From assembly GCF_000004825.1 (NCBI RefSeq), contig NW_008805076.1, positions 558,001 to 622,000 on the forward strand: a DNA stretch of 64,000 nucleotides, written 5' to 3'. Positions within the stretch are counted from its first letter, which is position 1; the number at the start of each line of letters is the position of its first letter. This stretch comes from Heterostelium album PN500 (lineage: Eukaryota > Evosea > Eumycetozoa > Acytosteliales > Acytosteliaceae). Below are positions 1-64,000 of the stretch, piece by piece. The notes beneath the pieces were generated by a model. That model did no database searches. It saw only the letters and a list, made by a program, of their open reading frames with translations, and was not told the DNA's origin. A program made the position numbers and the translations under genes.

Positions 1-546
1 ACTCTGTGCGCAGCCAACAATAATGGCTCAATGGTAATTTGTTCCATCGGCCTTGCTTGTACCGGTGCCAAGTCGAATGTCGGAGTGTGTGCTCCATTCT
101 CACTTTTGGCTGACGGTTGCACTGGAGAATTCAAAACCGCTGACGCTTGCAAGAACTATAATGCGTTGTGTGCTGCCAATTCCGTTGTTGAGCAATGCAA
201 GACTCAAGCAGCTACACCAAATCTGCCAACAACAGCCAAAGTCAACACGGAAATCGTATCGATCTGTACAGAGATGCCAACGATGAAAGATTGTGCCACC
301 TGTCCGTACAATACCACAACTACTGGAACTCCAATGAATTGTGATTCATTCAAGGTCTACAGTGCCCTTTGCATTGACATGCCAAAGATGAGTCAATGCG
401 CTGACTATAACAACTACTGTAAGGAAGGAGAACCCATTCCAAAATCTTTAATCGGTTCCAACTATTGTGATACACCTGGATCTGCTTCATCTCTCAAAGT
501 ATCTTTTGGACTCCTCTTGTTATCAAGTTTCATCTTGACATTGTAA
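1..546 (+). CDS. C-terminal part of a Cys-rich, probably GPI-anchored secreted protein
   Basis: The reading frame is open from base 1, so the gene starts upstream of the window and only about 181 codons are present. The visible part has regularly spaced cysteines in imperfect repeats: LCAAN occurs twice, and a module of the form ALC-x2-MP-x-M-x2-C recurs as CTEMPTMKDC and CIDMPKMSQC. The last 17 or so residues are hydrophobic (VSFGLLLLSSFILTL) after a small-residue stretch GSASS, with nothing after the hydrophobic tail. This is the usual layout of a GPI-anchor signal, so a cell-surface or endosomal protein is inferred. Similar Cys/Met-rich modules occur in ectodomains of dictyostelid p80/Ctr-like proteins, but no transport membrane segments are seen here. 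Function unknown. Confidence 0.7.
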   Translation, partial: TLCAANNNGSMVICSIGLACTGAKSNVGVCAPFSLLADGCTGEFKTADACKNYNALCAANSVVEQCKTQAATPNLPTTAKVNTEIVSICTEMPTMKDCATCPYNTTTTGTPMNCDSFKVYSALCIDMPKMSQCADYNNYCKEGEPIPKSLIGSNYCDTPGSASSLKVSFGLLLLSSFILTL

Positions 547-766
547 TAAAGATTATTATATTCCTCAAAATTTAATAAATATAAAAGATACTGTTCAATA
601 AAGAATATAACAAAATAACCTCTCGTTAGCTGTAATATTTAATAATTAAAATGAATAATATAGTCGGTAGATCTACAATTTTTTTTGATCGATCATCGCA
701 GGTTAATTTTTTTTGCAAAGTAATCGATCACAAAATATTATATTTTTAAACAATATCTTTAAAATA

Positions 767-2353
767 ATGAATAAGATAATATTTTTAAAACTATTTAATT
801 TTAGATTAATTAGAGATTTAATATTTGAATATGTTAGAGTAATATCAAAGCAGATTGTAAAGAGTGATATGCTAAACACATTGAAATGGCATCAAGTCAT
901 AACGATACCTCATCAAATGGTTGCATATGGATACTTTGATCAATTAAAGGAGTTTTACGATGGTAAATTGAATCACAAGTTTTGGGCTGACGATGAACAT
1001 AGATCGTATGTCAGTATGCGTGCCGCTGAAATGTCGATACAGGTCAATAGAATCGATATTCTCAAGTTCTACATCGATCAAGTTAAGATACCAACCAATA
1101 CGAGTACATTGATGATCTATGTTGCCAAGTATGGACGTTTAGAGATGATGGAGTACTTACACAGGCGAGTACGTGATTCCGGATGGGATTACCGAACCGC
1201 TCTAAAAATGTCGCCAAACAGCAAGAATTTCGAAGTTTTTATATGTTTCTTAAAGAAATACTTGGCAAGTCAACAACATTTAGGATCTGACGACAGCCAG
1301 CCATTTTATAGTTTAGATAATACCTTGAATATCACATTTGAATGTGCATTGGAAGCTGGTCAGTTGGAAATCATGGATTATTTGTACAATAATTATAACA
1401 TCGATATTCATTCAGAGAAAATAGTAGAGATCCCACTTAAAGTTGGTGATATCAGGTTAATAGAGTGGCTGATAGATAGGAATGTAGATATTTGGGGATT
1501 GTACAGAGATTGTTGTATTCTAGATCGAGCTCTTCTCTATGGTAATCTCGAACTTGGTAAATGGATCCATGAGAAGCATACTGGCAGCAATATCGATACT
1601 GTCATTGCATCAGCGAATGCAATGGATAATGCAGTCCTTAGTAAAAGACAAGATATAGTTGAATGGCTACACTATAATAGAAGTGAAGGTTGTACGCCTA
1701 GTGCTATGGATTATGCTTCATCGATTGGATCAATCACTGTGCTGCAATGGTTCCATTGTAATAGAACTGAAGGATGTACATTCTTGGCGTTAGACAATGC
1801 AACACAAATGGGCAATATCGATGCAGTTCGATGGCTTCACGAGAATCGTACTGAAGGTTGTTCAATTAATTCCTATATCAATAGTATTAGAATGAATTAT
1901 CTAGAGATCTTTAAATTCCTTCTAGAGAATCGCTCGGATTTCCCAAAAGAGAAAATAGCGTCACTTATAAAATATACATTAAGATATTCAACTGAGTTTC
2001 TATCTTACTTTTACGAAAACTATCACTACACTGTAAACGAAATAGATAGTCACATCAGAAAGGCAATCAGTAGCTCAAATAAATATCAATTAAAATGGTT
2101 ACTCAAACGACATATCGATTTATTCAAACAAAATAATAATAATAATAATGTAGATAATCTCAATCGACTTGATATTAATCACCTAATTTCAGGTACCAAC
2201 GACTCACAAATGCTATTGATATTGAATGAATTCAGAATAGAAAATTTAGGAATAGTCTATTTCAAAGAAAGAAATTCATTTTGGTTTCAACTAATAATTA
2301 TGGTTTCATCAATAATAATATTAATTAGTTTATTTATTCAATACTTTATTTAA
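767..2353 (+). CDS. Ankyrin-like repeat protein with C-terminal membrane anchor
   Basis: Single-exon gene of 528 codons. The frame is open a little upstream, but the first ATG is at 767. The protein consists of degenerate ankyrin-type helix pairs of about 30-33 residues. The clearest run is three tandem units ending in NRSEGC, NRTEGC and NRTEGC, each preceded by a hydrophobic-W-hydrophobic-H pair (VEWLH, LQWFH, VRWLH). A short poly-Asn run lies near residue 475. The last 20 or so residues form one hydrophobic segment (LIIMVSSIIILISLF), suggesting a tail anchor. It belongs to the large, poorly characterised ankyrin-repeat family expanded in dictyostelids and resembles the gene at 41364-43244 in style but not closely in sequence. 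A scaffold role is inferred from the repeats only. Confidence 0.8.
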   Translation: MNKIIFLKLFNFRLIRDLIFEYVRVISKQIVKSDMLNTLKWHQVITIPHQMVAYGYFDQLKEFYDGKLNHKFWADDEHRSYVSMRAAEMSIQVNRIDILKFYIDQVKIPTNTSTLMIYVAKYGRLEMMEYLHRRVRDSGWDYRTALKMSPNSKNFEVFICFLKKYLASQQHLGSDDSQPFYSLDNTLNITFECALEAGQLEIMDYLYNNYNIDIHSEKIVEIPLKVGDIRLIEWLIDRNVDIWGLYRDCCILDRALLYGNLELGKWIHEKHTGSNIDTVIASANAMDNAVLSKRQDIVEWLHYNRSEGCTPSAMDYASSIGSITVLQWFHCNRTEGCTFLALDNATQMGNIDAVRWLHENRTEGCSINSYINSIRMNYLEIFKFLLENRSDFPKEKIASLIKYTLRYSTEFLSYFYENYHYTVNEIDSHIRKAISSSNKYQLKWLLKRHIDLFKQNNNNNNVDNLNRLDINHLISGTNDSQMLLILNEFRIENLGIVYFKERNSFWFQLIIMVSSIIILISLFIQYFI

Positions 2354-2409
2354 TTCTGTAATTATGTACATAAATAACTGTAAAATATATTCTTCATGTT
2401 TAGACTTTA

Positions 2410-2465
2410 AAAAACGGCGCAGCATGATTTAAGGCGGGAAGCTCTTAAAAAGTGATAAATGCTCA
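2410..2465 (+). repeat. Left terminal inverted repeat of the Tc1/mariner element
   Basis: Imperfect 55-60 bp repeat, inverted relative to 4334-4394. The shared core GATTTAAGGCGGGAAGCT lies at 2426-2443. Relative to the right end it has a gap of about 7 bp after CAGCA. The flanking TA at 2408-2409 matches the TA at 4395-4396 at identical spacing from GGMGCAG. Confidence 0.88.
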
Positions 2466-2647
2466 AATAAAAAAAATAAAAACTCATAATTAAAAAATTA
2501 AAAATAAAAATTAATGACAAAATGCATATGCTTAATGAGAATTGACGATTTTGAGAATTAACAGATTTCTCTTGAGTATTAATTGTTCGATGAGATTTGA
2601 TTTAAATATGTTTAAACCGTACAATAATTTATTTATATCAAATAATA

Positions 2648-4288
2648 ATGACAGTAGAATCATTAAAAAGAAAGAAAAGTAGTAATAGTAATACAAAAGT
2701 GAAGAGAACAGCATTAGACAACAAGATGTTGGCTTTTGCTGTTGAAGATCTTTTAACCTATGGAGTTACTGATGATATTTGTAAAAAATATAATATATCA
2801 AAGTCATCTGGATACAGATATGCTAGACAGTTCATAGAAACTGGTGACATTAGAGAGTTGTACAGTAAGAAGAGAGGGCCTGTCAAAGGAAAGAGAACCA
2901 AGATAACTCCAATGCTTCAGCAATTCATAATGGACAGAGTAGACTCTGAGCAATGCATCACTGGAGAGCAGCTAAAGAGAGAGATACAGGACCGCTTTCA
3001 GGTTTCAGTTGGGAAATCTACAATCAACAAATTCATACATGATCGAGGTTACACTTTCAAAGTAGCAGCACAAGAAGATATATCAAGAAACACACCCATT
3101 ATCATTAATGATAGATACACCTATGCAAATCTACTTCTGAAGCAAGGAAAGAGACCAGATCCAGATCATATCATCTACTACGATGTTACCTACTTTGAAA
3201 CCAATTTGGTAGCTAGGAAAGGTAGAGCACCAAAAGGTAAACCTGTTGTTAATCGCAAAGGTCACAGAGGTTTCTACGTTAAGATGCCAACAGGAATGAA
3301 ACAGACAGGAATGAAAAGAAAAACAACTGAGGCAGAAGCAGAAGCAGAAGAAGAAGAAGAGGAATATCAAGATACTGAGGATATAGAACAAGAGAAGGAA
3401 GAAGATGAAGATGATGGTGAGCAAGAAAGTGGAGAAATAGAGGAAAAGTTTGACTATGTTAATGGAATCCCATTTACAAAGAAACCAACAACTAGAGGTG
3501 GCAAAGCTGAAACGATTGCAGTGGTTTGTGCTGTAACTGGAAGGAAAATATTAATGGCAAGATCTCAGTTTGGCCATTTCACTAAGGATGCATTCAGATA
3601 CTTCTTTCGCACTTTGTTACAGAAAATTAGATAAAGAGTACCCCAATCAATCATTTACATTCATTGGAGACAAATGAAGGTATCTACAAAGATGCTCTGT
3701 CATTACTCTCAACTGATAAATACAAGAGACATAGATCTATACCGAATCCCAGATTTTCCCCTTTCTTGAATGCTATTGAATATCTATTCAATCAGTTGAA
3801 AGCTAAATGTTAGAGGTGGTCAATATCGTACAATCGGTGATCTGTTGACAGCCATTGGCAATTCATTCAAAAAGATCCAACCAGAGAATCTAGAGAACTA
3901 TCACAAAACAGTGGAACACTATCTTTATTTATCGTTGGATAAATTGCCAATCCACAGTTGGAGAGTCACCCTGGATAACAAAGTTAAAGTTCCTTTGGAT
4001 CCACCTGAACGACAATGGGATTATGCACATCAGACTATTTTCATGGCAGAGAAAGAGCGATTAGACACACCACTTGCAAAAGATGATGATAAGAATCAGC
4101 CAAAAGAATCAAAGAACTTCATGTTGGAAAATGGTCAAAAGGTATTCATTTATAAACAAAATGAAGAACCAACAAGCTACTCTGTTACAACCAAAAATAA
4201 GACCACTGCTAAGAAACCAACCAAGACAACTAAGAGACTACCAAAAAAACTAAAGAAATCAACCAAAACAACAAAGAAATCAACTTAA
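2648..4288 (+). pseudogene. Tc1/mariner transposase, frameshifted
   Basis: The frame starts at ATG 2648 and runs to 3634, then continues in two other frames to 4288, so at least two or three frameshifts separate the parts. The N-terminal 120 or so residues form a helix-turn-helix DNA-binding region (a KYNISKSSGYRYARQF-like helix, then a second HTH ending near STINKFIHDRGY). The first catalytic Asp is in IIYYDVTYFE. The second is in FTFIGD just after 3634, and the Glu is in FLNAIEYLF near 3770-3785, giving about 35 residues between the second Asp and the Glu. An unusual Glu/Asp-rich insert lies between the first and second Asp. The C-terminus is a Lys/Thr-rich basic tail. It is inactive as read. 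Confidence 0.85.
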
Positions 4289-4333
4289 TATTCTAAATAA
4301 AATAATTGTCAATTAGTCAATTCTCATAAACCA

Positions 4334-4394
4334 TGAGCATTTTTCCCTTTTTAAGCTTCCCGCCTTAAATCAGTGGTTGTACTGCTCCTTTTTT
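4334..4394 (-). repeat. Right terminal inverted repeat of the Tc1/mariner element
   Basis: Reverse complement matches the left end over GATTTAAGGCGGGAAGCT and AAATGCTCA. It contains an extra segment (CAGTACAACCACTG as read inward) that is shortened at the left end. Followed by the TA target-site copy at 4395-4396. Confidence 0.88.
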
Positions 4395-4505
4395 TATTAT
4401 TTTGGATAGTCGAACATTTACATTTTATAATTATTTTAAAAATTCTATCTAATTCAACATATTAAGACCAGTTTTGATTACTTTATTACTCATTTCATTT
4501 TAATA

Positions 4506-6647
4506 ATGTCAGATAAACAAAAACTGAGGGAAATAGACAAAAAATTAGTAACCAAAGATTGGGGTGCTAAATTTACAACAGATTATAATGGTAAACCAGA
4601 TTCTCAATCGGTCTGTGTCATTTGTAAAGAAACAATTTCGTGTACACATAAAGGAAATATTAGAAGGCATTTACAATCTGATGGGTGCGAGAAAGCAGGA
4701 GAGAGAGGTACTGGTGACACAGACTATGATAAAGATAAGGTTGATGACGCACTCGTCGATGTTATCGTCAACTGCAACCTCCCAATTAGCCTTGCCGATA
4801 ACATTTGGTTTGATAGGTTTCTAAGTTTCTTTCATTATACATCCCCTTCGGCAAAGGTCCTGAAACAAAAGATAATGGATAGGAGTCAATCAATGGAAAA
4901 ACAAATCAAGAGTTTTATTAATACTGTGGATCATGTATCTGTAACAATGGACTCGTGGACCAATACTGCACAAGATAACTTCACATCATTTAATGCTCAC
5001 ACTCTTGACAAAGATTTCAACTTTATATCACTTCTATTGTCTCCTAATGTACAACACACGAAATCGAATGTTGAAAACACAGCAATTTCAGTACTAGGTG
5101 CTAATGGATGGAATATTAAAAACAAGATAGTTTCAATTACAACTAATAATGCAGATAACATCTGCACTTCAATGAAAAGCTATCTAAAGGATTCCACTAT
5201 CCAACATACAAGGTAACTATTTACATGAGGTTAATCTATTGTATTATAATCTATAATTCTAAGAAAATTTAATAAACTAGATGCATGTCTCATACACTTC
5301 AACTGGTAGTAACAGATTCAATTAGTCTGGACGACAGAAAGACTTCAGAGTCGTTGAAACTTACTACTGAAAACACAATACAAACAGATGCTATAGAAGA
5401 CAGTTCAAGTTTAGACCAAGGTATTGATGCAGCTCAGTCTCAAGTTGAATATTCATCTCAATCCGATCCCAAGCAGAAGAAGGGCAAGAAGTACCGGCAC
5501 TAGTAATGTGAAGAATACAACATTGAAGACAAATACTGGTGCCAATAAGAGAAAGCTAGAGATGACAGAACACGATAATGTTGAAAGCACATTTACCTCT
5601 TCAACAAATACTATGGCAGAGTTCACATACGCGGTGTCAGATGAACCTTCCATTAATAATGTCCTACGCAAAGTCCGAACAATTTGCAGTAAGATTAAAT
5701 ATAGTCCTACACATGCAAACAAATTGAGGGATATGGTCAGAGCTGATGCACCACTCACCGCACAGGAAACAAAGTCGAAAAAGTATAAGGTACTAATCGG
5801 CTGTCCTACCCGCTGGACCTCTGTATATCAAATGGTTGTACGATACATCGAGCTAAAGGTCTATATCGATCAGATTTTATTGGATCAGTCAGAGTTCCAC
5901 ATGAGTGATAAAGAAATCGATATGCTTGATGACTACAGTGTTCTTCTTTACAAGTTTGAGTCATCAACAATGGAGTTAGCCACCCGTAACACATGCTCAA
6001 TTGAACGGTTAAGCGGCATCATCATCAACATGAAAGATTACTTTCATTGTGAAGATGTTAAAAATAGAAAGTTTACCACTGAAGGTCGTCGATTGAAAGA
6101 AGTTTTAGAAGTGTCTTTCAATAAGAGAATGGATCAGTATATCAATAATGATGAAGTTAAGGTGGCGTCATTCTTTAACCCATGCCATAAAGATTCATTC
6201 AACAAACTGGATAATGATGTTCAGCAAAAAGTCATTAAGCGTATTGAGCAGGAGATCAGTGAAATCAGTTCACAACATACTCCGTCGCCAATGAAAAAAC
6301 AAAAGAATGGTCCAGTTACATATCGTAGATTGTCATCCACAATTGCAAATACAGATCGCAAGATCAACGAAATCACCAAGTTTTTACAAGAGGTAAAAGA
6401 GAAAAGTGCAGATAATACCCCGGGTATTACCACTAATCTTTGGTGGAAAGAAAACCAGAGTAGATTCCCGAGACTAGCCAAACTTGCAAGACGATATCTG
6501 TGTGTCTCAGCAACCACTTTACCGTCAGAGAGCATCCTCTCAAGTGCTGGTAATATCTTTGACGATAAAAGGACTACAATGACGCATGAACTCTTCACAA
6601 GTCTTTTTTTCCAATACTGTAATAAAGACATCAATTTAAATTTCTAA
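4506..6647 (+). pseudogene. hAT-family transposase, copy 1 (frameshifted, with one intron)
   Basis: Starts at ATG 4506. A BED-type zinc finger (VCVICKE ... GNIRRHLQSDGC) opens the protein. The first hAT catalytic block is VTMDSWTN. An intron at 5213-5280 (68 bp, GTAACT..CTAG) joins T-R to C-M-S-H-T-L-Q-L, the hAT block equivalent to RCxxHTLxL. The frame then shifts once between about 5424 and 5503 and remains open to 6647. The C-terminal dimerisation block is present: NLWWKEN, PRLAKLARRYLCVSATTLPSES and a KR at the end of the motif. Because of the frameshift it is called a pseudogene, although one indel could be a sequence error. No convincing terminal inverted repeats or 8-bp duplication were found. 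It sits about 110 bp from the mariner end, so the two elements are adjacent rather than nested. Confidence 0.85.
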
Positions 6648-6773
6648 TTTTCAGGGTTTGATTTTCCAAATAATAAATATTTTATTATCGTATTAGAACT
6701 ATATTATTAGATTAAAATAAATATTATATGATATTATTTTTTTATTTAATTATTTAAATAATCTGTTGGTTTT

Positions 6774-9700
6774 TTAATGTGAATCAGGAGTTGCACCATC
6801 CATTGGAGATCCTTTCTTGAATGAGTTGGAAAGACGTTGAGTGAAGGATTTTCTGTAGCTTCCAGGTGGGATGCTTGTAGAATTGTTTAGCGGATTGTTG
6901 GTTTGCAGACTGCCAACGGTCATCAAGTGACCGGATGCTGCAAGAGAATTTCCACCGCCTGGACTATTGCTCGAGTTGGAGTCTATATCCTCGTGACTGT
7001 TTCCAAGTCCGTTGGAACCACTGAGTGTAGGTGTGCTAGAGTTGCTTGCTGGGAAGTAGCTTCCCTCGGGTGGAATGACGTGGAAGGGCTCCATGACGTT
7101 CAGTAGCAACAGATAGCCCGATTCCATTTCATCTTGGAAGTCGACAGCTGCCGGCAGACTCTGGTCGATCAACGAACGATTCAGCTGGAGTGCATCGGCA
7201 CAGACGCCGAGGAAAGCACTGAGTGAGCGACGTAGACGCGCGGTGAATTCCGGTGGGTAGCCAGATCCCTCCGCCAAGAAGATACGACAGATCTCTTGTG
7301 GTCCGGCATTCACCTGGAGACGAACTGAACCTTGAATGACTTGTTGCAACATCTTGAGGTTGGGAGGCGCCGCTTTGGTCTCGCTCAAAAGTGTTTCCGT
7401 ACGAGCTTCGATCGATTCAATCGAGTTTTCAATTGGTGAGAGATTGATGATCTGCTTGGAGACGACCTGGATTCTCTTTTTGGTGTATGGGAAATAGTTT
7501 TGAACGGTGAGGATCGTCTTTTGTTTGTATTGGTCGGCGACACTATTGCCGTGACCTGCACCGGATGCTGTGAACGGTGTCTCAAACATGAAGCGATTCA
7601 AGTTGATACAATGATCGAATGGTGTACGACGTTGAGTGAGTTCCTCCTCTGAGAAATAGGGAACTACCGATGTTAGTTGCAGATAGCATTGGTTGACGTC
7701 CAGCTTTGTGAGATCGACTGCGGTGGAACCCTCGATGATCTGTATCGATTTCTCATCGACACTGAACTTCTTGGAGAACAGTGTTCGCAAACGATCTTTG
7801 ATCTCGACGAGTCTGGTGATCTTTGGTTCCTTGTAGATGAACTCGATGCCGTTCAACTCCTCGAAGCGGTTGCCATAGAGACCGACACGGTAGTAGCTAC
7901 CCAACATACGTGACTTTGTTCTTGTACACTCGACAATCTTCTTAAAGATAACCTGGAGATCACCATGACAATTGGCCAACTCCTCGTAGTTTAGATTGTG
8001 TTCGTGTACCGGCAGTAACAGCTTGTAGACGAGATTCGCCATCTCAAAGAGATCGGCTTCCTTCAACAATCCGATGGCATCGTTAATCAAGCTTTGGAAG
8101 TAATCGATTGTGAATCGTTGATTACTTTCGTCGTCTTCACGCTCGATGTAGGAATTGGATTCCTCCAGTGAGTTACGATTGAATGTTGTGAATGCCTGGC
8201 TGCCAGAGATCGTTGGGACGGGCGAACCAATTAGAGCAAGATACTCTGCGACAAGAGCAGCCATGTGAAGATAGCATTGCGCTGCCTCAGAGTAATTCTC
8301 TTGTGAGCGATTAAAGTTGGCCAATCCCTGTAGCCATATCAAACGAGTGTCGGCATTGCTCTTGTTGTTCTCTGCAATACGATGATAGAGATCGGCAACC
8401 ATCTCTGGATCGTCTTTGTGGTTGTTTATCTTGATGTTATCGATGACAAACGTGTGCATTCTCTTTGTTAGATCCTCGACTTGCTTGGCGAATGACTTGG
8501 TTCCGAGTTTCTCTGCCTGTGTGACGGCATAGGTGTTGATAGTATCCAACGACTTGCGAAGATAGTAATCATCGCGAATCTCTCTCGAGACAATCTTTGA
8601 GAGACCAATGATGAACTGTGTCTTGGTTCGAACAAAGTTCTTTCTGGTCTGTTCGTAGTTCTTTCTCATAAGAATATAAGTGAATGCCGCAGCTTCTTCA
8701 CGTGTAGTCTTGTTGGGTGAATTGCAATGACGGATCACACCGTTGCACAAATCCGAACAAAAGTTGTTGTTTATCTCAAAGAGCGACTTGGGGAACTTGA
8801 AGACAAACTGACGCAGCGTAAAGTAGAGCTTGGGAATCAGTGTAATCGGTTGATTGCGAACCAAGAACGAGTGAAGCAGTTTGAATACCTTCTCGAGCAC
8901 ATCGTAGTACGGTGCAGTCTTGAGTTCACGCTCGAATTCATACATGAAATCATCGCTTATATCCAAGATGATAGCGCCAATCTCATAGGCGAGATTCGAC
9001 TCTAGACGATCGTCGTAGTCGGCAATGTTGATCTTGTTGGTCGTTCCCAGCGTACCCTTTGCGAATCCACGTTTGTCTTTGGTCAACGTGTTGTTGTTGG
9101 GACTGTTGTAAGAGTCGAGAATCGACTTTCGTGCATCGACACGCTTCTCACGCAGCGAGCGGCTATACTGTTTCTTGGAGCTGTAGGGCGACGTTCTGTT
9201 GCCAGTGTAAAAGTCTTCGAGTATCGATTTCGCAGTGGAGGTACGAATCGATGTCGACTCGAGAGCGCGGTCCAACAGCTTGTCCTTTCCGACAAACTCA
9301 AAGATATCGACACAACAACAGAGTATCTCAAACATTGCGACGTACTTGTCCTTCGATTCCTCTTTCCACCACAATCTCAACAGGTTGGGATGCACACTCT
9401 TCAGGAGATACAAGAACGATATCAAGATGTTACGCTTCACAATGAACGAATCATCTTTGAACACCGACCAATTACTGACGACACTCGATAGATATGGTAC
9501 GAAAACACCAACGATTCTCTGTTTGGTAAGTGGTTCTTGCCATCTTGAATCCATTTCAATTCTAATTAAAGTATCTCTCAATGAATTGGCTGCATCCATT
9601 CTCACCAAAACCTCTTTATGTGCCAATCCATTTGCAATGTTTGCCATCAATATTTCTGAAATAAAATGTTTTGAACTGGATTGACGATATATAATGTTAA

Positions 9701-12700
9701 TGATCAATTATCAATATTGAATAATGTAGTAGTAGTTACTTACGATGTTAAAATAGTATTTAATTTTAGAGATGGATCGATTCTGTAGGGAAGTGGAATG
9801 TTTAATTGTACAAAGTATTCATTTTGACAGATGATACGGAGGAATTCGAATTTGAGTTCGTTCATTTCAGCTTCTGATTCGCCGTTGGTCGACGATTCAA
9901 AGTCGGCCACGATTCTGTTGATGATTGAGAATACGTAACCACGGTCGGCAATAGAGAGAAGCGATGATATCAGTGTGCTCAGTGACTTGATCAGTTCCTT
10001 TGAGAGCTTGAATGTGTGTTTGACACGTGTAGATGCCTCCCATCTCAGGATGGCAATCAGCTTTCGTAGCTGACCACGTGCACCAACGAAACGACCCTTT
10101 CTAGTCTTGTTCTCTTCGCGACGACTTCTCTCGATTAAGCTGAGTGCCATCGATTTGTAGATGATCGAAAAGAAGAACTTGGAGAATCGCAATATGTTAT
10201 CAGAGTTGTGCTCTTGGAAACGAACCAACTCCAACCACGTACGAATCAATACTTCGTAGACGGGAATATCAGAGTGTTTGTTGTTGTTGAATACATACTT
10301 CGAGTAGCGTTGCGATGTGAGTGGCGCGACGTCGTTGACTATCGCCAGTAGTTCACCCATGAGAATGAACGACACCATCGACAACTCATTGGAGAGCGGA
10401 CCAGTCATGATTCTAAACAGTTGATTCATCAAGATCGGGAAGAACTGGGAGAGTGATTCTATCTTGGCTTGGGAGAGTCCACGAATTGCTCGTTTCAATT
10501 GGTCGGTGGAAGCAGCTGGATTGGCGACAACATTGAAGAACTGATTCAAATGCTCGTCGTTGGAGATGATCGAAGAGAAAAGCTTTGTTCTCACTTGGAA
10601 TATTGGCTTCTTATTATCGATGTAGCGCAGAGCTGCTTCGGTTTCGTCTTTGTTGTATTTCGGTGGCAGTTCCAATGCGACTGGCAGACTGTATACGTCG
10701 TCACTCAGAATTCGTCCGTGTTGGAACAGTGGGAGCACAGCATGTCCAATCGGTTGATCGTAGTTTGATTCCTTGTCCGACGATTTCTGACAGGTGATAT
10801 GATAGAATGTGAAGAGAAGATGTTGCGTTGGTAGGACGGTCATTGGCAAACGCATCTTAATCTCATCGTAGAATATCGGTGTCTTTGAGTGGTAGGTTAC
10901 CGACGAGTAGTATTTGGTGGTGAAGAGATCGGTGTTGCTGCGTCCATAGATCAACTTCATACCCTCGTAGTTGACGTTGTCGTCGTTCTCCATCAACTGG
11001 ACTTTGACTGTGATGTTACGCGCCGTTACACTACCGCTGCGATTCGAGAGATTGACAGACTCTGGATAGACATAGAGATTGTGGACAAACTCTGTGTTGG
11101 GTTCAAAGCGTGGATACGGTGCAAACTCTTGAATCTCACGTACAATCTTCTCAGAGGAAACAACCGATGTTGAACTGAGTGAAACTGGTGGTGGCGAGAG
11201 AGTAGCTGCTGCTGACTGGGGATCGAGTGGTCGTGGCGACAGACTGTCGGCGGGTGTGGAAGCAACTGAGGTTGCCGGGGTGGAAGTGAGCGAGGGTGGA
11301 ATGGGTGGCGGTGTAAATTGCAATGGGAGTAGCGATTGATTGAATATTACAGTGTTTGGAATGGGATCGGTGGTTGTCGTTCGGTAGTAGTTGCTCAGCT
11401 CCTTGACATCGATAGTACAATATCCTGGAATCACCTTTAACTTCTTGGTGCTGGCACTCTTTGAGTACTCGGACATCGTGGAATCTAACATCTGTGCATC
11501 GGTAGTATCCGGTCTATACTTGTACAACGGTCGGAAATGTGTATTATCACCGACACCCAACTCTCCGTCCATACCAAACAAAGGCACACAACCCCAACAA
11601 AATGCTTGTCTATAATTTCCAAGTCTTGAACAATAAGATTTGATTTGATCTTTTAATTTATCTTTTTCCTTATCCTTTAACTAAATTTATATTGAATTAA
11701 AACAACAATTAGAAAGTAGTTGATTATTATTTTAGTTGGCTAACTTACATTTAATTTAATATAAGGTTCGGCTTGGTCATCTATATCACCCATTAAAATC
11801 TTCTCAACTTTAAGTACCAGATATATGTCTTGTGATGACTTGCCAACATTAAAAAGAGCTCGCTTTGCTCTGTTGATTTCATCTTTAACAACGTTGTTGG
11901 TAGCCTGAGAGTTCTTGTTGTTGGCGTTGTTGCTGGAACCAGTCAAACTTGAGTTGCCGACGCCACCAAGAAGTTTCTCGGTTTTCTCGTTGTTGAAATC
12001 AAAGTGAAATACTTCTGAAATACGTGCTTTCTTTGCAATATCGTAGAGATACAATGAGCAGTAGAAAGGTTCACTCTCCTCCTCTTTGTCCCACAACTTG
12101 AAAGTAAGCTCTTTGCACTCCACCAAGATGGAACGCGACTTTTCACGCGCATACGGCGACGGTTCCGCTGCGAAAACGGGTGGATCCGAAAGTGTAAAGT
12201 ATGAAAATAAACTCTTTTGATTCTGCAGATCCGCTTTGTTCTGAACACGCAGCTGTCTTTCCAGATAACCCATGTGCAGTTCATCAACCTCATCGGTCTT
12301 TACTATAATATTCGTTGACATTGATGTACTATTTCTATTGCTATTTGAAGTGGTATTGCTGTCGTCATTCACTTCTTTGTTTCCTGCTGAAGTTGTTGCT
12401 GCTGCTGTTGATGTTGTTGTTTCATCGGGTGGCGGCTTCGATTCAATCTTTCGCTCCATCAGCTGATGCACAACGGCGTGTGGCGATTCATTGTTCTGAT
12501 AGGATGTTGTCTTTAGTGTTTTGTAGTTGGTTGACAAGTAAAAGTCGAGACAATCGTCAACCACCTGATTGACACCGGACTTGTAGTCGGTGGGAGGCGA
12601 TCTAATTCTGTTGTCCTTGACAACGTATTCCAGTGTGTCAACATTCATTTCCTCGGGAATCACTACCAATTCTCTGACAGTCTCACGATTGATCTCCTTC

Positions 12701-13224
12701 GATTCGTAGTAGTATCGCTCGAAATCGAATGGATACTCCTCGTCCTCGAGCTCAGGCTCGTCCTCAAGAAGAATCTCTGGAATCTGACGAGTGTTTCGCT
12801 TGTTATATTCTTCCGGGGTCAATTCACCACCCGCTGTTTTTTCAGAGTTGGCACCAGTGTTGCTGTTGCTGCTGCCACTGCTACCGACTCCACTGCCTGA
12901 ACTGACACTGCTACTCAGACTATTGCCATTACCACTACCGCCATTCTGTAAACCAATCAATGAATTCGATGATGAAAATGATTTTCTAGATTTTATGAAA
13001 CTACTCAATTTCTTTGAACCCTCCATCATTGAATCCGCTCTTTGTCTAATACTTCCAATTGCACTAAAGTTGTTGCTATTGTTGTTGATACTACTGTTGT
13101 TACTGTTACACTCAATTGAACTACTTCCAACTTTTGATACTTTAATCGCAACCAGTTGATCTAGATCTGCTCCTGTCTTTAAACTCTCTGTACCACTAGT
13201 ATTGTTACTAACTACTTTGATCAT
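6774..13224 (-). CDS. DOCK-family (zizimin-like) Rho/Rac guanine nucleotide exchange factor
   Basis: Three exons on the minus strand: 13224-11749, 11680-9744 and 9675-6774, with two 68-bp introns (both donors GTAAGT). The spliced length is exactly 2105 codons, giving 2104 aa. The N-terminal third is Ser/Asn-rich and low complexity, with an acidic segment (DEPELEDEEY). A DHR1/C2-like domain covers about residues 690-835 (starts FVHNLYVYPESVNL, ends near PVALELPPKY). The DHR2 exchange domain covers about 1555-1990, with DPEMVADLYHRIA, AAQCYLHMAALVAEYL, YYRVGLYGNRFEEL, EFIYKEPKIT and PFDHCINLNRFMFETPF, typical of DOCK proteins. The C-terminal tail is Ser/Gly/Asn-rich. DOCK-D/zizimin proteins activate Rho-family GTPases to control actin. 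The specific GTPase cannot be read from sequence. Confidence 0.93.
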
Positions 13225-16036
13225 TTTTGGAAAATATTGGAAAATATTGGAAAATAATTAAATTAGTTTAGTTTTTTTATTTTTCCAGAAAGAAAAAATA
13301 TATAAAGAAATGTAGATATTTAAGTTTATTGTTATTGTTTTTGTTTTTGTATTGTTTTATAGGATAAAGATTAAGATGTTTATAAAGATAGGATTATAAA
13401 TAATTAAATCAAAAACAAAACAAATATGTAAATATAAATTTTATATTTTAGTGAAATCCGCTAAACTTTTTATTTTTTTGATTCAAAAAAGGTGATTTTT
13501 ATTTATTAGTGTAGTTATGATTTGTGATTATTAGTGTTGCTGCTGTTGTTGTATGGTTGTGTTATTGTATTGTTGGTGTTGCTAATTAAATCTATAAATA
13601 TAAACACCATCAACTTTAATGATTAACTATACTATATAACTGTCATAGAAGGCACACCAATCACTCCAATCAATATGGAAAAACAAAATGAAAAAAAAAA
13701 ACAAATCTGTTCTCACTTGTGTTTGTTTTGGGTTGAATTTGATAGAGAGAGAGAGAGTAAGAGTATGTGTGTTGTGCTTGGTTGGAATTGTGTGTAGTGT
13801 GTTGTTATTGGAGTAAACATGTGTGTGTGAGTGAACATTGTTTAATAGATGTGGTTAACAACAAGTTTTTATCGATATGTGATGTGGATATTAGATGAAG
13901 GTTAGGTAGGTAGGTTCAATCATTTCTTTTCGAATTTAGTTTGTTTGATTTGATGGGAAAATGAATTAATATGTCCATATTATTATTATTACTGTTGATT
14001 ATATTGAAATAAGCAAAAAAGACGACGTACTATCAATTCAATTCGATCCAATCCTATGAATTACCAATGAATTTAGTTTAATCAACAACAACAACAAACG
14101 AACATCTCTAAAAATAGATGGATCTAAATTAAAAATATTCATATCTTGATGGTCACCTCAATTACTATTTAAATATTTATACATATATGTTTAATTAAAT
14201 TAGACCCACCACCATTACTACCTGGTAATAATAATAACAACAATAATAAAAGACAACTATATTATTCCTCTTTTTCAAATATCCAATCATTCATTGTCGT
14301 TGTTTGTTTTTGTGTGGTTATTTATTAGTTGATTATTTAATACCTTACTGGTGGTATTTATATATGTTCATATGAAACCATTAATGGTTTTTAGTATTTA
14401 GAATGAAAACAAAATGAGTGAATGAAAGGGTGGTGGATGTGGAGAAGCAACCAAATGGTATTTATTGCCAATATATATATTATTTCGAATCAATTGATTT
14501 GATTTTAATTGTTTGGCAATGATTGTCAAAGCAATCACAACTGATAAATAATAATAATTATTATTATTAATGTAAATGTTGTTTTAATTAAACCAAAAAA
14601 AATAAATATAAAATATAAAAGATACTCGCTCTCCCCAATAATTATTCGATTTCACAAAAATTGTTTGTTTGTTGGTATGGCAATATTTTTATTTATAAAT
14701 GATTGATGAGATGATGCTGATTGATGATGTTGATGATGATGATGCTGTTAAATGATAATATTAAGATAAAGATATGATGTCAATAACGAGGAGTTCTTCT
14801 TCTTCAATACTGTTTTATATTGATTTGGTAATATTTATCAATCTAATGATGATAAAGTTGACACACGAGAATATTAATTATAAATGCTATGTTTCAATTT
14901 GATGATTGCCAATAAATACAAATTTTATTGCTACTACTATTGTTTCCAATGACAAATTGTAAAACTATGCCTGTAATTCTATGCAATGATAATAAAATCA
15001 ATCAACTTTATTACTATTAGATTGATTTGAGTGCGGAGATTTGATGTGTGATTCATAATAGTACTATTTTCAATTGTTCATTACCTTGACCTCCTTCTTA
15101 AATAACGTTTTTATCTCTAATAATAATTTATTATTCTATTCTAGAGGTGTGTTTTCAATATATATAATACAATTTTTAAACAAATATTATCAAAAATAAA
15201 TTATTTAAAAATAAATAAATAAATAATTATATATCTATATTTTTCATCTGTTTTGAAAAAATAATAAATAAGATATAATTTGGTTTGTTTGTTGGTTGGA
15301 TGTTTTTTTTTTATCATGAAAAACCAAACCCAAAATCATACCATTTGTTTTTTCTTTTAATTTATCGACATCTTTTGAAAAGTTTAGTTTTTGGTTTTTT
15401 TTTGTTTTTTCATATCGCCATTTTTTTTTTAAATCACACAATCGATTTTGTTTCAGATGAACCTAAAAACAATCATAAGGAATCAGATAAAGAAAGCTTT
15501 ATAACTGTTATATGTTTAAATGATGTTGTGTTTTGTGATTTTTTTAGCAACATTTTAATATTAATAGATAATTTAAATAAAACTTTATTATTATTATTTT
15601 TTTTACAATGTTTGAGATAGATATGAAAATGACAAAAGCTAACATTCTCTAACTACCAACCAAACTGAACTTTGAAGATATAGTTAACAAAAACTTCAAT
15701 CTATTTTTAAATACACAGACAATTGTGCATTCATCATATGAAATTTCTTTGATTGATTTTTTTTTTTTTTTTGATTAAAAATTTTTTTTTTAAAAAAAAT
15801 GATCAACTTTTTTTTTTTTTAAATTTCACTCTGAGCAAAAGAAGCATCATCACTTTAATCGATTATTGTTTGTTCATTAATTTATTTTATCTATTTATTT
15901 ATTTTTTTTTATAAATTCAACTATATTGTATTTAAATTATTATATTATTATTAATATAATTAGATTTAGATAGGTTATCATTCTCATCAGTAATAATAGA
16001 ATATAGTAGATAAATAAAAATAAATAACAACAAAAA
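13225..16036. other. Long AT-rich spacer between divergent DOCK and pccA genes
   Basis: 2.8 kb with no convincing coding frame or RNA gene. It holds simple sequence: a GA run near 13745, GT-rich stretches at 13760-13840, ATT/AAT triplets, and long T and A homopolymers at about 15750-15830. It must contain the promoters and 5' untranslated regions of both flanking genes, which are transcribed away from each other. I see no binding site I can name. Confidence 0.6.
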
Positions 16037-18406
16037 ATGAATAGATTATTCAGTGGTTCCGCTAACGGAAAGAAGAACTTAGCTTCTTCAATTTCTATGC
16101 AATTCAGATCTTTCCATTCTACCAATCCAAATTTTGTATGTATTAAACAACATTACTACATTACTACATTACTATATCTTTTCCCAATCCCTATATAAAT
16201 ATATTCCTTTTTACATAAACAATAAAAAAGACAGTGTTGTGTTAAGAGTGTTTTTTGGAAATTAACTAACTAATTTTGGTTGATATCAATCAATCGTATG
16301 ACACTATTATTTTTTTCTAGATGTTTGAAAAAATTTTGATTGCAAATAGAGGTGAGATTGCATGTCGTGTTATGCAAACATGTCGTAAGATGGGTATCAA
16401 GACAGTTGCAATTCACAGTGATGCCGATAGATATGCCCGTCACGTTCGTGAGGCCGACGAAGCAGTCTGTGTTGGACCAGCACCAACCAGCCAGTCCTAT
16501 TTGAATATCGACGCCATCGTCGAAGCCATCAAGAAGACTGGAGCACAAGCCGTGCATCCAGGTTACGGTTTCCTCTCGGAGAACAGTCATTTCGTCAAGG
16601 AACTCGAGAATATCGGTGTCACCTTTATCGGACCGGGTAGCTATGCTATGCACGCTCTCGGAGACAAGATCGAATCAAAGAAGATCGCAAAGAATGCAGG
16701 TGTCAGTGTTATTCCTGGATTCATCGGTGAGGTCGACACGCTCGAGGAGGTGATCAAGACTGCCAACTCGATTGGCTATCCGGTGATGGTGAAGGCATCG
16801 GCCGGTGGTGGTGGAAAGGGTATGCGTATCGCTTGGAACGACAAGGACGTCGAGATTGGATTCCGTCTCTCAAAGCAGGAAGCCAAGTCGTCGTTTGGTG
16901 ACGATCGTATGTTGATCGAGAAGTACATCGATCGTGGCAGACACATTGAGATTCAGGTGCTTTCCGACGGTGAGACCGCCCTCTACTTCCCGGAGCGTGA
17001 GTGTTCCATCCAGCGTCGTAACCAAAAGGTTATTGAAGAGGCGCCATCGCCATTCCTCGACGACGCCACTCGTACTGCTATGGGTCGTCAAGCTGCCGCT
17101 CTCTGCAAGGCCGTCGGCTACAAGTCGGCCGGTACCGTCGAGTTCCTCGTCGACTCGCAAAAGAATTTCTACTTCCTCGAGATGAACACTCGTTTGCAAG
17201 TGGAGCATCCAATCACAGAGGAGATCACCGGTCAGGATTTGGTCGAACACATGATCCGTATTGCCTACGGTGAGAAGCTAAAGTTGCAACAGGAGGACGT
17301 CAAGATCAAGGGATGGGCTATGGAGTCGCGTGTCTACGCCGAAGATCCCTACCGTAACTTCTTGCCATCGATCGGTAGAATCAAAGAAATACATCCGTCC
17401 CGAAGGTCAGGGTGTGCGTATCGACGGTGGTATTTTCGAGGGTGGTGAAATCTCCACCTACTACGACCCGTTGATCTCCAAGTTGATCACCTACGGTGAC
17501 ACTCGTAAGTCTGCCATCATTCGTATGAAGAAGGCACTCGACGAATACTACATCAAGGGTGTCAACCACAACGTTCCATTCTTGCGTGACGTCATGGAGA
17601 ACGAGAAGTTCCTCAGCGGTGACATCAGCACCAAATTCATCCCCGAGGAATACCCCGACGGTTTCAAGGGATACAACTTTTCACCAAAGCAAATCGAGCA
17701 ACTCACCATCTGTGGTGTCATCCTCCGTTACATGGATCAATATAAATTACTTACCAACAGTTCAAATCAAGCCAAACAAAATCCATTAGTTCCAGTAAGT
17801 AATCACAGTAGTGTTAATGTTAAATATAAGCAATAACAATGACTAATAATAATTGAAATTACAATCAATTGATAGGATGAATTCTTTGCTGTTACAGTTG
17901 GAAATGTTAAGCATTTAGTTAGATTCGAAGCAGGAAAGGATAAATATTCAATTCAATTCATCGATGAAAAGTCAGAGACCGTTACAAAGAGTTTCGAGGT
18001 TGGTGTCGAAGAGGAATCACTCGAGATCATCAAGGTCACCATCGGTGGTAACGTCCACAGATTCCAAATCCACGACCGTACCACTCATGCCTATCTTTTA
18101 CAATTCCACGGTACCAAGATCCCAGTTATCGTTAGAACTCCAGACGAAGAGGAACTCGTCCGTTACATGCCAGAGAAGAAGACCGTCGATTCGTCGAACG
18201 CCCTTCTCTCACCGATGCCAGGTGCTATCCTCTCTGTCGCCGTCAAGGTCGGTGACAAGGTTGTCCTCGGTCAAGAACTCTGCATTATTGAGGCCATGAA
18301 GATGCAAAATGTATTACGTGCACCAAGAGACTGTGAAATTAAATCAATTAAAGTTACACCAGGTACCAACGTTGCCGTCGATGAAATATTAATTGAATTC
18401 AAATAA
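16037..18406 (+). CDS. pccA: Propionyl-CoA carboxylase alpha subunit, mitochondrial (one apparent 1-bp insertion)
   Basis: Biotin-dependent carboxylase converting propionyl-CoA to methylmalonyl-CoA, in the breakdown of odd-chain fatty acids and branched amino acids. Exon 1 (16037-16135) encodes a 33-aa Ser/Arg-rich presequence ending [11 protein letters not shown], consistent with mitochondrial import. Exon 2 (16321-17794) holds biotin carboxylase: [22 protein letters not shown] (ATP-grasp), [16 protein letters not shown]. Exon 3 (17876-18406) ends in the biotinyl domain with EAMKMQN, biotinylated Lys about residue 666. The AMKMQN context and PMPG motif fit PCCA rather than methylcrotonyl-CoA carboxylase. 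In exon 2 the frame shifts at about 17386 (one extra G in AATCAAAGAAATAC). Removing it gives a continuous 700-aa protein of normal length, so this is probably a sequence error or a very recent mutation. Confidence 0.93.
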
Positions 18407-18469
18407 ACACACACACACACACACTTAAATTAACAAATAAAACTAAATTAAATTAAACTAAATTAAACT

Positions 18470-18590
18470 GAGTTGCAGCACTCAAAAGGAAACTCAAAAA
18501 AAATTATAATTGCGACAATCCAACTTCCAGCCACGGTAACAGAGTTACCACCTCACAGAAACTGAAAATTAAAATGAACGCTGGCAACTC
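18470..18590. ncRNA. Candidate structured RNA in GC-rich island downstream of pccA
   Basis: About 121 bp of roughly 45% GC inside spacer DNA that is otherwise very AT-rich, between two convergent genes. Its ends are complementary: GAGTTGCAGC at 18470-18479 pairs with GCTGGCAACTC at 18580-18590 (10 pairs with one bulge). Inside, GGTAAC (18535-18540) and GTTACC (18544-18549) form a perfect 6-bp hairpin with a 3-nt loop. No long reading frame crosses it. I could not match it to U1-U6, SRP, 5S, tRNA, a box C/D snoRNA or the dictyostelid Class I RNA ends. The palindromic structure means the transcribed strand is unknown. Confidence 0.4.
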
Positions 18591-18661
18591 AATTACAATG
18601 GTTGTCAAATTTTTATATTATTAAGAGATATTATTATCTCATAAACTAAACTAATTGATGT

Positions 18662-20157
18662 TTATAAACATATTTCTAATATAATTTTATCTAATAACAT
18701 AAATCCTTTGGTTGTTGAACATAATCTATTATTATCTAGTGATAACATTCCGTTTGAAATAAGATATTTAAGTTTGGTGGCGGAGAGTACATCCTCTATG
18801 TCTTTGCCGTTGGTTATCGATTTGAATGTTTCTCTATTTACACCTTCAACGGTTCGCAGTCCCATTAGAAGTAATTCATTGACTCTCTCTTCGATTGTCA
18901 GTTGTTTCGATTCTACGGTGTCAAGACCATCGCCGGTATCCGTCACCTGAGTGATCCAACTCCTCGGATGCAATACACATTTCAAACTGTGTCTAGTGCC
19001 ATCCAGTTTGGTTATTCTCGAGCATGCACCAGGACCAATACCAATATAATCACCACCTCTCCAATAGTTTAGATTGTGTCTACTTCTTTGATTCTCTCTT
19101 GAAAAGTTACTGATTTCATATTGATTGATACCTGCTCTCTCCAATTGCTGCTTTGCAATCTCATAGAGTTCAAAGTTTAAATCATGATCCGCAGGTATAA
19201 TCTGATTATTTTTCTTATTATTTAATCTTTTATTAAAAGCTATATATATATATACATATAAATAATTGAATTGTTTATAAATTAGTTGGTTGCTTTACTC
19301 TTTTTTGAATGATTTAACATTATATAAATAATACTACTTACTTTGTTCCTTCCTCAAAACATAAGCTATATAATGAGATATGACCTCTTTCACATAGATC
19401 TATTGCTTCGTTTATCTCTTGTTTCCATTGTTCTTTAGTTTGATTTTGATGTCTTGCATATATTAAATCAAAGTTTACTCGTTTAAATAGTTGATTGCAT
19501 TTTGAAATTGCTTGTTTTGCATCATTAGCTGTATGAGTTCTACCTAAGAATTTTAAATCTTTATCATTGAATGCCTGATTAATATTATTAGTTTAAATAT
19601 AGCTATATTTACATATAAAGTCGTTAGATATAGCTTACTTGTACACCTAGTGATACTCTATTGATAAGTGAATGATTTTTAAAATCAGAAAGTTTATCAA
19701 TGTCAATCTTGTCTGGATTGACTTCAAGTGTAATCTCCAATGAATGATCATGATTGTCGTTCTGATGTTGTTGTAGTAGCTGTTGTCTGTCTACATTGAA
19801 AAGTTTCAATGATTCATTTACAATAGATGTAATGGTATCTACAGGTGCCAAAGAAGGTGTTCCACCACCAAAATAGATAGATGTCAATTTCGGTAAATCA
19901 CTACCATTTTCTCCATAATATTTCTTGACGATCTGATTCAACTCTGTTAGGAACGATTGTTTCATAGCTGAATGGTCAACATGTGGACCATCCATATATT
20001 TATTGAAGCTACAATACGGACATATCTTACTACAGTATGGCCAATGAATATATATTGATGTTGTTCTTGGTTTTGTTATTGTTGCTATTGTTGAATTGCC
20101 AATAGTTGTATAGCTTCTATTAAATAATATTCTAGATTTTGTTAAAAATTTATACAT
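18662..20157 (-). CDS. RSAD1/HemW-type radical SAM protein (CPO-like)
   Basis: Three exons: 20157-19639, 19574-19342 and 19226-18662. The last acceptor is AATAAAAG at 19227-19228; this choice is the one that keeps frame. Total 438 aa. The N-terminus (KSRILFNRSYTT) looks like a mitochondrial presequence. The radical-SAM cluster motif is HWPYCSKICPYCSFNKY (Cx3Cx2C), followed by YFGGGTPSL and LEVNPD. Downstream blocks RVSLGVQ, LKFLGRTHTANDAKQAI, HISLYSLCFEEGT, YEISNFSRENQRSRHNLNYW and GIGPGACSR are typical of the HemN/HemW family. The FNKY after the Cys motif matches RSAD1/HemW, which are heme-binding chaperones, rather than true coproporphyrinogen dehydrogenases. It faces pccA, with about 255 bp between stop codons. 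Confidence 0.9.
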
Positions 20158-20355
20158 TGTTCATTAATTCAATAAATGGTATTAAGTGTTGTCGGTCGTC
20201 TTTTCATTTTCTTTTGTTTTTTTTTTATATTTTTATTTTTTCAGACATGCTTCAAATAGTTGATCAGATGATTGACTACTCATTTCATTTATTTTTGAAT
20301 ATTTAATATAGTTTTATTTGTCAACAAAAGAAGAAGAAGAAGAAGTAGAAGAAGA

Positions 20356-21149
20356 ATGGCAGGAAAGAGAAGTAAAGTATTCTTTGATATGATTCAAGGT
20401 GATAAGAGTTTGGGTAGAATCGTATTTGAATTGTTTAACGATATCACACCAAAGACATCAGAGAATTTCAGAGCTTTGACTACCGGTGAAAAAGGTATCG
20501 GTAAAATGGGTAAACAACTTCACTATAAAGGTTCAAGAATTCATAGAGTTTGTAAGAGCTTTGTATGTTAATCTTACCCACATCATCCATCATTCAAATC
20601 AATCATATCAAGTCGATCTAACAATTCATCTTTTCTCTGTATTATTATATATATATATATATATCAAAGGTCATTCAAGGTGGTGATTTCACACATGGTA
20701 TTGGTGTAGGTGGTGAATCTATATATGGTACAAAATTCGATGGTAATGTAGTCATTAATAAAGTATAAAATGAAAAATTATAACATTATCATTATTATTA
20801 ACATCATCATATTTCTTCAATTTCATATCAAGATGAAAATTTCAATGTAAAGCATGATGTCGGTGTATTGTCAATGGCAAACGCTGGAAAAAATAGTATG
20901 TATATAGGTGAATCGTTATCAATCATTGATTAGAATATAGAGTTAATCGTTTTATTTGTTATGATAGCAAATGGATCACAATTTTTCATAACTACAGTAA
21001 ATACACCGTTTTTAGATAAGAAGCATGTTGTGTTTGGAAAAGTAATCTCTGGAATGGATGTAGTATATGAAATTGAGAAGACTCCCACCAAGCAAAACGA
21101 TCAACCAGTTACACCTGTTATTATTAAAGACTGTGGTCAGCTTGAATAA
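20356..21149 (+). CDS. Cyclophilin-type peptidyl-prolyl isomerase
   Basis: Four exons: 20356-20562, 20670-20742, 20833-20895 and 20968-21149. Together they make 174 aa with every junction in frame. Single-domain cyclophilin without signal peptide, so probably cytosolic. Conserved blocks: [75 protein letters not shown] and [12 protein letters not shown]. The catalytic Arg (HRV) and the Gln of QGGDF are kept. The Phe of the usual FHRV is Ile. The tryptophan that contacts cyclosporin in human CypA (EWLDGKHVVFG) is Phe here ([11 protein letters not shown]), which in other cyclophilins weakens drug binding. Intron 1 contains an (AT)n run. It is divergent from the RSAD1-like gene, with under 200 bp between the start codons. 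Confidence 0.92.
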
Positions 21150-22696
21150 ATAAACAATATATATAAATAGTCATTATATAAAATAATAATAGCAATATTA
21201 ATAGTAGTAAACCAAATAATTAGTGTAACATAACATATCAACAGCGACAACAATAATCGATTCGTCCATCAATTCAATTCAATCAAAAATCAAATATCTA
21301 TCTTTTTAAAGATAGATAAAAACAAAACAAAACACAACAGAATCTATTTATATTTATTTTGTTTTATTCCAATTTCCCAATTGGATGAAAACAATTGTAA
21401 GAAGAACATTGTTTTGTTTGTTATTTGCAGTTCCCTACGTATCAATGATATTGCCTCAAATTAATCTAAATTTGGTAGCACCTCTCTTTGTATCATTTTA
21501 AATTTCAAATGAAAGGTAATATTACTGTTTAAAAATTTAACCATATTCCAAGTTATTGTACTTCTATCTACATATTAATTCAGTTGTTGTGTATCAACCA
21601 CGACAACAAAATAATACAATGAAATATGATAAACTGTTTATCTACTTATAAAGTTTACAGGGAATCAATAAAAAAAATACATATATATATATTTAAAAAA
21701 GTTATTTTAATATTATTTTTAACCCTTACGAACTGACAACACACTTACACACACACATAGATTATCAAAAACACCAACTTTATAATAACAACAACACAAA
21801 GTATTAATTATAGTCAGATAAAAATTTGTCTTCTCATTACTTCTTTCCCCCCTTTCACCTCCTTTGATCAGTATACTAAATTAATAATGTTGTTTTTTTT
21901 TTTTTTGGTTTACTTTCTTTGCCTGATTGATATATGTATATATACAACGTTGTGTGTTGTGTTAGTGTTAAAACCTCCAATAACCACATTGGTCATGTGT
22001 GTTAAGGTTATTATATACCATACCATATATTCATATTAGAAAAACAAAACAACAGTTCCCTAACTTATCAAATTAACATGTGCGAGATCAGCAGATGAGA
22101 TTTCTGTTGATAAAGGTATGATTATCACTATAATCAATCTGATGCTTTTGGTGTTATGTTGTTGTTGTTGTTGTTTGGTTAATATACAACCAACAAAATA
22201 ATTAAAAATAAATATACATTCAAGTAAGTAGCATGTATTAAGTTTTTAATAATAATAATGATAACAATAAAGATGTTGTGTTTGAAGTAATAGCAGTAGC
22301 TACTCTTTATCTTGTTATATTGTCTGTTGTGATTGTTACTTACTACCTTAAAAGTTAATAAAGGTGGTGGTGAATTGATTTGGCTGTGTAAAGTAGTAGG
22401 TGTTTGTGGTGATAGAGTTGACTCCAAATTATCATTCACCTCTCTTTATCAATCAATCAATTGAGAAAGAATATAAATCAACAACAACAACAAATTGACT
22501 CCAAATTTTAATAAAAACAACAATTACTACTATATAAATAGTAGATTATCAACAACATTCAATCAAGTAGTAGAAATAATAATATTTAATAACTTTGAAA
22601 TACAAATTATTTATTTATTTATTTATTTATTTAAAAAAAAAAGATTTAAAGATTTAAAAGAAATAGTAATAATAATAATCTATAAATAAAAACAAA
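21150..22696. other. AT-rich spacer, no gene recognised
   Basis: 1.5 kb between two + strand genes. It contains simple repeats (AACAAC, TATATA, TTTATTTA tandem at about 22605-22632), T homopolymers and C-rich patches such as TTTCCCCCCTTTCACCTCC near 21844. A slightly GC-richer patch at 22080-22140 was examined as a possible snoRNA but lacks a proper C box. Short frames here are chance. Confidence 0.5.
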
Positions 22697-23499
22697 ATGA
22701 CAAAATTAACATTATACGATAAATTTTCTATAATTGCAATATTTTTAATGTCATGTGTAATCATTCTTGTTATTCCATCATTTAAAAGTAATAAATATAT
22801 ATAATTTAATATTTAAAATTTAATTTATTAATGTTTTTTTTGTAATTCTAAAATTTAGTATCATGGTATAATTTTACTCAGTTTACTGGTGAAGCCACCG
22901 ATATAGAATATAGATTTTATTATAATCATATGACTATCGACCATACCAATGTATCTGTCTATCAGGAAACCGATCCAAGAGATGTTGGTCTTAATAGTGT
23001 TAATAAGATAATCTCTGTATCATACATTTTCAATATTCTAATCTGTGCTTTCTGTTGTCTTACCTTGGTAGTGGTGATTCTACACAGAGTATTCTTTGTT
23101 AGACACATTGTTTTTTCGTTTATCAGTAGATACAGTCTGATTTTGGTTTTCTTTTTCTCGGTCTTATCAACATTTATCCCAAGATTGATGTCAATGGCAA
23201 TTAATTCAGTAAGTTTTTTAAATTACAATTTTTAAAATTAATTTCAATGTTCTTATTATTAATATATTTAAATTTTATAGGATTGTGATAATATTACACA
23301 AGTCAATACAACTATTGGAGGTAGATTCTGTATGGACATGAACGGAACTGGTAGTAAATATTTCTCAAATGGTGTCAAAGCTGGTGGATTGAGTTGGGGA
23401 TTTGATATTGGATGGTCGTTCAGTCCTATTCTTGCACCATTTATTATTTTAGGTCAAATAGTATTGTATTTAAGTGAACCATTGTATGGTTGTAAATAA
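22697..23499 (+). CDS. Four-transmembrane protein of unknown function
   Basis: Three exons: 22697-22787, 22859-23208 and 23281-23499. They make 219 aa with all junctions in frame. Topology from sequence: TM1 about residues 10-29 (FSIIAIFLMSCVIILVIP), then a hydrophilic loop with SWYNFTQFTGEATD and possible N-glycosylation sites. TM2 is about IFNILICAFCCLTLVVVIL and TM3 about YSLILVFFFSVLSTFI. A second loop carries two Cys (DCDNIT, RFCMDMNGTGS), followed by TM4 ILAPFIILGQIVLYL. The pattern of two extracellular loops with a TM2/TM3 hairpin resembles claudin/PalI-type tetraspan proteins, but no diagnostic motif is present, so no family is assigned. Confidence 0.8.
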
Positions 23500-23898
23500 G
23501 AAAATTTTAAAGTGCAATTCGATATTAAATAAAAGTTTTTTGTAAAATTAATTATTATTTTGTATATCTTTTATTTTTGTATATCGAAAAGAGTTATAAT
23601 TATTATGTGTTTTGTTAATTAAAAAAATCGATAATCAACTAAAGATGGAAACATCAATCGATAATCAAAATGTGATTGTTTCTAATATCCTTCTAAGGCT
23701 TTTAGCGAATCCAGTCCATTCATACAAGATCATTCGTCATTGATTCAGTATAATATTTATCTCTTGTTACAAATTACCTGCTGAGTAAAAGGATATATCT
23801 TGATTTCTATTATTTATTGTAACATCTCTTGTTATAAGTTTTTAATTTTGATTCAATTTAAGTTAAAAAATGAAATTTTGCCAATTTCCAACAACAAA
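23500..23898. other. Spacer upstream of the tRNA gene
   Basis: AT-rich, nothing coding. GATAATCAA-type words repeat near 23625-23660. No retroelement was seen in the roughly 100 bp upstream of the tRNA, the position where dictyostelid TRE5-type elements often insert. Confidence 0.4.
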
Positions 23899-23971
23899 GG
23901 GCTTGTAGCTCAGATGGTAGAGCGCTCGCTTAGCATGCGAGAGGTAAAGGGATCGATACCCTTCTAGTCCA
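23899..23971 (+). tRNA. tRNA-Ala (anticodon AGC)
   Basis: A full cloverleaf is visible without intron. Acceptor arms GGGCTTG/CTAGTCC include the G3:U70 wobble that marks alanine tRNAs, with one U-U mismatch. D arm GCTC-8 nt-GAGC. Anticodon arm CTCGC-TTAGCAT-GCGAG with AGC. Variable loop AGGTA. T arm AAGGG-ATCGATA-CCCTT. Discriminator A at 23971; CCA is not encoded. The internal A and B boxes fall in the D and T arms as expected for RNA polymerase III. Confidence 0.96.
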
Positions 23972-23977
23972 TATAAA

Positions 23978-23983
23978 TTTTTT
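23978..23983 (+). terminator. RNA polymerase III terminator (T6)
   Basis: Six consecutive T begin 7 bp after the last tRNA base, the usual Pol III stop signal. Confidence 0.85.
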
Positions 23984-24127
23984 ACATGAAGGGCAGGATG
24001 CGCGCATATTTACAGTTAAAAAAAAAAAATCCAATAACAAAAATAAAGATAGCTAGATCAAATAGATTAGCGTTCGATTTAAAAAAAAAAAAAAAACCTC
24101 ATCTTTAAAGTTGATACTAAATAGTTA

Positions 24128-24941
24128 TCATATCGATTTGTTAAATTTAATTTCGATGTTTGAAATGTTGTTTAACTTTGATTGAAATTTATGATTGTGA
24201 TAATTAATTAACAATAAAATGATTGAATCTATATTATCAATATTATCTTTATAATAGTTTATCATATTATTATTGTTATTATGTTGATTAAAGATAGTTT
24301 TATTGTTATTATCGATAAATTCAATGATTGTTTGTGATGATTGAATACTTTTAATCATTGATTCTATTGAATATTGAACTGTAATATCATCATCATTGCC
24401 AATATATTCTAAACTACTATCATTATCATTATTTGCTTGTTGTTGTTGTTGTTGTTGATTATAATGATGTTGATAAAGATCGACAATGTTGATAATCGAT
24501 TCAATTGATCAAGATGTTGATTGATTTCATCTCTTAATTTATCGATAACATTAATGATTGGTTTCTTTAGTTTATGTTCTTCGACAATTAAATATTGATG
24601 AAGTTGTTGAAAGTGATTGCTGATTGTGTCTATGTTTTGTGAGAGTGATTCAATTTCATGAGATGAACTTTTAATCTTTATCCATAAACTATCGATATGT
24701 GTTTGAAGATAATTATCTTTATTGCTATTATTATTACTGATGTTATCTTTATTAATATTACTACTATCTTTATTTATTTTATTTAAAAGTGATTTGATTC
24801 ATCTGCATGATCACAGTGGTGGTGGTGCATGTGACTTTGTATGATCATTGGCACATCGATAACAAAATAATTGATTGCACATTAAACATATATATTCAAA
24901 CACCTTTTTATGTTCTGAACATTCTAAATCAATGAAAATAC

Positions 24942-25006
<65 letters not shown>

Positions 25007-25020
25007 TTCTTGTTATCCAT
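24128..25020 (-). pseudogene. B-box/Rab gene relic, copy A (GTPase part missing)
   Basis: Starts at 25020 with MDNKK, a long poly-Asn tract, then a B-box zinc finger (LECSEHKKVFEYICLMC, CYRCANDHTKSH). It is nearly identical to the N-terminal half of the intact gene at 46199. The frame breaks just after the finger (an inserted base in the CACCACCAC run near 24825, compensated by a missing A near 24800) and again near 24505, where one A is lost. It stops being similar after the block HKFQSKLNNISN, so the Rab domain present at 46199 is absent. It ends about 160 bp from the tRNA-Ala. Clearly non-functional as a GTPase. Confidence 0.85.
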
Positions 25021-25287
25021 TTAAATATTTATAAATATTGAGCTTCCGAGACAAATAAAAAAAAGTGAAAAAAAGTGAGGTGTATGAACCCCACAGCTGG
25101 GAAATAGGTTTAAATTTAATTAATTGTAGTAAAAAAAGTATAAAAAGAATTTAAATTATTTATTTAATAACAAACTACTAATGTAGAAGAATGATGTATC
25201 GATCGGGGTCTAGACTTTTAACAAATTTGATATTACATAAAATGATCTGTTGGGTGCAAAGTTGGACTTGATTCGACCTAAAGATTC

Positions 25288-25605
25288 CTAAGGGGATGTG
25301 GTATTATTTTTAATATCCTCATCGGCTTTTTGTTTTGCAAGCTCAGCTTGTTTTCTGGCCTCTTCCATTTGTTTCATTGCCTCTGCCAGTTGAGCACTTG
25401 CTTGATCATTTGTGGAATTCGATTGATTTGCTTGATTGTTTGCTTGAGCCATCGCTGCATTCGCTTGATCGATTGCTGCTTGGTTGCCACCTGGATTCAC
25501 TGGTGGATCTATTTTTATATCTCCTCCGATGTTTGGAGTTTGATTAATCATTTTCTCAAGATCTTCTCTCGATGGTCTTGGTTGGTTTGTTGGTCCATTC
25601 ATCAT
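25288..25605 (-). CDS. Small Ala/Gln-rich coiled-coil protein, unknown
   Basis: A 105-aa frame starting MMNGPTNQPRPSREDLEKM. The N-terminal third contains NIGGDIKIDPPVNPGG. The rest is rich in Ala, Gln, Asn and Lys with a helical repeat (AEAMKQMEEARKQAELAKQKA) that should form an amphipathic helix. No signal peptide or membrane segment. The first part recurs in copy B (37671-37752) truncated and with changes, so this version may be the only complete one in the window. I do not recognise the family; it could be a real small gene or a decaying one. Confidence 0.5.
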   Translation of the reverse strand: MMNGPTNQPRPSREDLEKMINQTPNIGGDIKIDPPVNPGGNQAAIDQANAAMAQANNQANQSNSTNDQASAQLAEAMKQMEEARKQAELAKQKADEDIKNNTTSP

Positions 25606-26517
25606 TTTCTTCTAATTTTATCTATTATATATATTGAAAGTTTGTTTTATAAAATAAAGAAAAATTTTATCTTTAAATACACAAACAGAAGACATTGAGG
25701 AATTCAAAAAAAAATAAATAATAAATTATTTTAAATAATATTTTATATTCGATGAATTTAGTTAACCACGTTGTAGGTGTTGTTACAAGTTCTTTAAAAA
25801 AAAATTAATGAACCTAGGAAATCAAATTATTCAGTGGAGATTTAGTTCTGAATAAATAGTTGAACAACAATACCTCAACACTTCTATTTTTTAGAAAGTA
25901 TTATTAAAATATTTGTAAAAACAACAAAATCGAAACAACTGGTTCTCAATAAAATCACCTTTTTTCCTCTTTTAGAAGTTGAAATGGGCATTTATAAAAA
26001 ATCAGAATTAATGGCAAAACAGGGTATGTAATTTAGAGAATAACTAACTACAAAAAAACAAAAAATCTAAAAAAAAGGAACCACGTGGTTCATTGGGTTT
26101 TTTTGGACTAGTTTGATCTTGTGATTAAAAAAAAAAATTGTACAAATCAGTGTCATTAGATTGTTGAATATTATTGACTTTATGACCAATCAATAGAATA
26201 TATTCATTATTATGAACTTTATCATTCATGAACTTTTCATTTTAATCTATAATAGAAAAATAGATATATAAAAAAATAGAAAATTCCGTGGTATTGTGAA
26301 AGTTAAACAATAATGTCTCTATGTGAAGTTTTTGATGTTAATTGAGTTTTGCAATGATCTTTATAAATATTTTCATTCCGAGATCAACGTGTCTCTAAAT
26401 ATCAAAATAAAATTATCATTTTTAAAAACTAAAGCTAAAAATTAAAATAAGATTATTGTTGTTTTTTTTTTTTTGTACAAATGGGTTGAGTATATATCGG
26501 ATCATAATATGTTTTAT
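25606..26517. other. Spacer within duplicated block A
   Basis: AT-rich, no gene seen. Several stretches match copy B (for example around AAATTCGAAACAAC-like and CCACGTGGTTCATTGGG words at 26080-26100 and 38280-38300), so this is inherited duplication spacer. CCACGTGG is an 8-bp palindrome kept in both copies, possibly a bZIP/bHLH-type site. Confidence 0.4.
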
Positions 26518-27279
26518 TCAAAAGCAAACACCAGCATTTGCGTTTATGTCTACGTCGTTGGTCTCTGTTAATAGTTGAATCCAAGAATTGGTTTTCAGAG
26601 AGAAGCAATGATTACCATACTTTGTACTGCCAATAAAGTAGATGGACGGATCGTTTTCGTTCGAGACGTAAATCAGTGGTCTTCTGGTGTCTGGATACTT
26701 TGGTATGGAAGGTGAGCGTAATGATGTAGTGCTTTTCGTTGGGATTGTTATCTTTAGGAAGTTACCATTGCTAACCAACAGATAGATACTATCGATACCA
26801 TCGAAACAACAGCCAATGGTCTTTCCAAACAACGGTAGTTCATTTATGTACATCTCCAACTTGTTGGTGGCACAATCGTATTGCAGTATCGATTTGAATT
26901 CACCAAATACTCCGTGACCCGATATAGTGAATCCACCGAGAAAATAAACCTTGCCATCCAAGTAGCAACTGAAAGCACCATGTCGCTGCTGATCCAAATC
27001 CAACAGTTTCTTGAATTCCTTTGTATCCAAATCGTACGAATCCAACGACAATATATTTCCTTTATCCGAACGACCACCCAATAAATATATAGTTTTATCA
27101 CCATCATAACAAGTTGAAACACATTTACTTCCCTGTTTTTGTAATAAACAAATTTAAAAGATTAGTTGTTATTTAGAGTTTAAATAATAATAATATAGTT
27201 ACAAACTTACTTGAATAATATCATTTCTCTTCAAAGGTTCACATGCAATATATTGCATTGTTTTCGGTGAGAAAATTGT
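26518..27279 (-). pseudogene. B-box/kelch gene, truncated copy A
   Basis: Exon 2 (26518-27132) is the same length as in the intact gene at 39031-40893 and differs by only a few residues (for example VFGEF for QFGEF). The intron (donor at 27210, acceptor at 27133-27134) and about the last 70 bases of exon 1 (27211-27279) follow. Homology to the intact gene ends abruptly after GAGAAAATTGT at 27279. The B-box, coiled-coil and first kelch repeats are therefore missing. The near-perfect exon 2 implies a young duplication or gene conversion. Confidence 0.88.
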
Positions 27280-27556
27280 CCAATCAAAAGTTAAATTTCT
27301 TTTTTTTTATTTTCTAATTAATGTAAACAATCTATGATTTATTTAAAAGGTAGTAGTTGTAGATTATTTGAAAGATGTAGTTTAGAAAGTAGATCTATTT
27401 TATATTCATCATATTCAACTGGTGGAGAAAGATAGCTCAACAAAGAGAGAGGTGAGATGTTACAGATGCAATGGTATTGGTCATATCAGTAAGAACTGTA
27501 CATCAGCGGGGGAGACGGTGAAAAGTTCGAAATGAATCGAGAATAAGGAGAGTTGC

Positions 27557-28177
27557 GTGGGGTTGTCGGAGGTGAAGGAAGTGGTGGAAGGTGAAAAAGA
27601 AAAGATAGAAGAAGAAATTTTAATGTTAGAAATAAATAATAATCATTTAATAATAGAATTAGAAATAAATAAAATAAAAAGAAAAATAATAATTGATACA
27701 GGCGCAACAAAATCATTCATAAACAATAAAAATATAAATAAAATAGATAAAATAAAAAATATAAAAAATAAAATAATAAAAATTCCATTAGAAGACAAAA
27801 ATAAAATAATAAATAAAGCCGTATCAGCAGAAATAATAATAAATAAAAAAACTTATAATGTAGAATTAAACATAATAGATATAGAAGAAGATATCGAGAT
27901 CATTTTCGGATCAGATATACTTCAAGAGTTAGAGATGAAGATAGAAATAAGAAATAAGAAGTGGTATTTAGAGTTCAATGGAGTAGAGATAGTAGTAGTA
28001 AATCAGAAAGTAGATAAAGAAATAGTAATAGATAGTAAAGTAAATAATAATAATGAGAAAGAGATATTAGAGGAAGTAAGAGAGTTAATAGTTAAAGAAG
28101 ATTTAGAGGGATTGGAGAAGAGGATGGTGGAAATCTTTAGAGAAACCGCCAAACTTCAAAATCATGGAAAGAGATAA
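27557..28177 (+). pseudogene. Chromovirus aspartic protease region
   Basis: Contains the retropepsin motif IIIDTGATKSFIN, where DTGA is the catalytic Asp. Very A-rich codon use (ATA, AAA, AAT), unlike nearby host genes. There is no ATG at the beginning of this frame, so it was translated as part of a polyprotein. Overlaps the next frame by 14 bases. Confidence 0.8.
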
Positions 28178-29581
28178 TGACATCATTCATAAGATTGTGT
28201 TGAAGAAAGATTCTGTGGTGAAGAAACAACATCAGTTCAGACGATCTTACAAGGAAGAGATGGATATACAGATGAAAGTAGACGAGTTAGAAGAGTTAGG
28301 AATAGTAGAGAAAGTACCAGAAGAGTTTTTAGATCAAGTAGTAGAATCACCAATATTTGCAGTATATAAGAATAATGTGTTTGATAGATTAGTAAATCAT
28401 TTTAAGAAGTTAAATGATGCGACAGTAGAATTAGAGTACAAGATTCCAGTTGTAGATGAAGTAATCAATAGTTTGAGAGGATGTAAATATTTTAGCATCG
28501 GAGACGTTGTAAAAGGTTACTTTCATGTGAAGATGGATTTGGAGTCAAGGAAATATACAGCATTCAGGACCCGTAAAGGCATTTACTGGTATTTACGTAT
28601 GGCTATGGGTTTGAATGGAGCACCAGCAAGATTCGCAGAGTTTATCGAAGAGAATTTTAGTGACATAGTAAAAAATTATTTCGATGATCTCATTAGTGGC
28701 GATGTGACGTTAGAAGAGAATGTAGTTAGAGTAATCAGAATGTTTTGGATTAGATGTAGAGAGAGACAAATATATTTAAGTAGAAAGAAGTTAAAGTTAT
28801 TTAGATTAGAGATAGAAATATTAGGTAGAACAATAAGAGAGAATATCATTAATAGTAGTAGTAAGAAGACAGAGATACTGGATAGAATGGAGTATCCAAC
28901 AACACCAAAACAAGTACAGCGAACTTTGGGATTTTTTAATTATTATCGAAAGTTTGTTGATAAGTTTGTTGAAAAGACCAAACACTTAGAGTTTTCAAGA
29001 CAGATTTCGAAATAAATGACGAAGCAAAGAGAGAATTCGATTTATTGCGAAAAGAGTTGAAAAATACAGTAGATCTAATGTTGCCGGATCCAACAAAGGA
29101 GTACTTTGTTTATACAGATGCAAGCGATATCGGTATAAGCGTGGTGATCTGTCAGAAAGATGAAAAAGGAGTGTTGAAACCAGTGTTGTTCAGTGGAAGA
29201 AGGCTGAAACCAGGAGAGCAGATCAAGTCGATTGGTGCACGTGAACTGTTGGCAATCAAATACTTTTTGAAGAAGCATTCAGATATTTTGTTAGGACCAA
29301 AGTTAAATATATACACAGATCATTTCAATCTCTTGTATTTGAAAGATCAAGCAATCTTGACAAAGGATCAGCTCAAGGCATTGGAGTTGTTGTCACAATT
29401 CAACTATGATATCAATCACATTGAAGGAAAGAACAACGTGGGAGCAGATGTGCTGTCTAGACTTCAGTGTTACCAGATACCATTGGATTTCAGTTACTTG
29501 GACGAGATTAAGAACAGTTATAAGTCAAGTAAGGATGTGGAATTGGTAAAGTTACGTCATAAGGAATCATGGAGAAAGTAA
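28164..29581 (+). pseudogene. Chromovirus reverse transcriptase and RNase H
   Basis: RT blocks in order: VVESPIFAVYK, YFSIGDVVKGYFHVKM, TAFRTRKGIYWYLRMAMG, LNGAPARF, and the catalytic YFDDLI (YxDD type). Then the thumb/connection LGRTI and RTLGFFNYYRKFV. The frame shifts near 28985-29000. RNase H follows with FVYTDASDIGIS, GARELLAIKYF, IYTDHFNLLYL and NVGADVLSRL, retaining the Asp and Glu positions. Confidence 0.85.
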
Positions 29582-29597
29582 TGGATTAATTTTTATC

Positions 29598-30652
29598 TTG
29601 GATAAGAATTTCAATGAAAGATTACTTTTGGTAGATGAAAAGCATATTAAAGAAGTAATAACGGAAGCTCATGGAAGTACTTACTGTGGTCATGGAGATA
29701 CTTTAAGAACGTGGGTTAGGTTGAAGTCGAATTACTATGCTAGAAATCTATATGACAATGTGAAGGATTACTGTGAGCATTGTGTGGAATGTAAACAGAA
29801 TCGAGTGGAATTGAAAAGGAAGGTTAACATACATCCTTTGGAGATAGCAGAAGGAGTTGGTGTGGATATTTCGATGGATTTCATGGAATTACCAAAGAGC
29901 GTTAATGGTTATGATTATGTTTTGGTAGTGGTGGATCGATTTTCGAAATATACAACTATCATTCCAACTACGAAGGAAATCACAGCATTGGGTACAGCAA
30001 AGTTAATTCATCAACAAGTGTTCTCATTGTTTGGATTACCGTTATCAATTGTAAGCGATCGTGATACTCGCTTTACAAGTGAAGTGTGGTTAGAACTCTT
30101 TAAGAAAGTAGGATCAAAACTAAGAATGACCGTACCGAGACATCCGCAATCAGATGGCCAGAGTGAACGCACGAACAGGAGAATCAGATCTATGCTAGGA
30201 AGCTATCGTTGGAGTTCAAAGACAAGTGGGATGAAGAGATTAAGAATATTCAATTCGCGATCAATTCAACTTATAATTCAACAATCAAACTATCACCTTT
30301 CGAAGTAGTGCTGGGATACATTCCTGTATCGCCAATTAACATGTTTAGAAACAATAATACATCGAATAGAGAATGGATCAGAGAGATGGTCAAAGACAGT
30401 TTGTTGGATAAACAATTAGATATGTTGGAAGCAGATGGAACCATCAAGAACAAACCGACTTATCAGATTGGAGATTGGATGTTTGTCAAAGATGAATTTA
30501 TCAATTTAGAAGTTGATTGGAACACAAACACAGGATCAATTAATAATAAGAATCGTGGACCGTTCAAGATCACAAAGATATTTAATAATGGTATCAACGT
30601 AGAACTAGAATTGGATTACACAACAAAGAGACACAAAAGTTTTCAATATTAA
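29598..30652 (+). pseudogene. Chromovirus integrase
   Basis: HHCC zinc-binding region (HGSTYCGHGDT ... CEHCVECKQNR), then the catalytic core: VDISMDF (first Asp), LSIVSDRDTRFTS (second Asp), PQSDGQSERTNR (Glu). A frameshift at about 30200-30300 moves the remainder (FEVVLGYIPVSPINMF) to another frame. Confidence 0.85.
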
Positions 30653-30655
30653 TCA

Positions 30656-30925
30656 ATTAGTACAATTCAAGTTAAACAAAGATAATGAATCATTAGTTAA
30701 AGGTATACAACCAGATATCATTGACAATGAAGAAGAGTTTGAAATAGAACAAATCATTGGAGATCGAATGTTCAGAAAGAAGAAGCAGTATCAAATCAAA
30801 TGGCTTGGCTATCCTTTAGACAAAGCTACATGGCAATACTCAAAGAACATGGATCATGCTAAAGATCTTATTAAAGAATATGAAAACAACAAGAAACAAC
30901 AAATCCAATCAAAGAAGAAGAAGTA
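30656..30925 (+). pseudogene. Chromodomain at integrase C-terminus
   Basis: A further frame change leads to EIEQIIGDRMFRKKKQYQIKW-LGYPLDKATWQY, a clear chromodomain (I-x-K-W-x-G-Y-x2-x-x-T-W). It is followed by a Lys-rich end and stop. Chromodomains of this kind direct integration towards modified chromatin. Confidence 0.85.
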
Positions 30926-31146
30926 AATCTTTAAGTAGAGCAGAGTGTTAAATAGAACACTTTAAAATATATAAAATAATCAAAATTAAATCAATTAAAA
31001 TATGTATTTATCAAATAAACAAACAAATAAAGAACTTTGTTATATTTTATCATCATTAGCATTACTTATAGTATTTAATTAGTTATTCTTAAAGTTATTA
31101 TATATATAGAAACGTTTTTACTGTTAATCACCCCCTTTTTAAAATT

Positions 31147-32539
31147 TCTACACTACCGCTCGAAAGAATCAAGTTGCTCATGTTCGCTGATGACACTGGT
31201 GCTTTCACCAGGAACTTGGATGAACTGCATAGAGTCATCCACTGGTTTAACCTGTTCAAGCTATCCACCACTGCGGATGTTAACTCTAGTAAATCGGTTA
31301 TCATTCCGCTCGGTAACACTTCCACTGCCAACCTTCCGTTCCCTGTGTCCACAGTGCCTGAAAGATACTTAGGTGTCAATTTCAACCCGGATGGTCACTG
31401 CTCCAAACTGGCAAGTATAATCAATCTCATTAAAGCTAACCTAGCTCTGTATAAGTATAAAGTTTATACTCTTAGAGCTAAATCAACTATCATTAAATCT
31501 TATGTGCTTCGCATGCTCTTCTACCACTTCTATCTTGAATCGCCCACACCTGATCAAATCAAGCTTGTCAACAGACTTATCGCTTGGTTCTTCACCATTG
31601 CACCTGATGCCAAAGCAAAGTTCACCGCTTTGATGTCTTTGGACAGGTCTTGCTTTCACTGGAATGATGGTCTGAATTTGTGGGATCTATCTCTTCGTTC
31701 TGCTGCTTATAAGATATGGGTCTTTAATAGATTCCTGTTGTTAAGTAGAAGCAACTCATTTGGTTACTTCAAAACTTGGTCATGCTTGATTGTGCCAAAA
31801 AATTTACTAATCCAACTTCTTCACCATCCTTCAAACTGTTCCATTCGTCTTGGATGGATTTTAGAAACAATCACTTCTCCAGAGTCATACCGGGCAATCC
31901 CATCCTTGCTGATGATGGTAGTCTCCTTACACTGAAGGTCAACTAACCATCCAGATTGGTCACTCTTTGGTTCTCCAATCTCAGTTTCTGCATATATCCA
32001 AGGTCAAAGCGCCTATGCTACGTAACAGCATATTCCGGCTGTACTCTCACACCTTCCCCATCAACCACAAGCGCACTGGTCATGTCTGTGAGTTCTGTGG
32101 TGACACCTTCACTGAACTCTGCAACCCACATGAGCATTTCTTCTTCAAATGCAGGAATGTAGTTTCTCAGCAGTTCCTTTCCTTTATCAAACACATATAC
32201 CACAAGTACTGTAACTATAGACTTCGCAATTGGAAGCACTCGTGCATCAAGTTCGACGGTCCTATTCGTACTACTGTCCACTTCACCCACCTTACTGCTG
32301 CTATCGTACATTCGTTATGGCAGGCGTTGTCCTGTGAAATGTTTGGTGATGGTACCCATTACAAGCTGGAAAATACCGTCAAAAGAGCAGTCACCCATTA
32401 CACCAAATTAATCGATGCCAATTACCACAAGCTTAACTTCACAATCGCTAATTCTATCTCCCAAGGAATCACTGTCGATTGCTCTAGGTATTCGATTAGG
32501 ATCTATTCTATCCTAATAACAAATCGATTTGTTTTGTAG
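31147..32539 (+). mobile_element. 5'-truncated non-LTR (L1/TRE-like) retrotransposon ORF2 fragment
   Basis: Begins inside the reverse transcriptase: KLLMFADDTGAF gives the catalytic FADDT, followed by NSSKSVIIPLG, ERYLGVNF, and a thumb-like KSTIIKSYVLRMLFYHFYL. After a frameshift at about 31935-31967 comes a zinc-binding motif CEFCGDTFTELCNPHEHFFFKC, the C-terminal zinc finger found in L1-clade ORF2 proteins. Base composition is distinctly more C-rich than the flanks. The 5' edge lies between about 31125 and 31150 and the 3' edge somewhere after 32540; no poly-A tail or target duplication was identified. 5' truncation is the normal fate of non-LTR insertions. Confidence 0.82.
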
Positions 32540-33086
32540 TAGAGAATCTACTAGAGATAGCCAACACTGCCACCAAGCGATACCAAGAGTAGCTGTAGTT
32601 TATGATTGAATATATATGCAGGTGGTGGTTGGAGGTGGAGGCAGTAACAACTCCTTTGGCTGATATTCTGTTATCCATGAAAATCTTAATTTATATTAAA
32701 AGCAGAGTCTTGAATTGTATTGAATATCGACATTATCTTCTATTTCTTTCTACTCAAACAAAACAAAAATCATGATTAGCATTAAACCACAAACAAAATT
32801 TGTTTTTTTATTTCAATTTTTTTCAAATCAAAAATCGTTCATAAATCAAATAAAATAAAAAAACCATATTAACCCCTCTATTTCTAATTTTTACATTTTT
32901 TTTAAAAATAATGCGCAGGCGAAAGTGGTTGGGAGCCAGTTTCGTTTTGAATTGGGCATGTTCACAATACAGTATTGATATCAGGTTTTTTTATTAATCA
33001 ATAGTTATACTATTATTATTTATATCAATATATATATTTCTAATTTATAATAAATAATTAACAATCTATCATACAAATTTCTAACA
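32540..33086. other. Spacer / possible retroelement 3' tail
   Basis: The first 100 or so bases (to about 32670) stay GC-richer and may be the 3' untranslated end of the non-LTR element. The rest is AT-rich promoter of the next gene, with a GC-rich patch GCGCAGGCGAAAGTGG near 32915 whose role is unknown. Confidence 0.4.
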
Positions 33087-36000
33087 ATGCAGAATAGAAA
33101 CATAGGCATTAGTGGTCAGGTTTTAAACTTTCTTGAAATCCACCAAGATGAACAACAAGACTCACCACTAGTAGTTCTCGCCACCAACCTTCCACTAAAC
33201 ACCCAAATCTCTGCGTTTGAAAGACATGTTGCAAATTCCTCTGGTATTCAGGCCAGAGATACCAAGGCCGTTGCACAAGGTTTCGAGTTTGTTGTAGACT
33301 CTAATGCCGACTATCAATGTTTGACTGAAGATCCTATCACCTATGCTAATATGATCGTATGTTTATCATCATCATCACCACATCATCATCATAACTAATG
33401 TTTATCTTTGATTGTTTTCTTTTTCTTTATCTTATTTTTTTTTTTAGATACAATTCTCAAAGGTTAGAGAATTAAAGACTGGATCCTCAAAGCTTGTTTT
33501 GAATGGTCTCATACTGAATTCAGATATCCAAACGATTAAAGAATGTTTTTCCACTACTTACAATGTAAATGTTATCAACATCACTAGACCGAATGAAAAT
33601 ACCGCCGAGGTAACATTAAGCCATGAGCACTGTTGTCATGTACTCCGATCCAACTCAACTTTCCGTGTAATGGGAAAGAAAGTTTCCATCTCAGTGGCCA
33701 ACTCGTTCAACTATATCATTTCGAAGTCTACCGATAGTCAACCGTTGAATCCAGACGCTCTCATCCGATATCTCGCTAGCACCATGGATGTCAAAGTGTC
33801 GTCGGTCAAGACCAACAATGACAGGAGTGTAGCTTGGCTGAATGTCGTCAGTGACACCGAGGAGTTCAACGCCATTCTCCTTGAGGACGGCTATAGAATG
33901 ATGTTCAATAACGTCTATCATACTATATTCCCAACTTCGAGCCAAACCATTCTATTCAGCTCATCACATGCTCTTACACAAGAAACTCTTGTTGAATTCC
34001 TCAGCCAGTTTAATTTCCAAACAAACAACCATCTCATCTTCCATGGTGGTATGTCTGGTGCCATTACTCCAGCATCCGAGGAAATCAGAAACCAACTACT
34101 TCAATTAAGATCACTTGAAAGACCAAATAATAACAACAACAACAGCAACAATAACAACAATAACAATAATAATAATAACAACAATAATAATAATAATTCA
34201 CAACACCAATCATCACCAAATCAATCAAATGTAAATAATCAAGAATATAACGGTTATCCAAATTTACCAAATATGGAACCATATAATGTAACACCCACCA
34301 AACAACCAATTTTAAATAATCAAACATCATCAACAACAACACGTGTTCAACAAGATCAACATATGAATGACATTAAATTCGAGGAGTTAAAGTCAGGTTA
34401 TGTAACATTCAGATTTACCGACCATTGCGCGACTATTGATGACTTGCTCATTGTTTTGAAAAAAGCAAGAATAGTTCCTTTGTCTCATCCTGTAGTCTTA
34501 GGTCCAGTTGCAATCGTCGAACTGGAACATAGATTGATTGATCCTCTCATTTTCAAATACAATGAATCCGGTCGTGATTTCTTGATTGACATCAAAGGTA
34601 AAGAGGTAAGTTAAATTCATTGATATAATGTCTATTGAAAATATAATTTGCTAATTAAACCATTATAGATAAGAATAAATCATTTCACAGGTGATTTACC
34701 GGAATGGGCTGTTTACCTTCTGCCATTGAAGCCTGTATCCGATGCCTCAGAGTTGAGCGCCATCAGCTATTTGAAACACACCAAGTGTGTCCAACATGGT
34801 AACTTTTATAAAGTGTCTATGCCGACCTCTGACGAGAAAGATGTACTTTTGGATATTAAATTGCTCATTACCGACTCCAATAAGTATTGGGTGTATGACA
34901 ACCATCAATCACGTCAGATTCGCTCCAACAGTAAAGAAATCTCCAAAGTTCAATACGAATTCTTGAAGAAAATCAAATGTGACTTGCAAGATCTACTCTT
35001 GAAAGATCAAATTGATTTCCAAATGGAAGACGATTCACATACATGCTATATGGTCTTTACCTCGCCAAACCCGATGGATTCAGGACTGAGAAAACTGAGC
35101 CAGTTCTTGGATGACAAATACAAAGCCGAGAAAGAAAAGGTCACATGTCTAGAATCAAAGCTCGTTTTGGACGTAGTCAAGGATATGTTCATGGGAAAAC
35201 AATCTACCTATGACGTTTTGAAACTTGGTAATAGTGTTGGTGAGGAGCAATTGAGCATCCATATGTATGGTCCAATCGCTGAAATCAACTCGATCTCCAA
35301 GGTATTGTCCAACTCATCCTGTCAATCATTCGAGTTGAATTCAGCCAGTCAAACCGTATTAAACAAGGAGAGGCAATCTCTCAAAAACAACGAGAAGCAA
35401 CTACAAGCATTCAAAGTTAAATACTCATTTGTTGGAAATTTGGTTGTTGCCTTTGGTAATTCAGATTCAATCGAGAAGATGTTCAAGTTTGTCGAGAAAA
35501 TTTTGAATCGTCAAGATTCCAAACAGTTATACATCAACAATATTGAAATGAATTTCTACAAAAAACTCATCAAAACCAACCAAGACAAGCCAGACTATCA
35601 ATGTTTCAGAGATTGCGATATCAATTTCCAACAAACATTTGATAAGAGAATTTGTTTGTCGATTAGTGGTGAAGAGTCAAAAGTCAGACAGGTAACCGGT
35701 AAACTCGATGAAATTAAATCGCAGATCAATCTGATTCTTACCATCACCAAGAGATTTTCAAGGGAATCTTCAAACTACTTTGACGAGTACCTATCGAAGT
35801 ACTTTGATGATAGCACCAACATCACATATCTATCTCAACAAAGCGATTATTCTGAATTCCGTCAATTCACAATCAATCTCTACTGTCATCCAAAGCTCGA
35901 GTATGACATAAAGTTGATCAATGATTTCCAAAATATGAAGGAAGGTGAAACATATGAAATCATAGCAACTAATTCTCAATACAATCACGTTAAAATGAAT

Positions 36001-36525
36001 CTTAAACAAGATGCCAAGATGATTCAATATCTCCCATATGGATCTATCGCAGTCTATGGATTATTGCAAACATCGATAGAGTCACTGGTTGCCAAGATCC
36101 ATACTCTCCTTGAATCCATGGAAACGTCAAAGACCATCCCAATCTACCAGAGTTGCAAGCACCAATATGAACATCTCTTGTTTGACAAAGTGAAGCGAAA
36201 TTCACTACAGACAGAGTTTGACGTACAAATCGATTACTCACAGACCAACGTCATGATTAGAGGAAATACCAAGAATGTCGAGCACTTTGTCGATCAGCTC
36301 AAAAACAGAGTGCAGGATATCTCCTGCGAGAAATTCGAAGTCTTACCATTCCTTACGAAATATTTGCCAAAGACTTACCACCAAGATTTTTTTAAAAGCC
36401 TCCAGGAGCAGTATGATGTTTATGTTGTTCTAAACTTTCCTGTCTACTCTGTTTTTGGTTCTAAATCATTAAATTGGGAAGAGATCGGCCGAAAAATTTC
36501 AGTTGTTATGATCTTTCATCAGTGA
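33087..36525 (+). CDS. Large protein of unknown function, 3' end truncated and replaced
   Basis: Three exons: 33087-33356, 33448-34605 and 34669-36525, giving 1094 aa in frame. The N-terminal 400 residues appear to hold repeated alpha-beta units with hydrophobic strands (PLVVLATNLPL, KLVLNGLILNS, TILFSSSHAL), reminiscent of RRM-like folds. A long Asn tract follows (about 34110-34200). The remainder has repeated short strand-helix units with phrases such as IHMYGPIAEINSISKVL, VVAFGNSDSIEKMFKFVEKIL and VMIRGNTKNVEHFVDQL, like degenerate KH-type modules (PARP14-like proteins have similar chains). I assign no function. The last few codons lie in antisense Rab-pseudogene sequence (from about 36510), so the original C-terminus is missing. 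Confidence 0.75.
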
Positions 36526-37659
36526 CATCATATACAATAAATATAGTAGCTGCATCTTTAAAGTATGAAGTTGTTATAGATCTAAATCTATGGTAGCAGG
36601 AAGTATCCCAAATTTGTAGTTTATATTCGAGTGATTCATGCTCGAACGTTCTAATTACATAATTATGACTGATTGTTGGATAAATGAGTGGATTGAATTT
36701 ATCATCTGTGAATCTAGACAACAATACAGACTATTCAATTGAATTAGTTATTATAATATTCAATTAGAAACTTTTCTATATTTAGTTTTATATTTACCTT
36801 TCCAACTCTTTAATCACCAATAAGTAACAATTTAAAATGATAATGGCGTTTTCCATTAGCGATGTTACTTGATAATTATCAAGTAATTGCAAAAGGTTGA
36901 AGTTGATTTAATTGAAAAAATTATGGATTGTTTTAATAAATATCATCATTATGCCAATAAATTCTAAACTACTATCATTATCATGATTTGCTTCTTGTTG
37001 TTGTTGTTGTTGTTGTTGTTGATTATATTGATGTTGATAAAGATCTACAATGTTGATAAATCGATTCAATTGATCAAGATATCTATGAATTAAGAGATGA
37101 AATCAATCAACATCTTGATCATTAATGATAACTCATCGATAACATTAATGATTGGTTTCTTTAGTTTATGTTCTTCGACAATTAAATATTGATGAAGTTG
37201 TTGAAGTGATTGCTTGTTGGAATCGTAGTTCCAAGATACCAATCAACCGACTACTGCTAACCGATGAATGAACACAATGTATATAAGCGCAAACAAAATA
37301 CCATCATCTTTAAACACATAAACTATTTATTTATTATAACATCATTTCTATACTACTACACTATGTCGTTACTACCACAGTTTAACGATGTCTCTAACAT
37401 TGCTGATTGTGTCTATGTTTTGTGATTCAATTTCATGAGATGAACTTTTAATCTTTAAAGATAAATTATTTAAAAGTGATTTGATTTCATCTGCATGATC
37501 ACAGTGGTGTGGTGCATGTGACTTTGTATGATCATTGGCACATCTATAACAAAATAATTGATTGCACTTTAAACATATATATTCAAACACCTTTTTATGT
37601 TCTGAACTTTCTAAATCAATGAAAATGCCATTATTATTATTATTATTCTTGTTATCCAT
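36510..37659 (-). pseudogene. B-box/Rab gene relic, copy B (with GTPase remnant)
   Basis: Starts MDNKN at 37659, with B-box blocks LESSEHKKVFEYICLKC and CYRCANDHTKSH. It is then broken by a solo LTR (37215-37399), a small inversion (37082-37120) and deletions. The GTPase part is recognisable near 36800-36860, where GGTGATTAAAGAGTTGGAAAG reads G-D-stop-R-V-G-K, a stop codon inside the P-loop. It continues at 36724-36510: LSRFTDDKF, LQIWDTSCYHRFRS, IFIVYDVTDE. Compared with the intact gene at 46199 the switch-II Gly is Cys. It proves that the B-box/Rab fusion predates the duplication. Confidence 0.85.
37215..37399. mobile_element. Solo LTR (185 bp) with 5-bp target duplication TTGCT
   Basis: The sequence interrupts the B-box/Rab relic exactly where copies A and the 46199 gene read GTGATTGCTGATTGTG. 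It begins TGTTGGA and ends TCTAACA (inverted TG..CA ends) and is flanked by TTGCT on both sides (37210-37214, 37400-37404). It contains a TATATAAG box at about 37280-37287. A TTGGAA/TTCCAA inverted repeat lies at its start. Size, ends and duplication are those of a solo LTR from a Ty1/copia or Ty3/gypsy element. It shows no similarity I can see to the chromovirus at 27411. Confidence 0.85.
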
Positions 37660-37670
37660 TTAAATATTTA

Positions 37671-37752
37671 TATCTCCTCCGATGTTTGGAATTTGACCCT
37701 TTATCTCAAGATCTTCTCTCGATGGTCTTGGTTGGTTTCCTGGTACATTCAT
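37671..37752 (-). pseudogene. Remnant of the small Ala/Gln-rich gene in copy B
   Basis: Reads MNVPGNQPRPSREDLE then diverges, matching the start of the gene at 25288-25605. It is cut after NIGGDI by a deletion that joins it to the upstream region of the B-box relic. Confidence 0.7.
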
Positions 37753-38396
37753 CCTTTTCTTCTTATTTATCTATTAAAAATATTGAAAGTTTGTTATATA
37801 AAATAACGTAAAATTTTATCTTTAAATACCCAAGCAGAAGACATTTGAGGAATTCAAAAAAAATAAATATTAAATTATTGCAAATAATATTATATATTCG
37901 ATGAATTTAGTTAACCACGTTGTTAGTTTTGTTACAAGTTCTTCAAAATAAATTAAAGAACCTAGGAAATCAATTTAAAATTCAGTAGAGATTTAGTTCT
38001 GAATAAATAGTTGAACTCAATAATACCTCAACACTTCTATTTCTAGAAAGTATTATTATAATATTTTGTAACTTTTTAAAAACAACAAAATCGAAACAAC
38101 TGAGGCTCAATGATATCACCTTTATTCCTCTTTTAGAAGTTGAAATGGGCATTTATAAATGATCATATATTGTTATGTGCTATTTCATTTTTCAGGTTGG
38201 TTTTTGTGTTTGCACAGCTTTTTTGAATATACTATTTTTTCAAAAAGCACAAAAAAAACAAAAAATCTAAAAAAATTACTGAACCACGTGGTTCATTGGG
38301 TTTTTTTTTACTTTTGGCAATTGTATGAATATTTTAAAAAGTAATAAATTAACAAATTTTATTTAATTGTATTAAATACTTAGTTCACCTTCTACC

Positions 38397-38738
38397 TCAG
38401 CCTCTTCTTCTTCCTCCTCTTCCTCTAGTTGCATTATTGTTTAATACCTCTTCTTCTTCTTGATGATCTATATGTTGATGAGGAGGTTGTTGAAGAGGTT
38501 GTTGAGGAGGTTGTTGAAGAGGTTGTTGAAGAGGTTGCTGTGGTACAGCTTGACCGGTTAATTGTGGGAGAAACTGAGCCATCATCGCCATGATTGCTTG
38601 TTGTGGATTTGCAGGACTCACCTCATTGGTTTTTGTTTTGAGAACACCAAATCCGTTTATAAAACAGTCATGTTCTACTCTTCTAGGATCTGAGTAAATG
38701 TCATGATTGTAGAATATTATTGATTTTTCGTTGACTAT
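38397..38738 (-). other. Gln/Pro-rich reading frame ending RGRGGRRRG, status uncertain
   Basis: A frame open from 38738 to the stop at 38397 without a convincing start. It reads ...FYNHDIYSDPRRVEHDCFIN..., then a PQQPLQQPLQQPPQQ low-complexity run, then acidic QEEEEV and a basic RGRGGRRRG tail. The upstream part is better conserved in style than chance AT-rich frames. This stretch is missing from copy A. It could be an exon of a decayed gene or a retro-inserted fragment; I do not recognise it. Confidence 0.3.
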
Positions 38739-39030
38739 TCAATTGAATATCTTCATTATTATTCACTTTATCATTCATGAAACTTTTCATTTTAACTTAT
38801 CTATAATAGAAAAATAGATATTTTCTATTGTTTAATGTCTCTATGCGAAGTTTTAAATGTTAATTGAGTTTTGCAATTATCTTATATAAATATTTTCATT
38901 CCAGGATCAATGTGTCTCTAAAATAACAAAATAAAAATATCATTTTTTAAAACTAAAGCTAAATCAAATTAAGATTATTGTTTTTTTTTTTTTTGTAGGT
39001 TGGTATATATCGGATCATAATAAGTTTTAT

Positions 39031-40893
39031 TCAAAAGCAAACACCAGCATTTGCGTTTATGTCTACGTCGTTAGTCTCTGTTAATAGTTGAATCCAAGAA
39101 TTGGTTTTCAGAGAGAAGCAATGATTACCATACTTTGTACTGCCAATAAAGTAGATGGACGGATCGTTTTCGTTCGAGACGTAAATCAGTGGTCTTCTGG
39201 TGTCTGGATACTTTGGTATGGAAGGTGAGCGTAATGATGTAGTGCTTTTCGTTGGGATTGTTATCTTTAGGAAGTTACCATTGCTAACCAACAGATAGAT
39301 ACTATCGATACCATCGAAACAACAGCCAATGGTCTTTCCAAACAACGGTAGTTCATTTATGTACATCTCCAACTTGTTGGTGGCACAATCGTATTGCAGT
39401 ATCGATTTGAATTCACCAAACTGTCCGTGACCCGATATAGTGAATCCACCGAGAAAATAAACCTTGCCATCCAAGTAGCAACTGAAAGCACCGTGTCGCT
39501 GCTGATCCAAATCCAACAGCTTCTTGAATTCCTTTGTATCCAAATCGTACGAATCCAACGACAATATATTTCCTTTATCCGAACGACCACCCAATAAATA
39601 TATAGTTTTATCACCATCATAACAAGTTGAAACACATTTACTTCCCTGTTTTTGTAATAAACAAATTTAAAAGATTAGTTGTTATTTAGTGTTTAAATAA
39701 TATAGTTACAAACTTACTTGAATAATATCATTTCTCTTCAAAGGTTCACATGCAATATATTGCATTGTTTTCGGTGAGAAAATTGTGTAGGTAGCAATGC
39801 TTTTGTCTCCGCCGAATATGTAGATGTTGTTTCTGGCGTAGACAACAGAGTTGATAGCTTGATCTCGTTTGGCTGCTTCGGTGACACACTTTACCCACTT
39901 TTTGCTCTCCAGGTTCATTGTGAATGCACCATTGCCACCCAGTGTAAATAGTTCGGTTTTCGCTACTCTCGCTGTATCTTTCAGCCTGTACAGTGTTGTC
40001 AGCTTCTTTTTGATTTCATTGACCTCCCTGCTATCGAATGATACCTCGTAGTTGATCGGTTTCGGTGCACTCTCGATCTTGAATGACTGCTTGTACTCCT
40101 TGAACTGCGAATTCAGCGATGCTTCTCTCTCCATCTCGTCCAACTTGAACAACGTCTTTTTGTTCTTCTTTAAAAATGATTCCAAACTATCGCTCTCTTG
40201 AATTTTACTTTGAACCGTATTGATATTCGTCAGATAATCGTTATTATAATAGCTATCCATTTGATCTTCTTCATCTTCATCTTCATCTCCTTCATCTTTC
40301 TCGTTATTATTATTAGTATTATTATTATTGTTATCTTGTTGTTCTATTTGTTCTTGTTCTAATGTTTCTTCATGTTTACGTTTGTTTCCTAGTAACACTG
40401 GTGTTGTTGTGTTTGAATCTGGTGTGGTGTCTGTAGCTGCAGCTGCACCGTCCAACTCTGACGACTCTGTTGACTTTGACTTGTTGCTGTTTCTCTTGTT
40501 GATATTCAATATGAGGTTGTTGATTGTTTTCAACTCTTTTATTGCCGAGAGTATCTGATCTTCGGATTTCTCACGTTCTACTTTCAGTGGTTGTTTGTTG
40601 TTCTCCTCTTCGACACGCAGCAGTTCGTGCAAGTCACGGTAATGCCACTCGATGATCTTATTGTTTTTCTCGAGGTGATCCAACATCTTGCTATTCTCTT
40701 TGATTACATCCCAGAGGTGTACCATTCTCTTGCCGTACTGTCCTTCTTCATTCTTGAGTACTTCGTCAAACGATTGCTTCTCGTGTTCACGATGCATAAA
40801 GTCGTTACAACACACCTCACAAATGAGATCACCACATTTCTTACAATAGAAATCCAGACTCATACCATGAATTATACAATTTTCATTATTCAT
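39031..40893 (-). CDS. B-box zinc finger / kelch-repeat protein
   Basis: Two exons, 40893-39718 and 39645-39031, giving 596 aa. The N-terminal B-box is CIIHGMSLDFYCKKCGDLIC-EVCCNDFMHREHE (Cys/His spacing of a B-box 2 finger). A helical coiled-coil region follows (about 60-140), then an Asn/Asp/Glu low-complexity segment (about 190-220). Kelch-type beta-propeller blades fill the C-terminal half: IYIFGG, IYLLGG and VYFLGG are the GG signatures. The layout is like TRIM/kelch proteins without a RING, so a substrate adaptor or scaffold is plausible. No RING means ligase activity is not supported. Copy A at 26518 is a truncated duplicate. It diverges from the ankyrin gene at 41364. Confidence 0.88.
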
Positions 40894-41363
40894 TATAATT
40901 TATTCTATATATGTATATGTTTATATTATCTATTCTAATTAAGTTATATGCAAAAATATTTAAAATTTCAAATTTTTTTTATCCGGATAAAACTATTCTT
41001 TTTCCCTCCTTTTTTCCTAAATTAGTCTATTGAGATATTTATATAGTTACATACTAAATTAAATATATATTATTTTTTTAAAAATCTCTGACTTGTCTAA
41101 AACTATTTTAAACAAAAAACAAAGTTTATTTATAATTAAAGTTTATTTTTAATATTCCAAAGATCTTGATTAGTAATCAAACTTACATTTTCATTAAATA
41201 AATAATTTAAATAAAAAAAGAAATTATTGATTAAAAAATAAAAATGACAAAAGATTATTATTGATCAAGCAAATATCTGAAAAAAAAACGTTTTGGATTT
41301 ACAATGTTTCATTAAATGTCACACGATTTTTTTTTTGTTAGAATGATCATAAATAATAAATAA
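40894..41363. other. Shared upstream region of two divergent genes
   Basis: 470 bp, very AT-rich with T and A runs. It must contain the promoters of the kelch gene (minus) and the ankyrin-like gene (plus). No specific element recognised. Confidence 0.5.
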
Positions 41364-43244
41364 ATGAATAATACTCATGATTCAATTATCATTTCAGTTC
41401 TTGGAAATAAGGTACTCTTAAAACATATCATTTCCTTTCAAAAAGAACAAAGAGATATTCATATCTCGTTAGGTGAAATCAAAGGAGCTCTTCATCTCTA
41501 TAAACACTTCAATGACACACAAACAATCATTGATTACGGATATCATAGCTTACTCAGTGATCGTATCAAGTCAGGTCATCATCTTCGATTCAATGCATCA
41601 TCAGCAGAATCACTATGTAGAAAGGTTACTGATATCGATATCTTCACAACCGTCTACAATGACAAGAGAATATATTTCACCAATCCCAAACTTTTGTTGA
41701 CAGCGATTCAGTTTGGAAATTTAACAGCGTTGATTACTCTTTTGAAACAAGTATATCCCGTTGACCTTGCCAATCACTACACCATCGATGATCTCATTGA
41801 TAAAGCAGTGACCTCTTATCAATATGACATTGCCAAGTTTCTCATTGATGAATTCTGTAGCAGCAACAACAACAACAACAATGAAGAATCTTCAGAGAGT
41901 ATTCCAACTTTAAAAGAAAGATTTCAAGATAGAGCCAAACAAATCTTTGAAAATCCAAACATTCAAGGTTTACCTTTTACCAATTTGATTTTCTTGTCTG
42001 CAAGCACTCTTGATGGTATCGAGTTGATTCTTCAGCAATTTAAAATCTATTTCCCTAGTGTACAAGAACTCCAATTCGATGTTGACCAATACTTCTCTAA
42101 TGCTGTAAATGACAACAGCTATCCTATGACCAAGTGGATTCAACAACTATATTGTCTTTGTAAAGTTTACGGATTGATTGAAAGTGTCGATCAGTTCCAT
42201 CGTCAATGTGATGAATTACTTCAACGTTCGATATCCAAAAGTAATGAAATCATCGAGAATTATAAGACCGTTACAGCTACTTTGGTTGACAACATTGTCA
42301 AGCCAGACCTTCAAACAATGAATAACTTTGTTCAGTTGACAATGTTAATCAAATTATGTAACGATGGTAACTTTCCAATCGTGGAAACACATGACATCAA
42401 GCACATTCTCCAACGTTCAACCAGTCATGCTTATATCATTCCATTCCTGCTTGATATTGTTCTAGAATCCAAAACTTTTAACATTATACTTCAAGACTTA
42501 CTTGATAGTTCACCGTCATTTGATGGTGTCATTATTGGTTGCCTTTACAATCTTCCTTCCGGTCTTTGGTCACAAACTGTTTATCTCCTTCAATTTTCTC
42601 ATTGGATTAGACAAATCAAGATTGCAATAATCAAAGGCGATCTTCTCAAACTCAAAACATTACTTTCGGATTCAAATTTCAACATTGGAGCAGACCAATC
42701 CAGCATGAGTGTTCTCATTAAATTAGCCATAGACAATGAGAAGATAAACATCTTTGAATATCTCATTGTTGAAAAAGGTGCTGTCGACAAAAATATTTGG
42801 AAAACGATTGGTGTTATTGGTAACAGTTCATTTTTACAACTTTTATGCAAATCACCACCAAACAATGATTTTAACTCTTTGAAGAAGATGTTTAAGTTGG
42901 TACATAAAGAAGCTATCTCAAGCGATTTGATAGATCCAATCCGATATATCTTTGACCAGTACGAAGAGTATGAAAAGATGTATTGGTATGACGCAATCAA
43001 TTCAGGTAGCATTGAAATGATTGGTCTTTACTTGAATCGATTCAGGCACAATGAAGAGCTTATACTCTCCCACATTAAAACAGCTATCGAACATGGCCAA
43101 ATAGAGATCTATCAATTATTGGTTGACAATCTTAAAGGTACTTTGATAAATGATAGGTTGACACCAAATATCGAACCTGAATCTCAAGAGGATGAGCTAT
43201 ATCCAATGTATCTCTACCGATTGAAACACGAATCAATCAATTAA
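41364..43244 (+). CDS. Ankyrin-like repeat protein
   Basis: Single exon of 626 aa starting at ATG 41364. The N-terminus (DSIIISVLGNKVLLKHIISFQ) is typical of the dictyostelid family whose first helices precede a chain of degenerate ankyrin units. Units are seen as helix pairs of about 30 residues, for example LLLTAIQFGNLTALITLLKQ, DIAKFLIDEF, LIKLAIDNEKINIFEYLI and HIKTAIEHGQIEIYQLLVDN. A short Asn run lies near residue 172. No membrane segment or catalytic motif. Probably a protein-interaction scaffold; expanded families of this kind are common in dictyostelids. Confidence 0.82.
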   Translation: MNNTHDSIIISVLGNKVLLKHIISFQKEQRDIHISLGEIKGALHLYKHFNDTQTIIDYGYHSLLSDRIKSGHHLRFNASSAESLCRKVTDIDIFTTVYNDKRIYFTNPKLLLTAIQFGNLTALITLLKQVYPVDLANHYTIDDLIDKAVTSYQYDIAKFLIDEFCSSNNNNNNEESSESIPTLKERFQDRAKQIFENPNIQGLPFTNLIFLSASTLDGIELILQQFKIYFPSVQELQFDVDQYFSNAVNDNSYPMTKWIQQLYCLCKVYGLIESVDQFHRQCDELLQRSISKSNEIIENYKTVTATLVDNIVKPDLQTMNNFVQLTMLIKLCNDGNFPIVETHDIKHILQRSTSHAYIIPFLLDIVLESKTFNIILQDLLDSSPSFDGVIIGCLYNLPSGLWSQTVYLLQFSHWIRQIKIAIIKGDLLKLKTLLSDSNFNIGADQSSMSVLIKLAIDNEKINIFEYLIVEKGAVDKNIWKTIGVIGNSSFLQLLCKSPPNNDFNSLKKMFKLVHKEAISSDLIDPIRYIFDQYEEYEKMYWYDAINSGSIEMIGLYLNRFRHNEELILSHIKTAIEHGQIEIYQLLVDNLKGTLINDRLTPNIEPESQEDELYPMYLYRLKHESIN

Positions 43245-43530
43245 GACAAATCATAACCGGTCACCACAAAAAATAAAATAAATAAACAAAAACACAATAA
43301 ATATTTAGATATTTTCCACAAACCCACAAAAACATTAACTATATTTTTAATTAATGGTTTTTTCAAATTTGAGTGAGTTCAAGTTAGTTAGTGGCACGTT
43401 TACTAACTTACCCCTTCAGTGAGTTCGTTACTTTTCAGTGAGCAAAAAAAATGAAAATAATTGCAAATATTTTCATTTTATTGAGATTTTAGAAAAAAAT
43501 TGAGTTAATTAATAAAATTATTTATTAAAT

Positions 43531-45988
43531 ATGGATAATTTATTACTATTATCTAAATTAAATAGTATAAAAGATAAATCAGGTGAGGATTTGAAGCAAA
43601 ACACACTTTATAGTGATTTTAAACAGTTTTTTACAAAAAAGAGCGAAAAAAACAAAAATATTTGTTTCTTTTGTAAAAAGAGTGCACAGCAGATACAGCC
43701 CAGCATTGCAGAGAGCACTTGAATACAAAAAGCTGCAAATTGGCACAACAATCACTATTACCAAATAAACTCACAACAAACTCAGACTATTTATGTTGTA
43801 GATATATAGTAATGTCAAATATTCCATTTTCAACTTTGGAGAACACAGAGTTCAAAGAGTTTCTTCAGTCGTTAAACTATTCACCTCCCTCAAGGTATAA
43901 GTTTAAGGAAACGTATCTTCCTGGCCTCATGAAAGATCTTACGAATGTGATGAAGTATCAATTAGATCGTGCAGATTGGGTGGCAATAACAACAGATGGT
44001 TGGACTAACAATCAGAATGACAAGTTCACCACAGTCACAGCGCACTTCTTGGATAAAGATTTTCAATATGTGTCTTTTGTATTGGACTTTATTGCATCGG
44101 AACTTTCGGATACATCAGAGAATCTCTCAAACCAACTAGTGAAATGCCTTGAGTCATGGAATATTAAAGACAAGGTAATAGCTGCGGTCACTGATAATGC
44201 TAGGAATGTCACTAAAGCTATAAACATTTCCAACATTAAGTCCTATAGATGCTTATCTCATACTTTACAACTTATTGTTAGTGACTGTATAGATATTGGC
44301 AAACCACCTACGGAAGATGAAATTCAACTGTCGGTTTCTGCCAATGCGGAAAGTGATCACGCAGTGGAGCAAGACACCACACAACCACAATCAACAGTCA
44401 ATAGCTCAAATGGATTGTCGGTTTTGTCTCATGAAACTTCGACTACCACCAGTACAAATAAAAAAAAAAAACTATCCACAACTACAAATCTGTCAAGAAA
44501 GAAACAAAAGTCATCTCAACCACCAACAAAAGATCTCATGGAAATGGCCACCACCGACCAGGATATCAGTATTCAAGCTCAACTATCAATTAAAACAATA
44601 AATCCTGAGTCATCCCTTAGTGTCAGGAATGTTTTAAGAAAAGTAAGAATTGTTGTTTATAAGATTAAATTTAGTAAGCCACATAGCACGAATTTAAAGA
44701 ACATTCTGAGTGCAGTCCCATCTAATAGCAATAGCAATAACAATAGCAATAACAATAACAATAACAATAACAATAACAATAACAATAACAATAACAATAA
44801 CAATAGCAATAGTGATAGCAATAGCAATTCGCGTCCGAAGCAAAGTCTAGGTTTTCGTTTAAAATACTACTCTCCAACCAGATGGTGTTCTCTTTACAAT
44901 ATGGTTCAAAAATTCATGAAGTATTATAAAGCTATTGAATTGTTAGCTGAACCCGCTTTTGCTTTTTCAAAAGATGAACTGGATGTAAGTATACACACTC
45001 ACGGTGTAATCATTTTGAAAATATTAATAAATTAATAAACCTTTTTTAATAGGTACTAGACGATTATATACTATTACTAGAGCCATTTGAATCAGCCACC
45101 ATGTACCTGGCACCAACAAATAGGATCACTATCGACAGTGTACTTCCAATGCTTGACACCATTCCACTTGCGTTACAGAGTAAGATAGCAATGCTAAAGA
45201 CATCTCAAGGTAAAACATTAATGGAGCAATTGCAATCTTCTCTCAAAAAAAGAAAGGATGAGTTGCTTGCTTCAGTACCTGATTTAGTCTTGCCGTTATT
45301 ATTCTCTCCATTATACAAGTCCCATTTAAAGATCATATGGGACAATACCGTAACAGTTGCCCCAGAGGTTCAAAATCCAGAGACCAAACGCCGTGCTGGC
45401 CGACCAACAAAAACACCATCTATATCTACTGTACCGATCAAAGCTACCGATGATAACAAGATTGAACTAACATTAACCGATAAACAATTGAACATATTTA
45501 TCAATGATATCAAGTCTAAAGTAACAGTCAATGAAACATTACCAAATACAACACCTACTACAACAACATCACCCGCTAAAGTCACACCTCAAATAGATTT
45601 ATCACCAGTGTCATTTAATCCATTTTATAGATATAGTAAAGATCCACAACCAATAGAGCTTAATGTAGATATACTCAAGAAGCAATTAATGGATTTCCAC
45701 AATTATCAGTATGTAACTGAAGAAGAAGAGAGACTAGGCAAATATTCTAATCCTGCAATTTTCTGGTCGCAAAATAATCACCTATTTCCCTATGTTGCTC
45801 AACTTGCTCGCAAATATATGTGTGTTCCTGCTTCTTCTGTGCCTTCTGAATCTGTATTCTCTAAAGCTAATTATATATTTTCCGAAAGAAGACAATCAAT
45901 GCTAAGTAGTACATTAAGAGATTGTGTCTTATTGTATTGCAACAAATCTTTATTTACAAATGCCAACAACAATAATAACAACAAATAA
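43531..45988 (+). CDS. hAT-family transposase, copy 2 (one N-terminal frameshift)
   Basis: Starts at ATG 43531. The BED zinc finger (ICFFCKK ... HCREHLNTKSC) is split by a single-base frameshift near 43680. After that the frame is open to 44984, an intron spans 44985-45052 (68 bp, GTAAGT..ATAG), and exon 2 runs 45053-45988. hAT blocks: VAITTDGWTNN (catalytic Asp), YRCLSHTLQLIVSD, KYYSPTRWCSLYNMV, and the dimerisation block IFWSQNNHLFPYVAQLARKY then PASSVPSESVFSKA. A long Asn/Ser tract (about 44720-44830) has expanded inside the core. Apart from the N-terminal indel it is complete, so it may be recently active. Reliable terminal inverted repeats were not found; AGTGAGTT-like words near 43370 and 46125 are suggestive only. 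Confidence 0.85.
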
Positions 45989-46198
45989 ATTATTTACAAA
46001 TGATATTAACAAATAAACTAGTCATTGCTTCAAATATAATTTTTTAATATGAACTAACTGAAAAAGTAACCAAAACTAACTAACGTGCAGTTTGGCTGAG
46101 AATTCGTGGGAACGAAAAATTAACTCACCAGTGAGTATTTTAACTTATTTTTCAAAAAACCAGCAGATCACCCATCTCGATTTATTTTTATTTAAAAA

Positions 46199-47949
46199 AT
46201 GAATAAAAATAATAATAATAATAGTGTAACAATAGATTTAGAATGTTCAGAACATAAAAAGGTGTTTGAATATATATGTTTAAAGTGCAATCAATTATTT
46301 TGTTATAGATGTGCCAATGATCATACAAAGTCACATGAAAAACACCACTGTGATCATGCAGATGATATCAAATCACTTTTAAATAAAATAAATAAAGATA
46401 GTAGTAAAAATAATAAAGATAACATCAGTAATAATAATAGCAATAAAGACAATTATATTCAAACACATATCGATAGTTTATGGATAAAGATTAAAAGTTC
46501 ATCTCATGAAATTGAATCACTCTCACAAAACATAGACACAATCAGCAATCACTTTCAACAACTTCATCAATATCTAATTGTCGAAGAACATAAACTAAAG
46601 AAACCAATCATTAATGTTATCGATGAATTAAGAGATGAAATCAATCAACATCTTGATCAATTGAAATCGATTATCAACATTGTCGATCTTTATCAACATC
46701 ATTATAATCAACAACAACAACAACAACAAGCAAATAATGATAATAGTAGTTTAGAATATATTGGCAATGATGATGATATTACAGTTCAATATTCAATAGA
46801 ATCAATGATTAAAAGTATTCAATCATCACAAACAATCATTGAATTTATCGATAATAACAATAAAACTATCTTTAATCAACATAATAACAATAATAATATG
46901 ATAAACTATTATAAGGATAATATTGATAATATAGATTCAATCATTTTATTGTTAATTAATAATCACAATCATAAATTTCAATCAAAGTTAAACAACATTT
47001 CAAACAATAATACATCGAAAATAATTATAACAAATCGATATTATAACTATTTATTATCAACAAACTTTAAAGAAGATGAAATCAATTTATTCAATCAATT
47101 AATACAACAATCAATAAATGTATCATTTAAAACTCAAGAATCAACTTCAACCTATATTTTTAAAAAAGATAAAATCAAAGATCCAAAACTATGTATCCCT
47201 CGGTCGTTAGATGGACAACTCTATTATTTTTTTAAATTTGTAATTGTTGGTGATTCAAATGTTGGAAAGGTAAATACAAAACTAAATATAGAATATTTTA
47301 TAATGATAATCGTAGCTAATTCAATTGAATAGTCTGTAATGTTGTCTAGATTGACAAATGATAAATTCGATCGATCCATTCAACAAACAATCGGTGTAAA
47401 TTTCGAAAGTTTAGCAATCGAGCATGAATCACTCAAATATAAACTACAAATATGGGATACTTCTGGCCTCCTTAAATTTAGAACTATTACATCCTCATAC
47501 TTTAAAGATACAGCTACTATTTTTATTATATATGATGTCACTAACGAAACATCTTTTAAAAGTAAGAGTATTAAAAGTTTATTGAAATCTATCGAAATTT
47601 ACTAATTAAAAATAACAACTTCAAAACTATAGATGTAAGAGAATGGATAACATTTGTAAACAAATATAATGAAGATGCTTTCAAAATTATTGTTGGCAAT
47701 AAAAGTGATCATCCAAAAAGATTGATTCAATATCAACAAGGCAGACAATTGGCTGACGAATTAGGATTAGATTTTTTTGAAACATCAGCAAAGACTGGTC
47801 AAGGTCTTAATGATGCATTCATCAGTATCGTTGATAGATTGAAACACTCTATTCTTGATCAGAATGGTGACTACGTTTATGTCAACGGTCTAAAGAAAAC
47901 TAACAACAATAACAATAAAGGTGGATTTCTATCTTTTCTTAAAAGATAA
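46199..47949 (+). CDS. B-box zinc finger fused to a Rab-like small GTPase
   Basis: Three exons, 46199-47269, 47333-47561 and 47633-47949, giving 538 aa with both junctions in frame. After a short Asn run comes a B-box (LECSEHKKVFEYICLKC, CYRCANDHTKSH, HHCDHADD), then about 270 residues of Asn/Gln-rich coiled-coil (SSSHEIESLSQNIDTISNHF, KKPIINVIDELRDEI). From about residue 345 follows a complete GTPase domain: P-loop GDSNVGKS (351-358), switch I Thr376 (QQTIGVNF), switch II WDTSGLLKF (398-406), NKSD (455-458), ETSAK (482-486). The catalytic Gln of WDTAGQE is Leu403, the change that locks Ras/Rab in the GTP state. The C-terminus is FLSFLKR, with no Cys for prenylation. The two-domain fusion is backed by the P-loop exon being continuous with the B-box exon, and by pseudogene copy B. 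Confidence 0.9.
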
Positions 47950-48371
47950 GAGTAATCATACCAAATCACTACGAGTGTTAGAAGATATAACTATAAATAG
48001 ATTCATTGTAAGAGATTAATAAACCGATTGACAGCACCTGCACATCAGAGTAATTACACTATCTGCACAAACAAAATGAAGAGGAAAAAGAAAAGGATTT
48101 TAGTAGAAAATTACAATTCTTGATTTCCAGCCTATTAATAATATTTTGTTTGATGCCAAATAAAAATAGCATAAATGCGTTTTCCCACACCATCTTCCAT
48201 ATTGTGTTTTTTTGAAAAAAAATTCTTAGACCCACTTTTTTTTTTTCGAGCTCTTAGATCTTTCGCTCGTTATTTAAAGATTTTTTTTTTCCCCAAACCA
48301 ATTTAAGATTTGATGGTTCTCAAGAATGATTTCATTTACACTTTTTAAAAATATCATACAAATACTTAAAA
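47950..48371. other. AT-rich spacer
   Basis: 422 bp. Slightly GC-richer to about 48110 (probable 3' untranslated region), then AT-rich with T runs upstream of the next gene. Nothing else seen. Confidence 0.45.
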
Positions 48372-48874
48372 ATGATGAAATATCTCTTAATTTTATTTAT
48401 TGCTTTTGTAACTTTAGCTAATTCTCAACGTATGTTTAAAAATAAATTATCTTATTTTTTATTTTTTAAATATTAATGATTTAATATTAAAAAACTATAT
48501 AAATAGTTATCCTTTCAACAGGACAATGGACAAAACATAACACTGGATTATGCACTACTCCTTTGATTATGAACCTCACAAAGAATGTAGGAGGATACCA
48601 GACAGTCTCTGTCCAGGGATACCCTTATTTGACTAATATCACTGTAAATAACGACGGAACTTTCCAAGGTTTGGGTTGTCTCTACTCTGGCAAACGTGTC
48701 ACTGACTACGCATCAGTTAAAGGAGTTATCTATAATGCTAATGCCTTCGTTGCCATATATGCACCTTCATTTGGTTTCCCAGGTGTCACCTACTACTATT
48801 CTCTTAATTTCTGTGATAATTCGAATATTCAACAAAATGTTGAAGGGGATATTTCATCTGAACCACAACTTTAA
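48372..48874 (+). CDS. Small secreted protein, unknown
   Basis: Exon 1 (48372-48429) encodes a signal peptide, MMKYLLILFIAFVTLANSQ. The acceptor could be at 48505-48506 (141-aa product) or 48520-48521 (136 aa); both keep frame because they are 15 nt apart. The mature part has few Cys (GLCTTP, GLGCLYSGK, LNFCDNSN), several aromatic residues and many Thr/Asn, ending NVEGDISSEPQL. No membrane anchor. A secreted beta-rich domain is likely. I do not recognise the family. Confidence 0.72.
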
Positions 48875-49267
48875 GGAAAGATGTTCAAAAACGACTATAA
48901 AAATATTTACAATAAAATTAAAAATATACAACAAATATTAGAAACTCCAGTTTATTTATAAAATTATTAATAAAAAATTAAACATAATTTATTTTATTTT
49001 TTTAAATTGTTTACTTTTAAATATAATTTTAGAATGGTCCTATTTTATTTGGGATTGATTACAATATTTGTAAAAGGTCAATGTAATTTTAAATTAATAA
49101 ACAAAACTTTGAACAAATTAAATATTAAATTGTCAACATTTTTCTTTTCATTGTGTGCTAAGCATTTTAAATTAAACACCTTCTGAAAATATTTATTTTT
49201 AACAAATTCAAACAACTACAAATTGTATTTATTTATATATTTTTATAATATTTAATTTAATTTTTAG

Positions 49268-49294
49268 AATTGTATCCGATCGAAAAGCTGTTCT
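49268..49294 (+). repeat. Inverted repeat, left arm
   Basis: GAATTGTATCCGATCGAAAA then GCTGTTCT; the reverse complement of 49533-49560 matches with about four differences. Confidence 0.65.
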
Positions 49295-49532
49295 GGTATA
49301 TATGCATTTACTATTCCTACCTGCTCGAATTTTTGTTTTCCCTTGATTACATTTTTAAAAGGGTACCAGCTTTCAACAAACACATTGTTTTTCAATATTA
49401 TAGTGGATGCTACCAAACAGAGAGGAACGAGTTTACTAAACCTCAAAGAAACGATCAGTGCTCATATCTTCATTAACATGTTCTATGTTTTTTTTAGTTC
49501 CTTTAACCAATCAACTCCGAGTTTGCCTTCAA

Positions 49533-49560
49533 AGATCAGCTTTTCGATCCGATTCAATTT
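49533..49560 (-). repeat. Inverted repeat, right arm
   Basis: Reverse complement reads AATTGAATCGGATCGAAAAG then CTGATCT, matching 49268-49294. The arms lie about 240 bp apart. Confidence 0.65.
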
Positions 49561-49694
49561 CAAGAATAATTAAATTAATTTAAATAAATAAAAAATTGTA
49601 AAAAAAACAAAAAAACGAGCGTTTATTTTTATTTATAATTTTATAACAAACTTATTATACATAAATATATATATATTTAAGTAATATTTGAGAA

Positions 49695-50356
49695 ATGTCA
49701 CTTTCTGAACTAAGAAAGAAGTTTACAAAAGGTGATACTTCCACCACAACAACAACAGCAACAAAGACGTCAGCAAAACAGGGTGGTAGTAGTAGTAGCA
49801 ATTCGATTTTAACAACTAAAAAAGAAACACCAAAGAAATCAATAAATACATCGACACCATCATCATCATCATCAGCAATCGAAAAGAAAAAGAAATCAGT
49901 AACATCAACAACATCGACTACAACAAAGAATAACAAAGTTAATAAAACAAATGAAGCATCAAAAGAATTAGATTTAGATCAGCTATTTGAAAAGAAGAAA
50001 CAAGTCGATAAAATAAAAAAGATTAAAGTACAGGAGGAACAAATCAAACAACAACAACAACAACAAAAGCAAGTAGAGTCAAAATCAAAGAAATCAAGAC
50101 CTGTAGATGATGATGACTTCTTTGATAGTAGAGGTACAAATATTAAAGGTAAATATCTATCTATTCTTTATTATTGAATCAAATTCAACGAGTTATTTGC
50201 TAACTAAATATATTTATTGTTCAATTATCAAACAAAACAGAAAGAAAATATTTCGAAGGTATGCCTGTTTATACAGAAGAAGAATTGGGATTGGATCGTG
50301 ACTATGAAGAAGGTGATACTGAACTATGTCCGTTCGATTGTCAATGTTGTAAATAA
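49695..50356 (+). CDS. DUF1764-family protein
   Basis: Two exons, 49695-50148 and 50241-50356, giving 189 aa. The N-terminal two thirds are Lys/Ser/Thr-rich low complexity with a Gln run (EEQIKQQQQQQK). The conserved part is the C-terminus: DDDDFFDSRGTNIKERKYFEG, YTEEELGLDRDYEEGDT, and the terminal CPFDCQCCK. The signature (DDxFxxRG...YTEEELxI...TxLCPFDCxCC) is that of a small conserved eukaryotic family (DUF1764) of unknown, possibly nucleolar, function. Convergent with the PDI gene, under 120 bp apart. Confidence 0.87.
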
Positions 50357-50474
50357 ATAAAATATAAAAACAAATACAATCATATTATATTTAATAAAAA
50401 CGAGATCAATGTTTGATAGTTTGTTGTTTTGTGTATATATATTTATCATCTATTTATTATTGTTTTGTTTTACT

Positions 50475-51859
50475 TTAAAGTTCATCCTTGGCTTTGGATG
50501 ATTTAGTCGATGGTTTGGTTTCGGTGGTGGTGGTGGTAGTTGTCTTTTTGGTGGATACGACTTGTGGCAACTTTGAGATCTTGGTCATCGATTTCTTTCC
50601 GATCAATACATTACCGATGTACTCATCGAGTGACTCCTCCGAGAAGTTACCCAAGTAGTGTGAATAGCCACCCTTGACAATGTTGACAACAAACATGTTT
50701 GGTAGACCGGCCAAATCAAACTTCTCGATAAAGTGTGGTTGTTGACTGCCGTCCAACTGTACAAACTTCATACGACCAACGTATTTCTTGGCCATCTTTT
50801 GGAGTGACTCCATCTTGAGAGCGTTCGACTCTTTCTCGTCTTCGTTGGACATGTCAAACAACGAGACGGAGCATACACCAACCGAGCAAACCTTGTCAAA
50901 GGTTTCTTGATCCTCTACGAATACAACGTGATCCAATGGTTTCTCTGGTTGTTGTTCCTCCTTCTTCTTCTTATCCTTCTTCTTATCTTTCTTCTCTGGT
51001 TCCGCTTGTGGTTGAGCAACCTTTGGTTTCTTTGTCTTGTCTTCGAATGGCTCCAAGAAGCTATAGAGTGATTCATGGTTCAATTTACCATCGTACTTTA
51101 CAAACTCTTCATCCGCACTATCTCCCTTGAAAACAACTAAAGCTGGTAATTTATCAATTCCATACTTTTGTACTATATATAAAAGTGAAATAAGAACCAA
51201 GTTAATTAAAATGTAAAAAGATAATATTAATAATATTGTTAAACTTACATAATTCTTTTGGTGCATCTTTAAACTCTGACAATGGTAATGAATGTTGGAA
51301 ATCTAGTGATAATGCCTTGTAGAGATTCGATGTCTTTGCCTTGTCGGTGAACAACACTACTTTGGCAGTCTTGGAAGCGCTGACAAATTTGTTAAAGTCT
51401 TCTTGTGACTTTAGTTTGCTGGCAAAGTTTGGAAGTTTCGAGGTCATATAGTTGATGATGGCGCTGGCAGAACGCTCCTGTTGGTAGTCCTCCGGTGTTT
51501 TCATACCCTTGGCAGCGAGCTTGTGTGAGAAGAACTTCAATGTTGGGAATCCCTTGATCTCAAAGGCACCACACAACTCTTTCTCGACGTCGCAATTGAT
51601 GGCACCCAACTTGGCGATACCAGCGAGATTCTTGGCGGCCTTCTCGTACTCTGGCTTCAAACTCTTGCAGTGACCACACCACGGTGCGTAAAACTCTACC
51701 ATCCAGATGTGTTCGTCTTTGGCAACGAGTGACTCAAAGTTCTTCTTGTTCAAATTGACGACAGACGATCCTTTGCCATAGAACTCTGGTTCCGCTGAGA
51801 TGACCGCAACAGCAGATAATAAAAACAATTAATAATAACACTGTTTTATCTATATTCAT
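50475..51859 (-). CDS. ER protein disulfide isomerase (P5-like), C-terminal KDEL; start codon one base out of frame
   Basis: Exon 1 runs 51859-51249 and exon 2 51172-50475, with a 76-bp intron. A thioredoxin domain with WCGHC (FYAPWCGHCKSLKPEYEKA) lies about residues 25-130. It is followed by two redox-inactive thioredoxin-fold regions (b-like KVVLFTDKAKTSNLYKA; LDHVVFVEDQETFDKV) split by a Lys/Glu/Gln-rich charged insert. The C-terminus KAKDEL retains it in the ER. P5/PDIA6 enzymes usually have two CGHC sites and this has one. The only ATG that gives a signal peptide (MNIDKTVLLLIV, 51859) is out of frame by one base relative to the domain. A T5 run near 51825-51830 would be in frame with four T, giving 435 aa, so a sequence error or a homopolymer mutation is suspected. 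Confidence 0.9.
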
Positions 51860-52791
51860 ATTTTTATATCTTTAATTTAAAATAGAAAAAAAGTAAAAAA
51901 AAAAGTGAAATGGAATGGAGTTTGTTTTTTTTTTTTTAATTGGCACTGTAGAGGTGCTTTGTCATCACATTTGTAACGTCACCAAGCAACAAGTCCTTTA
52001 AATAATGTTGTTATTAGTTTAAACTAATAATAACTAGTTTTTTAACTTTTGTTTAAATATTATTTTATGAGTTATAACTGAATATGTTTATGTAGATATT
52101 ATTTATGTTTTTTTAGATGAAAGATTATACACCATATACTTTTTCAGATAATGAATCATATCATAAACAATTATTATTTACATATTATTATAATCATCGA
52201 ATGATTCAATTTATAATTCAACCATTACTGACACTTTGATAAAAACAAATACACAGCTCAATTAATTTATTAATCTAATCGATTAGGAAAACTAAAACGT
52301 TTGGTGACAGTACTAGTATGGGTCGATGACAAAGACGAAGTTGGGAGAGAATGTGCATCTAGAAAAAGATGTCTCTGTACAGTATGTTAGTGATGAATGA
52401 AATCGTTTGAAATTATATCAATAAAACAAATCATATGAATTATTATTATTTGTTTTTCATAAAAACTATCTCTAACATTCAAGCTTGATAGAAATGGTCT
52501 GTTTTGGACTTAGAGTGGCTTCTATCTGCAAAATAAAAAATAAAAAAAATAAAAATAAAAAAAAAGTTTTTAAAAAAATATTTTTCTGTGAATCAAAATG
52601 TGTGAAATAAATTAAAATGAAAAAGTTAACTTAATTTATAACATAAATATAAATCTAAATATGGATTATTTGTGACTTTATTTTCAATATAAATAGTTTA
52701 TTGATCATTTTGTATAAAAATCATAAACAAATATATTAAATAACATATATATAAATATAAATATTTATTTTTAAAACAAAACATATACAGA
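51860..52791. other. Spacer between divergent PDI and LRR genes
   Basis: Three GC-richer islands stand in AT-rich DNA: 51945-52005 (PDI promoter), about 52290-52400, and 52480-52535. The second has a frame ending in ECASRKRCLCTVC with no start, and a 40-codon ATG frame begins at about 52118, right after TTTTTTTAG. These could be exons of a small unannotated gene, but I could not join them convincingly. Confidence 0.35.
51974..51983 (-). promoter_or_regulatory. CRE/UPRE-like site upstream of the PDI gene
   Basis: On the minus strand this reads GGTGACGTTA, about 115-125 bp upstream of the PDI start. The core TGACGT resembles bZIP sites (CRE, or UPRE TGACGTG) that control ER-stress genes. The match is short, and regulation of this gene by the unfolded protein response is inferred. 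Confidence 0.35.
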
Positions 52792-53952
52792 ATGACAGTA
52801 AATAATTTAGAAGTAATTTGCATCGATAAGATATTGTTAAATTCAATAGCAGATGACTTTGATAGATATGATAGTATTATGAAAGATAGAATATTAAAAC
52901 GATTGTTGAATCCATGTCAACCAAAGTTCTCATATAAACACTCGACACCACCAGTTCCTTCACCTAAATGGCTCTCAAAGTTGGTCGACCACAACACTAC
53001 TGCGCTCGATCTCAGTCTTGTTCCAGGTCTGGTCTGGCTATCATACACACAAAACTCTGATAAATTCCCATTCCAATTCCTCGAGAATTGCACCTCGCTC
53101 ACCAGTCTCACCATCAATTCACAATCAAACTTTACAATCGCACAGCTACTGCCATTCCTGCGTGTAGTAGGTTCGCGTCTGAAACACCTCGATCTAAGTC
53201 GTTGTATCCGTATGAACGACAGTGCCATTCACTACATTAGCTACTACTGTCGTAATCTACAATCACTACAGCTCCAAGAGTGCATAGGAATTGGCGGTTC
53301 GGTGTTCCAACGCTCGATGTCCACGATGATGGCGCTGATGCCACTGGAGCGTGGTTCCGACGGCTCGCCAGCTCCACCACCCTCTTCCTTCCCAATGATG
53401 AGAATGGCGTCGTTGATGTCACTCGATCTCTCCGGGTGCAAATCGATCAGCTCCAAGAACCTCTTGAACATCTCCTACGTCTTTCCATGTCTGCAAGAGT
53501 TTGCATTCGCCAAGAACTTCCTCTCGGACGAAGACGGATCGCTGCTCGTCCAAACACTACCAGCATCGACACGCTCACTCGATCTCTCTTTCAATCCAAT
53601 CGGTGCCAAGACACTGGCATCTCTAACACCGTCCGGTAAGAACATGACCACATTCTACTTGAAATCACTCTCCGTACAGTATTGCCGTTGCATTTCAACC
53701 AACGACATCCAACAGCTATTTAGTGGACTGTCAAACAGTCTTGAGAGTTTATCAATCACTGGTTGTTCACAAATCGATAGAAATTCATTGAAATCATCAA
53801 GTAGCAGCAGCAACAGCAACAGTTACAATCCCTATCAGAAAACAACAACAACTACCGCCGCCGCCGCCTCAAAGAGAATCAGTTGTAGTATCACTTATAA
53901 TGATAGAATTTTGAATAATAATATTGTTTCACCACAATCAATGTATTCATAA
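52792..53952 (+). CDS. Leucine-rich repeat protein (AMN1/F-box-like LRR)
   Basis: Single exon of 386 aa. The LRRs are of the Cys-containing type seen in F-box/AMN1 proteins: LKHLDLSRCIRMNDSAIHYIS, LQSLQLQECIGIGGS, MSLDLSGCKSISSKNLLNIS, LKSLSVQYCRCISTNDIQQL, LESLSITGCSQIDRNSL. The N-terminal region (about 1-60) has an Ile/Leu helix before the repeats, but no clear F-box. The C-terminal 50 or so residues are Ser/Asn/Thr/Ala-rich. It may act as an adaptor in a ubiquitin-ligase complex, but only the LRR fold is supported. Confidence 0.85.
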   Translation: MTVNNLEVICIDKILLNSIADDFDRYDSIMKDRILKRLLNPCQPKFSYKHSTPPVPSPKWLSKLVDHNTTALDLSLVPGLVWLSYTQNSDKFPFQFLENCTSLTSLTINSQSNFTIAQLLPFLRVVGSRLKHLDLSRCIRMNDSAIHYISYYCRNLQSLQLQECIGIGGSVFQRSMSTMMALMPLERGSDGSPAPPPSSFPMMRMASLMSLDLSGCKSISSKNLLNISYVFPCLQEFAFAKNFLSDEDGSLLVQTLPASTRSLDLSFNPIGAKTLASLTPSGKNMTTFYLKSLSVQYCRCISTNDIQQLFSGLSNSLESLSITGCSQIDRNSLKSSSSSSNSNSYNPYQKTTTTTAAAASKRISCSITYNDRILNNNIVSPQSMYS

Positions 53953-54365
53953 CAACATAATCTAACAACATACTACTATTTATTTATTTATTTATTAAAA
54001 AATCAAGATATGATATTGATTAATATCAAATGTATATAATCAAACAGCAAAGTTTAATAAACAAGATTAATAAATCTTTTAATAGGAGATTTATTAAAAA
54101 CATAATCATCATTTTTAAAATTAAAATTTTATTTTAAACGAATAATTATTAATAATGATGACTTGTAGAGTGTGTGGTTCATCTGATGAACTGACCAGGC
54201 TTTGTTTTTAATAGTCAACCCCCTAATAACAAATATATAAATATATATTAAAAATTAATTTTTAAACAATCATAAAATATATAAATAGATAACAAATATT
54301 AATAAATAATCATTAGTCACCACTGATATTTATTCATTTAAAATTATTCTAAAGAATAAAGAACA
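53953..54365. other. AT-rich spacer
   Basis: 413 bp. A short GC-richer patch at 54160-54225 (TGTAGAGTGTGTGGTTCATC then TGATGAACTGACC) contains the palindrome GGTTCATCTGATGAACTGACC with a 6-bp stem GTTCATC/GATGAAC. No gene assigned. Confidence 0.4.
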
Positions 54366-56604
54366 ATGTTAAATAGAAGTAAACATTTTATAAAAAAGTA
54401 AATATCATATCAATCACCTGATGATTCTATATTGATCATCATCATATCTTTTTAGAACATATTAATCAACTAAAATTAATCAATCATTAAAATAGTTTTT
54501 ATTATAGGTACAATAATAATAATATAATTTCAAATATTAAAAATAGTAGTAATAATAATAGTAATAGTAATAGTAATATTAGAAATATAATAAATAAAAC
54601 ATGTTCATACAATAATAATAATAATAATAATAGTAATAGTAGTAATAATAATAGTGATTTTAAATTTAAATATAAAGATAGTGAAAATCACAGTTTTGAT
54701 TCAAAAGAAAAAAGAATATTTGATAAAAATCAGTTGAGATCTGCTTTATTGTTTGGGAGTTCATTTGGTTTCTATAATGAAGAGAAAGAATATGGATGGT
54801 TGAAATCATTGATATTACCAAATCATATCTTGTGTGACGATAATAATGGTGGTGGAAGACAACAGGTAACTACAGGTGTAGTTGTTACCAATCCAACAGC
54901 AGGTCTCGAACCTCTAAATAATACACCGATTGTAATATTGAATCCAATCGATGCAATGGCAACTCTCACCGATGAACCAATCTCTGTTGTCTCGACGGTG
55001 TTGCGGCTGTTCCATCTCGGCGCAATTATGTTGCCGGCACTCGTTACCTCACCACTGGTGCTGGTGCCATTTGTAAATAATGCATGGTGGTCGCTACTCC
55101 TCAAGACGATGGAGTGGAGCGGTACCTGCTGGATAAAGTTTGGTCAGTGGATATCGACGCGACCCGACCTCTTCCCAAAGTTGCTCTGTGAGAAATTCGA
55201 GCAGTTGCACAACAAGTGTCCGTCGCATAGCTATCACTATACAAAGCAGTCGGTGGAGAGCAACTTTGAGCGGCCGATCGAAGAGCTCTTTCTCTACTTT
55301 GACGAGGTGCCAATGGCATCGGGTGCAGTCGCACAAGTACACAAGGGTGTGAACAACGATGGCAAAGTGGTTGTAGTCAAAGTTCTGCATCCCAACGCCC
55401 ACTATTACATAAAGACAGATTTCACCATTATCTATACCGCACTCTGGTTGTTCAGCAAGATGCCCGGAATGAAATGGTTGTCACTGCCAGAATCCGTACT
55501 GGAATTCGGTAAATCCATGATGAAACAAGTCGATCTCACATTGGAAGCACAACATCTTTCAACCTTTATAAATAACTTTAAAAACAACAATGAAGTTGTA
55601 TTTCCCAAGCCATGTTATCCATTGGTATGTCGTAGATTAAAATCTATTTTTGTTTGAACTTCGAGTTTTAAAAACTTACCAAAAAATTCACACAACTAAC
55701 TTTTAGGTATCAAAGAGTGTACTGGTTGAAACATTTGAACCTGGCGAACCAATTATGGATTATATTAGTACGAATAGTCCTTTCAATCCAACGCTAGCTC
55801 GTATTGGATTGGATGCATATCTACAGATGATGTTGGTCGACAATTTCATTCATGCCGATTTGCATCCTGGCAATGTATTGGTTCGTGATCCGACACTCCA
55901 TAGAAGATCACAGTTTCATCATGAGCAGCAATCGAATCAATTGCTGATTACCAAACAACATCACGCAAACCCACACATGATTGTATTGAAAACACTCGAT
56001 CTACAGAGAAAAGCAACACCACTGCCAAAGTTGGTGTTGTTGGATGTCGGATTGGTCACCGAACTCGATACGACCGACAAATCACATTTCAAAGAACTGT
56101 TTACCGAAGTTGTAAAAGGCAACGGTAAAGCTGGAGCAGAGTTAATCATTAAATACGCAAAAGAAGCACAATGTTCAGAACAAGAAATATGTAAGTATTA
56201 TAAAGACGACTTGTTGATTGTTATATTGTATTTTAATGTTTTTTTTTATTTCTTCATTTCAATTGTTATATATAGTTGAATTCAAAGAAAAGATGGGAGA
56301 AATATTTAATAAAGTACAGAATAGTAAGTTAAGTGAAATTCATGTTGGACACCTGATGAGTCAGATACTTAGTTTGGTGAGAGAATATCATGTAAAATTG
56401 GAAAGCAACTTTGCAACGTTGGTAATGGGAACTATAGTTTTGGAGGGACTTGGCAAACAACTGGATCCAAACATAAGTCTTTTGAAAGCTGCGATTCCAT
56501 TCCTATTCCACCGTCAAACCTCTTATATACTACCTGAATTCTATCGTTATCTAATTAGACCAAAGAAACCATATGAAACAAATTCTCAACAGGAACAAGA
56601 ATAA
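54366..56604 (+). CDS. ABC1/ADCK2-like atypical kinase, mitochondrial
   Basis: Four exons: 54366-54397, 54508-55624, 55707-56190 and 56276-56604, giving 653 aa in frame. The N-terminus is a basic leader followed by Asn/Ser repeats, consistent with a mitochondrial precursor. Kinase features of the ABC1/UbiB family: KxGQ motif WIKFGQWISTRPDLFP, Ala-rich loop ASGAVAQVHKG, ATP Lys in VVVVKVLHPN, HADLHPGNVLV, and the metal-binding LLDVGLVTELD. The order and the DVGL variant fit the ADCK2 branch. Family members affect coenzyme Q and lipid metabolism; the substrate is not known from sequence. Exon 1 codes only 11 residues. Confidence 0.9.
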
Positions 56605-57038
56605 AAGAAAATAAAAAAAAAAAGAAAGGATGTTATAACCATATGGTACTAATAATAATAATAATATTAAATATATATTCTATTCTTTTACTTCTCTTTT
56701 TAAGTGTATAAAATACTTATAAGTTCTTTTTTGTTTATATTTATATTATTAATCTCTTTTTTTTCTTTTGAAGAATTAATTTTATTAAAAGTTTTAATAT
56801 TATCCATACCGTTTGTTTCCATTTAAAAGTTTGATCAATGACGATGTGTAATGATAATGATAAATAAGAAGATTGTAATTTGGTTTGGTTTGGCTGTCTA
56901 CTTGGGTATTTGTTTTTGGTTGTTTTTCATAACGTTGGTGATGTATTGTATTATTATTATTATTATTATTTTAATAATTACTTAAAATATTATGTGGAAT
57001 CTGAAGTAGTCTACAAGCTGCTGTTTTGTAACAAACCT
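56605..57038. other. Spacer between convergent genes
   Basis: 434 bp of AT-rich DNA with poly-A signal-like AATAAT and AATATT words. It holds 3' untranslated regions of the ADCK2-like and BuGZ-like genes; nothing else seen. Confidence 0.5.
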
Positions 57039-58567
57039 TTAATGAACTTCTTGTTTCACTGTGTATCTTGGTAGTTGTGCTCTTTTCTCCTCCTAAAAGT
57101 AATAATAGATAAAAACAGGGTAAGATGTATTCTTTGTTATTTTTTTTTTTTTAAAAGATGATAGATAAAGAGGGAATGTTATTATTGATAATGATAATTA
57201 TAGTTGTTTTTTGTTTACTTCTCTTTTATGATTGAATTTAAAAGTAGTAAATTAACTATATATATAAATATTTATAGATAAAGAGTTTTAAAAAAAGAAA
57301 AGAATGTTATAACATCAATATCATCATCGTTATCATTATTATTAACAAGATGATGAATATTGATTGAGTATAAAGAATAGTATAACGTACCATTGAAATA
57401 AGATCATCTGTATATACCAAGTGTGTTCCTGGTACTTGATTGTGAGTGGCAATCACTGCTGGTGCTGCTTTTACTATGGTTGTTGGTTTTGAAGATATAG
57501 TTGTAGTAGTAGTAGTACCAGTTGTTGCATTAAATCCATTGCTGTTGTTTGTTTGAGATGATGGTGGTGAAGATAAAGGTGGTGGAGGTGGCGGAATATC
57601 ATTGTTATTTGTGGTACCGTTGGATGAGGTTGTTGTTGGTGGTGGAGGTGGTGGCGAAGATGAGGGTGGTGGTGGAGGTGGTGGTGAAGATGATGGTGGA
57701 GGTGGTGGTGGTGGTGATGAAGTTGGTGGAGGTGGTGGAGGTGGTGCTCCATTGGGTGGTGGTGGTGGTGGTAATATACCGGGTTGCATATGTCCTGGCA
57801 TACCAGGTCCAGGTGGTAATTTAAACATCGGAGGGAACTTCATAATTGGATTGATTGGGAATTGTATTGGTTGGTTTGGTAACATACCTCCTGGTGGTGG
57901 TGGAGGCATTGAATAATTATATGGATTCGGCATCCATGGATTTGGCCTGTTAATTAGTTTTTTAAAAACAATCGATTGTTAGTATTAAAGATCTAAATAT
58001 CTATCTCTATATCTATCAAATACATACATATTGGGTAAATGTGGCATTCCATATGGTGTACTTCCTGGAGGAGGAGGTGCACCTCTAAATTGTGGATTAA
58101 AATTCTGTGGTGGTTGTTGTTGATGTGGATGTTGGTGATGGTGATGTGGTTGTTGTTGGTGTTGTTGTTGATGATTCATCTTTGTCTTCTTCTCTGGTCT
58201 ACCTTCTTCATCTTCATCGGGTATACCTTCCATACCATAGATTTCATATTCAACACTATCTCTACCTGGTTTTGAATTTGGTACTCTAAATAAAACAAAA
58301 TAGATCTATTAATATATGAAATAAAATTCTCGAGAATATATATATATATATATATATATATAGATTAGATAGTTACTTTGTTAAAACTTCTTTATGTACT
58401 GTTTGAACGTGAACAACCATTCCACTGGCAGATGCTAACTTTCTATTGCAATGAGGACACTTAAAGTGACGCGCTTTCTGATGTTGAATCAGAATCTTTT
58501 CATCTTCAAATGTTCTTTCACAGTACCAACAATAGGGTTTCTCATTTCCCTTCTTTTTCTTTCCCAT
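57039..58567 (-). CDS. znf207: BuGZ/ZNF207 homologue (spindle-assembly zinc finger protein)
   Basis: Four exons: 58567-58377, 58285-58028, 57946-57391 and 57092-57039, giving 352 aa in frame. The last exon encodes only 17 residues plus stop. The N-terminus [20 protein letters not shown] is nearly that of human BuGZ. Two C2H2-type fingers follow ([39 protein letters not shown]), then [18 protein letters not shown] His/Gln-rich segment and a long Pro-rich region (PPPPPPP blocks) fill the middle. The C-terminus [13 protein letters not shown] is a conserved end. BuGZ binds Bub3 and microtubules and helps kinetochore attachment; the Bub3-binding GLEBS motif is not obvious here. An (AT)n repeat lies in intron 1. 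Confidence 0.92.
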
Positions 58568-58758
58568 ATTTCTTATCTATCTATCTATTCTAATCTTATT
58601 AATTAAAATAATAAAAAAAAATAAATGAAAAGGGAATGATCAATTTATTAAAAAAAATATAAAAAAAAAAATACGTTGAAAAACATAAAAAAATAAACGG
58701 TAAAATTTTAAAATATTTAATTTATTTATATGTTCTATTCTAACAATGATAATATTAT

Positions 58759-61217
58759 CTATCTATAATCTATGAAATTTACAAGTGAGTTAAAATCAAT
58801 TAAATTAATATTATCATTACTAATTGTGTATGTTTTGATTTTGTTGTTATTATCTGCGTTGTTGTTGTTGATGTTATCTATGTTGTTGTTATTATTGTTG
58901 TTGTTGTTCGATGATGTTGCAACTTGATAGATCCAAATGCTATAGTTATCCCATGTGACTTTTATATTTGACAATCCTTTCAATTTGTTGACAGTGTTGA
59001 AAATGATGATATAGTGAACACCCAGTGTGTTGGCGTAGGATATCGATTCCTCGATCACCTGATTGAGATCACCAATCTCTTCCCAAGTCTGGTCGGAGAT
59101 CATCTCAAAAAGGATATCGTGTTCCACAGACAAAAAGATATGAGGAACTGGTTTCTCAAGATCTGTGACTGGATCGATCTGAACGAGATATCTATTGATA
59201 TGGTTATCATGATAACTATTATAGATACCACTTTCCAATGCTGCAGCGACTTGAATCTGTAAGTTATATTCTAATTTCAACTTATCACCTAAAATGATTA
59301 CTTATTTATTAATAAAATTCTATTATTGATAAAGTTAATAATTTACTTACTGTCTGAATTGGAAAATGGTTTCAAACTTGAAATTAATGATTTTATGAAA
59401 TGTGGAATGTGGGAATACCAGTTGTTTGGATAAATGAATGAATTGTTAAATATCGACAGTTCATTAAGTAGATAGTCTTTGAATATTGGTGAGACAAATC
59501 GGAATTCAGACTTCTCTCTATTAAGTACTCTTAGGATACCAACGTTAGCCAGTTCTTTCATGAAACATTGTTGTGCTAGTGGATCTTGATCTTGATCATT
59601 ATCTTTGTTGTCATTAATATCACCATTTTCATTGATATGATTATTTAATTTGATTGTATAGAATGGAGGTGTTGAAAGAATATCAATGATTGAATCTATC
59701 ATCTCCTGAGATCGATTGATCATTCTTATTAATCTCGAGTAAATAGGTAATGTCCTTAGATGATTGATTATCGATCTTCTAATTGTTATCCACCGTTTCA
59801 TATCTAATTTACATTTAAGATCTGTCCTCTCTAGTTCTTCACCAATCAAACCAAGTAGCCCTGGATATCCGCCCATCGATCCAACCATGATATTCAACAC
59901 TTCATTGTCAATCTGTATACCATTGTGTTCTGACCACTCTAACAGTAAATCTCGAATATCTTGACTTTTAAAACCATGAAGGAATACTGTATCATGAGAA
60001 TTGAAAAAGTGATAGTCATGGATACTAGTTGACTCTGATCTTTGAAACTCTTGATAAGTTGATACCAACCCATCAATTAAATTCAACATATTGCAATTTC
60101 CAAAAGCAAAACAACTATAGAGACAATACTCTGGTGAGTTCATCATTTCATTCACCAATTTGAGAAATTCATAATTTTGAGAGGTATCAATCTCTAAAAA
60201 ACTATCGAATTCATCAAATAGTAAAATAACAAAGCTGTCATTGAATGTTACTGAATACCTTGTAAATATCTATTTTTGAAAATAAATAAGTTAAATATTT
60301 TAAAAAACAATTGTTTTTTGGAATAATTACATCTTTAATATCACTTTGAGAGGAAGGTGAACTAAATGGAATATTTGATTTTGTGTTTCTTAATGAGTTT
60401 ATAAACCAATCATAAAAATTTGTGGAATTTGAATCTTTAAATTCATTAAAGTTTATCCTATTTTTTTTTGTTAAATTTTAGTTATTAAATTTTTTGATTT
60501 TAATAACTTACATTATAGGAACAAAATCTGTTGTATTTGTTAATCTGTTACTAAAAGCATCCATTAAACTTGTTTTACCAGATTTAATTGATCCCATAAC
60601 ACTAAAACATCCTTTCTTTGACAAACAATTTTCCAATTGACCCAACTGTAGATTTTCAAAAGGAATATGATAATAATATTCTTGATTATAACTTGTTATC
60701 TCTCCATAAGTTATGGATTTATAAACTAAAAATTAATTAGATTAAAATTGATCAACTTTAAATATCTTTAAAAATACCTTCTTTGTATTCCTCGATTCCA
60801 TTTTCATCTTGTGTTTCACTCTTTTGAAATAGTTGATCTGAAATTGTCATATTCGAGGAGAGTAAGCTCATCTCTTGACTTATTTGTTTAAATTTTCTTT
60901 CATCTTCAGAAAAATTCAAACTTTCCAAGTTTATATTCTCCTCTTTGATCTCTTGTAGTGAATGAATATGCTCCTCTTGATGTTTTGATAATTTCAAAAG
61001 AATATCATCTAAATGTTCTTTATGATTATCATTTATAAAATTAACTAAATCCAAATTTGAATATAAGGAACAACTTGCTATTAAATTATCTTTTTGTTCA
61101 TTTGTCAATTGTTGATTACATCTTATTGTATTAATTGCAGCTAAATATTAGAAAAAAAACCAAAAAAATTATTAATTTTTAAATTTATGTCTAATAATCA
61201 ATAATCTTACCATCCAT
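58759..61217 (-). CDS. AAA-like P-loop ATPase (predicted STAND/ATPase-type), unknown function
   Basis: Six exons: 61217-61211, 61140-60778, 60725-60512, 60457-60331, 60269-59351 and 59288-58759, giving 719 aa with every junction in frame. The first coding exon is only 7 nt (ATG GAT G). An N-terminal helical region, possibly coiled-coil (about 35-100), comes first. Walker A is GSIKSGKTS (168-176) and Walker B VILLFDEFD (251-259), with a downstream sensor-like CFAFGN and winged-helix-like regions. The C-terminal domain (about 545-719) has a DILFEMISDQTWEEI-GDLNQVI block with charged residues resembling PD-(D/E)XK-type nuclease cores; this is tentative. It ends in Asn-rich sequence. Similar predicted AAA-ATPases are scattered in dictyostelids and prokaryotes, often with nuclease domains. 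Confidence 0.82.
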
Positions 61218-61600
61218 ATTTATTATTTCATTTTATACTTATAAATTGAATAAATATTGAATAAATAATAAATAAAGTTCACAGTAGCTATTTTTATATC
61301 TATTTTTTTAAACAAAGTTTCCAAAAAAATGAAAATGACCAAATTTAGAAATTTAGATTTTTTTTTTTTGATTATTTTGTCATAGTAAAAAAAAATTTTG
61401 GACCAATCAATTTGGATTATTATCTATACATATTCTTAAGAATATTTAAAAACTATAATATTACTATCTTTGTTTGTGAAATTATCTTCAATGGACAAAA
61501 AATAATTTTTTGATTTTTAATTTTCCAAAATTTTTTTCATAGAACTTAAAACAGCTTTAATAATAATTTTTGATGTTTCTTTCTCATTTAATTTAAACAA
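61218..61600. other. Shared promoter region of divergent genes
   Basis: 383 bp of AT-rich DNA with T runs between the ATPase gene (minus) and the helicase gene (plus). No specific site recognised. Confidence 0.5.
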
Positions 61601-63706
61601 ATGAATAGTTCAGATGAAAATGATTGTTTAATAAAAAACGATTCTACAACTACTAATAGTAGTAATAGTAATAATAGACAGAGAACAAAAGATGTAACAT
61701 TGGATGAATCAAACTCTGTTGAATTCAGTGAGATGATGTTATCTCAAGAGACGTTGGATGGTCTAAAACAATGTGGATTCATCAAGCCTTCACCGATTCA
61801 AGTTCAGGCGATACCACTTGCTCTGACCGGTAGAGATATCATTGCTCAAGCAAAGAGTGGCACTGGCAAGACTGTAGTATTCAGTGTGGTGGCACTCGAA
61901 ACCGTTCTGAAACTACGAACTACACCCATTCCCAAAGATAGACAAGAACTGCTGGATATGGACGACGAGAGTTATGCTGCCGCTATATCTGGTGTTCCTC
62001 GACATCCCGTGGTGATGATACTCTCACCGACACGTGAGATAGCCGTGCAATCGTGTGACGTTGTCAATCAGCTGGCGCGATCAATGAAGTATATCAAAGC
62101 GGCATCGTTCATCGGTGGACTCAGGGAAGTGGATGACCGTCATCGACTCTCAGGTTGTCAGATTGTGGTTGGCACACCCGGACGTATCAGATCGTTGATT
62201 GAATCACTGACACTTCGTACCGACGACATCAAGCTGTTGATTCTCGACGAAGCCGACAAACTGCTGGATATGGGTTTCAGTAAAGATATCAATTGGTTGC
62301 ATCGTGCGCTGCCTGTCAGTCAAAGACAGACACTGGCGCTGTCCGCAACCTATCCGGTGTCGGTACTGAACGTTGTCAAGGCGTATATGCGCGCCGACGT
62401 CATGGAAGTTCGCGTTGGTTCAGACACGCCGTCACTCACAGGAATCACACAATACTACCAATTCGTAGAGAATCCAGCTATTAGTTATCAGGCATTCAAA
62501 GAGAAGATCGCTTCATTGCTGCTGCTACTAGAGCAACTTGGATTCTATCAGGCGATTGTGTTTGTAAGTGAGCGGCAACGCGCGGAAGAGGTGTGCAAGT
62601 TGCTGGTGCGACGTGGTTGGCCAACGCGTTATATTGCCGGTGCTATGGAGCAACGCGAGCGTCTGCTGGTGATGGAAGAGCTAAAGGATTTCAAGTTGCG
62701 AATACTGGTGTCGACTGACCTGATTGCGAGAGGTATCGACATTGAGCGTGTCAATCTTGTGGTGAACATCGATATGCCGAGAGACTACGAAACTTACTTT
62801 CATAGGATCGGTAGAACCGGTAGATTCGGTACCTATGGTGTATCGGTTAGTTTTATATCAAAGGATTCCGAACAAGATAGAAACTTCTTACATGAGCTAC
62901 GTGTGCGATACAATGTTGAATTGCTGGAGAGAAAAGATAACGATGAGATACCAGAACACTTTTACACATATCAGTTGTCGAATAGCAAGGAATCAGAGTC
63001 ATTAGAATCACTAAAACTTAAACAACAACAATTTAAACAGAAACAAGAGGAGAAAGAACAAGTCAAACTTTTAAAACAACTAAAGATCAACGATGATTAT
63101 ATTCAAAATCAACAAAATATAGATGAAAATGAAGAAGATTATAATGAAGATGAAGAGTATGACGAAGAGTATGAAGATGAAGAGTATGAAGATGAAGAGT
63201 ATGAAGATGAAGAGAATGAAGAGTATGAGGATGAAGAGTACGAAGATGAAGAGTATGAAGAGTACGAAGAGTATGAAGATCAGGAGTATGAAGAAGAGAA
63301 TGAAGAGTATGAAGAAGTAGAAAACAATTATAATTTTAATAAGGAAGTTGAAGAAGGAGAAGAAGAAGAATATCAAGATTTTAATAATAATAATAATATA
63401 TTTAAAGATCAGTCACAACATCAAAGAGCTACAAGTTACAATCATAATTTAAGTTATAATCAACCAAACAATTTAAACAACAAATGGGAAGATTATCTTC
63501 ATTATATAAATAGTTATTCAAATCAAAACAATTACAACTATAGTTATTTAATATCCAACCACAATAATATAAACTCATATAATAATCATAATTGTAACTG
63601 TAGGTATTGCCCTATAAAACAAAGTAAACATCATCCAATTCAACAACAACAGCAACAACAATATCAACAACACTATTATAATTATCCTTACTACTATAAT
63701 TATTAA
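61601..63706 (+). CDS. DEAD-box RNA helicase, DDX20/Gemin3-like
   Basis: Single exon of 701 aa from ATG 61601. Motifs: Q motif region GFIKPSPIQVQAIPL, Walker A AKSGTGKT (84-91), SPTREIAVQ, GTPGRI, DEAD (216-219), SAT (248-250), STDLIARGIDI, HRIGRTGRFG. AKSGTGKTVVFSVVAL, IFIGG-like FIGGLRE and INWLHRALPVS match DDX20. That protein works in the SMN complex for spliceosomal snRNP assembly. An insert of about 30 residues separates motifs I and Ia (RTTPIPKDRQELLDMDDES). After the helicase core comes a Glu/Asp/Tyr tandem repeat (EYEDE units, about residues 510-585) and then an Asn/Tyr/Gln-rich tail with His/Cys clusters (CNCRYC). The C-terminal extension differs from animal DDX20. Confidence 0.9.
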   Translation: MNSSDENDCLIKNDSTTTNSSNSNNRQRTKDVTLDESNSVEFSEMMLSQETLDGLKQCGFIKPSPIQVQAIPLALTGRDIIAQAKSGTGKTVVFSVVALETVLKLRTTPIPKDRQELLDMDDESYAAAISGVPRHPVVMILSPTREIAVQSCDVVNQLARSMKYIKAASFIGGLREVDDRHRLSGCQIVVGTPGRIRSLIESLTLRTDDIKLLILDEADKLLDMGFSKDINWLHRALPVSQRQTLALSATYPVSVLNVVKAYMRADVMEVRVGSDTPSLTGITQYYQFVENPAISYQAFKEKIASLLLLLEQLGFYQAIVFVSERQRAEEVCKLLVRRGWPTRYIAGAMEQRERLLVMEELKDFKLRILVSTDLIARGIDIERVNLVVNIDMPRDYETYFHRIGRTGRFGTYGVSVSFISKDSEQDRNFLHELRVRYNVELLERKDNDEIPEHFYTYQLSNSKESESLESLKLKQQQFKQKQEEKEQVKLLKQLKINDDYIQNQQNIDENEEDYNEDEEYDEEYEDEEYEDEEYEDEENEEYEDEEYEDEEYEEYEEYEDQEYEEENEEYEEVENNYNFNKEVEEGEEEEYQDFNNNNNIFKDQSQHQRATSYNHNLSYNQPNNLNNKWEDYLHYINSYSNQNNYNYSYLISNHNNINSYNNHNCNCRYCPIKQSKHHPIQQQQQQQYQQHYYNYPYYYNY

Positions 63707-64000
63707 AATATATTATTTTTGCAATCATATATACTCGAAATAAATAAACAATGAAACAATATATATATTTATTTATTCACAAACATAAAAGCAATGTAAA
63801 TTGTTACATTTTCACCTATAGGTATATATATAGTTAAAAACCAATATAGCTGTTGATTTTGTATTCAACGGTAAACATTAATTAATGACATGTGTGGTGT
63901 GGTGTGGAGTGTTGTTCACAAATATTTTATTTTAACACCAATATATTTACTGATTATATACAAAAAAAAATTATATTTTGATAGTTATTTTAAATGTATA
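63707..64000. other. 3' flank to window end
   Basis: AT-rich, probable 3' untranslated region and spacer. It includes a GTGTGGTGTGG stretch near 63890. No gene visible. Confidence 0.4.

What the first reader, a model, noticed from the sequence alone, without database searches (positions are those of the whole stretch)
46199..47949. B-box zinc finger fused to a Rab-like GTPase with Leu at the catalytic Gln and no prenylation site
The sequence shows a B-box, a long helical/Asn-rich linker and a full set of G boxes in one spliced frame of 538 aa. Leu403 replaces the Gln of WDTAGQ, a substitution established to block GTP hydrolysis in Ras and Rab proteins. The protein ends FLSFLKR, so it lacks the Cys needed for membrane anchoring of normal Rabs. 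Inference: a permanently GTP-bound, non-lipidated GTPase that uses the B-box/coiled coil for assembly and acts as a scaffold rather than a switch. I know of no characterised protein with this arrangement.
Basis: partly seen in the sequence, partly recalled or inferred. Interest (0 to 1): 0.82.

Follow-up and report, generated by a model that had tools for sequence, protein, structure and literature searches.

The report
TRIM-like family with Rab-derived variable end
A social amoeba has a small family of proteins that join a TRIM-like zinc-finger and coiled-coil front to a Rab GTPase end which has mostly lost its catalytic glutamine and its lipid anchor and, in most copies compared, differs between copies chiefly around the surface where Rabs meet their partners.

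Summary
The gene at 46199-47949 in Heterostelium album encodes one 538-residue protein: B-box, long helical linker, Rab-like GTPase, Leu403 at the catalytic Gln, no C-terminal Cys. The fusion lies inside exon 1. It is not unique: the genome holds at least six intact B-box-Rab genes plus broken copies, with the same two introns and, in five of the six, a tail GG/NG-x-x-SF-x-KR in place of prenyl cysteines. The GTPase is of the Rab1/Rab8 kind. Leu is peculiar to this copy: eight copies carry L, Q, H, deleted/F, T, N, M, K; nucleotide-binding motifs are mostly kept. Close paralogs are nearly identical in B-box, linker and GTPase C-terminal half but differ in and around switch I/II. A larger sibling group (same B-box-linker, kelch end) shows strong signs of positive selection in its C-terminal domain; the same test on the Rab copies is unstable. 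Best reading: a RING-less, TRIM-like recognition family in which the C-terminal domain is a Rab used as a binding or bait surface rather than a switch. Function is inferred; nothing is tested at the bench.

The parts
46199..47269 (+). exon 1: residues 1-357 = B-box, helical/Asn-rich linker, GTPase beta-1 and P-loop up to GK, one uninterrupted frame
   Evidence: P0001 identical here; homologous single exon in five other intact copies
46244..46357 (+). B-box zinc finger, residues 16-53
   Evidence: weak Pfam hit; ligands invariant in A1; Foldseek B-box hits to TRIM5alpha
46439..46732 (+). predicted single long helix, residues 81-178, TRIM-like coiled coil
   Evidence: AlphaFold models, block pLDDT 65-80 in one and 45-65 in the other
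47270..47332 (+). intron 1, phase 0, after GK of the P-loop
   Evidence: same place in seven other copies and in an ordinary Rab at C10:2063k
47333..47561 (+). exon 2: switch I, switch II, to SFK
47357..47419 (+). switch I zone, residues 366-386, variable between copies
47453..47512 (+). switch II zone, residues 398-417, variable between copies
47468..47470 (+). Leu403 codon (CTC) at the catalytic Gln position
47562..47632 (+). intron 2, phase 1
47633..47949 (+). exon 3: alpha-3 to C-terminus with NKSD and ETSAK, plus stop
47920..47946 (+). C-terminal tail GGFLSFLKR in place of prenylation cysteines
   Evidence: like tail in 7 of 8 copies aligned, not in C7
36510..37650 (-). broken B-box-Rab relative with frame breaks; exon-2 remnant reads WDTSCYHRF
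24099..24963 (-). exon-1 relic, 95% nucleotide identity to 46202-47076, several frame breaks, no GTPase part among the tblastn hits
39031..40899 (-). sibling B-box-linker-kelch-like gene (two ORFs, 397 and 211 aa)

Best explanation
A RING-less, TRIM-like protein. Shown: a B-box and helical linker joined in one frame to a Rab-type domain; at least six intact genes of this design in the genome; nucleotide-binding motifs mostly kept, catalytic Gln missing in 7 of 8 copies and C-terminal Cys in 8 of 8; three close pairs differ most in and around switch I/II. Inferred: all descend from one fusion with a Rab1/Rab8-type gene; the B-box and long helix self-assemble as in TRIMs; the Rab domain binds GTP but hydrolyses it slowly or not at all and stays off membranes unless its hydrophobic-basic tail attaches it; its switch face is the recognition surface, diversified copy by copy, so that the protein works as a partner-specific receptor, adaptor or bait for things that bind Rab switch regions, a part played by the kelch end in the sibling group.
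For: Family and shared design. One fusion: the eight copies form a clade, support 0.957; introns at the same places in all eight and in an ordinary Rab at C10:2063k with WDTAGQ and a GGCEC tail. Nearest solved relatives Rab1A/Rab3/Sec4 by sequence and Rab8a by fold. Gln position: L,Q,H,del/F,T,N,M,K against Gln in 17 and Thr in 2 of 19 non-fusion Ras-superfamily loci. Focal divergence: in residues 313-437 dN 0.193/0.094/0.237 against 0.023/0.017/0.054 elsewhere for P2/P3, C25a/b, C9a/b; differences fall in the switch zones more than expected in 5 of 6 pairs (17 of 40 against 9.6, 15 of 21 against 5.2, 20 of 40 against 10.1, 22 of 60 against 14.9, 25 of 64 against 15.2). In C25a/b the introns differ at 2 of 163 bases while the switch zones hold about 17 nonsynonymous and 1 synonymous change. 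Purifying selection on the N-terminus, omega 0.22. Sibling B-box-kelch genes: C-terminal domain M1a vs M2a 2dlnL 162 and 33; N-terminus omega 0.39 and 0.24. TRIM-like N-terminal fold: top Foldseek hits are TRIM5alpha B-box-coiled-coil, E 0.02-0.04.
Against: No excess in the sixth pair, C7/C25a (10 of 44 against 9.6). The site-model test on the Rab copies is unstable: 2dlnL 2.5 for six intact copies over 313-538, 16.9 for eight over 345-538, 0.4 for the trio win/P2/P3 over 313-538, whose N-terminal part instead gave 6.2 (p 0.045), and 5.3 for C7/C25a/C25b; then 10.0, 0, 4.8, 0 and 10.0 for five sets of copies over 345-510. Even in C25a/b the switch-zone excess over omega=1 has p 0.11, and it is 0.91 and 0.89 in P2/P3 and C9a/b. 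dS is also about three-fold higher in the divergent stretch (0.204 vs 0.060, 0.052 vs 0.017, 0.224 vs 0.070), so gene conversion of the flanks explains part of the pattern. Residues 418-437, outside the switches, are as divergent in P2/P3 and C9a/b (dN 0.243, 0.394). The circular-shift control is weaker than the shuffle (23/163, 4/167, 6/167, 9/165, 13/164, 90/156). P2 still has Gln. C9a and C9b share a frame break. The N-terminal model is poor (mean pLDDT 49.8) and no Foldseek hit reaches E 0.001. No ordinary Rab paralog pair was run as a control. The N-terminal part of one kelch cluster also gave a positive M2a result (2dlnL 20).
Confidence: 0.5

Rival explanations
1. One reading: Leu403 locks this one protein in the GTP state and it serves as a constitutive scaffold.
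For: Q-to-L is the GTP-locking change used in Rabs (Rab8a Q67L, Rab1A Q70L, Rab3B Q81L entries among the hits); P-loop, TIGVNF, NKSD and ETSAK intact; a metagenomic Rab-B-box protein (P0075) also has WDTAGL.
Against: Of eight copies only this one has Leu; relatives of the same design have Q, H, T, N, M, K or a deletion; a scaffold needs no variable switch surface.
Confidence: 0.2
2. Relaxed constraint: after losing membrane anchor and catalysis the GTPase domain is drifting, and gene conversion among tandem copies hides drift elsewhere.
For: Raised dS in the divergent stretch and omega near 1 there (0.95, 1.81, 1.06); unstable M2a results; several broken copies.
Against: omega=1 rejected for residues 313-538 of six intact copies (0.43, 2dlnL 42); P-loop GK in 8 of 8, NKxD in 7 of 8, SAK in 6 of 8 and the tail in 7 of 8 are kept; in C25a/b the switch-zone changes are nearly all nonsynonymous.
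Confidence: 0.27
3. Two neighbouring genes or a gene-model error.
For: No transcript seen; the annotated model has a different C-terminus.
Against: B-box, linker and P-loop share one uninterrupted exon in six intact copies; both introns lie within the GTPase.
Confidence: 0.02

Closest known systems
TRIM23 / ARD1
   Same: B-box and coiled coil N-terminal to a Ras-superfamily GTPase domain in one protein (PMC8358228, passages)
   Different: TRIM23 has a RING, two B-boxes and an Arf domain and arose within animals; here no RING, one B-box, a Rab1/8-type domain, several genes, Gln mostly lost
TRIM5alpha B-box-coiled-coil
   Same: best fold match of the N-terminal model; variable C-terminal recognition domain on a conserved front (general TRIM knowledge, recalled)
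   Different: no RING, C-terminal Rab or kelch instead of SPRY; the match is weak
Dictyostelid B-box multigene family (OG5_126643, 'Zinc finger, B-box domain and FNIP repeat-containing protein', 206 members in P. pallidum; PMC4334915, table passage)
   Same: large lineage-expanded B-box gene family in the same group of amoebae
   Different: whether the genes studied here belong to that orthogroup was not tested; here the end is a Rab or kelch
Rab1/Rab8 GTPases
   Same: fold, motifs and intron positions
   Different: fused, no prenyl Cys, Gln lost in most copies, divergent switches
Metagenomic Rab-B-box proteins P0075, P0089, P0099
   Same: Rab and B-box in one protein
   Different: reverse order, different linker; organism not given; no description found

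Membership tests
Rab GTPase | Ras fold with P-loop, switch Thr, NKxD and SAK motifs | tested here: met
   window copy:
Rab GTPase | catalytic Gln in WDTAGQ | tested here: not met
   Leu403; missing in 7 of 8 copies
Rab GTPase | C-terminal prenylation cysteines | tested here: not met
   no Cys in the last 20 residues of 8 of 8 copies
Rab GTPase | groups with Rabs in a tree | tested here: met
   family (0.957) beside the loci that group with human Rab1A (joint node 0.905); FastTree, 28 sequences, no Rab8 reference included
TRIM / RBCC proteins | RING finger | tested here: not met
   only 15 residues precede the B-box; no RING among Pfam hits
TRIM / RBCC proteins | B-box | tested here: met
   ligands invariant, Foldseek; Pfam below cut-off
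TRIM / RBCC proteins | long antiparallel coiled-coil dimer | tested here: inconclusive
   98-residue helix predicted; dimerisation not tested
TRIM23 | Arf-type GTPase domain | tested here: not met
   Ras 154.9 bits against Arf 53.1 bits; Rab1/Rab8 nearest
GTP-locked GTPase | failure to hydrolyse GTP | not testable with these tools
   needs biochemistry
integrated-decoy receptor | domain resembles a pathogen target and varies at the contact surface | tested here: inconclusive
   focal divergence in three close pairs; selection test on the Rab copies unstable

The most novel reading that the evidence does not exclude
The Rab domains are integrated decoys: amoebal TRIM-like sensors that display an unanchored, non-cycling Rab so that bacterial or other proteins which grip or modify Rab switch regions bind it and trigger assembly of the B-box platform. 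The variable positions lie where such proteins act; window S412 and Y413 align with Rab1b S76 and Y77, sites of phosphocholination and AMPylation, and position 412 reads S,S,V,L,L,F,S,N in the eight copies.
Probability: 0.22. Interest if true: 0.88.

Novelty: new variant of a known kind. Interest (0 to 1): 0.6.

Why it matters
If right, amoebae have built TRIM-like recognition proteins with a Rab where sibling genes carry a kelch end: another route, besides TRIM23's Arf, to a GTPase at the end of a B-box protein, and possibly a host trafficking protein used as bait. It also offers a natural set of Rab variants in which the catalytic Gln is replaced in seven different ways.

Tried and rejected
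Single rare gene: rejected, it is a family. Annotated third intron and its C-terminus: rejected on length and on paralog tails. Two-gene reading: rejected. Leu as the family's key feature: rejected. Relatives in other dictyostelids: the three protein searches listed, among named hits, B-box-linker relatives from H. album only (lists capped at 120 of 134 and 120 of 127 in the first two). The linker search returned 10 proteins although the genome search lists 89 matching stretches, so it is insensitive and says nothing about absence elsewhere; no other dictyostelid genome was searched. Site-selection test on the Rab copies: unstable, so not used as proof. Kelch codon models used 4 and 8 of the 20 ORFs found in the 20 loci; eight pairs were profiled, seven of the 25 listed and one other. 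dS was similar in both halves or higher in the front in six of these eight and higher in the kelch half in two. Of three kelch pairs pooled for N/S counts, one showed no excess (68/28 vs 39/16); pooled p 0.007. The codon-model and spliced-alignment scripts are my own and were not checked against published programs. The switch zones were delimited after I had seen the alignments. Papers: PMC7228754 start of abstract and passages; PMC8923023 and PMC5758549 start of abstract and passages; PMC8358228 and PMC4334915 likewise; all others only in search listings. Searches for a prior description of B-box-Rab proteins; no title listed describes one.

Full report
What is there. The window is C15:558001-622000 of the own genome held as G000; the protein at 46199-47949 is 100% identical over its match to P0001 of Heterostelium album PN500, a dictyostelid. 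The gene has three exons and two short GT-AG introns and encodes 538 residues. Residues 346-503 are a Ras-family domain (1.8e-45) whose nearest solved relatives are Rab1A, Rab3 and Sec4 by sequence and Rab8a by fold. Residues 16-53 have the ligand pattern of a B-box; Pfam scores it below its cut-off, but the ligands are invariant in the five members aligned. Residues 81-178 are predicted as one helix. Leu403 stands at the catalytic Gln, and there is no Cys in the last 20 residues.

One protein, not two. Exon 1 runs from the start codon to the GK of the P-loop without interruption, here and in five other intact copies. Both introns fall inside the GTPase. The public annotation adds a third intron of about 25 nt and so loses the end GGFLSFLKR; seven of eight copies have a tail of this kind, so the annotation is probably wrong there. 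As a DNA pattern the tail has 20 matches in the genome against 3 for the reversed control; 8 of the 20 lie at C-termini or remnants of this family.

A family. Searching the genome with the protein and modelling the hits gave intact genes at C15:836.5k (P2), C15:839.1k (P3), C7:165.2k (C7, without the tail), C25:433.5k (C25a) and C25:437.2k (C25b) besides the window gene. C9a and C9b share a frame break in exon 1, and no B-box was found in C9a. Further broken pieces lie in the window at 36510-37650 and 24099-24963 and near C15:846k and C9:1810k. All eight modelled copies have the two introns. In a tree of 28 GTPase domains the eight form one clade (0.957) beside the loci that group with human Rab1A. 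Of the 19 non-fusion loci, C10:2063k has both introns at homologous places and phases (printed 21/0 and 97/1, against 20/0 and 96/1 for the window gene, which has one residue fewer upstream) and a prenylation-type tail GGCEC; C27:1191k and, C3:2269k share the first intron and have a phase-1 intron near the second (86, 91). One fusion of a B-box-linker exon to such a Rab, followed by duplication, explains this best.

State of the GTPase. Copies read, at the Gln position, L, Q, H, deleted or F, T, N, M, K; of 19 non-fusion loci 17 have Gln and two have Thr. P-loop GK is kept in eight of eight, though C7 has K for the following Ser/Thr; NKxD in seven (P2: TKSD); SAK in six (C9a and C9b: SAV); P3 has lost the Gly and C9a the Asp of DxxG. 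So most copies could bind nucleotide, and most should hydrolyse it poorly; that is inference from known Rab and Ras mutants.

Where copies differ. P2/P3 and C25a/b are tandem pairs; C9a/b lie on one contig. B-box, linker and GTPase C-terminal half are nearly identical within the tandem pairs, and so are their introns (2 of 143 aligned bases for P2/P3, with 12 gap columns, and 2 of 163 for C25a/b). Residues 313-437 diverge in the three pairs, and within the GTPase the differences gather in the switch zones in five of six pairs by shuffling, less clearly by circular shift, and not in C7/C25a; residues 418-437 are also divergent in P2/P3 and C9a/b. dS rises too, so gene conversion of the flanks is part of the story. 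Selection tests on the Rab copies gave 2dlnL from 0 to 16.9 depending on the copies and columns used: inconclusive. C25a/b is the cleanest case (about 17 nonsynonymous, 1 synonymous in the switch zones), but even there the excess over omega = 1 has p = 0.11.

The sibling group. Dozens of further stretches match the B-box and linker only; five siblings scanned all have a kelch motif over the Pfam cut-off. In two clusters the kelch domain, far more than the front, shows evidence of positively selected sites (2dlnL 162 and 33, about 7% of sites, omega 10-13; front omega 0.39 and 0.24). Recombination can inflate such tests, and the front of one cluster also scored (2dlnL 20). This is the pattern of a recognition family with a conserved platform and a variable end, and it frames the Rab copies.

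How it most likely works. The front assembles; the end recognises. In the Rab branch the end is a Rab that no longer needs to cycle or sit on a membrane, and whose effector-facing surface differs from copy to copy. The match of window S412/Y413 to Rab1b S76/Y77, sites modified by bacterial enzymes (PMC7228754 passages; entry title 3nkv), is suggestive only; site 412 had posterior 0.99 for selection with all eight copies but 0.43 with the six intact ones.

Comparison. TRIM23 (RING, two B-boxes, coiled coil, Arf; PMC8358228 passages) is the nearest known architecture; this differs in lacking the RING, in the kind of GTPase and in forming a multigene family. D. discoideum is described as having a single TRIM, a TRIM37 orthologue (PMC5758549 passage), so RING-less B-box genes are outside that count. 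Large dictyostelid B-box families are known (PMC4334915). The survey of dictyostelid GTPases (PMC8923023, passages) has no 'B-box' in its main text and names BBOX once, among domains found with GEFs or GAPs; it gives GTPase architectures as over 90% conserved; its supplements were not seen. Three metagenomic proteins join Rab and B-box in the opposite order, so such fusions have probably arisen more than once.

Noticed in passing
window 26151-27279 and 38699-39786; 25511-26004 and 37664-38165: Segmental duplication (92% and 87% identity) carrying a kelch-end ORF beside broken B-box-Rab pieces.
   Followed up: partly
window 43677-45988 and 4440-6647: Transposase-like ORFs (hAT-like, by eye), one ending about 200 bases upstream of the gene studied.
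   Followed up: no
window 27536-30308 and 31093-32539: Retrotransposon-like ORFs (by eye), observed only.
   Followed up: no
L053, L054, L055, L064 and the C5 cluster (L045, L047-L050, L060, L061): B-box-kelch genes with site-model evidence for diversifying selection in the kelch domain; worth a study of their own.
   Followed up: partly
P0075, P0089, P0099: Metagenomic Rab-then-B-box proteins, one with WDTAGL.
   Followed up: partly
P0001 C-terminus: Public annotation uses a third intron of about 25 nt that removes the conserved tail, and names the protein 'ADP-ribosylation factor-related' although the domain is Rab-like.
   Followed up: yes
L033 and L034 (C9:1804-1818k): Two copies share a frame break in exon 1 yet keep an open GTPase frame and tail.
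   Followed up: partly
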